A stretch of DNA of 38,749 nt. Source: Candidatus Omnitrophota bacterium (GTDB taxonomy: Bacteria > Omnitrophota > Omnitrophia > Omnitrophales > JACQLI01). Below, piece after piece: positions 1 to 38,749 of this stretch. The DNA lies in NCBI GenBank assembly GCA_016179745.1, contig JACPCP010000005.1, positions 1-38,749 on the forward strand, read 5' to 3'. Within the stretch, counting starts at the first letter, position 1, and each line of letters opens with the position of its first letter. Position numbers and translations under genes: made by a program. The notes below the pieces were generated by a model. That model did not search any database, was not told the origin of the DNA, and saw only the letters and a program-made list of their open reading frames with translations.

Positions 1-3000
1 CATCTGGTCGATGCCGCTTGTTTCATCATTCCCTTCCAGGGTGAGGGTCACGTCACGGGAAGTGGCATAGGGGTCATTGTCATTGATGGAGACCGAGCCT
101 GTGGGGAGGGAGCGGTCGAGGGTGACTGCAAAAGTGTGGGCTGTGCTTTCTTCGAATGTGTTTTTAAACCGCCGCTCAAGCAGATTTTCCCCTTCCAAGG
201 CGAGCTGAATGTTTTCCGTCCTGACGAACCCGTTGACCGTGTAAGTCAGCTGGTAGTCGGATGCATTGGTTAGCAATGGAGAAGTCTGGACAATGACCGG
301 CGGAAAAGTCCCCTGAAAGACCGGCTCGTCTGAAAAATGGAGCGATCGAACCTCAAAGTCACTCGTGGGATCCGCAAAAGCAATAAAATTGACGGTCGGA
401 GTGTCCTTGGGAAAGAAAAACTGAAACGTGTGCCAGCCGGTCCCGTCGAACCGGAGGGTCTCCTTCAAAAGAAAATCTTGATTGTCTTTGAGTTCAAGGC
501 GGACCTGACTTGTTCCCGCAGCAAGGCTTCTTGCTTCCAGAACGACGTAATCGAATGAATCCCGGTCGAAAGCCGGATTCACAAATCCGCCGATCCAGCC
601 TGAAGGAGCTGTTTTTATATAGGTAAAAATTCCGGGCGCTGTTTCCTCGACCTCGATGCCATTTCCTGTGATGTCGTCAAAATCATAGCCCGCTTCGTAA
701 AGACTCGCCGAATCGCCGTCACGGGCGTCGATCTCCTCCTGAGTCATCGCTGGTTCCGGAAGCCCAGAAACGGCCGACTGAATATTCAAATCAAGATCTT
801 CATAATGCGACTCGTATCCCGTCCAGGATCCCCGCCGCTCAAGAAAACTTTGAAAGTCGCCGGCCCCGGTCCCGAGAAGGCCAAGCAGAAAACTCCCCTG
901 GTCAATGGCGTAATAATTCTGACTCACTCCCCCGTCGATCCGCATCGAATCATAGAAACCGAGGGGCCCCGCCGTCAGGCCCGGAAACGCCTGCTCAATC
1001 TCCTGGATCTTTGAAAGGACCCACGCCGGATTCAGCCGGTAGGCGGCGGCGAGCCCATAGACCGAGGCCACCGTTTCATCGATGCTGTCAGACGTTTCCT
1101 TGAGAAAATCGATTCCGAGCTTCCCCGAATATCCGCCCTCCGGCAAAGAAGCGGCTGAAGGAAAACCGGCAAGAACCTTCCGCTCCAGAAAATCATTGAA
1201 AATGAGAAGGGCATTCTCAAGGGCTCCTTTTATCTTCGGAAGAGACTCCTCGGGAGACACCAAAAGGGGCCAAAAATATTGAAAGGCGCCGCCGTCAAAA
1301 GCGGAAAAGGTTTCTACCCGGCGGCCCTGCCGGGTGGGATAGGCGCTCGTGGAGCGAATCAATTGGGTCCAGATTGTTTGAGGCAGATTGAAATATTCAA
1401 TTAGAAACGGGATCGAGGCACGAATCTCGCTCCCGAAGCGGTCGGCGTAATTATCGAAGGACTGCGTGACGGTGTTGTAAACTCCCCGCAACACGCCAAA
1501 GACCGGATCCACAAACGACTCGTAACCTTCCTGCTGGGCGTCGATAAAATCCTTCGCCTTTTGATAAAGAGAGGCGGCGATCGTCTTCTGGAGATTGCCC
1601 TTTTCCAGGAGCCCCAAAAAGGCGGCGAGGTGGTGAGTGAGATTGGCGTTGTCGATCGAGGCGACTTCCGAACGGTCAGGGCGGACCCCGCCGTCGAGAC
1701 GAAGCCACGGAATCAGCCCCCTCCAGCCGAAACGGGACTGGACATCGAGAAGCGTCGTGAGGGTTTTCTCCGCAGCGATAACTGCTGCGCCCTGCGAAAG
1801 ATCCGGCAGAACCAGCCTCTTTGAAATAATCTCCCCGAGAAAATGAAGATAGAACCCGATGGAAGTGGGCTGAGTCCAGAAGACCCCCTCCGGGGCGCTG
1901 GGGCCGATGAGATCGATGGGAAACCCGCTCGCCGGATCGATGCCTTCCGCTTCCGTAAAATATTTCGAATTCTCTTCCAGCCACCTTTGGCGAAGCGATT
2001 TCTCTTCGTCGGTCAAACCCCGGTCGGGAGGAAGATACTCGATCGTGACTGTGGTTTCTGTTTCATTCCCGGCAAGGTCCCTCGCCTGCAGGGTAATTTC
2101 ATTCTCTCCTTCCACTAATTCCTTCGTGACAAAATCTTCGGTCAGTTCCGGATTCACGTCATCGATTCGGAAGGGGACCACCAGATACGGCAGGTCTACC
2201 TGGTTTCCTGCCGGCAGGTCTTCCGGGGTAATAACAGGAGCTGTCGTATCAAGCGTAATCTGGGCCGTGAAGGAGTCCGACCACCTTCCGGTCCCGTCTT
2301 TGAATTGGACATAAACCTGTTTGTCGCCGTCGCCCGGATTGAGGTTGAAATCTTTTGACGTGGCGTAATCTTCCTCGTCCGTCCAGATTTGCCCGTCCTG
2401 GGAAAAACGCATCTTCTCGACACCGGTGCCCTCGTCGTCGGCTGTGAGGTCAAGCGTGACGGAGGCGCTCTTCGTAAAAGGGTCGCCGCCGTTGATTTCA
2501 ACCAATCCCGTGGGAGCTTCGAGATCAAGAATAAGGGTGTCTGAAAAGAATTCCTCGTTGCCGACTTCATCCCGAATCGCCGCCCAAACTTCTTTTTCGC
2601 CGTCTCCTCCAGGAAGTGTTATGTCTTTCGTAACGTCAAAGGTTTCCCAGTCACTCCAGGTGGCTTTGCCATCTACCGAAAATCGCATCCCACTGACACC
2701 CGTCGTCTCGTCCTCCCCTTCCAGCTGAAGCGTCACATCCTGGGAGGTGGAGAACTCGTCACCGTCACTGATGAGAAGAGAACCGGTGGGAGGCGCCGTG
2801 TCCAGAACGATTTCGACTTCGACATCCACTGCCTTTCCGCCGTAGCCCGCCACGGTGGTCTGATAGACGTTGGAACCTTCCAGCAGGGCCTCGCTGCCCG
2901 GCGAGAATTGCGTTTCATACTCCTTGCCGTCCACCTTGTAGCGGAACGTGTAATTTTCATCGGCGGTGAGGATAGGTTCCGCATAGTCTACGGGCTCGGA

Positions 3001-3975
3001 GCTTGTCTCATTGCCGTCGGCATCGAATTCCGAATAGTGGTTCCCCAAGAGCTGGTCCCCCGAGTAAGAATAATCTCCCCGGGTCTTAATGCTCCCGTCG
3101 TCATCATAATAAGTCTCATACAGATGCCTTTCCCGAATCCCGGCAGCTGCGTATTCATTCCTGCGGCGTTCTGTTTTGACACCCTTAGTATAAAAGAGTT
3201 CATCGGCGGCCTCGACCCACTTCCCGGAAACATAAGTCTCCGTGAGGGAGCGGGTCAGCTGACGTTGGGAATTGTAAGTGTTGTAAATGCGCAGAGTTTT
3301 GTCCCCGCCTGAATAGCGAATGTCGTTGGAAAATAGAACCTTCCTGCCGTCAGCGGAGTAACTCTGGGAAAGATATCGAGTGAGTTCGCCTTGTGAATCA
3401 AAAACTTTGTAATAACGGTTTGTCCGTATGCCTTTGCTGTTGTAACGGTAATCGTTTGAAATTTTAACTGTCGTTCCATTGGGGTAATAATCCTGGGTGA
3501 GGGAGCGGGTGATTTTCCCCTTCGTGTTGAAGGTCTTGAAGTAACGCTTGAAGAGCTTTTTTCCATTAAAGCCTCGCTTGTCCCAACTCTTCAGCCCTCC
3601 GTTGGAATAGAATGTTTTTTTAATTGTATATTTGATCGCCGCCCGGGTGACCGCACGCTCCTCGGAAACCGATTCGCCGTTAGGGTCTTCTGCCTCGGAG
3701 GTTGCCCGGGAAAGTGGATGGTCGTCCCAAAGATTTTCCGGAGAAGGTGAGGAGTCGAAATCGGGCGCACTGCCTCTTTCGTCTGCCGGCGTTCCCCCGG
3801 TGACGGGGCGCACGGCCTGGTAGGACCCCGTCTCGTTTTGAAATTGAAACTCCGCCTGACCATAGACGTTTTGAAAGGCCGCAAAATTAAGGAGGAGGGC
3901 GAGACTGGCGATCCGAAATGTCGTCGAACGTCGCCACCGTGCAAGAGATAGGGGACGGAGCTTGCCTTGCTTCAT
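1..3975 (-). CDS. Giant secreted modular protein with glucoamylase-like core (3' end outside window)
   Basis: The frame is open from ATG 3975 to the window edge (1325 codons, no stop). Residues 1-40 form a signal peptide with a twin-basic start and a hydrophobic run ending VYGQA. Residues about 115-327 hold tyrosine-rich repeats of about 35 residues (YYPNGT..., YNSKGIRTNRYYK) resembling YD or MORN-type repeats. Residues about 330-640 are Ig-like or chitobiase-C-like domains with the phrases DTAPPTG and DTTAPVI. Residues about 650-1040 look like a Glycoamylase (PF10091)/GH144-type alpha-barrel: FSAFDGGAFQYFWPLL near 890, then LGFYDS and YYAIDQGSFLLG near 1005-1030. A beta-sandwich and another Ig-like repeat follow to the edge. 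It lies 7 bp after the regulator gene, so the two are probably co-transcribed. I infer an extracellular or surface glycan-active enzyme. The fold is inferred from motif likeness, and the catalytic residues are not established. Confidence 0.75.
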   Translation of the reverse strand, partial: MKQGKLRPLSLARWRRSTTFRIASLALLLNFAAFQNVYGQAEFQFQNETGSYQAVRPVTGGTPADERGSAPDFDSSPSPENLWDDHPLSRATSEAEDPNGESVSEERAVTRAAIKYTIKKTFYSNGGLKSWDKRGFNGKKLFKRYFKTFNTKGKITRSLTQDYYPNGTTVKISNDYRYNSKGIRTNRYYKVFDSQGELTRYLSQSYSADGRKVLFSNDIRYSGGDKTLRIYNTYNSQRQLTRSLTETYVSGKWVEAADELFYTKGVKTERRRNEYAAAGIRERHLYETYYDDDGSIKTRGDYSYSGDQLLGNHYSEFDADGNETSSEPVDYAEPILTADENYTFRYKVDGKEYETQFSPGSEALLEGSNVYQTTVAGYGGKAVDVEVEIVLDTAPPTGSLLISDGDEFSTSQDVTLQLEGEDETTGVSGMRFSVDGKATWSDWETFDVTKDITLPGGDGEKEVWAAIRDEVGNEEFFSDTLILDLEAPTGLVEINGGDPFTKSASVTLDLTADDEGTGVEKMRFSQDGQIWTDEEDYATSKDFNLNPGDGDKQVYVQFKDGTGRWSDSFTAQITLDTTAPVITPEDLPAGNQVDLPYLVVPFRIDDVNPELTEDFVTKELVEGENEITLQARDLAGNETETTVTIEYLPPDRGLTDEEKSLRQRWLEENSKYFTEAEGIDPASGFPIDLIGPSAPEGVFWTQPTSIGFYLHFLGEIISKRLVLPDLSQGAAVIAAEKTLTTLLDVQSRFGWRGLIPWLRLDGGVRPDRSEVASIDNANLTHHLAAFLGLLEKGNLQKTIAASLYQKAKDFIDAQQEGYESFVDPVFGVLRGVYNTVTQSFDNYADRFGSEIRASIPFLIEYFNLPQTIWTQLIRSTSAYPTRQGRRVETFSAFDGGAFQYFWPLLVSPEESLPKIKGALENALLIFNDFLERKVLAGFPSAASLPEGGYSGKLGIDFLKETSDSIDETVASVYGLAAAYRLNPAWVLSKIQEIEQAFPGLTAGPLGFYDSMRIDGGVSQNYYAIDQGSFLLGLLGTGAGDFQSFLERRGSWTGYESHYEDLDLNIQSAVSGLPEPAMTQEEIDARDGDSASLYEAGYDFDDITGNGIEVEETAPGIFTYIKTAPSGWIGGFVNPAFDRDSFDYVVLEARSLAAGTSQVRLELKDNQDFLLKETLRFDGTGWHTFQFFFPKDTPTVNFIAFADPTSDFEVRSLHFSDEPVFQGTFPPVIVQTSPLLTNASDYQLTYTVNGFVRTENIQLALEGENLLERRFKNTFEESTAHTFAVTLDRSLPTGSVSINDNDPYATSRDVTLTLEGNDETSGIDQM

Positions 3976-3982
3976 CTTGGGA

Positions 3983-4558
3983 TCAATTCAGATTTCTCTG
4001 CAGCGTGTTGACAAAGTTTTCAACCTCAAAAGGTTTCAGGATGAATTCACGGACCCCCAGGGCCTTCGCTTCCTGAATCACCTGAGGGTCCTCATAGGCC
4101 GTAAGAATAATCTCGGGCAAAGGTGGTTTCCCGAACTGACTCCGCAAGTTTCGGATGGCCTTCAAGGTCTCGAGGCCGTTCATCCTGGGCATCCGCACAT
4201 CCGTCAAAATGAGATCGAAAGCATCCTTGGAAAGCAGCTCCAGGGCCTCCTCCCCGCTTGCCACCACAACTGCTTCGAACCCGTTACGCTCCAGAAGATT
4301 CTTGAGTGACTCACGAATCAAAAAATCGTCATCGATGGCAAGGACTCGCTTTTTTCGGGGAGGTGCCCCCTCACGGTCTTTTTCAACCAAGGCCAGGATA
4401 TCTTCGGGATGAAAGCGAATGGTGCCTCCGATTCGAACTGGCAAGAGGATTCCTTTTTGGATCCAGTAATAGACGGTGCGGCGGGAGACATTGAGGATCG
4501 AAACCACCTCAGGCACGGACAGGAGAGACTTTTTAAGATTCATGACCTTGTGGGGCAA
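3983..4558 (-). CDS. MerR/excisionase-type HTH fused to a C-terminal receiver domain
   Basis: Residues 12-60 match a helix-turn-helix of the excisionase/MerR type (SVPEVVSILNVSRRTVYYW...IGGTIRFHPEDI). Residues 70-190 are a CheY-like receiver with the acidic pocket DDD at 76-78, phospho-acceptor Asp120 (LTDVRMP) and the conserved Lys175 (LKPF). Most response regulators carry the receiver first; here DNA binding comes first. There is no histidine kinase in the window. The gene is first in a two-gene operon with the giant secreted protein, so it probably controls that gene, possibly along with itself. ATG 4558 is the first start; ATG 4543 (MNLKKS) is an alternative. Domain assignment is strong and the regulatory target is inferred. 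Confidence 0.88.
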   Translation of the reverse strand: MPHKVMNLKKSLLSVPEVVSILNVSRRTVYYWIQKGILLPVRIGGTIRFHPEDILALVEKDREGAPPRKKRVLAIDDDFLIRESLKNLLERNGFEAVVVASGEEALELLSKDAFDLILTDVRMPRMNGLETLKAIRNLRSQFGKPPLPEIILTAYEDPQVIQEAKALGVREFILKPFEVENFVNTLQRNLN

Positions 4559-4632
4559 AAAATTTTTTCAACTTATATGCTTGATTCATTTATCTGCTGA
4601 ACGGCGATTCGCCAGTTTCCCTTATCGGTTGG

Positions 4633-4663
4633 ATTGCATAAAATATTAACAGTTTTGTGCAAT
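4633..4663. promoter_or_regulatory. Operator-like inverted repeat at +1 to +32
   Basis: ATTGCATAAAA (4633-4643) and TTTTGTGCAAT (4653-4663) are complementary at 10 of 11 positions around a 9-nt spacer. The palindrome begins right after the predicted transcription start of the HTH-receiver operon, so it could be an autoregulatory operator or a 5' mRNA hairpin. No other feature explains it. The rest of the 4559-4754 gap holds no gene that I can see. Confidence 0.45.
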
Positions 4664-4671
4664 CTAGACAC

Positions 4672-4699
4672 ATAATATTCCCTTGCATTTTTTAGTCAA
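4672..4699 (-). promoter_or_regulatory. Sigma70-type promoter of the HTH-receiver/secreted-protein operon
   Basis: Read on the minus strand, TTGACT (4699-4694) is followed after 16 nt by TATTAT (4677-4672). These are close to the -35 and -10 consensus. The predicted start of transcription is near 4665, which leaves a leader of about 105 nt before ATG 4558. Confidence 0.6.
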
Positions 4700-4754
4700 G
4701 TTGAATTTTTATCCTGCTCGGAAGGTATCTTGGCCAGACTTACCAATATTGGTC

Positions 4755-5492
4755 TTAGCGGCCGTATAGGACTTCCGTCAAAGTCAAACCGTAGGCGGGA
4801 GCCGTTGGACCCCGACTTCCCTTTGCCGGATGCCTCCCCCGACCGATTTCGAGGAGCGTTCCAACGATATTGCGGACCATGTGGTAGAGAAAACCGTCCG
4901 CTTTGACTTCGAATATGACAAGCGGGCCCTTCTGCCGGATGGAAAGGCGGTGAATGCAACGAATTGAGGTTTTGGCGCTTGAGCCGGAAGCTTGGAAGGC
5001 TTTAAAGTCGTGACGGCCCACGAGACGCCGGGCCGCCTTCTTCATCCTTCTGAGATCCAATAGATAAGGAAACTGGTAGACCCGGCCGTTTAGAATCGGA
5101 GAGCGGACGCCGGAATTAAGGACCCGGTATTCGTAAGTCTTGGAGCGGGCGCCGTAGCGGGCGTGGAAGTCCGTCGGCACCTCCTCGATTTCTTTGACCG
5201 CCACTTCTCTCGGGAGAAGGGCGTTCAACCCTTTTTGAATTTTTCCCGGGGGAAACCGGCTGTCGGTCTTAAAATTCACCACTTGCCCGGTAGCGTGCAC
5301 CCCCGAGTCGGTGCGGCCGGCCGCCGCAGAAATTTTCATCTTCCGGTTGAAGAGTTTCGAAAGCGCCGTCTCCAGAGCCGCTTGAATCGTCGGCCGGTTT
5401 TTCTGGCGTTGAAATCCAAAAAACTTAGCGCCGTCGTATTCGAGGGTGAGTTTGAGGTTACGAAAAGAGGATTTCTGCGATTTGGACCGCAT
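4755..5492 (-). CDS. truA: tRNA pseudouridine(38-40) synthase TruA
   Basis: The product of 245 residues makes pseudouridine at positions 38-40 of the anticodon arm. The family core is clear: LEYDGAKFFGFQRQ near residue 17, the catalytic Asp62 in AGRTDSGVHA, then YGARSKTYEYRVL and the C-terminal FLYHMVRNIVGTLLEIGRG. The frame is open further upstream, but that part is the antisense-free shadow of asd. ATG 5492 is the only start giving the normal N-terminus, and it overlaps the end of asd by 35 bp. It is the last gene of the long biosynthetic run. Confidence 0.95.
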   Translation of the reverse strand: MRSKSQKSSFRNLKLTLEYDGAKFFGFQRQKNRPTIQAALETALSKLFNRKMKISAAAGRTDSGVHATGQVVNFKTDSRFPPGKIQKGLNALLPREVAVKEIEEVPTDFHARYGARSKTYEYRVLNSGVRSPILNGRVYQFPYLLDLRRMKKAARRLVGRHDFKAFQASGSSAKTSIRCIHRLSIRQKGPLVIFEVKADGFLYHMVRNIVGTLLEIGRGRHPAKGSRGPTAPAYGLTLTEVLYGR

Positions 5493-6465
5493 TGAGGGCC
5501 GCCCCCTTTCGGAGCTGGTCGCCCGACACAAAGAAGGCCAAGCCATTTTCTGACGACGGGTCCTTGCGGATCCGCCCGACAAGAATGTTGTCCTTTCCGC
5601 TCGCCTCAATCGGCATGGGGAAATAATTTTCCTTTCGGCGGTCGACCACTTCCACCCCGGGGGATTTTTGCAAAATCTTTTTCGCCTCCTCTTCGGAAAG
5701 CGGCCGCTCAAACTCCACCACGATGGATTCCGAATGCGCCCGAAGGACCGGGACTCGGATGGTGGTCGCCACAATCTTCAGTTCGGGAGTCCTGAAGATT
5801 TTCCGGGTCTCCTGAATCATTTTATATTCTTCTTCCGTGAAACCGTCCTCTCGGATCGCTGAGTCGTGCGAAAAAAGATTGAAGGCAATCGGATGGCGGA
5901 AAACCTTGGGGGCGGGCTTTTTCCCGGCCAGCACCTCCCGGGTCTGCTCTTCAAGTTCCCGCATGGCCTTCATCCCGGCGCCGCTTGCCGCTTGATAGGT
6001 GGAAACAATCACCCGGCGTGCCCGGGCAGCCTCGTGCAAGGGATAAAGAGGCACGGCCATAACGATGGTTGAGCAATTGGGGTTGGCAATAATCCCCTTG
6101 TGTTTTGAGATTTCGGAGGCATTGATTTCGGGAATAACGAGCGGGACCGAAGCGTCCATCCGGAAAGCGCTGGTGTTGTCAATCACCACGGCCCCGGCCT
6201 TCACGGCCTCGGGGACCAGGCGGCGGCTCACAGTGGCCCCGGCGCTCGAAAGAACAAGGTCGATCCCCTTGAAAGATTCGGGCGCAGCCGCCTGAACGGT
6301 CATCCATTTTCCCAGGAATTTTACGTTCTTGCCGGCCGATCTTTCTGAAGCCAGCACCTTCAGCTCAGCCAGCGGAAATTTTCTTTCTTCCAGAATCGAA
6401 AGGAATTCCTGGCCGACGGCCCCGGTCACCCCCAAGATTGCAACCCGTAGTTTTTTATTTTTCAT
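5458..6465 (-). CDS. asd: Aspartate-semialdehyde dehydrogenase
   Basis: The enzyme reduces beta-aspartyl phosphate to aspartate semialdehyde, the branch point to lysine/diaminopimelate, threonine and methionine. Features seen are the NADP-binding [10 protein letters not shown] near residue 12, the catalytic Cys131 in [16 protein letters not shown] for the substrate site, and [10 protein letters not shown] near the dimer region. At 335 residues it is normal for the family. ATG 6465 overlaps the leuB stop by 4 bp (ATGA), so translation is probably coupled. The position between leuB and truA shows a mixed amino-acid/housekeeping operon. Confidence 0.96.
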
Positions 6466-7535
6466 TTGCGAATGTGCCCCTCGACCAGACTGCCCATTTC
6501 CAAACAGCCCACTAATTTTGTCCCCGGCCGGTGAAGATCAGCGGTGCGATAACCTTCGCCCAGAACGGTCTCCACCGCCTTCTCCACTTCCCGGGCCACA
6601 TCGTAAAGTTGAAAGGTGGATTCCAACATCATCGCCGCCGAAAGGATGGCCGCCAAAGGGTTCGCCTTGTTCTGGCCGGCAATGTCCGGCGCCGAGCCGT
6701 GCACCGGCTCGTAGATCGCATGATGGTTTCCGAGCGAGGCTGAGGGAAGCATGCCGATGGAACCCGTCACCACCGCCGCCTCGTCGCTCAGGATGTCGCC
6801 AAAGAGATTGGTTGTCAGAATCACGTCGAACTGCCGGGGGTTGGAAACAAGCTGCATGGCGCAATTGTCGACATACAAGTGTTCGAGTTTCACATCGGGA
6901 TAACTTTTTCCCACCTCACTCACCACCCGACGCCAGAGGATGCTGGATTCCAGGATGTTGGCCTTGTCCACGGAAGTCACCTTGCGCCGCCTGCGGCGGG
7001 CCAAATCAAACGCCTTCACCGCAATGCGTTTGATCTCGGAAGTCGAATAGACCTCGGTATTAAAAGCCCGCTCCTCGCCGCCCGCCTCTCTTTCAATCCC
7101 CTTGGGTTTCCCAAAATAAATTCCGCCCGTGAGTTCCCGGACCACGACCAAGTCCGTCCCCTCCGCCACTTCCTTCTTTAAAGGAGAGGCCTCCAGGAGT
7201 CCGGGGTAAACCCGGGCCGGCCGCAGATTGGCGAAGGCCCCGAGTTCCCGGCGCAGGGTGAGGAGCGCCTGCTCTGGGCGTTTCTCATATTCGACCTTCT
7301 CCCATTTCGGCCCGCCCACGGCCCCGAGAAGGACACAGTCCGAATCCCGGGCAAGTTTGAGCGCCTCGTCAGTGAGGGGCGTCCCGAATTGGTCAATCGA
7401 GGCGCCGCCCACCGGCGCTTCTTTTAATTCAAAGCCGAGATGGAAGATTTCGGCGACACGGCGGACGATTTTCACGGCCTCCCGAATCACCTCGGGTCCG
7501 ATCCCGTCTCCGGGCAGGACTGCGATTTTATACAT
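6462..7535 (-). CDS. leuB: 3-isopropylmalate dehydrogenase
   Basis: This is the third enzyme of leucine synthesis: NAD-dependent oxidative decarboxylation of 3-isopropylmalate in the cytosol. The isocitrate/isopropylmalate dehydrogenase signature is complete: [10 protein letters not shown] at the N-terminus, [32 protein letters not shown], and [13 protein letters not shown] with the metal-binding aspartates. The product is 357 residues from ATG 7535; a GTG directly before it (7538) is possible. It starts 6 bp after leuD ends. Confidence 0.96.
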
Positions 7536-7541
7536 CACGGC

Positions 7542-8099
7542 TCAAGCCATTCCTTTCGTCTTTGCATATTTAAAAATGTCTCCCGCCTCCAGGATCGGAA
7601 GAATTTCCCCGAGGGGCTTCAGGCGGAAAATTTTCCCGCTCGAGACATCCTTCAATTGATGATGCTCCAAATCGATTTCCAGCTCGTCCCCCGTCTTCAC
7701 CGTTTCGACCAGCCTCTCCTCTGTTTCAAACGGAATCAAATAACCGCCGTTCACAGAATTGCGGAAAAAAATCCGGGAATAAAATTCAGCCACGCAAGCC
7801 TGGATTCCGGCCTCCCTCAGGCAAATGGAGGCGTGCTCCCGGGAGGAGCCGCAGCCAAAGTTTCTTCCGGCAATCATAATCTGATACTCCGACTTCTTAG
7901 CCCCTTCCTTCACAAACGGAATATTCCCGTGGGGAAGTCCCTGTGATTTCTCCGGAAGTCCAATCATCGCAAACCGGCCGAACACCTTCCGCTCTTCCGG
8001 AATTGCCGGGTTGTAGGTCAGATACTGGGCCGGGATGATCTGGTCCGTGTCAATATCATCGCCGACCACATAACATTTTCCCCGAATGGTTTTAATCAC
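7542..8099 (-). CDS. leuD: 3-isopropylmalate dehydratase small subunit
   Basis: This is the swivel-domain subunit of isopropylmalate isomerase, working with LeuC. The motifs GDDIDTDQIIPAQYL near the N-terminus and GRNFGCGSSREHA in the middle are diagnostic. It is 185 residues, somewhat short, as in the LeuD class common in thermophiles, archaea and many uncultured lineages; such pairs can also act on homoaconitate or citramalate-type substrates. The start is GTG 8099, overlapping the leuC stop as GTGA. A GAGGAAG ribosome site lies just inside the end of leuC. Confidence 0.95.
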   Translation of the reverse strand: MIKTIRGKCYVVGDDIDTDQIIPAQYLTYNPAIPEERKVFGRFAMIGLPEKSQGLPHGNIPFVKEGAKKSEYQIMIAGRNFGCGSSREHASICLREAGIQACVAEFYSRIFFRNSVNGGYLIPFETEERLVETVKTGDELEIDLEHHQLKDVSSGKIFRLKPLGEILPILEAGDIFKYAKTKGMA

Positions 8100-9391
8100 A
8101 GAAACTTCCTCGGGTCGGTGATTTTCCCCTCGACAGCGGAAGCGGCCGCCGTGTAAGGCGAGGCCAGGTAAACCTGGGCCTCCCGGGAACCCATCCGGCC
8201 CGGGAAATTCCGGCTGGTCGTTGAAATGCAGACCTCGGCCTGATTCAAACGCCCGAACGTGTCCTTGGGTCCGCCGAGACAGGCCGCACAGGAGGCCTTC
8301 CCCAATTGGGCACCGGCCTGAACAAAAATTTCCCGCAACGTTTGGCCGCCGACTTTCTCCCGGTCCAGTTTCCGGTCAATCTCGGTCGTCGCCGGGACAA
8401 TGAAGGTGTCGATTTTTGTCCGGCGGCCTTTGAGAATTTTTCCGGCGGCAATGAAGTCTGTAATCTTGCCGCCCGTGCAGGAGCCGATGTAGGCCCGGGT
8501 AAGAGGCGTTCCCTCCACTTCCCGGACGAGCGCCCGGTTGTCCGGAGAATGCGGCTTTGCCACGACCGGTTCCAACTTGTCACATCGGTAGACCCGTTCG
8601 GAATGATACTTGGCATCCCGGTCGTTTTTCACGACTTCAAAAGGTTTGGAGGTTTTGCTTTTTACAAATTGGAGGGTGACCTCATCGGGCTCGATGACAC
8701 CGTTTTTGCCGCCCGCCTCAATCACCATGTTGCAAAGCGTCATCCGCTCTTCGATGTTGAGCGAGTGGACCCCCTCGCCCGCAAACTCCATGGCCCGGTA
8801 AACGGCGCCGTCCACACCGATATCGCCGATGACCCAAAGGATCAAATCCTTGGCCATCAAATAAGGGGGCAGTTTTCCTTCAAAAACAAACCGCATCGTG
8901 GGCGGAACCTTGACCCAAAGCTTTCCAGTCCCCAGAATAAATCCCGCATCCGTATTTCCGATCCCCGTGGCGAATTCCCCAAAGGCGCCCGCCGTGCACG
9001 TGTGGGAATCCGTCCCAAAAAGAACTTCTCCGGGACGGGTATGTCCTTCTTCCGGGAGCGCAATGTGACAGACCCCTTTGTATTTCTCGCCGCCGACATC
9101 GTAATAATAAGGAAGGTCCTGCTCCTTCACGAAATCCCGGAGGGTGTCGACATTGCGGTGCGCCTTTTCGTCGGCTGTAAAGATGTAATGGTCGGGGATA
9201 ATGACCACTTTCCGGCGGTCCCAGACTTTGGCGTTCCGGCCGAAGTGTTCTTTAAACACGCCGATGGTCCCCGGACCGCACACGTCGTGCGTCATCAGGA
9301 TGTCGACATCAATCCAGATGTTTTCAGCCGGCCTGACTTCCGTGCGGCCGGCGTGGCGCGCCAAAATTTTCTCCGTGATTGTCATTGCCAT
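8096..9391 (-). CDS. leuC: 3-isopropylmalate dehydratase large subunit
   Basis: The large subunit carries the [4Fe-4S] cluster of the aconitase family. Cluster cysteines appear in YIGSCTGG and in CAACLGGP, and the arginine-rich substrate loop STTSRNFPGRMGS is present. A frame start at ATG 9424 exists, but its first 11 residues are encoded by a palindromic repeat (9405-9466). I therefore prefer ATG 9391 (MAMTITEKILARH), or ATG 9385, which match family N-termini. No strong ribosome site is visible before either. No leuA is seen in the window. Confidence 0.93.
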   Translation of the reverse strand: MAMTITEKILARHAGRTEVRPAENIWIDVDILMTHDVCGPGTIGVFKEHFGRNAKVWDRRKVVIIPDHYIFTADEKAHRNVDTLRDFVKEQDLPYYYDVGGEKYKGVCHIALPEEGHTRPGEVLFGTDSHTCTAGAFGEFATGIGNTDAGFILGTGKLWVKVPPTMRFVFEGKLPPYLMAKDLILWVIGDIGVDGAVYRAMEFAGEGVHSLNIEERMTLCNMVIEAGGKNGVIEPDEVTLQFVKSKTSKPFEVVKNDRDAKYHSERVYRCDKLEPVVAKPHSPDNRALVREVEGTPLTRAYIGSCTGGKITDFIAAGKILKGRRTKIDTFIVPATTEIDRKLDREKVGGQTLREIFVQAGAQLGKASCAACLGGPKDTFGRLNQAEVCISTTSRNFPGRMGSREAQVYLASPYTAAASAVEGKITDPRKFL

Positions 9392-9401
9392 AAGTGGATT
9401 C

Positions 9402-10244
9402 TCAGGGGACAGGCAAACCGGCATCCTTTGACTGGTTTGCCTGTCCCCTTAAAGGGGACTGTCCCCTGCTTTCGAATCTTTCCTGGGGGCTTGAAGCCGA
9501 GCCGTAATCCTTCATTGGAATCCGCCCCGCCAAATAAGCCTTTCGCCCCGAAGAAACCGCCTCCCGCATCGCCTCCGCCATGAGAATCGGATTCCCGGCC
9601 AAGGCAATAGCGGTATTCATTAAAACGCCGTCGGCGCCGAGTTCCATGCAAATGGAAGCGTCGGAGGCGGTCCCGACACCGGCGTCCACAATCACGGGGC
9701 AGGAAACGGCCTCCAGGATAAATTTCAAATTCAACCGGTTCTGGATTCCCCGTCCGGAGCCGATGGGCGCCGCAAGCGGCATCACGCAAGCCACCCCCAG
9801 CGTTTCAAGCTTCTTCGCCACAACCGGGTCATCATTCGTGTAAGGCATCACGACGAACCCTTCTTTCACGAGGATCTCTGTGGCCTCGAGAAGCGCCATC
9901 ACGTCCGGCAAAAGCGTTTTTTGATCGCCCAAGACTTCCAATTTAATCAGGTCGCCCAAACCGGCCGCACGGGCCAAATGGGCAATTCGAATCGCTTCTT
10001 CCGCCGTGTAAGCGCCGGCCGTGTTGGGAAGGAGTGTGTATTTTTTCCGGTCAACGTAATCCAGCAGACTCTTTTCTCGCCGTGCCGGGTCTAAATTCAC
10101 ACGGGCCACGGCCACGGTCACCATCCCGGCGCCGGACGCCTCGTGGGCCTTCACCATGATTTCGGGCGTGGGATACTTGCCGGTCCCGATAATGAGCCGG
10201 GAATCAAATTCGTGAGCCCCGATTTTTAATTTTTGATCTTCCAC
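9402..10244 (-). CDS. thiG: Thiazole synthase
   Basis: ThiG joins deoxyxylulose phosphate, dehydroglycine and ThiS thiocarboxylate into the thiazole phosphate of thiamine. The TIM-barrel features are clear: [14 protein letters not shown], the Schiff-base lysine in [35 protein letters not shown] and [11 protein letters not shown]. The start is GTG 10244, with AAGGGG 7 nt upstream; a TTG at 10262 is less likely. Family members normally end soon after YGSASSP. Here about 25 further residues ([14 protein letters not shown]...) are encoded by the palindromic repeat. No thiS, thiF or thiH is visible nearby. Confidence 0.94.
9405..9466. repeat. Palindromic GGGGACAGGC-type repeat between thiG and leuC
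   Basis: GGGGACAGGCAAACC (9405-9419) is repeated perfectly inverted as GGTTTGCCTGTCCCC (9434-9448). A second palindrome, GGGGACTGTCCCC, follows at 9454-9466. The element encodes the last residues of ThiG and abuts the leuC start. It is the same family as the elements at 17731-17770 and 25961-26032. Confidence 0.85.
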
Positions 10245-10258
10245 TTCGTTACCCCTTG

Positions 10259-11734
10259 TCAAACCGTCACCGGCCGGCGCTCGGTTTTTTGGTAAAGCTC
10301 AGCGTATTGTTTGGCGGAGGCCTGCCACGAGAAATCGCATTTCATTCCGTTCTTAACGAGCTGAGTCCAAACTTTTGGATCTTCATACGCCCGGAGGGCC
10401 CGGTCCACGGCCTCCAGAAAGGCCTTTGTCTCATACTCCTTAAACACAAACCCGTTTCCCCCGCCGCTTTGGGAATCAAAATTCACGACGGTGTCCGCCA
10501 GCCCGCCGGTCTCCCGCACCAGGGGAACGGTCCCGTAACGAAAGGAAATCAACTGGCCGAGGCCGCAGGGTTCATAACGGGACGGCATCAAAAAAATGTC
10601 CGAGCCGGCGTAAATCTGCTTGGCCAACCGGGCATCAAACTTCAGATGCACTGCCAGCTGGCTCGGGTATTTCTTCGCCAGGTTCCGGAAGAGCTCGTGA
10701 TATTTTTCCTCTCCCGTTCCGAGGAGCACCAGCTGGATCCCCAGCTTCATCAATGGCTCCATGGCCGGCGCCAGGAGGTCGAGACCCTTTTGGTCGGCGA
10801 GGCGTGTAATCATTCCAAAGAGCGGCGTCCGGGCCTCTGCCTTCAAATGATTTTCCTGCTGAAGGCCGGCCTTGTTCGCCGCCTTGCCTTTCAAATCACG
10901 GGCGCTGAAAGGGGCCGGAAGCTCAGGATCTTTCTCCGGATTCCATTCCTCAGGATCAATGCCATTGATGATTCCAACGTAATCTTCCCGCCGGAACTGA
11001 AGCACCCCCTCCATCCCGCACCCGTATTCTTTGGACTGGGTCTCCAAGGCGTAGCGGGGGCTCACGGTCGTCAATTTGTCCGAATAAACGAGCCCGCCCT
11101 TGAGGAAGCTCACCTTGCCGTAAAACTCAAGCCGCTCCAGCCGGAACTCGTCCCACGAAAGCCCGGTGAGCGGCAGGGAATCCGGCGGAAAATTTCCCTG
11201 GTAGGCGAGGTTGTGAATCGTGAAAACCGTTTTCGTCTTGAGAAAGAGCGAATCCCTGGCGTAAAGCGTTTTCAAATAGACCGGCACGAGGCCCGTCTGC
11301 CAGTCGTGGCAATGAAGGACGTCCGGCTTCAGCCGAAGCGCCTTCAAGGCCTCCAGGACGCTCCGCTGGAAAAAGATAAACCGCCGGTCATTGTCGGGAT
11401 AATCTCCGAGCGGCGTGCCGTAAAGCTCGTCCCGGCTGAAATACTCCGGCTGGTCGATCAAGAAAACCCGGGCCCCGCCCGGGTCGTTATAGCTGTAGAC
11501 CCTCCCCAGTTCCATTTCCGAACCCATCGGGATCCGGAACCGGTCCACTTCCACTTTGAGCGGCCAGCGGCTCACGTCGATCTTTTTATACTTCGGAAGA
11601 AAGCAGAAGACTTCGTTTCCGAGCCGTCGGAGTTCCCGGGGAAGCGTCCCGGTCACGTCGGCCAGACCCCCCGTTTTCGCAAAAGGGGCCATTTCCGGTG
11701 TGACGAACACAATTTTCATGTTTTTGGACGGCAT
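10259..11734 (-). CDS. glgA: Glycogen (starch) synthase, ADP-glucose type
   Basis: This GT5 glycosyltransferase elongates alpha-1,4-glucan. The ADP-glucose motif [10 protein letters not shown] is near residue 20, and [26 protein letters not shown] and GIDPEEWNP follow. The C-terminal Rossmann domain has [15 protein letters not shown] and [28 protein letters not shown] in three adjoining pieces. Length (491) is typical. ATG 11734 is used here, and ATG 11719 (MKIVFVTPE) is equally plausible. It lies 15 bp after a CBM48 gene. No glgB, glgC or glgP is in the window. Confidence 0.95.
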
Positions 11735-11749
11735 GGTGAAGGCTCGAAA

Positions 11750-12055
11750 TTAAAGGACGGTCACAACACAATTCCAGGAGCCGAAGGCATTCGGAACGCA
11801 CTCGACGGGACGTTGGTCGTTTTCCCAGACGCCGTCCACGAAGTAGCGGTATTCATAACGCCCCGAGGGAAGCGAAAGGGTGAACTTCCATTTTCCGTCC
11901 TGTTCCCGTTTTAAGGGACAATTTTCCATATTCCATTCGTTAAAGGTTCCCGCCAAATAAACCCTTTGGGCCAATGGGGCATAATACTCAAACACCACTT
12001 TTTTGGGCCCCAACTTCCACGCTGACTTTGACTTAGAATCAGGTTCTTCGGGCAT
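11750..12055 (-). CDS. Stand-alone CBM48/AMPK-type glycogen-binding protein
   Basis: The 101-residue product is essentially one carbohydrate-binding module 48: KKVVFEYYAPLAQRVYLAGTF, NEWNMENCPLKR, GKWKFTLSLPSGRYEYRYFVDG and VWENDQRP, ending PNAFGSWNCVVTVL. There is no signal peptide or catalytic domain, so it should bind glycogen in the cytoplasm. An AGGAGA ribosome site lies 5 nt before ATG 12055. Position directly upstream of glgA suggests that it targets or scaffolds GlgA on glycogen, which is an inference. It is the first gene of the long biosynthetic run. Confidence 0.88.
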   Translation of the reverse strand: MPEEPDSKSKSAWKLGPKKVVFEYYAPLAQRVYLAGTFNEWNMENCPLKREQDGKWKFTLSLPSGRYEYRYFVDGVWENDQRPVECVPNAFGSWNCVVTVL

Positions 12056-12107
12056 CTTTTCTCCTGGATTCTCCTGGGGCGAGGGCCGGAGGGGAATGAC
12101 GGAAAAT

Positions 12108-12134
12108 ATTATAATAGGGCCTACTAAAATGCAA
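12108..12134 (-). promoter_or_regulatory. Candidate promoter for the CBM48-glgA-thiG-leu run
   Basis: On the minus strand TTGCAT (12134-12129) is followed after 15 nt by TATAAT (12113-12108). An overlapping TAATAT gives an 18-nt spacer. The predicted leader to ATG 12055 is about 45 nt and contains the AGGAGA ribosome site. Confidence 0.45.
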
Positions 12135-12144
12135 GGGAAAGGGG

Positions 12145-12150
12145 TATAAT
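12145..12150 (+). promoter_or_regulatory. -10 element of rpmB, implying a (near-)leaderless mRNA
   Basis: A perfect TATAAT ends 9 nt before ATG 12160. The -35 region is weak (TACTAA at 17-nt spacing). A second TATAAT lies at 12110-12115 and would give a longer leader. There is no ribosome site at normal distance: the nearest purine run (AAGGGG) ends 15 nt from the ATG. Confidence 0.4.
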
Positions 12151-12159
12151 GCCGCCCCT

Positions 12160-12390
12160 ATGCGACGCTGCGCCATTTGCGGAAAAGGGGCTTTGAACGG
12201 AAATGTGATCGCCCGCCGGGGTTTGGCCAAGAAAAAAGGCGGGGTGGGAAAAAAAATCACCGGCATCACCCATCGGAAGTTTTATCCCAATCTGCAGAGA
12301 GTCAAAGCCCGGTTTCAGAACGGAACCATTCGAAGAGTCCGTGTCTGCACAGGCTGTCTCAAAGCCGGAAAAGTTTTGAAGGCCCTCTAA
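12160..12390 (+). CDS. rpmB: Ribosomal protein bL28
   Basis: This 76-residue protein of the large ribosomal subunit begins MRRCAICGKGALNGN and carries the family core GITHRKFYPNLQRVKA near residue 36. Two CxxC pairs (CAIC near residue 4 and CTGC near residue 63) indicate the zinc-binding form. It is transcribed divergently from the CBM48-glgA run. Its stop overlaps the recJ stop tail to tail by 4 bp. Confidence 0.95.
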   Translation: MRRCAICGKGALNGNVIARRGLAKKKGGVGKKITGITHRKFYPNLQRVKARFQNGTIRRVRVCTGCLKAGKVLKAL

Positions 12391-14075
12391 GGCCCGGCCG
12401 GCTTGGCGTCTTTGGCTTCCAGAATCACTCGAGACTCCCCTTCCCAGCACCGTTCCGAAATCGTATAAACCAAGTCAAAGTGTGCCCCGGCTTCAAAATC
12501 AAAAGGGAGCGGATTCCGCCCGGAAGGGGCCGCCTCAAAAATGAGTTTCCCATCCGTGACCCACCTTTGAGACTTTGACCCGGAAGCTGCGCCCAAATTT
12601 TTTAGAGCGAGTTTCCGGGTGAGAAAAACGGGTTTGGGATTGCCGACTCCGTGCGGTCCGAGAAGTTGAAACTCCTTCAAAAACTGAGGCGTCAAATCGG
12701 ACAGGGAAATTTCAAGGTCAATCTCGATCGATTTTAAAAAAACCTCGGGCGGATAAACGCTGAGTGCGTGCTCATTCAATCGGTTCCGAAGGGCTGGGAT
12801 TTGCCGTCTCTCAACGTGAAACCCGGCCGCCTGCTCGTGGCCGCCGAATTCGCCGAGGCACTCCTGAGCGGCCTGAAGCGCCTTGAAGAGATGAAAGGAA
12901 CGAATGGAACGGGCCGAGCCTTTTCCTTTCTCTCCTTCCAAGGCAACCACAAAGGCCGGCCGGTGGTAGCGCTCCACCAGGCGGGACGCCGCAATACCGA
13001 TGACACCGGCATGCCAGCCTTCCCGGGCCACCACCAAAACTTTATCACGGGAAAAATTGACACTCCGCTCCACTTCATTCACGGCTTCATTCGTCACCTT
13101 CTTTTCTTCCTCCCGCCTCTGGCGGTTTTCTTCTTCGAGAATTCCGGCCAGGCTCCGGGCCTCCCGTTCATTCGAAGTGAGGAGGAGCCGGAGTGCGGTC
13201 TGGGCGCTCGACATCCTTCCGGAGGCGTTGATCCGGGGGGCAAGGATAAATCCGACGTGCCTCGAATCAATCTCACGGGCCCTCAGACGGGCGGACTCGG
13301 CCAACACCTTGATGCCGATCCTTTTTCTTTCCGAAAGACGGCGGAGCCCTTCCTTGACTATGTTTCGATTTTCCCCACGGAGCGGAGCCAGGTCCGCAAT
13401 CGTCGAAAGGGTGGCGAGGTCGAGAAATTCAAAGGCCTCGGCCCCCACCAGGGCCTGCGCCAGCTTGAAGGCCAAGCCGCCGGCTGAAAGTTCCTTAAAG
13501 GGATAGGCGCAATTTTCCTGGAGAGGATTCAGGATGGCGGCCGCCGGAGGAAGTCCGGAGGCCGGAATTTGGTGGTGGTCCAAAACAATCGTTTCGATTC
13601 CGATTTCCCGGGCCCGCTTGATTGCTTCGCCGGCCGTGATGCCGCAATCAACGGTCACGAGGAGCCTGACGCCCCGCTCCCGGGCCTTTTGAATGGCCTC
13701 GCCCGACACTCCGTAACCGTCCCGCTTCCGCTCCGGGAGAAAGGTCTCGTGGGGAATTTTTAATTTCTCGAGGGCGAGACTCAGGATGGCGGCGCCCGTG
13801 ACCCCGTCGACATCGTAATCCCCGTGGACCATCACCTTCTCGCCCCGGACTTGGGCCTTTTGGAGCCGCTCCACAGCCTCGGCCACGCCCTTCATTAAGA
13901 AGGGATTCAGGAGGCTGGCCCGGCCTCCATAAAGAAACTCCTCAATCTGGGAGGATGATTGAAGGCCCCGGCGGGCCAGGAGTTTTAAGAAAAGCGGGGT
14001 GTATTCAACGGAGGCTTTCGGAGTTGCAGCCGCCGGGTCTGGGAGACTCCGGACCGCCCAGACCGTTTGAATCAC
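12387..14075 (-). CDS. recJ: Single-stranded-DNA-specific exonuclease RecJ
   Basis: RecJ is the 5'-to-3' ssDNA exonuclease of recombination and mismatch repair. The DHH catalytic motifs are present: HGDYDVDGVTGAA, LVTVDCGIT, LDHHQIP. The DHHA1 motif FGGHEQAAGFHV follows, then an OB-like C-terminal domain. The frame is open to 14153 but runs into secDF. GTG 14075 gives 562 residues, normal for RecJ, and starts 4 bp after secDF ends. It is the last gene of the queA run. Confidence 0.93.
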   Translation of the reverse strand: MIQTVWAVRSLPDPAAATPKASVEYTPLFLKLLARRGLQSSSQIEEFLYGGRASLLNPFLMKGVAEAVERLQKAQVRGEKVMVHGDYDVDGVTGAAILSLALEKLKIPHETFLPERKRDGYGVSGEAIQKARERGVRLLVTVDCGITAGEAIKRAREIGIETIVLDHHQIPASGLPPAAAILNPLQENCAYPFKELSAGGLAFKLAQALVGAEAFEFLDLATLSTIADLAPLRGENRNIVKEGLRRLSERKRIGIKVLAESARLRAREIDSRHVGFILAPRINASGRMSSAQTALRLLLTSNEREARSLAGILEEENRQRREEEKKVTNEAVNEVERSVNFSRDKVLVVAREGWHAGVIGIAASRLVERYHRPAFVVALEGEKGKGSARSIRSFHLFKALQAAQECLGEFGGHEQAAGFHVERRQIPALRNRLNEHALSVYPPEVFLKSIEIDLEISLSDLTPQFLKEFQLLGPHGVGNPKPVFLTRKLALKNLGAASGSKSQRWVTDGKLIFEAAPSGRNPLPFDFEAGAHFDLVYTISERCWEGESRVILEAKDAKPAGP

Positions 14076-14079
14076 AGGC

Positions 14080-16311
14080 TCAATGCGCCTTCCAATCGAC
14101 GATGAGGGCGTTGGCAACAAACACGGTGGAGTAAATTCCGATCGAGAAACCAATCAGGAGTATAAAGGCAAAATCGTTGATGGCCGCTCCGCCAAAGAAG
14201 AAAAGTGCGGCCGTGGCAAAAAGCACGGTCAGGGAGGTCAAAAAAGTCCGGGAAAGGGTCTGGTTGATGCTGAGGTCGACCAGTTCCTGGAAAGGCATTT
14301 TCCGGAAAATCTTCAAATTGTCCCGCACCCGGTCAAACGTCACAATCGTATCGTTCACCGAATAACCCATAATCGTCAGGATGGCGGCAATGATGGGAAG
14401 ATTAATCTCCCGGCCGGCCAGGGCATAGACGCCAAACGCAAACAGAGTGTCGTGCATCACGGCCACCACGGCGGCCAGCGCAAATTTCCATTCGAACCGC
14501 CAGCCGAGGTAAACCAGAATTCCGAGCGAGGACCAGAAGACCGCCCAAAGGGCTTTTTTCTGAAGGTCCCGGCTCACGGCGGGTCCGATGGAATCCACCC
14601 GGACGATCTCAAAACCCGCCTCTCCGGCCACGGCCTTGAAGGCATCTTCCAATTTCTTCGTTTCCCGTTCCAGGGTCTTCACCACAAACTCGTTACCCGA
14701 CTCTTCGCCGTAACGCTGGATCAATTCCCTGGCGAGCCCGGTTTTCCCGAGCGCCACCCGGATTTCCTCCGTCGAGACCGGCTTTGCGAAACGCACCTGG
14801 ACCAGCGTCCCCCCGACAAACTCCACGCCGTAATTCTGCCGGCCCCTCAGCGCAATCGTCCCCACCCCGAGGGCCAGGACCATCACCGAAAATCCGTAGG
14901 CCCAGAAACGGTTTTTGAGAAATTTAAAATTGGGCTTTTTGAAGGCCTGAAACATCTTGAGCTGCAGGTTGGGGTTTTTTCGGGTCAGAAAATCAAAGAC
15001 CACCCGGGTCACGACGATGGCGGAAAACATGCTGGCCAAAATACCGATGGTCAGTGTCACGGCAAAACCCTTCACCGGCCCCGTCCCGAAAACAAAGAGG
15101 ATGGCCGAGGTCACGAGCGTCGTAACATTCGAATCGAGAATGGCCGAGAAGGCCTTGTGGTAGCCGGCCGAAATGGCGGCCCGGCTGGTTTTCCCCGTCT
15201 CGAGTTCCTCCCGGATCCGCTCAAAAATCAGGATATTGGCGTCCACCGCCATGCCGATGGAAAGAATGAAACCCGCAATGCCGGGCAGAGTCAGCGAGGC
15301 GTGAAGAAGGGCCATGACCCCCATCGTCACCAGGCCATAGACAAGAAGGGCAAAGTCGGCGACCGCCCCCGCCAAAAGATAATAGAAAGGCATGAAGATA
15401 AAAACAAAGAGAGCGCCCCAAAGACCGGCCTGAATCCCTTTCGTGACCGAATCCCGGCCGAGACTCGGGCCCACAGTCCGCTCTTCCTCAATCACGACGG
15501 GGGCAGGAAGCGCCCCGGCCCTCAGCACGAGGGCAAGGTCACTGGCCTCCTCGGAGGAAAAATTTCCGGAAATCTGCGCCTGTCCGCTGGGGATCCGGTC
15601 CCTGATCACGGGCGCCGAATGGACTTTTCCGTCAAGGACGATCGCAAGGCGCCGCCCGATATTTTGAAAGGTGACCCGGTCAAAAATCTTGGCGCCGTCG
15701 CCATCGAGTTGAAGCTCGACAATCGGCTGGCCGTATTGGTCAAAACCCACCGAGGCATTGACCAGCCGGTCACCCGTCAGGACAGGCTCTTTTTGGAGAA
15801 GCAGGGTTTCTGTTCGGCCCCGGTCGGAAATAATTTTAAGCTCGTAGCCCTCGGGAATGCCCGCCACCGGCACGACGCCAACCGGTGCCGCTTCCTCCTT
15901 GTTAGGTTCTGTGGCTAACGCCGCCTGCTCGGCCTTTTGAATCAAATCGGAGTCTTCCGAGACGAGTTTAAATTCAAGATGTGCCGTCTTGCCGACAATC
16001 TCTTTCGCCCGCTCCCGGTCGGTAATGCCGGGAAGCTGGACCACCACAAGGTCTTTGGCCTGTTTGGTAATCGTGGGTTCCCGGACGCCGAATTCGTCAA
16101 TGCGGTTACGGATGATTTCAACCACCCGGTCTGTGGCGTCCTCCCGGGCCTCGGCCGGGACCTTCTCAAGCTCCACCCGGAGCAGGATCTGCATGCCCCC
16201 CTGAAGATCCAGGCCCAGATGAATTTTCTCTTGGGGCGGATAGACCTTCCAAAGAGAAAACCCGACAATCGCAATAATGAGGAGAACTTTCCATTTGTAA
16301 TATTTGTCCAT
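14080..16311 (-). CDS. secDF: Fused protein-export membrane protein SecDF
   Basis: This RND-type membrane protein uses proton motive force to pull preproteins from SecYEG. Residues 1-435 are SecD: an N-terminal helix, HLGLDLQGGMQILLRV, the large P1 periplasmic domain, and helices including GMAVDANILIFERIREEL and DSNVTTLVTSAIL. Residues about 440-743 are SecF, with YGVEFVGGTLVQVRF and GYSVNDTIVTFDRVRDNL. SecD and SecF are separate in many bacteria and fused here into 743 residues. yajC lies immediately upstream (3 bp), the classic neighbour. Confidence 0.96.
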   Translation of the reverse strand: MDKYYKWKVLLIIAIVGFSLWKVYPPQEKIHLGLDLQGGMQILLRVELEKVPAEAREDATDRVVEIIRNRIDEFGVREPTITKQAKDLVVVQLPGITDRERAKEIVGKTAHLEFKLVSEDSDLIQKAEQAALATEPNKEEAAPVGVVPVAGIPEGYELKIISDRGRTETLLLQKEPVLTGDRLVNASVGFDQYGQPIVELQLDGDGAKIFDRVTFQNIGRRLAIVLDGKVHSAPVIRDRIPSGQAQISGNFSSEEASDLALVLRAGALPAPVVIEEERTVGPSLGRDSVTKGIQAGLWGALFVFIFMPFYYLLAGAVADFALLVYGLVTMGVMALLHASLTLPGIAGFILSIGMAVDANILIFERIREELETGKTSRAAISAGYHKAFSAILDSNVTTLVTSAILFVFGTGPVKGFAVTLTIGILASMFSAIVVTRVVFDFLTRKNPNLQLKMFQAFKKPNFKFLKNRFWAYGFSVMVLALGVGTIALRGRQNYGVEFVGGTLVQVRFAKPVSTEEIRVALGKTGLARELIQRYGEESGNEFVVKTLERETKKLEDAFKAVAGEAGFEIVRVDSIGPAVSRDLQKKALWAVFWSSLGILVYLGWRFEWKFALAAVVAVMHDTLFAFGVYALAGREINLPIIAAILTIMGYSVNDTIVTFDRVRDNLKIFRKMPFQELVDLSINQTLSRTFLTSLTVLFATAALFFFGGAAINDFAFILLIGFSIGIYSTVFVANALIVDWKAH

Positions 16312-16314
16312 CGG

Positions 16315-16617
16315 TCAGCGTTTCCCCGTGACGGCGCTTTTGAGGACCTCGAGCTTGGCTTCCCCTTCCCCGGCCTTGATCACCAGATAATCGTCCTGAA
16401 TCCCTACGATGGTCCCGATGAGCCCGCCGGAAGTCACGATGCGGTCGCCTTTTTTGAGATTCTTGACGGTCTCATTTAATTCCTTCTGGCGTTTCTGCTG
16501 CGGCCGAATCAGAAGAAAATAGAACACGGCAAACATCAAGATCATGGGAAGGAAAGAAAGGATCGGGTTGGGCTGGCCGGACGGCGCCTGCGCCACGAGC
16601 GAAGTCAAATTTAACAT
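16315..16617 (-). CDS. yajC: Preprotein translocase subunit YajC
   Basis: The 100-residue protein has a single membrane helix at about 22-42 (ILSFLPMILMFAVFYFLLI). The family signature RPQQKRQKELNETVKNLKKGDRI follows, then a small beta-rich domain (TSGGLIGTIVGIQDDYLVI). It partners SecDF. AAGGAG lies 5 nt before ATG 16617. The gene sits between tgt and secDF, as in many bacteria. Confidence 0.95.
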   Translation of the reverse strand: MLNLTSLVAQAPSGQPNPILSFLPMILMFAVFYFLLIRPQQKRQKELNETVKNLKKGDRIVTSGGLIGTIVGIQDDYLVIKAGEGEAKLEVLKSAVTGKR

Positions 16618-16626
16618 GAGGGCTCC

Positions 16627-17796
16627 TTATCGGTGGTTCGAGTCAAATTGATTTTTGAAATTTTTCTTGAAGGCCGGAAACGTCCCGGCTGCGATCTCCC
16701 GCCGGATTTCATTCATGAATTCCAGGAAAAAATAAACGTTGTGAAGCGAGACCAATTGCGGCCCGAGCATCTCCTCGCAATTGAAAAGATGCCGGAGGTA
16801 GCTCCTTGAAAAATTCCGGCAGGTGTAGCAATTGCAGGCCTCCTCAATGGGTTTAAAGTCGTGAGTATACTTGCCGTTCCGGACCACGACAAGCCCTTTT
16901 CGGGTGAAAGCGCTGCCATTCCGGCCGTAGCGGGTGGGGTTCACACAGTCGAAAAGGTCCAGGCCGGAAGAGACGGCCTCCAATAATTCCACGGGCGTCC
17001 CGGCGCCCATCACGTAACGGGGCCGGTCCGAGGGCAGTCGGGGGCCGGTCCGGGCCAGGACCTGAATCGCCTCTTCCTTCGGCTCGCCCACGAAAACCCC
17101 GCCCAGGGCGTAACCGTCAAATTCAAGGGCAATCGTTTCTTCTAGCGATTGAAGACGGAGGTCTTCAAAAGTGCCTCCCTGGATGATTCCAAAAAGCGTC
17201 TGGTCTTCCCGGCGGCGGCAGACCTTCGCCCTCCCCGCCCATTGAAGGGTCCGTTCCATCGACTCCTTGATCTGCTTCCGGTCTTTCGTGTAGGGCGGGC
17301 ACTCATCAAAAATCATGGCGATGTCGCTCCCGAGTGCCTCCTGAATCTTGATGGCCTTCTCGGGGGTGAGGAAAATTTCCCGGCCGTCGAAATACGATTG
17401 GAATTGCACCCCCTCTTCCGTCACTTTTCTGAGACGGCTCAGGGAGAAAACCTGGTAGCCGCCGGAATCCGTAAGGATCGGTCGGGACCAGCCCATAAAT
17501 TTGTGGAGCCCGCCCGCTTCCTTAATAATGTCAATCCCCGGCCGGACGGAAAGGTGGTAGGCATTGGCCAAAATAATTTCGGAACCGAGTCCCTCCAAGT
17601 CCCGGGGCGTGAGACCTTTGACCGTTCCTTGCGTTCCGACCGGCATGAAGGCCGGCGTGTGAAATGAGCCGTGGGGCGTATGAACAATTCCGGCACGGGC
17701 GTGGGTGGCGGAATCTTTGGCGAGAACAGAAAAAGGGGACTGTCCCCTTTTGGGGGGACTGTCCCCTTTTTTGCCTTTTTTGGCAATTGTCTTCAT
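16627..17796 (-). CDS. tgt: tRNA-guanine transglycosylase (queuine/preQ1)
   Basis: Tgt swaps guanine-34 for preQ1 in GUN-anticodon tRNAs. Motifs seen: TPAFMPVGTQGTVKGL, the acid catalyst in LTDSGGYQVFSL, LGGVFVGEP, and the nucleophile region DLFDCVNPTRYGRNG. The zinc site is CNCYTCRNFSRSYLRHL with NCEEMLG and a later His. The first 21 residues (MKTIAKKGKKGDSPPKRGQSP) are unlike other Tgt N-termini and are encoded by a palindromic repeat inserted after the start. ATG 17796 overlaps the queA stop by 4 bp. Confidence 0.95.
   Translation of the reverse strand: MKTIAKKGKKGDSPPKRGQSPFSVLAKDSATHARAGIVHTPHGSFHTPAFMPVGTQGTVKGLTPRDLEGLGSEIILANAYHLSVRPGIDIIKEAGGLHKFMGWSRPILTDSGGYQVFSLSRLRKVTEEGVQFQSYFDGREIFLTPEKAIKIQEALGSDIAMIFDECPPYTKDRKQIKESMERTLQWAGRAKVCRRREDQTLFGIIQGGTFEDLRLQSLEETIALEFDGYALGGVFVGEPKEEAIQVLARTGPRLPSDRPRYVMGAGTPVELLEAVSSGLDLFDCVNPTRYGRNGSAFTRKGLVVVRNGKYTHDFKPIEEACNCYTCRNFSRSYLRHLFNCEEMLGPQLVSLHNVYFFLEFMNEIRREIAAGTFPAFKKNFKNQFDSNHR
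17731..17770. repeat. Palindromic GGGGACTGTCCCC repeats inside the 5' end of tgt
   Basis: AAAAGGGGACTGTCCCC and GGGGGGACTGTCCCC occur in tandem and are each palindromic. They translate in frame as part of the Tgt N-terminus. They belong to the same family as 9405-9466 and 25961-26032. Confidence 0.85.
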
Positions 17797-18848
17797 ACGA
17801 TAAACATCGCATCGCCGTAACTATAGAAACGGTAACGCCGTCGAATCGCCTCCTGGTAGGCCTCGAGAAGGAGTTCGTGTCCTGCAAAAGCGCTCACGAG
17901 CATCAGGAGCGTGCTCTTGGGCAGATGGAAATTAGTAATCAGGGCGTCGACGACCTTAAATTCGTAGGGAGGACGGATAAAAAGTTTGGTGGTCCCCTGG
18001 AAGGGACGGATCTTTTCGCCGAGCGTCTCAAGCGTCCTCACGGCCGTGGTCCCGCAGGCCACAATTCTGCGATGCTCCTTCAAGGCTTTCTGAATCTTGA
18101 CCGCCGTTTCCGCCGTGACCTCCAATTCTTCTTCAACCATTTCGTGTCTCGACAAATTCTCGGTCTGGACCGGCTGAAAAGTTCCGTAACCGACGTGAAG
18201 CGTCACAAAGGCGATTTCGATTCCCTTCTTTCGGAGCCCGCCGAGAAGTTCCTCATCAAAATGAAGACCGGCCGTGGGAGAGGCGACGGCGCCCTCGACT
18301 TCGGCAAAGACTGTCTGGTACATTTCACGGTCAATCGCTTCGTCGGGGCGGTCCAGGTAGGGCGGCAGAGGGATTCGGCCAATCTGATTCAATTTTTCTA
18401 AGACTGACCTCTCATTTACAGCCTCTCTAAAGCGAATCTTCCGAACACCGGTACGTTTATCGGGTCCGTCGAGGACCTCCCCTTCCAGCGTCGTTCCGTC
18501 TTCTCCAAACCGGATCCAGCTCCCCGCCTTCACCCGGCCGCCGGGTTTGAGAAGGGTCTGCCAGGTCGTTTTTCCCAGGAATTTCAAAAGGAGCGCCTCG
18601 ACCCGGCCGCCCGTTGTCTTCCGTCCAAAGATTCTCGCCGGAAGAACTTTTGTATTATTGAGAACGAGGAGGTCGCCCGTCTGAAGGAGATCGGTGAGGT
18701 CCCTAAAAACACGGTGCTCGATTTGCCGGCTCTTCCGGTCCAGAACCAGAAGCTTCGCCTCACTCCTCTTCCTTTCCGGGTAAGGCGCAACCAATTCCCG
18801 GGGCAGAGTGTAATCAAAGTCCTGAAGGGTCAAGAAGGTTGAAGTCAC
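17793..18848 (-). CDS. queA: S-adenosylmethionine:tRNA ribosyltransferase-isomerase
   Basis: QueA transfers the ribosyl part of SAM to preQ1-tRNA to form epoxyqueuosine. Family motifs are DFDYTLPRELVAPYP at the N-terminus, VLNNTKVLPARIFGRK, the active-site region SPTAGLHFDEELL, TLHVGYGTFQPV and the C-terminal TNFHLPKSTLLMLVSAFAG. Length (351) is normal. The start is GTG 18848. TACAAT at 18863-18858 ends 9 nt before it and no clear ribosome site has room, so the transcript may be leaderless. It leads the queA-tgt-yajC-secDF-recJ run. Confidence 0.95.
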   Translation of the reverse strand: MTSTFLTLQDFDYTLPRELVAPYPERKRSEAKLLVLDRKSRQIEHRVFRDLTDLLQTGDLLVLNNTKVLPARIFGRKTTGGRVEALLLKFLGKTTWQTLLKPGGRVKAGSWIRFGEDGTTLEGEVLDGPDKRTGVRKIRFREAVNERSVLEKLNQIGRIPLPPYLDRPDEAIDREMYQTVFAEVEGAVASPTAGLHFDEELLGGLRKKGIEIAFVTLHVGYGTFQPVQTENLSRHEMVEEELEVTAETAVKIQKALKEHRRIVACGTTAVRTLETLGEKIRPFQGTTKLFIRPPYEFKVVDALITNFHLPKSTLLMLVSAFAGHELLLEAYQEAIRRRYRFYSYGDAMFIV

Positions 18849-18857
18849 AGCCCCTGC

Positions 18858-18863
18858 ATTGTA
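18858..18863 (-). promoter_or_regulatory. -10-like element just before queA
   Basis: TACAAT on the minus strand ends 9 nt upstream of GTG 18848. The -35 region is poor (TAGCCC at 17-nt spacing), so this rests mainly on the -10 and its position. Confidence 0.3.
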
Positions 18864-18905
18864 GACACGGTGTCCGGTGAGGGCTACGGATTTTTTTTGG
18901 AGAGG

Positions 18906-19316
18906 TTAGGCGGGGAAGAGGCGATTAAGCTCTTCAAGAAAGACGTCACGAAGGAGACGCCTTTGGCCGTCCGGAAAAACGAGATACATAACCTTTCCCT
19001 CGTCGGGCGTGCGGTAGAGGTAACGCTGGGCCCAAGCCTGTGCGCCTTCGCCCCGATAGCAGGAAACAATGTAATGCCTTGCCCGGTCCACCAGCTTTCC
19101 GAATTCAAAGGTGTTCCCGTTGTAAACAATCTTGCAGGGGCTCTTCTGATAAAGGGCCACGACCTTGAAAAGCTTGGCAATTTCAGTCGGCGTCTTGGGC
19201 TGGAGAACAATTTCCCGGCCGACGAAAATCCCTGCGGTCGTCAGCCCGACGGCCAAGACTCCGGTCATAATCCACTTGGGCAGCACCTTCACGGTTCCCT
19301 GAAGCATTGCAGTCAT
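18906..19316 (-). CDS. Hypothetical single-pass membrane protein
   Basis: I do not recognise this 136-residue protein. Residues about 14-34 (WIMTGVLAVGLTTAGIFVG) form one membrane helix or uncleaved signal. The rest is a small soluble domain with two cysteines (SPCKIVYNG, YIVSCYRGEG) that could form a disulfide outside the membrane. It stands alone between queA (57 bp downstream) and the AsmA-like gene. A promoter-like pair lies directly upstream with the -10 ending 7 nt before ATG 19316, so the mRNA is probably leaderless. Confidence 0.65.
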   Translation of the reverse strand: MTAMLQGTVKVLPKWIMTGVLAVGLTTAGIFVGREIVLQPKTPTEIAKLFKVVALYQKSPCKIVYNGNTFEFGKLVDRARHYIVSCYRGEGAQAWAQRYLYRTPDEGKVMYLVFPDGQRRLLRDVFLEELNRLFPA

Positions 19317-19323
19317 AGCCGTG

Positions 19324-19352
19324 AATCTATCCTAAGAACGGAAAGTCGGCAA
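19324..19352 (-). promoter_or_regulatory. Promoter giving a leaderless start for the 19316 gene
   Basis: TTGCCG (19352-19347), a 17-nt spacer, then TAGATT (19329-19324), which ends 7 nt before ATG 19316. Transcription would begin at or next to the start codon. No Shine-Dalgarno sequence is present. Confidence 0.45.
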
Positions 19353-19434
19353 GGGATGGGATAAAAGGCCCTGGCAGGTGTTCTTGATTGCTAGAAAGTG
19401 CTAGTTTTTCAAGAGGCCCAAAAGCTGCGATTCT

Positions 19435-20131
19435 CTACAATTCGCTCCGGAGCTTTCCCAGCAGGGCAGAGGCCTTCTTTTTCGCAACGCTCTGGACCCC
19501 GGAGACGGCCCCTTCCAATTTTTTGGAGACCTCTTCAGGCGTCTGGCTGAGAATCTTCCCTCCATATACAAGTGTTTTGTCCAGCGGCTTGCCCATGGTT
19601 TCCTTTAATCGGGTCTCAAGCTGGCCCGGGTCCAGACCGAGTTCGCCCAAAGGGGCACCCGTAATGACTTTCATCAAGATGACATTCACAATCGAGGCCG
19701 GGTCCGTGATCCCTTCAAAGACCTGCCTCTCGATTTCGAGGTCAAAAGCAAGCTTCTTCGGGACAAGGCTCGAACGGTCATGGTAGCTGACCTTCCGAAG
19801 CGAGAGCTCAAGACGGTCCAGGTAGAAAGGGGGTGCGGACTTTTTCACGGAAGGCTTTGCGGGAGAAGGCTTCTCTCTTTTGGACCTTCCCAGGGAAGTC
19901 AAAAGAGAGACGTTGGAAATCCCCTGACGGTCCTTCTCAAAGGGTCAGGCCCTTCGCCTGAAACACCCCCTTCGCAAGGTCAAGGTCGAGCTTTTGAATC
20001 CGGGCCTCAAAGCCGGTGAGCCTCTGAACGGCCGACGCCAGGGCCTTTTTGAGAATGACTTCCCGGGCAAAAAAAAGGACCGCTGCGCCTGCTGCCAAGA
20101 AAAGGAGAACAGCCAGAAAACGGTTTTTCAT
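19435..20131 (-). CDS. AsmA-like envelope protein split by a +1 frameshift at CTT-TGA
   Basis: ATG 20131 (MKNRFLAVLLFLAAG...) opens a frame with a membrane anchor and the AsmA-family start FEARIQKLDLDLAKGVFQAKGLTL. It stops at TGA 19939-19937. The continuation is in the +1 frame: EKDRQGISNVSLLTSL, then a K/P/S linker, FYLDRLELSLRKVSYHD, and VFEGITDPASIVNVILMKV, as in AsmA-like proteins. Slipping at CTT-TGA-G joins them into 231 residues. CTT-TGA is also the programmed frameshift site of prfB, so this may be real recoding, a decaying gene or a sequencing error. The ATG overlaps the stop of the upstream gene by 4 bp. The middle of the protein looks shorter than in related proteins I recall. Confidence 0.65.
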
Positions 20132-20418
20132 AAGACCTCTTTCTTGGCTTTCCCCCCTTTCTTCCCTTTTTCTTTCCAGAGGCCCGGCGGGACCGATTCT
20201 CCGCCCCAGCCTTTCTTCTCCCCTTTCTCCCAGCCGGGAGGATGGCCCGATTCTCCCCAGCCTTTCTTTTCTCCGTGACTGAACCCGGCAGGCATGCCCG
20301 AAGACCGGCCTCTTCCTTCTCCCTTCCCTTTGGCAAACGCCAAAGGCAATCCCACCAAAAACAAAAGCGACATCCCGAAGAGACAAAAGCCGACGGCTGC
20401 CCTCCTTAAAGGTTTCAT
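20128..20418 (-). CDS. Small secreted protein with GEKKGWG/PPGW repeats
   Basis: The protein is 96 residues from ATG 20418, with GGAGA 7 nt upstream. Residues 1-29 are a signal peptide (AAVGFCLFGMSLLFLVGLPLAFA). The mature part is a Gly/Lys/Trp/Pro-rich repeat: SHGEKKGWGESGHPPGW, then EKGEKKGWGGESVPPGLW, ending in a lysine cluster (KKGGKAKKE). The unit GEKKGWG-x-PPGx occurs twice. The longer frame to 20466 adds non-signal sequence and is less likely. It is coupled to the AsmA-like gene by a 4-bp overlap. Function unknown; the mature charge is strongly positive. Confidence 0.7.
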   Translation of the reverse strand: MKPLRRAAVGFCLFGMSLLFLVGLPLAFAKGKGEGRGRSSGMPAGFSHGEKKGWGESGHPPGWEKGEKKGWGGESVPPGLWKEKGKKGGKAKKEVL

Positions 20419-20462
20419 GACCCATCTCCTTTCTTCTGGTTCGCAAGCTTCATCGCACCGTC

Positions 20463-21161
20463 TCAATTTCTAAATCTTCCCAGCCAGGCACAATGCTCGC
20501 AGGCGGCCCCCGAGGCGGGCAGGGGCCCGTTTAAAAGCGCCACGGCCTTTCGAAAGATTTCCCGTGCCTTTTCCGGGTCGGTCGGGATCCGAATCGCCTG
20601 CAGCTCAAAAAGAACCCTCCCCTTCTCGCCCACACTTTTCGGTGAATAATAAAGAAGGAAGCCAAAGCCCGTCGTGGGCATTTGATTTTCCTCAAGGAGA
20701 AGGGCATAGCAATTCAGCTGATTTTGATAATATTTGACGGCGTCCGCCTCGGTCGTGACCGAACCCTTTGTTTTGTAATCGAAAGGGAGGTAGCGATCGC
20801 CTTTGACGAGAAGGTCGTCGATCGCCCCGCTCAGAATCGACCCGTCGCCATCCCGATAGACAAGCCCTGTCTTCCAGCTGCGCCACCGTTCGAGCCGGTC
20901 TTGATCCTCGAAAAGTTTCACTCCTTCAAAATGGTCTCCGTCCAGTTCCGGCGGGAGGACGCTTTTTGTCCGAAAGGTGTCAAAGTGCGCCTTGATGACC
21001 CGGTCCATTCCGCCCGGCAGGGACGGGAAAATTCCCCGGGGCCTTCGGACATTTTTCACCTTGTCGAGCCAGAAACAGCGCGGGCATTCGAGGAAAAGAT
21101 TCAGCGTAGAGGGCGAAAGTTTGACGGCATTCATCTTTAGAACCTCAATCGGCACGGCCAT
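20463..21161 (-). CDS. PD-(D/E)XK nuclease-like protein (RecB/Cas4-type)
   Basis: The 232-residue product has the core of the PDDEXK_1 family: SPSTLNLFLECPRCFWL near residue 16, a catalytic-type GAIDDLLV near 115, PFDYKTKG (D-x-K) near 127, and the QxxxY motif QNQLNCYALLLEE near 147. Cysteine pairs CPRC and CEHC could hold an iron-sulfur cluster or zinc, as in Cas4/AddB-like nucleases. There is no CRISPR array and there are no cas genes nearby. ATG 21161 is used; ATG 21134 (MNAVKLSPST) with GAGG upstream is also possible. Its role in repair or defence is unknown. Confidence 0.8.
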   Translation of the reverse strand: MAVPIEVLKMNAVKLSPSTLNLFLECPRCFWLDKVKNVRRPRGIFPSLPGGMDRVIKAHFDTFRTKSVLPPELDGDHFEGVKLFEDQDRLERWRSWKTGLVYRDGDGSILSGAIDDLLVKGDRYLPFDYKTKGSVTTEADAVKYYQNQLNCYALLLEENQMPTTGFGFLLYYSPKSVGEKGRVLFELQAIRIPTDPEKAREIFRKAVALLNGPLPASGAACEHCAWLGRFRN

Positions 21162-21178
21162 TTTACCCTATCCCAAAA

Positions 21179-21208
21179 ATTTTAGATACCGGTCTTGCAT
21201 TTTTTCAA
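21179..21208 (-). promoter_or_regulatory. Candidate promoter of the nuclease gene
   Basis: TTGAAA (21208-21203), an 18-nt spacer, then TAAAAT (21184-21179) on the minus strand. Transcription would start about 10 nt before ATG 21161. It overlaps head to head with the promoter region of the riboswitch operon. Confidence 0.4.
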
Positions 21209-21223
21209 AACACCGGGTAGTTT
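21195..21223 (+). promoter_or_regulatory. Candidate promoter of the riboswitch operon
   Basis: TTGCAT (21195-21200), a 17-nt spacer, then TAGTTT (21218-21223). The -10 match is weak. Position fits: transcription would begin near 21230, at the 5' edge of the aptamer. Confidence 0.35.
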
Positions 21224-21227
21224 TTAC

Positions 21228-21310
21228 TCAGACCGAAAAAGGCAAATCCGCCGTAAGACGGAGACGCAAAGCCGCGGGACCCTGAGGGGCCAGCCGGGCT
21301 GCCGGTGACA
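21228..21310 (+). ncRNA. GEMM-I (cyclic di-GMP class I) riboswitch
   Basis: The conserved aptamer core is present in order. GGCAAA (21241-21246) leads into P2, TCCGCC-GTAA-GACGGA, with a GNRA tetraloop. The strictly conserved GACGCAAAGCC follows at 21263-21273. P3 begins GCGGGACCCTGAGG, and the 3' part AGCCGGGCTGCCG ends the domain. In Vibrio Vc2 numbering, position 20 appears to be G and position 92 C. Family knowledge ties that pair to cyclic di-GMP, while A20 marks the cGAMP subtype. The ligand is therefore an inference from alignment by eye. An intrinsic terminator follows 16 nt later, pointing to transcriptional control of the three-gene operon downstream. Confidence 0.88.
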
Positions 21311-21325
21311 ACAACGAAACGGTTT

Positions 21326-21375
21326 AAACCCATTTCCGGCAAAGATGCCTTTGTCGGCAATGGGTTTTTTGTTTT
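21326..21375 (+). terminator. Riboswitch-linked intrinsic terminator
   Basis: AAACCCATT (21326-21334) pairs with AATGGGTTT (21359-21367), and CCGGCAAAG pairs with CTTTGTCGG around an ATGC loop. The stem runs straight into a T tract (21365-21370, then GTTTT). It lies between the aptamer and the first gene, so it is very likely the expression platform. Confidence 0.85.
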
Positions 21376-21392
21376 CGGAAAGGAGAAGTGGA

Positions 21393-22091
21393 GTGGTAAC
21401 TAAAGCAAACAATTTTACAGCCGCAACCGCAGCTCTTTTATTCGTAGCTTTCAGTGGAATCCTGTTTAACCTGATGCCCCCTGCCTTCGCCGATGACGAC
21501 GCAAGACGGGAGTATGAGAGGCTGATGAAAAGAGAGGAAGAATTGGTAGGCTACGAGCCCCAGTCCATGTTTACCCCCAAGGGAGGGTCACACGGCTGGG
21601 ACAAATTCGAACAGGATGAACTCAATCGTGCAAGCGGAATCGATGTTCCCCCGCTCCCCCCACGAGACGTAGGTGACTTGGAAGGATGGGGAAATTACAT
21701 CAAAGAAGCAGAGCTTAAGCGAATCCGTGATAGAAAAAATGAAATCCGCCGGGGGGCTTTTGGCGGTGGTGACGACGGGCCGGCTCCAGCCCCAAGACCC
21801 AGTCCCAAGCCAAAACCCGAATACGGGCCATTCCGGGAAGGGGACCCTCGAAATAAACCGGCTCCGAAAAAGAGTCCGCCTCCTCACGGGGTCGGGCCCA
21901 CTGGACCTGAGCCGCTTCCCGCTGAAGATCCCAACCAATTTCAGGCAAAGGCCCCATTGCGGTTCGACGGTCTTCTTGGAAAATGGGGAATGAATCGAGG
22001 TGCGGGAAGTCAGGTCCTGGGGCATGCTTTTAAACAGGACACTTCGGCCAGCTCTTCTTCTTCGTTAAAGGCCGATTGTAATTATGGTTAA
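21393..22091 (+). CDS. Exported proline-rich protein with the FDG C-terminal motif
   Basis: I do not recognise a family. The start is GTG 21393, with AAGGAG 7 nt upstream. The ATG at 21345 in the same frame lies inside the terminator loop and is rejected. The 232-residue product has a signal peptide ending about PPAFA-DDD. A charged helical part follows (REYERLMKREEELVGYEP, then LKRIRDRKNEIRR). A Pro/Lys-rich linker (residues about 128-180) leads to a C-terminal segment, APLRFDGLLGKWGMNRG with SQVLGHAFKQDTSAS, a serine run and DC near the end. The 918-residue protein of the same operon ends in a related segment. Confidence 0.8.
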   Translation: MVTKANNFTAATAALLFVAFSGILFNLMPPAFADDDARREYERLMKREEELVGYEPQSMFTPKGGSHGWDKFEQDELNRASGIDVPPLPPRDVGDLEGWGNYIKEAELKRIRDRKNEIRRGAFGGGDDGPAPAPRPSPKPKPEYGPFREGDPRNKPAPKKSPPPHGVGPTGPEPLPAEDPNQFQAKAPLRFDGLLGKWGMNRGAGSQVLGHAFKQDTSASSSSSLKADCNYG

Positions 22092-22106
22092 AAAAAGAGA
22101 GGGGTT

Positions 22107-23198
22107 ATGAAAACAATAAAAAACAAGATCGGGTTCGTCGCAATAACAACTTTTCTGTGCCTCGTTTCACTGGGCTCACCGGGGAGTTACGCCGCACAAA
22201 CCTCGGAATCTTCTTCGGTCGCTCCGGCGCTGGACCATCTCAAACAGGGACGAATGCAGGAGGCGATTGCCTATCTCGAGGACCTTCTCAAAAAGGACCC
22301 GGCAGATGTTAAAGCCCGGCAGGTCCTGGCTAATGTCTACTTTTCTTCAAACGAGATCAAAAAGGCGGAGAAGGCTTACCTTGAAGTTCTCAAGATGGAA
22401 CCGAATGCCGAGGCCTACAACAATCTCGGCGTCGTTTACCTCAAAGAGGAAAACGCCGAGAAGGCGGTCGAGAGCTTGCAGAAGGCCGTTGAACTGGATC
22501 CTAACTTCACACGGGCCTATTTCAATTTGGGGGAGCTCTCCCTCATTTCCGGCAAGTTCCCCATGGCCCTCGCCTTTTTCAAGAAGGCGGAGACGATCGA
22601 CAAAAACCATCCTCTTGTCCACTACAAGCTCGGGGTCTCCCTCGCAAAAACCGGACGCCTCGAGGAGGCCTTGAAAGAATTTGAAGAGGCGGTGAAACGA
22701 GATCCGGACAATCTGCGGATCAAGAGTGATTTCGGGATGACTTACATGGCGGCCCGGAAATTTGACAGGGCCCAGGGAGAGTTTCAAAAGGTGGTTGCCA
22801 AAGCCCCTCGAAGCACCATTGCTCATTTCGGAATGGGACTTGCCCAGAAAGCGATGGGCCAGAGGGAAAAGGCGGTCGAATCATTTCAGAAGACTTACCT
22901 ATTGAGTCCGGAATTTATCGACCCTTACCTGGAGGCCGGGGACCTCCTCCGGAAACTCGGACGTGCGCCTGAAGCGGTCCAAGCCTACCAAAGGACGATT
23001 CCACTTTACGAAAAGACGCTGAAGCAGGACCCCAAAAATTCTCTGGCCCATTTGAAGTTTGCCAAGGTCCTGATCCACACCCGGCATTTCAAAGAGGCGA
23101 AGAAGCACCTCAAGGAAGCCCGAAGCCTGGAAAAAGACAAGGGCCCGCTGGCCGCTCAGGCGGCGGTCCTGACGGAGCGAATCAAAAATGAAGCGTAA
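22107..23198 (+). CDS. Exported tetratricopeptide-repeat protein
   Basis: The 363-residue product has a signal peptide (residues 1-29, ending SYAA). About nine TPR units follow from residue 40, for example GRMQEAIAYLEDLLKKDPAD, AEAYNNLGVVYLKEENAEKA and PLVHYKLGVSLAKTGRLEEA. The last units, near 270-355, are richer in lysine. There are no catalytic motifs, so it should be a protein-protein adaptor outside the cytoplasm or in the periplasm. GAGGGG lies just before ATG 22107. It starts 15 bp after the previous gene and overlaps the next by 11 bp, so all three are one operon. I infer a chaperone or assembly role for the two flanking exported proteins. Confidence 0.9.
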   Translation: MKTIKNKIGFVAITTFLCLVSLGSPGSYAAQTSESSSVAPALDHLKQGRMQEAIAYLEDLLKKDPADVKARQVLANVYFSSNEIKKAEKAYLEVLKMEPNAEAYNNLGVVYLKEENAEKAVESLQKAVELDPNFTRAYFNLGELSLISGKFPMALAFFKKAETIDKNHPLVHYKLGVSLAKTGRLEEALKEFEEAVKRDPDNLRIKSDFGMTYMAARKFDRAQGEFQKVVAKAPRSTIAHFGMGLAQKAMGQREKAVESFQKTYLLSPEFIDPYLEAGDLLRKLGRAPEAVQAYQRTIPLYEKTLKQDPKNSLAHLKFAKVLIHTRHFKEAKKHLKEARSLEKDKGPLAAQAAVLTERIKNEA

Positions 23199-25944
23199 GC
23201 CGCTCGTCAAGGTCCTCTCGCTGGCAAGTGCGGTCTTCCTTGCGATTTCCTTCCCTTCTTTTTCTTTTCTGACTCCCTCTTCTTCAATCGCCTTCGCCTG
23301 GCCCTGGTCTTCCGGCTCTGACGAAGATCCTGAAGGTTTTGGCGATGCAGATTCCCCGGACGCCTTTAATGACTCACAATACGCAGAACTCGACAACGAA
23401 CTGCAGGAATGGGAATCCTCGGGTGAACCCGATTATCCGACTGAAGATTTCGGCGATCTGGATTCCCCTGAGGGAAATAGTTCCTCTTACAGTCCTTCTT
23501 ACGGAACCGCCAGTAACTTTTCAAGTGGTCCAACCTCTGCTGCTTACCAAGGCGGGGGGGCTCTCTCCCTTTCTCAGGGAACCCTTCTTGACACCGGTTA
23601 TGACGGCGACTATTTCGATGCGACAGGAAATGTCAGCTACTTTGTCGGCACGCAGGCTCAAGGAACAGGCCAGGCCTCGTTGGGGCTCTCGGGCGCAAAT
23701 TTAGGTCTTCAGGCTAATTTTCTTGCGGGGGCTCAGACGTCCGCAAGTTTTCACAGCACTCTCCACCTTGGACTTTTCGACATCGAGACTCAAATCACCG
23801 GCTCTCTTACCACCGGATACAACGCCTCATTCAATGCTTCTCTTCAGCTGGGCGGTGACGGCATTACTTTCACTCAGGGAAGTTCCGTAGCCACCGGCTA
23901 CGGGCCAGGCTATCAAGCGCAAGTCAACATTAAACCCGGACCTATTTTACATAATATCGCTGATGCGATCGGAGGGATAACCGGGGCGGTGATTAATGGT
24001 TTGGGGAGTCTCTACCAATGGGCAACGGGCTCAGGCCCTCCGGTTCTCCATAACATCCCAACGAATACACCCCTCTTCGGCGGACAAAACTCACCGGATT
24101 ACTCAGCCTATTCGAGTTCGTTTAATCCAATGTATGCCGGAGAATTGGGCAAGCCCACCGGCAATCCCACTCCTCCGCCCAAGCCCGTCCCTCAAGGCCC
24201 TCAATTCTCCAGTGCCATGACTCAGAACTTGCCACCGGGAGTGATTGTGGGATGGACCCCTGAAACAGGAGTCGCCGTTTATGACCACCAAACCGGCGTC
24301 ACTCATACCGGATTGCCGGACAATTTATCGTTCGGTGACGTCGCCAAACTCATTCATGCGTGGAGGGAAGGTTTTACGGGCTGGAGCGGAGGAGGTGCGG
24401 GACCCGGCGGCGGACCAGGCAGCGGTCCCGCCGGCGGAGGCACCGGCGGCACAGGTGGCGGAAAGGGTCAGACAGGCGGCGGCAAAGGCAGCAGCAAAGA
24501 TGACGACGACAAGGGCGGGGACAAAGGTGGAGATAAGGGAGGCGACAAGGAAGGCGAAGGAGAGGGTGAAGGCGAAACAACGACCGAACCTTCTGAACCG
24601 TCCGCTGAGCCCTCTGAACCCTCGGGTCCTTCCGAACCTTCAACCGAGGAGATGGAGGTTGTCGAGGCCGAGGCGATGGCACCGACTTCGGGCGCAGACT
24701 GGGATTTTCTTCCCGACTTTGATCCGTCTTCAAGCAACCTCACCTTCATTGGCTCGGAGTATGCCGATGCCATGAGTAACCTTCTTAACCGTGCGGAAGA
24801 GTTTCTCCCGCCAGAGTCTATGGTCTTTGACCCCCAACGGGGTGACACCTTCTATAAGGTAGGTGGAGAAATGCTGACGAGCTTCGATTATACGGTGAAG
24901 GCGCTTGAAAAAGGAATGTCCGATGCGGCCTCCGAAGCGGGCGGGAAGGTTGCGATTGCGCGGACTTATATTGACGTTGCCGAGAAAAATCTAAAACAGG
25001 ATCAGGCGGAGCTTGAGCGGGTGAAGATAGAAAATCCCGAGCGCATCGGAGAGATCCAACGAAATATCGCCCACGACGAAAAAAGTCTTCAGGAGGCAAA
25101 GGCTCAGCATTCCGAGGCTATGAGCGAGATCCGGACCTTTGAGGCGGCGCTCGACCAACAAGTCCAACAGGGAGGGTTTGATTCCTATCAAGACTACAAA
25201 ACGAAAACTTCGGCCTCCGGCCCAACCCAGCAAGTCGGAACAAAGGCACCCGAAGGGGACGAGAAAAAGACCGCGCAGGCGGAACCGTCCGATACCTCAA
25301 CCACCGACTCTAATTTAACGGAGCCGGCTTCGGAACTGGCGTCCGGATTAGATGTAGACACCAACTATTGGGCCATAACAAGCGGAGTAGGGGGGTCACT
25401 TTCAGTAGGTAGCGGCTCGAACAATGTTAATTTAGCTCAGCAGCTTGGGTACGCTCAACTGCTTGATGCATCTTCCTCAACCCATCCTGTTGACAGCCTA
25501 GGGTTCGAAGTCGGTCTTGGAGCTCAGTACTGGGTCAATCCACAGGTCTCTGTCGGTTTTGAGATGTCAGCCCTTTTCGATTCCGATGCACCGGATGGTC
25601 AAAGCATGGGTTCAAGCGCCGAGGATAAGCCGTGGGAGTGGGCTTCAGGGGGCAGCTTTCAATTCACGGTTGCTCCTGAGCCAGTACCAATCTCCACAGG
25701 TTTAAAAGGGAAGTTAAAAACCGCGTTGAGCCAGGACGTGAAGCGCGACGCCACTCGGGCTCTGGAGCGGACCGCATCCCCGGCACCACAGGATAAACCC
25801 CTCCAATTCGACGGCTTCCTGGGAAGGCAGTTTCAAAATTCTGCCCTGTCGACACAGCTCTTCCAGGATACCAGCTTCAGCCAGGGGACATCGGGCGCAA
25901 GTCAGGCTTCCCACTCCAGCTCAGGTTCTGGTGGGGACTGTTAA
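23188..25944 (+). CDS. Large exported low-complexity protein with the FDG C-terminal motif
   Basis: I do not recognise a family. The 918-residue product has a signal peptide (about 1-37, ending SSIAFA). Then come an acidic Asp/Pro/Ser stretch (to about 110), a Gly/Ser/Gln-rich beta-like region (about 115-250), and an amphipathic segment (NIADAIGGITGAVINGLG near 255). These are followed by a proline-rich linker, a Gly/Lys/Asp block (about 400-458), a Glu/Pro/Ser block (about 462-490) and a coiled coil (about 565-660). Alternating strands reminiscent of an outer-membrane barrel occur near 725-830 (LGFEVGLGAQYWVNPQVSVG). The end, PLQFDGFLGRQFQN with TQLFQDTSFSQG, a serine run and final DC, matches the 21393 gene. 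A structural surface or matrix role is inferred. Confidence 0.85.
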   Translation: MKRKPLVKVLSLASAVFLAISFPSFSFLTPSSSIAFAWPWSSGSDEDPEGFGDADSPDAFNDSQYAELDNELQEWESSGEPDYPTEDFGDLDSPEGNSSSYSPSYGTASNFSSGPTSAAYQGGGALSLSQGTLLDTGYDGDYFDATGNVSYFVGTQAQGTGQASLGLSGANLGLQANFLAGAQTSASFHSTLHLGLFDIETQITGSLTTGYNASFNASLQLGGDGITFTQGSSVATGYGPGYQAQVNIKPGPILHNIADAIGGITGAVINGLGSLYQWATGSGPPVLHNIPTNTPLFGGQNSPDYSAYSSSFNPMYAGELGKPTGNPTPPPKPVPQGPQFSSAMTQNLPPGVIVGWTPETGVAVYDHQTGVTHTGLPDNLSFGDVAKLIHAWREGFTGWSGGGAGPGGGPGSGPAGGGTGGTGGGKGQTGGGKGSSKDDDDKGGDKGGDKGGDKEGEGEGEGETTTEPSEPSAEPSEPSGPSEPSTEEMEVVEAEAMAPTSGADWDFLPDFDPSSSNLTFIGSEYADAMSNLLNRAEEFLPPESMVFDPQRGDTFYKVGGEMLTSFDYTVKALEKGMSDAASEAGGKVAIARTYIDVAEKNLKQDQAELERVKIENPERIGEIQRNIAHDEKSLQEAKAQHSEAMSEIRTFEAALDQQVQQGGFDSYQDYKTKTSASGPTQQVGTKAPEGDEKKTAQAEPSDTSTTDSNLTEPASELASGLDVDTNYWAITSGVGGSLSVGSGSNNVNLAQQLGYAQLLDASSSTHPVDSLGFEVGLGAQYWVNPQVSVGFEMSALFDSDAPDGQSMGSSAEDKPWEWASGGSFQFTVAPEPVPISTGLKGKLKTALSQDVKRDATRALERTASPAPQDKPLQFDGFLGRQFQNSALSTQLFQDTSFSQGTSGASQASHSSSGSGGDC

Positions 25945-25960
25945 CAAGTTCAAGCTTCGC

Positions 25961-26032
25961 AAAAAAAGGGGACAGGAAAAAAGAGGAAGTCACTTTTCTC
26001 CTTTTTGCCTGTCCCTTTTTGGGGACAGTCCC
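25961..26032. repeat. Palindromic GGGGACAGG-type repeat after the riboswitch operon
   Basis: AAAAAAAGGGGACAGG (from 25961) is matched inverted by CCTGTCCCTTTTT (ending 26020) across an AAAAAAGAGGAAG/CTCCTTTTT stem. A GGGGACAGTCCC palindrome follows. The strong stem followed by T runs would also terminate the upstream operon. Its family members are at 9405-9466 and 17731-17770. Confidence 0.8.
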
Positions 26033-26047
26033 TCAAACCCTCAAACC

Positions 26048-26725
26048 TCAAACCTTCTCCCCTTTTAAAATTTCCGGCACGGGGCGGGTGTCGATCCGGA
26101 GGCCGCCGTCGTGTTCGATCTTGATCGTGTAAATAGTGCCCGGCAGAAACATCGACCCCGGGGCCTCAATTTGCGCATTTTTGATTCCGGACCGCTCTCT
26201 CGCCCTGGGATCGAGGGCGTAATTCCAAAATTCCTCCCAGAGCTTCTGTTCAAATTCACTTTTGATGCCGGGCACTTTGTAGCCGGCCGGGATCGTGTTG
26301 GCCTCCGTGATCGGAAACACTTGTGTCTTCGTCTCATCCAACACAAAGGCCTTTAGGAAGAGGTAAGCGCTTTTTCCCCGGAGGCTGTCGCCCGCTTCCA
26401 CGAGGCGGTCCTGAAATCGGATCACGAGAGACTGAAACTGGATGATGTTGCCCTGAAAGGTAAAGTAGCGGGGTTCGAGCGGTTTTCCTTCGGCGTCGTA
26501 TTCGAGGAATTTGATGGTGGTCTCAATCTTCTTCGTCTCTTCATTAAAGCGGCTCTGGGTCACAAGCACCTCGGCCACCCTTGAATCCGAGGAAAGCCTC
26601 GTGATCACTCCCTTGAGAATCTGGTTTTCCTCAATCCGTTTGGCAATCCAATAGATCCCCTGACCCACAATGAAAAGAATGGCGGCGACCAGAATCAGAT
26701 TGAGAATCCGGATGAGTCCCTTCAT
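26048..26725 (-). CDS. Hypothetical membrane-anchored protein
   Basis: I do not recognise this 225-residue protein. Residues 5-28 (IRILNLILVAAILFIVGQGIYWI) form an N-terminal membrane anchor. The rest is predicted to face the outside: a beta-rich domain (RVAEVLVTQSRFNEETKKIETTIKF, then FTFQGNIIQFQSLVIRFQDRL) and a C-terminal part with FEQKLWEEFWNYALDP and MFLPGTIYTIKIEHDGG. ATG 26725 overlaps the stop of the alcohol dehydrogenase gene by 4 bp, so the two are co-expressed with the LsrF-like aldolase. Confidence 0.75.
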   Translation of the reverse strand: MKGLIRILNLILVAAILFIVGQGIYWIAKRIEENQILKGVITRLSSDSRVAEVLVTQSRFNEETKKIETTIKFLEYDAEGKPLEPRYFTFQGNIIQFQSLVIRFQDRLVEAGDSLRGKSAYLFLKAFVLDETKTQVFPITEANTIPAGYKVPGIKSEFEQKLWEEFWNYALDPRARERSGIKNAQIEAPGSMFLPGTIYTIKIEHDGGLRIDTRPVPEILKGEKV

Positions 26726-27714
26726 TGGGAAAGGGCCGAGGGGCGTAAAATAACCTTGAGAGACGTGCCGGCGCCCGAAGCCAGATGGAAACCTTCCTGG
26801 ATATTTTCAAAAGGAAGGCGATGGGTAATCAAATCTTCGACATCCATTTTGCGGTCCCGAAGAAGCGCCAGGGATTCTGCCAAGTCCCGGGGTGCGGCGC
26901 CGTAGGAAGAAGTGACCGTGACCTCGTTTCTCCAAAAATCAAGGGTCGGGATTTCAACGTTCACGGAAGGAATGGCGAAGAGAAGCACCACCCCTTTCCT
27001 CGCCACGCACTCAAAGGCCTGCTTCACCGCTTCCAAGGCGCCTGCACAGACAATCACCCGATCTGCTTCCAGGCGGAGCGGCTGTCTTGCGTCCAAGACC
27101 TCGTCAGCCCCCGACTCCTTCGCCTTTTGGCGCCGAAAGGGGTCGAGGTCCGTGGCAAGGACCCGGGCGCCCATCAGCTTGGCGACACGAATATTCAGAA
27201 GGCCCGAGATGCCGCTTCCCAGAATTAAGACCGTCTGCCCCGCCTTGACGTTGATCACCCTCTGAGCTCTCAAGGCACAAGCCAAGGGCTCAATCAGGGT
27301 CCCGGCTTCGTAGGAAATCCCTTCGGGCAGGACGTAAGTCCCCTTCTCCACGTTCAACCGGGGGACCCTCACAAATTCACTGTAGCCTCCCGGGTCGTAA
27401 TTGCCCTGGTGGAGGGTTTCACAGGCGGTGTGATTTCCTTCCAGACAGAATTTGCAGTGGTCGCAGGGAACATGATGGCTGACAAAGACCCGCTGGCCGA
27501 TTTTGTATTTCGGTGATTTCGACTCGGCAATTTCACCGGTCATTTCGTGGCCGAGAACCCGGGGGGCCTTTTTGATTCGATACCACTCCATCAAGTCCGT
27601 GCCGCAAATTCCGGAGGCCCTGACCTTGACAAGAAGTTCCCCTTCGCCGATCTCGGGACGGCGCCTCTCTTCAAGGCGGATATCGTTATTCTTATAGTAA
27701 ACGGCCACTTTCAT
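26722..27714 (-). CDS. Zinc-dependent medium-chain alcohol/polyol dehydrogenase
   Basis: This is an NAD(P)-dependent MDR enzyme of 330 residues. Catalytic zinc ligands are seen at Cys37 (GICGTD) and His56-Glu57 (GHEMTGEI). The structural zinc cysteines are 84, 87, 90 and 98 (CDHCKFC...C). The Rossmann glycine motif is ILGSGISGLLNIRVAKLMGA, and an acidic residue follows in ATDLD, favouring NAD. It resembles sorbitol or threonine dehydrogenases, but the substrate cannot be told. The gene lies 25 bp after the LsrF-like aldolase, suggesting that the pair handles one sugar-derived intermediate. Confidence 0.9.
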   Translation of the reverse strand: MKVAVYYKNNDIRLEERRRPEIGEGELLVKVRASGICGTDLMEWYRIKKAPRVLGHEMTGEIAESKSPKYKIGQRVFVSHHVPCDHCKFCLEGNHTACETLHQGNYDPGGYSEFVRVPRLNVEKGTYVLPEGISYEAGTLIEPLACALRAQRVINVKAGQTVLILGSGISGLLNIRVAKLMGARVLATDLDPFRRQKAKESGADEVLDARQPLRLEADRVIVCAGALEAVKQAFECVARKGVVLLFAIPSVNVEIPTLDFWRNEVTVTSSYGAAPRDLAESLALLRDRKMDVEDLITHRLPFENIQEGFHLASGAGTSLKVILRPSALSQ

Positions 27715-27739
27715 GGAGGGGTCCCCCGCAGGGAAGGCT

Positions 27740-28540
27740 TCAGGCCCGGGAGCCGGAAAGTTGCTTGCCGCCTTCGTAGATTTGAAGGGCCCGTTCGACG
27801 GAAGCCTCTTCGTGGACGATCGCCCTCACGGCTTGAATCATCCGAATAGGATCCTCGGACTGGAAGACATTTCTCCCCATATCAACGCCGGCCGCACCGG
27901 CCTTCACTGCATTGAACGACATCTCGAGGGCCTCTTTCTCTTTGATCTTCTTGCCGCCGGCAATGATGACCGGGACTTTTCCACACGCCTCCACCACCTT
28001 TTGGAAATCTTCGCAGTAGTAGGTTTTAACCATATGAGCGCCGATTTCAACGCAGATTCTCGAGGCGAGCGCCAGGTAGCGGGCGTCCCGTGTCAACTCC
28101 TTCCCTACGGCCGTCACGGCCAGGACCGGGATGCCATACGCTTCTCCTTCATTCACGATCTTTGCCAGGTTCGCAATCGACTCTTTCTCATACTCGCCGC
28201 CGACATAAACAGAGCAGGTCATTGCAGAGGCGTTGATTCGAATAGCGTCCTCAATCGAGGTTGTGATGACCTCATTGGAGAGCTCTTTCAAAATACTCTG
28301 CCCTCCCGACACCCTCAGAACGACCGGCTTCGTCATCTGAGGCTGAATCCAGTTCCTCAACGCCCCCCGGGTAATCATCAGGGCATCGGCGTAGGGAAGC
28401 AGCGGATTCACCGTCTTTCCCAGATTCTCCAAGCCGGTGGTCGGCCCCTGAAAATAACCGTGGTCGACAGCCAGCATCACACAACGCCCCGTCTTCGGAT
28501 TCACAATCCTCGAAAGTCGATTCATCATCCCCCAATCCAT
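27740..28540 (-). CDS. lsrF: LsrF/DhnA-type class I aldolase or thiolase
   Basis: The product of 266 residues closely follows E. coli LsrF, which transfers the acetyl group of phospho-AI-2 product to CoA. Matching blocks are SRIVNPKTGRCVMLAVDHGY, FQGPTTGLENL, LSNEVITTSIEDAIRINA and GVDMGRNVFQSEDP. The Schiff-base lysine is Lys172 in AHMVKTYY. No lsrK, lsrR, lsrG or transporter genes are beside it. It may therefore act on another sugar phosphate, as related DhnA-type aldolases do. AAAGGAGG precedes ATG 28540. Family is certain; the substrate is not. Confidence 0.85.
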   Translation of the reverse strand: MDWGMMNRLSRIVNPKTGRCVMLAVDHGYFQGPTTGLENLGKTVNPLLPYADALMITRGALRNWIQPQMTKPVVLRVSGGQSILKELSNEVITTSIEDAIRINASAMTCSVYVGGEYEKESIANLAKIVNEGEAYGIPVLAVTAVGKELTRDARYLALASRICVEIGAHMVKTYYCEDFQKVVEACGKVPVIIAGGKKIKEKEALEMSFNAVKAGAAGVDMGRNVFQSEDPIRMIQAVRAIVHEEASVERALQIYEGGKQLSGSRA

Positions 28541-28590
28541 AACAAATCCTCCTTTGCTATTTTAACCGGACGGCGTCCCGTCGGGACGCA

Positions 28591-28632
28591 TTTCTGCGAA
28601 GCCCCGCCGCCTTTCGGCGGGGCGAAGCAGAA
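28591..28632. repeat. Strong GC hairpin downstream of tRNA-Arg
   Basis: TTCTGC, then AAGCCCCGCC, is mirrored by GGCGGGGC, GAA, GCAGAA around a GCCTTTC loop. There is no T tract on either side, so it is more likely an intergenic repeat or an mRNA-stabilising structure than a standard terminator. Confidence 0.6.
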
Positions 28633-28633
28633 C

Positions 28634-28705
28634 GCGCCCGAGAGGACTCGAACCTCCAACCCCAGGCTCCGGAGGCCTGTGCTCTGTCCGTTGAGCTACG
28701 GGCGC
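28634..28705 (-). tRNA. tRNA-Arg (anticodon CCG)
   Basis: The 72-nt cloverleaf on the minus strand is complete. It has the acceptor GCGCCCG/CGGGCGC, D arm GCTC/GAGC, anticodon stem CAGGC/GCCTG with loop CTCCGGA (anticodon CCG, reads CGG), and T arm GGAGG-TTCGAGT-CCTCT with one G-U pair. The 3' CCA is not encoded. Its 5' end touches the first copy of a ~104-bp repeat. Confidence 0.96.
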
Positions 28706-28803
28706 ACGTCTCTCTATAATTCACTACCTCTCGTAATTCGTGTGAGGGACTTTTCTACGCAATCCCCTCAACCTAGCAGCCCCGTCGAAGACGGGGCGGG
28801 CGC
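28701..28803. repeat. ~104-bp dispersed repeat, copy 1
   Basis: The copy begins GGCGCACGTCTC and ends with CCTAGCAGCCCCGTC-GAA-GACGGGGCGGGCGC, a GC hairpin. It shares the inner phrases ATAATTC, TTCGTGTGAGG and ACGCA-TCCCCT with copy 3. The first bases overlap the tRNA-Arg acceptor stem. No coding sequence is seen in it. Confidence 0.75.
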
Positions 28804-28843
28804 AGAATACAATGCACCCTCCCGGCATCTTTTCGCCGGGGCG

Positions 28844-28947
28844 GGCGCACGTCTCATGATATTAAACCACCTCTCACCCTGCGTGAGAGGAACTTCAACT
28901 GCCCACTCCCCTTGACCTAGCAGTCCCGCCGCAGGCGGGGCGGGCGC
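28844..28947. repeat. ~104-bp dispersed repeat, copy 2
   Basis: Same boundaries (GGCGCACGTCTC ... CCTAGCAGTCCCGCC-GCA-GGCGGGGCGGGCGC), 40 bp after copy 1. The middle is more divergent, with GCGTGAGAGGAAC in place of TTCGTGTGAGGGAC. The 28541-28957 gap otherwise holds only the tRNA, the GC hairpin and short GC stems. Confidence 0.75.
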
Positions 28948-28957
28948 AAAAATTTTA

Positions 28958-30241
28958 CTACAAATCCTCCACGAACGACTGCAGTTCCCCCAACCAGCGC
29001 TTGAAGACATTCCCTTCTGAAGACTCCTGGGAGGGCGCCGGGGCCAAGCCCGAGAAATCCTCCAAATTCCGAAGATCACTCGCCGGATAATAGTAGCGCA
29101 AAATATCTTTATAGCGGTAGCCAATCTCGGCCAGGTGCTTGGCGCCGAATTGGCACATCCCGACGCCGTGCCCCCACCCCCCTCCCTCGAAAACAAAATC
29201 GTCCCCCGCCCGTTGGATCCTCACCCGGGTGCTCCGCATCCGGTCACTGCCCACGGCCAGGCGAAACTCATTGGCCATCAATTTGAGCGACCCCCCGGCG
29301 TGTTCAATCACGAAAAACCGGGGACGGCCCGAGGAATCCGGTTTTTCCGACCGGATTTCCTTGATTCCGTTCACCCGATGCCCTTTTTGGGCCAAACGAT
29401 TTTGAATTTCCGCCGCCGTGAAACGATTCTCCCATCGATAATGTTTGGAGGCCCGGCAAAAGGGGCACTCCACCCCCGCCAGCGAAGGGTGCGGTTCCAC
29501 CCGCCACTCATAGTCGGCCCGGGACGTCCGGCCGGCGCAGGTGGAGTGAAAAAATGCCGGAAAGATTTTTCCCCGGGCGGTCAGAATCTGACCCCGGGTC
29601 TTCTCGACCGCCAGGCTCGAGCGGGATTTTTCGATCGTCTTGCCGCCGTAAACCTGGCTTCCCACATCCGAACCGAGCGTGAAAGGAAAATCCTTGTTCT
29701 CAATGTTTTCAAAAATAGCGTAAGTCCGGGAGGCGACGGCCTGCGCCTTCAGGGCCTCCTCCGGCCAGTCGGGATTCGACTCCCAGGGCAAAACCCCCTT
29801 GAGATAGTCCTCCACGTCGATTTCGTTGACCACCGTAAGGCTCCCCGCCGGGTTTTTTAAAATCTCGACGGCGTTGCGGTATCTCTTTTTGCCGACTTGG
29901 ATCTCCCTCTGCTTCGCAGTCACCCGAATTCCGGATACCGGATAAACGGCCGACCCGACCTGAATCCCGGTAGGGGTCATTCGGACAGCGGTCACCGGCA
30001 GGCGGCCCCCTTCCTCCAACACCCGGTCCGACGCCAGGTCCTCAATCCGATACCCGCCGTCCGCTCCAATCTCCACGCTGGATTTTTCATAAAAAAGCGC
30101 CACCCGCAAAAGCCGGACCTCGGAAGGGCCCCGGGGAATCTCAAGCGAAGTCTTTTTGATTTCGCCCAAGTCCTTTTCCCAGGGCCAAAACGAGACAAAA
30201 AGAAAAAAGATCCACGTCACAGGGAGACTCAGGGAAGACAT
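28958..30241 (-). CDS. SpoIID/LytB-domain protein
   Basis: The 427-residue product has an N-terminal hydrophobic segment (LPVTWIFFLFVSFW). The SpoIID catalytic domain is clear from about residue 125: VVNEIDVEDYLKGVLPWES with the presumed catalytic Glu, ALKAQAVASRTYAIF, FFHSTCAGRTS and GGWGHGVGMCQFGAKHLAE. SpoIID enzymes cut denuded glycan strands of peptidoglycan. In a non-spore-former the likely role is septal or envelope peptidoglycan turnover. A CPFC pair occurs mid-domain. A C-rich stretch precedes ATG 30241, so there is no ribosome site. TACAAT ends 10 nt upstream. Confidence 0.9.
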   Translation of the reverse strand: MSSLSLPVTWIFFLFVSFWPWEKDLGEIKKTSLEIPRGPSEVRLLRVALFYEKSSVEIGADGGYRIEDLASDRVLEEGGRLPVTAVRMTPTGIQVGSAVYPVSGIRVTAKQREIQVGKKRYRNAVEILKNPAGSLTVVNEIDVEDYLKGVLPWESNPDWPEEALKAQAVASRTYAIFENIENKDFPFTLGSDVGSQVYGGKTIEKSRSSLAVEKTRGQILTARGKIFPAFFHSTCAGRTSRADYEWRVEPHPSLAGVECPFCRASKHYRWENRFTAAEIQNRLAQKGHRVNGIKEIRSEKPDSSGRPRFFVIEHAGGSLKLMANEFRLAVGSDRMRSTRVRIQRAGDDFVFEGGGWGHGVGMCQFGAKHLAEIGYRYKDILRYYYPASDLRNLEDFSGLAPAPSQESSEGNVFKRWLGELQSFVEDL

Positions 30242-30251
30242 AAGGGGGGGT

Positions 30252-30257
30252 ATTGTA
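30252..30257 (-). promoter_or_regulatory. -10-like element before the SpoIID-like gene
   Basis: TACAAT on the minus strand ends 10 nt before ATG 30241, and the intervening bases are almost all C. No convincing -35 was found at 16-18 nt. Confidence 0.3.
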
Positions 30258-30271
30258 ACACAGGGTGAAAT

Positions 30272-30820
30272 TTAAAGTTTAGACAAGAAAACCGAGTCGT
30301 GATGCTCGAGGACTTCCTTCGTCTGAGTCAGGGAACAGTGCTGGATCGGGTAGGCGCAAAGGGCAACGGCCTCGAGGGCTTGAATCATTTCGTCAATTTT
30401 TGTTTCATAGGATTGAAATTTCGACCAGTCCCGGCCGTCCAGCCAGGCGAGGTCGGCCGCCCCTCGAAAATGGGTATACCCGAGGGCCATTTTTTCGTCC
30501 ACAAACCGTTTGAGCCGCTGCGTGACTTTCCTCTCTGAAAAGCGTCCCCGCTCCAGATACCACCGCTCCGCAGGCACAATCAAAAGCTGCCCCTTTTCAA
30601 TAAAACGGCTGATGTCGAACGAGCGCTGAAGCGACTCGACCGCCTCCAGGACCCCGACAGCCTGCGACACGACCCAAAAAACGGCCTCTCCGGAACGAAG
30701 CCCTGAAAGCAGAAAAGGGGTCACGATGCGGAAAAAATCCTCCCGTCCCTTGTAAAACTGATAGAAGTGTTTTCCCAGGCGAGGCGGCGCTTCCCTCTCC
30801 AAGGTTGTTGTGATCTGCAT
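30272..30820 (-). CDS. Stand-alone MEDS (DcmR-like sensory) domain protein
   Basis: The 182-residue product is one MEDS domain (PF14417 type). It has HFYQFYKGREDFFRIVTPFL near residue 18, FWVVSQAVGVLEAVESL, WYLERGRFSERKVTQRL and ALCAYPIQHC near the end. Such domains bind an unknown signal and are normally fused to histidine kinases or DNA-binding regulators. Here nothing is fused. A promoter-like pair lies directly upstream with no leader and no ribosome site. It probably works in trans with a regulator elsewhere. Confidence 0.85.
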   Translation of the reverse strand: MQITTTLEREAPPRLGKHFYQFYKGREDFFRIVTPFLLSGLRSGEAVFWVVSQAVGVLEAVESLQRSFDISRFIEKGQLLIVPAERWYLERGRFSERKVTQRLKRFVDEKMALGYTHFRGAADLAWLDGRDWSKFQSYETKIDEMIQALEAVALCAYPIQHCSLTQTKEVLEHHDSVFLSKL

Positions 30821-30829
30821 TTCAAGGAA

Positions 30830-30858
30830 AGCCTAACACCCGTCTCGAGGGGCTTCAA
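30830..30858 (-). promoter_or_regulatory. Promoter giving a leaderless start for the MEDS gene
   Basis: TTGAAG (30858-30853), a 17-nt spacer, then TAGGCT (30835-30830), which ends 9 nt before ATG 30820. Confidence 0.4.
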
Positions 30859-30908
30859 GGAAAGCAGAAAAAATACTTGCGGGACTTACTAAAGGAGGTC
30901 AAAAAGAC

Positions 30909-30964
30909 TACCGCCTCACCGCCGGACCTCTTCCGAAAGGAAGGGAGCCGGCGATGAGGTGGTA
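30909..30964 (-). terminator. Long hairpin, probable terminator of the lipoprotein gene
   Basis: TACCGCCTCACCGCCGG (plus strand, from 30909) pairs with CCGGCGATGAGGTGGTA with only two non-Watson-Crick positions. An inner CTTCC-GAAA-GGAAG stem caps it. On the minus strand the stem is followed by GTCTTTTTG, a usable U tract. The long stem and GAAA loop on the plus strand leave open a structured RNA instead. Confidence 0.5.
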
Positions 30965-30992
30965 ATCAAATCATTGCAGGCGTGGCGAATTT

Positions 30993-31448
30993 TTAGGCGA
31001 AGCTCTTCAAGCGGGCCCACGTCTGACGGCCGCAGACACCGTCGGTGGTCAGCCCCTGGTCTCGCTGAAAATCACGAATGGCCTGCTTGGTCCCGGAACC
31101 GACCTTTCCGTCAAGGGCCCCCTGGTAATAACCGGCGTTTTTAAGCGCCTTTTGGATGGCCGTTGCCGGAAGCTCAAACCCGGAGGGTGTGCGGTAAACC
31201 GGTCCCCCGTCCGAAGCACCGAAGATAGAGCCCGTGCCCGTGGGAGCGGACCCTGTCTGGGCCGCCTTCAAACCCAATTCCGTATCTCGAAGGGTTTGGT
31301 CCAGACGAGCCACTTCACCCTGGAGCGCCCCAATCTGGGATTGCAGCTCGGTGATATCCCTCTGGTGCCGCTTTTTGGTCGTGCAGCCCGTGGTGAGAAC
31401 CATCATGCCCAAGAGAACTACGCTCAATGTGTAAACTTCTCGTTTCAT
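30993..31448 (-). CDS. Peptidoglycan-binding lipoprotein
   Basis: The 151-residue product has a lipobox with lipidated Cys22 (MVLTTGC). A short coiled coil follows at about 32-65 (ITELQSQIGALQGEVARL), then a Gly/Ser linker and a C-terminal PG_binding_1 domain at about 93-150 (AIQKALKNAGYYQGALDGKV, then IRDFQRDQGLTTDGVCGRQTW). The layout should tether a membrane to the cell wall. AAGGAG lies 8 nt before ATG 31448. It follows the receiver-protein gene by 75 bp. Confidence 0.9.
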   Translation of the reverse strand: MKREVYTLSVVLLGMMVLTTGCTTKKRHQRDITELQSQIGALQGEVARLDQTLRDTELGLKAAQTGSAPTGTGSIFGASDGGPVYRTPSGFELPATAIQKALKNAGYYQGALDGKVGSGTKQAIRDFQRDQGLTTDGVCGRQTWARLKSFA

Positions 31449-31523
31449 CCTAAAGTCTCCTTGTCGATTGAAAACATCGTCCGTTAAACTGCGTCCAGTT
31501 TATCGGCTGATTTCAGGCAAGGT

Positions 31524-31913
31524 TTAGCCGCTTCGAGCGTCCCCCGCCCGCTTTGCGACAATGTCCAGAAATTCATTCATATCGAACGGTTTGTGGAGGT
31601 AGGCCGTGACGTTCAGCTTCAGGGCCTGAAGGTAGGCGCTCTCATCGGCGTAGGCGGTGATGAGAATTTCGGGGACGGGCTTTCGTCTCTGCTCGGCATT
31701 GATCTCACGGATCTTTTTGATGACCTCAATCCCGTTCATGCCGGGCATGCGCATGTCGGAAATGATGATGCAAAACTCCTGAGTCTGGACTTTCTCGACC
31801 GCCTCGAACCCGTTCCGGGCCCGTTCGGTGGCATAGCCCTGGGTCTCGAGAAGCATTCCCAGGCTCTGGAGGACTAGATCGTCGTCATCAATGAGGAGAA
31901 TGGGTTTGGGCAT
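31524..31913 (-). CDS. Single-domain response regulator (CheY-like)
   Basis: The product is 129 residues from ATG 31913. The acidic pocket is DDDD at 9-12, the phospho-acceptor is Asp53 (IISDMRMPG) and the conserved lysine is Lys108 (LHKPF). The stretch KPVPEILITAY parallels KPPLPEIILTAY in the HTH-receiver protein at 3983-4558, so the two are probably paralogous. There is no output domain. The longer frame to 32069 runs into trmI and is rejected. The start overlaps the end of trmI by 26 bp. Confidence 0.9.
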   Translation of the reverse strand: MPKPILLIDDDDLVLQSLGMLLETQGYATERARNGFEAVEKVQTQEFCIIISDMRMPGMNGIEVIKKIREINAEQRRKPVPEILITAYADESAYLQALKLNVTAYLHKPFDMNEFLDIVAKRAGDARSG

Positions 31914-32712
31914 TGGCTTTGGTCGCAAAAACGAGAAATTCGGTGTGCGAAACCATCCGTTGGACAGGGCGGGTCTTTCCCTCCCGGGCCAAAATCGGAC
32001 GGAGCAGTAATTCGCACGATTCGATACGGATAAAACCCGTCTGCCGAAGCGCCTCCGCCATTCTCTCAATCTGATTAAAGGTAGGGTTCAAACTCACGAG
32101 CGAGCCGCCGCCCCCGAGGGCCTCCCGAACCACTTCCACTTCCTCCCAGGGGGTCGGGATGTCGAGGATCACCGCATCGAAGACCTTCTCAGCGAAGGGC
32201 TCCCGGGGCTCCCGCTTGTTAAAGGAAACAAAATCAAGCAGTTTGGCCCGCCGCAAATTTTTCCGGGCGAGCTCCATGAAATCTTCGCGCCGGTCGTAGG
32301 TGAAAATTTTTCCGGTCGGCTGAACGGCCTTCGCCAAAACCAGGGTCAGGGCGCCGGAGCCGGTCCCGATCTCAAGCACCTTGGAGCCGGCGTGAATCCC
32401 GGCCTTAAGAAGCATGAAACCCGCATCCTTGGGGTAGATCACACCGCTCTCCCGGTTGGCCTTCATCATCAAATCTTCCGTCGTCGGCCGGAGGAGATAG
32501 GCCAGGGCGTGGCCGCAGTCGAGCACGGAGCCAAACTCCAAACCGATCCACGCCTCCGTCTCAAGCGGCCGTCCCCGGTGAATCGATATCTTTTTCCCAC
32601 GGGCCACCTCAACGAGGTAGCTCACTTCGTCCTCAAACCACACCAGCACAAGGTCCCCTTCCTGAATCAAACTCAAGGACTCCGCCGGTTTCACTTCTTC
32701 AAGAGTGGACAT
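31888..32712 (-). CDS. trmI: tRNA (adenine-58-N1)-methyltransferase TrmI
   Basis: The 274-residue product has an N-terminal beta domain (QEGDLVLVWFEDEVSYLVEV) and a Rossmann SAM-binding fold. Family motifs are VIYPKDAGFMLLKAGIHAGS, KVLEIGTGSGALTLVLA, FTYDRREDFMELARKN and VILDIPTPWEEV. It methylates A58 in the T loop. Its N-terminus overlaps the end of the phosphatase gene by 22 bp. One operon runs from gph through trmI to the receiver gene. Confidence 0.94.
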   Translation of the reverse strand: MSTLEEVKPAESLSLIQEGDLVLVWFEDEVSYLVEVARGKKISIHRGRPLETEAWIGLEFGSVLDCGHALAYLLRPTTEDLMMKANRESGVIYPKDAGFMLLKAGIHAGSKVLEIGTGSGALTLVLAKAVQPTGKIFTYDRREDFMELARKNLRRAKLLDFVSFNKREPREPFAEKVFDAVILDIPTPWEEVEVVREALGGGGSLVSLNPTFNQIERMAEALRQTGFIRIESCELLLRPILAREGKTRPVQRMVSHTEFLVFATKANAQTHSPH

Positions 32713-33347
32713 CGGGTCAATTCCTCCAAATCGTTCAAAAGAATATCCGGTTGGGCGGACTCCAGTTCGGAGCGTTTCCCAAACCCGTAAGTCACGGCAA
32801 CGGTTTTCACGCCGGCGTTGCGGGCGGTTTCCACGTCCGTTTGGCTGTCGCCGATTAAAAGGGTTTCCTCCGGCCGGACCTCAAAGTGCCCGAGAAGCTC
32901 CAAGACAGGTTCGGGGGCCGGCTTCTTCGGAAACCCCTGGTCCCCGCCGATGACCCGCCCGAAATAAGAATCGATGCCGAGTCCCCGGAGAATTTCACGG
33001 GTAAAGTCTTCGGGTTTGTTGGTCACGACCGCCTGGTTCAGGTCCTTGAAAAATTCGAGCACCTTTTTCACCGAAGGATAAAGGCGGGTTTGGTCCAGGA
33101 GGTGCTCGCCGTAACGGCGACGGAATAGTTTAATGGAACGTTCAAGAGGTGGCAAGGAGGAAGGCGAGGATGCCTTGAGTGCCTGCTGCATCAAATTTTT
33201 GACTCCGTTTCCCACGAAGCTGCTCACCTGCTCCACCGGAAGCGGACCCCGGCCGAGTTCCTTCAAAGTCCAGTTCACGGCATAGGCAATGTCAAGCCGG
33301 GAGTCGATCAAGGTCCCGTCCAAATCGTAAATGAGAAGTTTAATCAT
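32691..33347 (-). CDS. gph: HAD-family phosphatase, phosphoglycolate phosphatase-like
   Basis: The 218-residue haloacid-dehalogenase hydrolase has motif I IYDLDGTLIDSRLD (nucleophile Asp8), an alpha-helical cap, motif II AVVTNKP, motif III lysine in GFPKKPAPEP and motif IV LLIGDSQTDVETARNAG. This matches Gph, which removes 2-phosphoglycolate, although the same signature covers other small phosphate esters. It is the first gene of the gph-trmI-receiver run. The sequence upstream holds repeat copy 3 and no clear ribosome site. Confidence 0.88.
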   Translation of the reverse strand: MIKLLIYDLDGTLIDSRLDIAYAVNWTLKELGRGPLPVEQVSSFVGNGVKNLMQQALKASSPSSLPPLERSIKLFRRRYGEHLLDQTRLYPSVKKVLEFFKDLNQAVVTNKPEDFTREILRGLGIDSYFGRVIGGDQGFPKKPAPEPVLELLGHFEVRPEETLLIGDSQTDVETARNAGVKTVAVTYGFGKRSELESAQPDILLNDLEELTRCPLLKK

Positions 33348-33392
33348 TTTGAATCAGGAATCAATCTTTCCACCCCCGCCGGAGGCCGGCCA

Positions 33393-33496
33393 GGCGCACG
33401 TCTCTCGATAATTCGCCAACTCCCTATATTCGTGTGAGGCACTTATCTGCGCACTCCCGTCTAACCTAGCAGTCCCGCCGAAGGCGGGGCAGGCGC
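33393..33496. repeat. ~104-bp dispersed repeat, copy 3
   Basis: It begins GGCGCACGTCTCTC and ends CCTAGCAGTCCCGCC-GAA-GGCGGGGCAGGCGC. Between these it shares ATAATTC, TTCGTGTGAGGCAC and CGCACTCCC with copy 1 at 28701. No tRNA is next to this copy. Confidence 0.75.
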
Positions 33497-33520
33497 CTTT
33501 TTTAGCTTTTCTATCCCCCC

Positions 33521-33548
33521 TTGTCAAAATTAAAGATTTGAGTAGACT
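33521..33548 (+). promoter_or_regulatory. Promoter giving a leaderless start for the AI-2E family permease
   Basis: TTGTCA (33521-33526), a 16-nt spacer, then TAGACT (33543-33548), which ends 8 nt before GTG 33557. An AAGGGG sits only 2 nt from the GTG, too close to act as a normal ribosome site. Confidence 0.45.
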
Positions 33549-33556
33549 AAGGGGCC

Positions 33557-34609
33557 GTGACACGGGACCAGTTCATATCGGTTGTCTTCCTGGCCTTCCT
33601 GGCCTTTGTGGTCGTCCAGATCTTCCTGATTCTCGCCCCCTTCTCACGGGCCATCTTTTGGTCCGCCATCCTCGCCTTTGGGTTTTATCCCCTCTACGAA
33701 AAACTCAGAAAAGAGTTCAAGGCCAACGAAATCCTGACAGCCGCCCTGATGACCGGGGTGATCTTTCTCCTCGTGATTCCTCCCGTGGTGGTCCTCATTC
33801 TGAACGTCGCCGGCCAGGCCATCGAGCTTTACCAGTCCGCCGTGCTTTACATTCAAGGGGGAGGCCTCGAAAAACTCATTGACCAGATCCGCTCCTTCCA
33901 ATTTGTCCAGGGCCTCGAGGCCCGCCTCTTTCAGTGGGACCCTGTCAAACAGGCCGCCACGGATTGGATCCTTCGCTCGACACGGGCCATCGGAGACTTC
34001 GCCACGTCCCAGACCGCCCAGTTGACGAAAAACGCCTTTCTGGTGGGGCTGAACACGGTTTTAATGACTTTCCTGATTTTTGTTTTCTTGAAGGACGGGG
34101 CCAAGATTCACGACTTCATTTATCAGATCGCCCCCTTCGAGGAGAGGACCAAGAAGTCGATTTTCCGGGAACTGAACGAAACCTTTTCCGCCGTCATCAG
34201 GGGCCAGCTGCTCTCGGGACTGATTCAGGCGCTCCTGACCGCCGTCATTTTCTGGGTGCTCGGCCTGCCCCTCCCGATTCTTTTCGCCGCCCTCACCTTT
34301 CTGACCGCTCTCATCCCCGTGGTGGGGGCCTCGGCGATTTGGGTGCCGTTTGTCATTTATCTCTTCCTCCAGGCCCACACCGTCAAGGCCGTGATTCTTT
34401 TCCTCTTCGGCCTCCTCGTCATCAGCCTGACGGACAACATTGTGAAGCCGGCCCTGATTGGTGAGAAAACAAAGCTCCCGTACTTTCTGCTTTTCTTCGG
34501 AATTCTCGGCGGAATGAAACTTTACGGCTTAATGGGAATTTTTATTGCCCCGGTGATCCTCTCGCTCTTCTTCGCCCTCGTCAAGATTTACCAGGAAAAA
34601 TACCTGTAG
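33557..34609 (+). CDS. AI-2E family (TqsA/YdiK-type) membrane permease
   Basis: The 350-residue protein of the PF01594 family has about eight membrane helices. Two lie at the N-terminus (FISVVFLAFLAFVVVQIFLI; AIFWSAILAFGFYPLYEKL) and one at about 60. A long extracytoplasmic stretch follows (about 85-160), then the conserved C-terminal cluster: ELNETFSAVIRGQLLSGLIQ, ALTFLTALIPVVGA, LTDNIVKPALIG. Members export AI-2 or act as Na+/H+ antiporters, and many are uncharacterised. An LsrF-like gene lies 5 kb away, but nothing links them directly. The 3' end overlaps addA convergently by 29 bp. Confidence 0.9.
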   Translation: MTRDQFISVVFLAFLAFVVVQIFLILAPFSRAIFWSAILAFGFYPLYEKLRKEFKANEILTAALMTGVIFLLVIPPVVVLILNVAGQAIELYQSAVLYIQGGGLEKLIDQIRSFQFVQGLEARLFQWDPVKQAATDWILRSTRAIGDFATSQTAQLTKNAFLVGLNTVLMTFLIFVFLKDGAKIHDFIYQIAPFEERTKKSIFRELNETFSAVIRGQLLSGLIQALLTAVIFWVLGLPLPILFAALTFLTALIPVVGASAIWVPFVIYLFLQAHTVKAVILFLFGLLVISLTDNIVKPALIGEKTKLPYFLLFFGILGGMKLYGLMGIFIAPVILSLFFALVKIYQEKYL

Positions 34610-37600
34610 CCTCCGCTGTCCCACGAACTGCCCTTTCTTTCCGGAAACGAAGGATCTCTTTTTGGAGATCGGTAAATTTCCCGGAGAGCTTTTCAAAATC
34701 AAGACCCTGAAACGGGATGGAATGCGTCAGGCCCGGCCGGAGAAAATGGATTCGGCCCTCGACGGGGGTCTCGCCCGAAATAAGACGGAACGCCAGGGCA
34801 TAAAGCTCCATCTGGACCCGGTAAGCCTCGCCCCACTCGGCCAAATTGGACTCGTCTGCCCGGGACGTTTTGTAATCCAGAATCCGCCACTCCCCTTTCT
34901 GATTCCGGGTAAGGAGGTCCAGCGTTCCGTGGACGATCCCGTGGGGAAGCCGGAGCACAAACGGGAGCTCGGGCCGGATTATTTTTGATTTCAGAATTTC
35001 CTTCCCGGTTTCGCTTTTCAAAAACCGGAGCGTCATCTCAAGAATCTCCTCCTGCTCGGGGGCCGTCAGTTCTTGAGTCATCCTTCGAGTCAGGAGCTCC
35101 GCCTCCCGGAGGGAAGAGCGCCGAAGGAGGATCTGCTCCAAAACCTGGTGGACCTTCGTCCCAAATTCGGCAGGCGTTAAGACCCCTTCCTCTTCGGAAG
35201 GCGCCTCTTCGAGGGCCTCCGCCGGCTTTTGGAAAGCAAGGTCCGAGGTGGCTCCGATTTCGTAAACCCGGAAATATTCCTCCGGGTCTTTCTCGTAGAG
35301 GAGAAACGCAGAAACCGGGAGGTCGATCCTTTGAAAATAGGCACGCTCGGGAAGGGTTGTTTGCTCAAGGATCCCGGAAGTTTCCTCGGGCTCCCGTCGA
35401 AGCGGAAGGGGTCTTAAATTTTCAAGCCGGCTCCGGACGGCCCGCCGTTCGGCGAGCGGCCGACGCCCGCCGTAGGGAAAAGGCCGGGGAGGGACCTCGG
35501 AAAGTTTCCTCACTTCAAGGCCGCCCTCCTCCAAAATCCGGTCCACCCATTTCGCCCAGCTCGACATCTCGTGAAACGAGCGCTCTCGCTTCTCTTCACT
35601 CTCGGCCGGGCCGGAAAGGACGAGCCGCTCCTTCGCCCGGGTCACGGCCACGTAAAGGAGCCGTTTGGATTCCTCGGACTGGACCCGCTCGAGCCGGGCC
35701 TTTGTCCGGCGAAAGGTCAGCGTCTCTTCAAACTTCCAGGTCTTTTCGTTGCGGACTTTGATTCCGAACCCTTCTTCCTCGGAAACGAGGAAGGAATTTC
35801 CCTCCGCCCTCTCGCCCCGCCCCAGGTCCGGAAGAATGACCACGGGAAATTCGAGCCCCTTTGCCATGTGAATGCTGAGGAGCCTCACCACGTCGCCTTC
35901 CTCGGCCTCCGCCTGCGCCTGGGACTCCCGGACCTCCCGGGTTTCAAAACCCACCACGGCCCGGACAAAATCCCCCAGGTGGAGGGCCCTCTTGGATTCC
36001 ATCTCACGGGCAATCTCCACGAGTTTCCTCAAATTGGCGTAACGGCGCTCCCCCTGTCTCAGCTTCAGGACATACCGGTCATAGCCGGTCCGGTGAAGGA
36101 GCTTCTCGATGACCTCCGAGATCCGGAGCTTCTCCTTGGCCTCCAGGAATTGCGAAAAGGCCTGCGTAAAAAATCGAAGTTTCTCCTTCTGGGGGCCGGA
36201 AATTTCGGCCATGGATTCAAACGCCCCGAGTCCCTCTGCCAGAGGGGCCTTTTTGTTTTTTTCCTTCACGCTGCGGGCGAGCCAAAAAAGTGTCTCGTCG
36301 GAAATCTGGAAAAGGGGCGAGCGGAGCGACGAGGCGAGCGGAATGTCCCGTTTGGGATTCTCAAGCACCGAGAGGAAACTTACGACGTCCCGGATTTCCG
36401 GCTGGGTGTAAAAGCCCCGGTTTGAGACCACAAAATAGGGAATGTCAAGCCGCCGGAGCTCCTGCTCGTAGAAGTGGACGTTTGTCATGGCCTCGAACAA
36501 AATGGCGACGTCCCGATAATGAAAGCCCTCCGTCTTGACAAGCGTCCGGACGTGGTGCGCCAGCGTTCTCGCCTCCCGGACCCGGACCTCTTCCAGACTC
36601 TCCCCCTTTTCCACGGCGAGGGCGAGCCGCTCCACCCTCGGGCCCTCCCCTTCCTCGGGCCTTGCGGCCTCGAGCGGCTCAAAAGGGACCCCGTCCTCCC
36701 GCCAGAGAGTTTCAAAAAAGGAATTCACGAATTGAATCAAACGGGGACGGCTGCGGTAATTTTCGGCGAGTGAAATCCGGGCCCCGTCCGGACTCTGGGC
36801 ATTCGTCTTCTCCCGTTCGAGAAAGAGCTTCACCTCGGTGCCCCGGAAGGCGTAGATGGATTGCTTAAAGTCTCCGACCACAAAGAGATTGTTTTCCCGC
36901 CGGACGAGCTCCAGCAGGCGGTCCTGCAAACGGTTCGTGTCCTGATATTCGTCCACGAGGATTTCGGCAAATTTCTCCCGGTAGATTTTTCGGAGCGTTT
37001 CGGCAGCCGGAGTCCCGGCGCCGGGCCAATCGCCCGGTGCCGGCTGACCAGGCGGCCAGTCGCCGCTTGACCGACCGGCCCCGAGGAGACGGACAGCCCG
37101 AAGCTGGAGATCGTCAAAATCAAGCGCCCGCTCGGAACGCTTGGCCTCTTCGTAGGCCTTCTCAAATTGGAGGGCGAGACGGATAAAAACCTCCCGGCTT
37201 GCAAGGCCCGCCTCCTCCCGGAGAAAAGCCATGAAATCAAGCAGTGTCTCCTTCACGGAAGAAATGGCCTCCTTCTGGCGGCCGGCGGCCCGGAGGCTCG
37301 AGCGAATTTCCGCCAACTCCCGAAGCGTCTCCAGCCCCAAACTCTTTTCCTTGGAAATCCGCTCCAGGGCCCAATGGGCCGCCTCCGCCCCCTTGACCTC
37401 CTGGATTTTCCCAAGCCCCTGCCTCAGCTCCGATTCGATGGATTTTCGGTCGGCCCGGAAACGCCGCTTTAAAATTTCCTCGAACGGGCTTTCCCAATTC
37501 CGGGAACGGGCAAAGGCTTCGAGGATCCCTTCCCGGACGGCCCTCTCGCTGTAAACCTTGAGGAAATTGAAAACCCCGGTGTCGGCCGAGGCTTCTTCCA

Positions 37601-37997
37601 GGAGTTCTTCCAGCGCCCGCTCCTTGAGAAACTGCGCCTCCTCCGCCTCGTAAATCACGAAATGGGGATCGATCCCAGCCTCGATCGGGTGCTCCCGAAG
37701 CAGCCGGGCCGCAAACGAGTGGATGGTACCAATCACCGCACTTTCCACCTCCCGGCGGGCCTCTTCCAGTTTTTCCTCCCGGAGCCTTTCGACAATCCTT
37801 CGTTTCATCTCGTTGGCCGCCCGCTCGGTAAAGGTGATGGCTAAAATGGCGGAGGGGGAAATTTTCCGCTGGGACACCAGATAAAGGAAGCGCTCCACCA
37901 GGACCCGGGTCTTCCCGGAGCCGGCCCCGGCCGAGACCAGGAGATTTTTTCCCGTTGTCTCAACTGCCTGTTTTTGATTTTCGCTCAGATGGACCAT
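34581..37997 (-). CDS. addA: ATP-dependent helicase/nuclease AddA
   Basis: This is a UvrD/Rep-type helicase with a C-terminal RecB nuclease, the AddA subunit for double-strand break resection. ATG 37997 is chosen because GGAGGGG lies 6 nt upstream; the TTG at 38003 has no such site. The 1138-residue product shows Walker A SAGAGSGKTRVLVER near residue 27, Walker B ILVDEYQDTNRLQ, SIYAFRGTEVKLF, LSIHMAKGLEFPVVILPDL and YVAVTRAKERLVLSG. The nuclease is in the last 120 residues: GTLDLLTRN, ILDYKTSRAD, QMELYALAF. An odd insert, GDWPPGQPAPGDWP, lies just before the Walker B region. addB lies 20 bp upstream. Confidence 0.95.
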   Translation of the reverse strand: MVHLSENQKQAVETTGKNLLVSAGAGSGKTRVLVERFLYLVSQRKISPSAILAITFTERAANEMKRRIVERLREEKLEEARREVESAVIGTIHSFAARLLREHPIEAGIDPHFVIYEAEEAQFLKERALEELLEEASADTGVFNFLKVYSERAVREGILEAFARSRNWESPFEEILKRRFRADRKSIESELRQGLGKIQEVKGAEAAHWALERISKEKSLGLETLRELAEIRSSLRAAGRQKEAISSVKETLLDFMAFLREEAGLASREVFIRLALQFEKAYEEAKRSERALDFDDLQLRAVRLLGAGRSSGDWPPGQPAPGDWPGAGTPAAETLRKIYREKFAEILVDEYQDTNRLQDRLLELVRRENNLFVVGDFKQSIYAFRGTEVKLFLEREKTNAQSPDGARISLAENYRSRPRLIQFVNSFFETLWREDGVPFEPLEAARPEEGEGPRVERLALAVEKGESLEEVRVREARTLAHHVRTLVKTEGFHYRDVAILFEAMTNVHFYEQELRRLDIPYFVVSNRGFYTQPEIRDVVSFLSVLENPKRDIPLASSLRSPLFQISDETLFWLARSVKEKNKKAPLAEGLGAFESMAEISGPQKEKLRFFTQAFSQFLEAKEKLRISEVIEKLLHRTGYDRYVLKLRQGERRYANLRKLVEIAREMESKRALHLGDFVRAVVGFETREVRESQAQAEAEEGDVVRLLSIHMAKGLEFPVVILPDLGRGERAEGNSFLVSEEEGFGIKVRNEKTWKFEETLTFRRTKARLERVQSEESKRLLYVAVTRAKERLVLSGPAESEEKRERSFHEMSSWAKWVDRILEEGGLEVRKLSEVPPRPFPYGGRRPLAERRAVRSRLENLRPLPLRREPEETSGILEQTTLPERAYFQRIDLPVSAFLLYEKDPEEYFRVYEIGATSDLAFQKPAEALEEAPSEEEGVLTPAEFGTKVHQVLEQILLRRSSLREAELLTRRMTQELTAPEQEEILEMTLRFLKSETGKEILKSKIIRPELPFVLRLPHGIVHGTLDLLTRNQKGEWRILDYKTSRADESNLAEWGEAYRVQMELYALAFRLISGETPVEGRIHFLRPGLTHSIPFQGLDFEKLSGKFTDLQKEILRFRKERAVRGTAEATGIFPGKS

Positions 37998-38017
37998 AAA
38001 CAACCCCTCCCCCTCAC

Positions 38018-38749
38018 TTAACGTTTCTCCCTTTTATCTTCTTCTCGAAGGTCCTGATAAATAAAAGGGAGGCGCCACTTTTCAATGCGGCAAAGCGAGG
38101 GAAACGGGCAGTGCTTGTCGCAATCCCTGGGGCGGACCGGGATTTCGGCCCTCCGAATTCCCTCGGAAAAGAAATTCGAAAACCGGACGGCCCGCTCCAG
38201 GACTTCGTGAAATTCTTTTGGGTCGAGAACATTTTTGGAACGGCGGGCCTCGGCACCTGCCTCTTCCAAACCCTTCTCACTGTAAAAACCGCCCGTTTCA
38301 GCGTCTGAGATTTTAACAATCAGCCCCGCAGCCGGTTTCAATTTCAAAAGCTTCTCAACCGCCAAAAGGTAAAGCGGCAGCTGGAGGGCGGTCCCGGATT
38401 CCAGGTCCCCGGCCTTGAACGTGCCGCCGGTTTTGTAATCAATCACCACGGCCGCTTTTCCCGAGGGGTCCACGTCGATCCGGTCAATTTTCCCCCGCAG
38501 TTTCAAATTCTCCCGGAGGGGATCGTAAAGTTCGAGGGCCTTCGCCCCTTCGCCTGAAAAACCAAATTTAAATTCGAGGTGGGCGGGGCGGAAGGGCTCC
38601 ACCGGGCTCCCCTCCAGAATTTCCTTTTCCACCAGACGGGCGAACCAATCTTCCATCTGGGCCGTTTTGAGTTCAATGCGAAAGCGCCGCTCACCGGCGA
38701 GGGGCTCCTCCTTCAAAAGTTCCCGAAGCCTCCTTTTTACAAATTCCCG
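38018..38749 (-). CDS. addB: AddB-type nuclease subunit, C-terminal part (5' end outside window)
   Basis: The frame is open to the window edge, giving 243 residues with no start inside; the in-frame TTG at 38716 is not a convincing start. It has the PD-(D/E)XK nuclease core LRGKIDRIDV, VVIDYKTGG, LQLPLYLLAVEKL. Cysteines DCDKHCPFPSLC near the end match the AddB iron-sulfur site, whose fourth Cys would lie upstream, outside the window. It precedes addA by 20 bp, the usual addB-addA order. Family assignment rests on the nuclease and the neighbour. Confidence 0.88.
   Translation of the reverse strand, partial: REFVKRRLRELLKEEPLAGERRFRIELKTAQMEDWFARLVEKEILEGSPVEPFRPAHLEFKFGFSGEGAKALELYDPLRENLKLRGKIDRIDVDPSGKAAVVIDYKTGGTFKAGDLESGTALQLPLYLLAVEKLLKLKPAAGLIVKISDAETGGFYSEKGLEEAGAEARRSKNVLDPKEFHEVLERAVRFSNFFSEGIRRAEIPVRPRDCDKHCPFPSLCRIEKWRLPFIYQDLREEDKREKR

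Follow-up and report, generated by a model that had tools for sequence, protein, structure and literature searches.

Riboswitches of the c-di-GMP-I class (RF01051) that work through terminator platforms combine an aptamer, its pocket, a terminator behind it and genes for exported or surface proteins downstream, and all of these parts recur at the locus described here. The locus lies in a window of 38,749 nucleotides (the whole stretch of DNA that was analysed), which is the entire contig C5 of host genome G000, a Candidatus Omnitrophota bacterium. Unlike RF01051 riboswitches generally, it belongs to a set in which a near-identical platform hairpin recurs across families and is tied to proteins with a common C-terminal tail. 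CdrA is a large surface protein under c-di-GMP control. Together with CdrB it makes up a two-partner adhesin with a C-terminal cysteine hook (PMC7616799), and the third gene of our operon is comparable in that it encodes a large, c-di-GMP-linked, putative surface protein that may be held by a C-terminal cysteine feature. Gene 3 departs from that system in having a single cysteine, no hook and no adjoining barrel partner: no TpsA secretion domain was found at its N-terminus (gene 3 has no Pfam match), and a Pfam scan of neighbouring window genes found no TpsB barrel.

Another comparison is with the MYXO-CTERM/myxosortase system, in which exported proteins carry a C-terminal sorting tag with a key cysteine, for which lipidation has been proposed (PMC11980579). 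Our tail resembles it in its place at the C-terminus of exported proteins and in its key cysteine, but we rejected it as a MYXO-CTERM tag: its motif is a different one without an NCBIfam match, no transmembrane helix follows the cysteine, and there is no Arg-rich end. Exported TPR proteins are known from envelope and secretion systems, as with PrsT of the PEP-CTERM/XrtA system, MamA and PilW, and gene 2 encodes such a protein; it differs from them in scoring below the curated cut-off of each family (125.9 bits against 312.2 for PrsT, TIGR02917; 152 bits against 200 for MamA, NF040959), and its partners lack the PEP-CTERM motif. The riboswitch class is already known; the tail has no recognised family in Pfam or NCBIfam.

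A riboswitch-led operon for three exported proteins

The host assembly comprises 1.5 Mb in 25 contigs and is 79% complete; an Rfam search found one GEMM-I element in it, at this operon. The adjoining genes are housekeeping ones according to a Pfam scan of the window neighbours (queuosine synthesis, SecDF, RecJ and others). All features given below are on the forward strand. The operon reads as one unit of aptamer, terminator and three close-set genes, with 15 nt between genes 1 and 2 and an 11-nt overlap between genes 2 and 3, just as in an earlier sequence-only reading of this DNA, and the sequence supports the aptamer, the terminator and this layout alike.

Rfam covariance models place a GEMM-I (c-di-GMP-I) riboswitch aptamer at 21231–21307. 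RF01051 matches over its full length (21231–21306, model positions 1–87) at 64.3 bits, well over its gathering score of 35, and the aptamer that had been named from the letters alone is therewith confirmed. The model for the GGC variant, RF03167, also matches over its full length (21232–21307, E 3.4e-13) at 64.6 bits against a gathering score of 59, just 0.3 bits over RF01051. We dropped this variant: the diagnostic base at the 47-equivalent is A in the window (GACGCAAAG) and G in the RF03167 consensus (GACGCGAAG), and because the GGC-diagnostic base is absent we treat the aptamer as of the canonical c-di-GMP type. Direct reading finds equivalents of the pocket nucleotides G20, A47 and C92 all present (AAGGCAAA, GACGCAAAG and GCTGCCGG), which we take, numbering by hand after Vc2, to lie at about 21241, 21268 and 21302.

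The expression platform at 21326–21370 (AAACCCATTTCCGG...CGGCAATGGGTTTTTT) was recognised by direct reading, folding and comparison with relatives. RNA folding gives its sequence, AAACCCATTTCCGGCAAAGATGCCTTTGTCGGCAATGGGTTTTTT, a stem of 18 bp with one mismatch and an energy of -24.7 kcal/mol, in agreement with the intrinsic terminator proposed earlier. When window RNAs of 112–118 nt are folded, an antiterminator appears, made by pairing between the P1 3' strand and the terminator 5' arm. As far as the predicted folds of one RNA go, this pairing would fit an OFF switch; it is not kept in relatives (L038).

The N-termini of all three proteins resemble Sec signal peptides when read by eye. For gene 1 (21393–22091) we prefer the GTG start at 21393, 7 nt behind a Shine-Dalgarno AAGGAG read directly at 21380–21385, and rejected the listed ATG start at 21345, which falls within the terminator. 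The gene encodes an exported Pro-rich protein of 232 aa (P0003) without a credible family in Pfam or NCBIfam. Gene 2 (22107–23198) encodes an exported TPR protein of 363 aa (P0001) and is the sole member of the trio with credible family matches, to generic TPR families only in Pfam and NCBIfam; a PDB sequence search returned generic TPR proteins and nothing else. Gene 3 (23188–25944), defined by its ORF, encodes an exported, modular, low-complexity protein of 918 aa (P0002), for which we found no credible family in Pfam or NCBIfam (one sub-threshold NCBIfam match covers the coiled-coil part), no match in a PDB sequence search and no homologues among named genomes. Its AlphaFold model predicts a beta-strand-rich segment at residues 161–250 (23668–23937) with moderate to low confidence and a helical hairpin or coiled coil at residues 565–660 (24880–25167) with pLDDT up to 96. 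The rest is modelled as disorder, and the model is poor outside the coiled coil (mean pLDDT 44; 40 for a strand-rich protein of G013). Sequence comparison shows residues 720–758 (25345–25461) to be common to a tail protein of G013 (56% identity over 41 aa). We dropped the notion of gene 3 as a trimeric autotransporter or as the carrier of an outer-membrane barrel, to which the AlphaFold model gives no support.

A common C-terminal cysteine tail

As judged by alignment, genes 1 and 3 are linked by a shared cysteine tail, PL[R/Q]FDG[L/F]LG..QDTS..(S/G)n..DC (blastp E 0.002), beyond which the two proteins have little in common. Comparison of the two genes and profiles delimit it in gene 1 at 21957–22088 (PLRFDGLLG...FKQDTS...KADCNYG) and in gene 3 at 25801–25941 (PLQFDGFLG...LFQDTS...GGDC). 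The mature proteins contain a single cysteine apiece, 3 residues from the end in gene 1 and the final residue in gene 3. The tail is built of a short amphipathic, helix-like F-D-x-(L/F/I) motif, a Ser/Gly/Pro-rich linker and the single end cysteine. It had gone unmentioned in the sequence-only reading.

Tail proteins were found in six genomes (G000, G001, G013, G016, G024 and G028). In leave-one-out profiles that set nine tails against 1307 decoy C-termini, six of the nine ranked first (E 1e-13 to 0.2), while the tail of gene 3 ranked 45 and two G013 tails ranked 4 and 9; for these three, the case for membership of the family is made by pairwise similarity, position and the cysteine. The tail-profile E-values of the family search are those of training sequences, except for G028:C94 (E 1e-4). 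The tail at G016:C19 was first matched at E 0.56 by a profile built without it and was later judged real; the other weak matches of that first search looked like noise when re-read. The sequences support the lone terminal cysteine, its co-occurrence with the switch and, for some of the tails, their similarity to one another.

Switch, platform and tail in relatives

RF01051 matches occur in 32 of the 47 genomes of the host's order, and reading the downstream genes at 77 GEMM-I loci of the order revealed tail proteins at four, in G001, G013, G024 and G028. All four of these operons have a terminator near-identical to that of the window, and switch, terminator and tail protein are kept together in relatives from three families of the order. 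A search of 384 Omnitrophota genomes with the pattern AACCCATTTN{8,30}AATGGGTTTTTT gave five matches, each behind a GEMM-I aptamer, and none in the reversed control of the same genomes. Four of them belong to the tail operons in G000, G001, G024 and G028, and the fifth, at G037:C115, lies between a GEMM-I aptamer and a gene for an exported repeat protein. In G013, variants of the hairpin stand at several of its aptamers. Switch, platform and tail appear to make up a small regulon within a single Omnitrophota order.

Strong matches to gene 1 are confined to 2, and to gene 2 to 3, of the 384 Omnitrophota genomes, the host's included in both counts. The homolog of gene 1 in G013 (P0004; blastp E 3e-5) stands behind a like riboswitch and has no TPR gene with it. 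In G024 the switch is followed by a small tail protein and then, in the place that corresponds to gene 2, by a TPR ortholog 49% identical to it, within which the contig ends. The three-gene order holds only in part, as switch, small tail protein and TPR in G024, and the full trio is seen in the window genome only, among the genomes compared. The earlier suggestion that a surface structure is assembled by a TPR factor of its own gains from the G024 ortholog, placed as it is after a GEMM-I-controlled tail protein, and we keep it as a proposal. Another TPR ortholog, in G020, stands alone without a riboswitch. In G001 the tail protein is the third gene of its GEMM-I operon. G001 also has a gene of the Peptidase_C93 (LapG-type) family behind a further GEMM-I element, as would fit surface proteins governed by c-di-GMP. 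No riboswitch was detected upstream of three tail proteins (G013:C20, G016:C19 and G028:C94, the last at a contig end).

Possible roles of the tail

What the evidence supports is that an exported TPR protein and two tail proteins, each with a lone cysteine, are co-expressed under regulation. To explain it we tentatively favour, with somewhat less than even confidence, a model in which a c-di-GMP riboswitch regulates secreted, mostly disordered surface proteins whose tail cysteine serves to attach or cross-link them with the help of a periplasmic TPR protein. By terminating transcription, the riboswitch would set how much the operon makes of its three products, a TPR protein of the periplasm and two secreted, largely disordered proteins that would belong to the surface or matrix. 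The tail would serve as a handle, recognised (it may be by the TPR protein) while the protein is exported or afterwards, and through the lone cysteine of the tail the protein would be fixed to the cell surface or cross-linked to partners. Contact between TPR protein and tail, covalent attachment and surface location are what we infer here. A bolder and distinctly doubtful version takes the tail for a new kind of C-terminal tag for attachment or sorting, which lacks a transmembrane segment, has one terminal cysteine, and comes with a c-di-GMP regulon and a putative processing enzyme of its own; no partner enzyme for the tail cysteine was identified.

Of the other roles that the tail might have, we rank no special role next after attachment or cross-linking, then a secretion signal and then lipidation. 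These could simply be ordinary c-di-GMP-controlled, fast-evolving exported proteins, with a tail that reflects paralog descent within one operon type and a cysteine without special role. Exported low-complexity proteins diverge fast, which would account for how little else is shared by the products of genes 1 and 3; exported genes under GEMM-I control are common in the order, and the cysteine is missing from some tail relatives (G028:C94 and the first gene of the G001 operon). If the cysteine had no role, however, one might not expect to find it as the lone mature cysteine 0–7 residues from the end in eight tail proteins that range from 200 to 900 aa, nor to find the tail on such unrelated bodies as beta-strand-rich, coiled-coil, repeat and Pro-rich proteins. 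Among 120 complete proteins of other GEMM-I operons, a lone cysteine in the last ten residues occurs in four, all of them tail proteins, and none of the remaining 116 has a lone terminal cysteine. We consider this explanation unlikely, if less so than the bolder version above.

It is also conceivable, and in our view quite improbable, that the tail acts as the signal for secretion through a dedicated outer-membrane route, to which the TPR protein, as periplasmic adaptor, delivers the tail proteins. The tail is C-terminal, its recognisable part is the short amphipathic F-D-x-(L/F/I) motif, and the TPR gene lies between tail-protein genes in the window and after one in G024, all of which would suit such a signal; but no translocon gene was seen beside any tail locus, and no TPR gene adjoins the tail proteins at the G001, G013 and G028 loci. 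Lipidation of the terminal cysteine, which by analogy to the proposal for MYXO-CTERM (PMC11980579) would anchor surface lipoproteins by their C-terminus, fits a single cysteine amid a Ser/Gly-rich C-terminus and is nevertheless very improbable, since the tail has no transmembrane segment and no Arg cluster, and 0–7 mostly polar residues follow the cysteine.

The favoured model of attachment or cross-linking takes c-di-GMP as the signal. GEMM-I aptamers in Geobacter can be cGAMP-selective, and an A-to-G change at one position turns such an aptamer to c-di-GMP (PMC6456294); the window aptamer has G where the cGAMP-selective Geobacter aptamer has A. The host genome encodes a canonical diguanylate cyclase with the motif RFGGEEF, fused to HD-GYP, a second GGDEF-type protein with GGDDF, and a third, degenerate one. 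The key nucleotides and these enzymes make c-di-GMP the most likely ligand, and cGAMP (GEMM-Ib), for all its precedent in Geobacter, is the least probable of the alternatives considered here, with G at the specificity position of the aptamer and Asp, not Ser, at the base-selectivity position of both the RFGGEEF and the GGDDF protein. Together, the Rfam match, the canonical pocket, the conserved platform, the GGDEF enzymes and the related exported proteins behind the same switch support one part of the sequence-only reading, cyclic-dinucleotide control of an exported-protein operon.

That switch and tail are kept jointly in relatives points to a coat on the cell surface that would be regulated and may be covalent. 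If the tail is indeed an attachment handle, it would offer a way of listing which surface proteins are switched by c-di-GMP in these uncultured bacteria and would point to one residue of interest. With a single protein feature tied in several families to a riboswitch, its terminator hairpin included, a second-messenger regulon may be readable directly from genomes.

Results and Discussion

Ten GEMM-I (c-di-GMP-I) riboswitch aptamers in Omnitrophota relatives have a two-hairpin insert of 40-70 nt in the strand joining P1b (..GAC) to CAAA, adjoining the ligand-stacking A47. These aptamers (loci L038 at 23960, L200, L202, L195, L207, L197, L204, L187, L208 and L225) come from genomes G001, G015, G002, G005, G013 (three), G003, G021 and G037. 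All ten share the layout of the insert but differ in its sequence, and their fold z-scores range from -2.1 to -6.6. Rfam has no separate family for such aptamers and our literature search found no description of a two-hairpin insert in the GEMM-I joining strand; they are possibly a new GEMM-I subtype. In six further GEMM-I aptamers (L199, L186, L190 at 940, L188, L205 and L073 at 38267), the two-hairpin insert sits in the P1b 5' strand instead.

In G013, the exported protein at L204 (3-1610, contig C45), which is under riboswitch control, has a signal peptide, a flagellin-like segment (NGLKTNKAADDSAGLGVSESARHAAL) and repeats, in that order, and had no match in a Pfam scan. On contig C6 of this genome (L223), a GEMM-I aptamer (16167-16306) with a terminator is an orphan riboswitch: for about 2 kb, no gene lies on its strand.

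Two observations concern the window itself. Directly 3' of gene 3, the last gene of the GEMM-I operon, an imperfect inverted repeat (GGGGACAGGAAAAA...TTTTTGCCTGTCCC, 25967-26030) probably represents either the terminator of the operon or a small repeat element. Further along, a 400-aa ORF (27713-28915, +) overlaps an opposite-strand tRNA gene (28633-28705, -) and had no match in a Pfam scan; we consider it doubtful as a real gene.

Exported proteins also lie downstream of GEMM-I at L042, L053, L056, L186 and L191, and the only one of these tested, from L042, is FGE-sulfatase-like. At the first four loci, the next gene encodes a giant (N/G)(I/V)NWxD(L/F)-repeat protein, which at L042 has at least 2541 aa. 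A large TPR protein, a PqqD-like protein and ATP-grasp-like enzymes follow GEMM-I at L057 and L062, gene sets that look like a riboswitch-controlled peptide-modifying cluster. Across the order, a common GEMM-I target is an exported protein of ~180 aa (L036 605-1222, L041, L050, L052, L054, L058, L065, L067, L068, L069 and L073, among others), in several cases preceded by tandem aptamers, and the single such protein tested is transglutaminase-like (BTLCP/Peptidase_C93, LapG-type).
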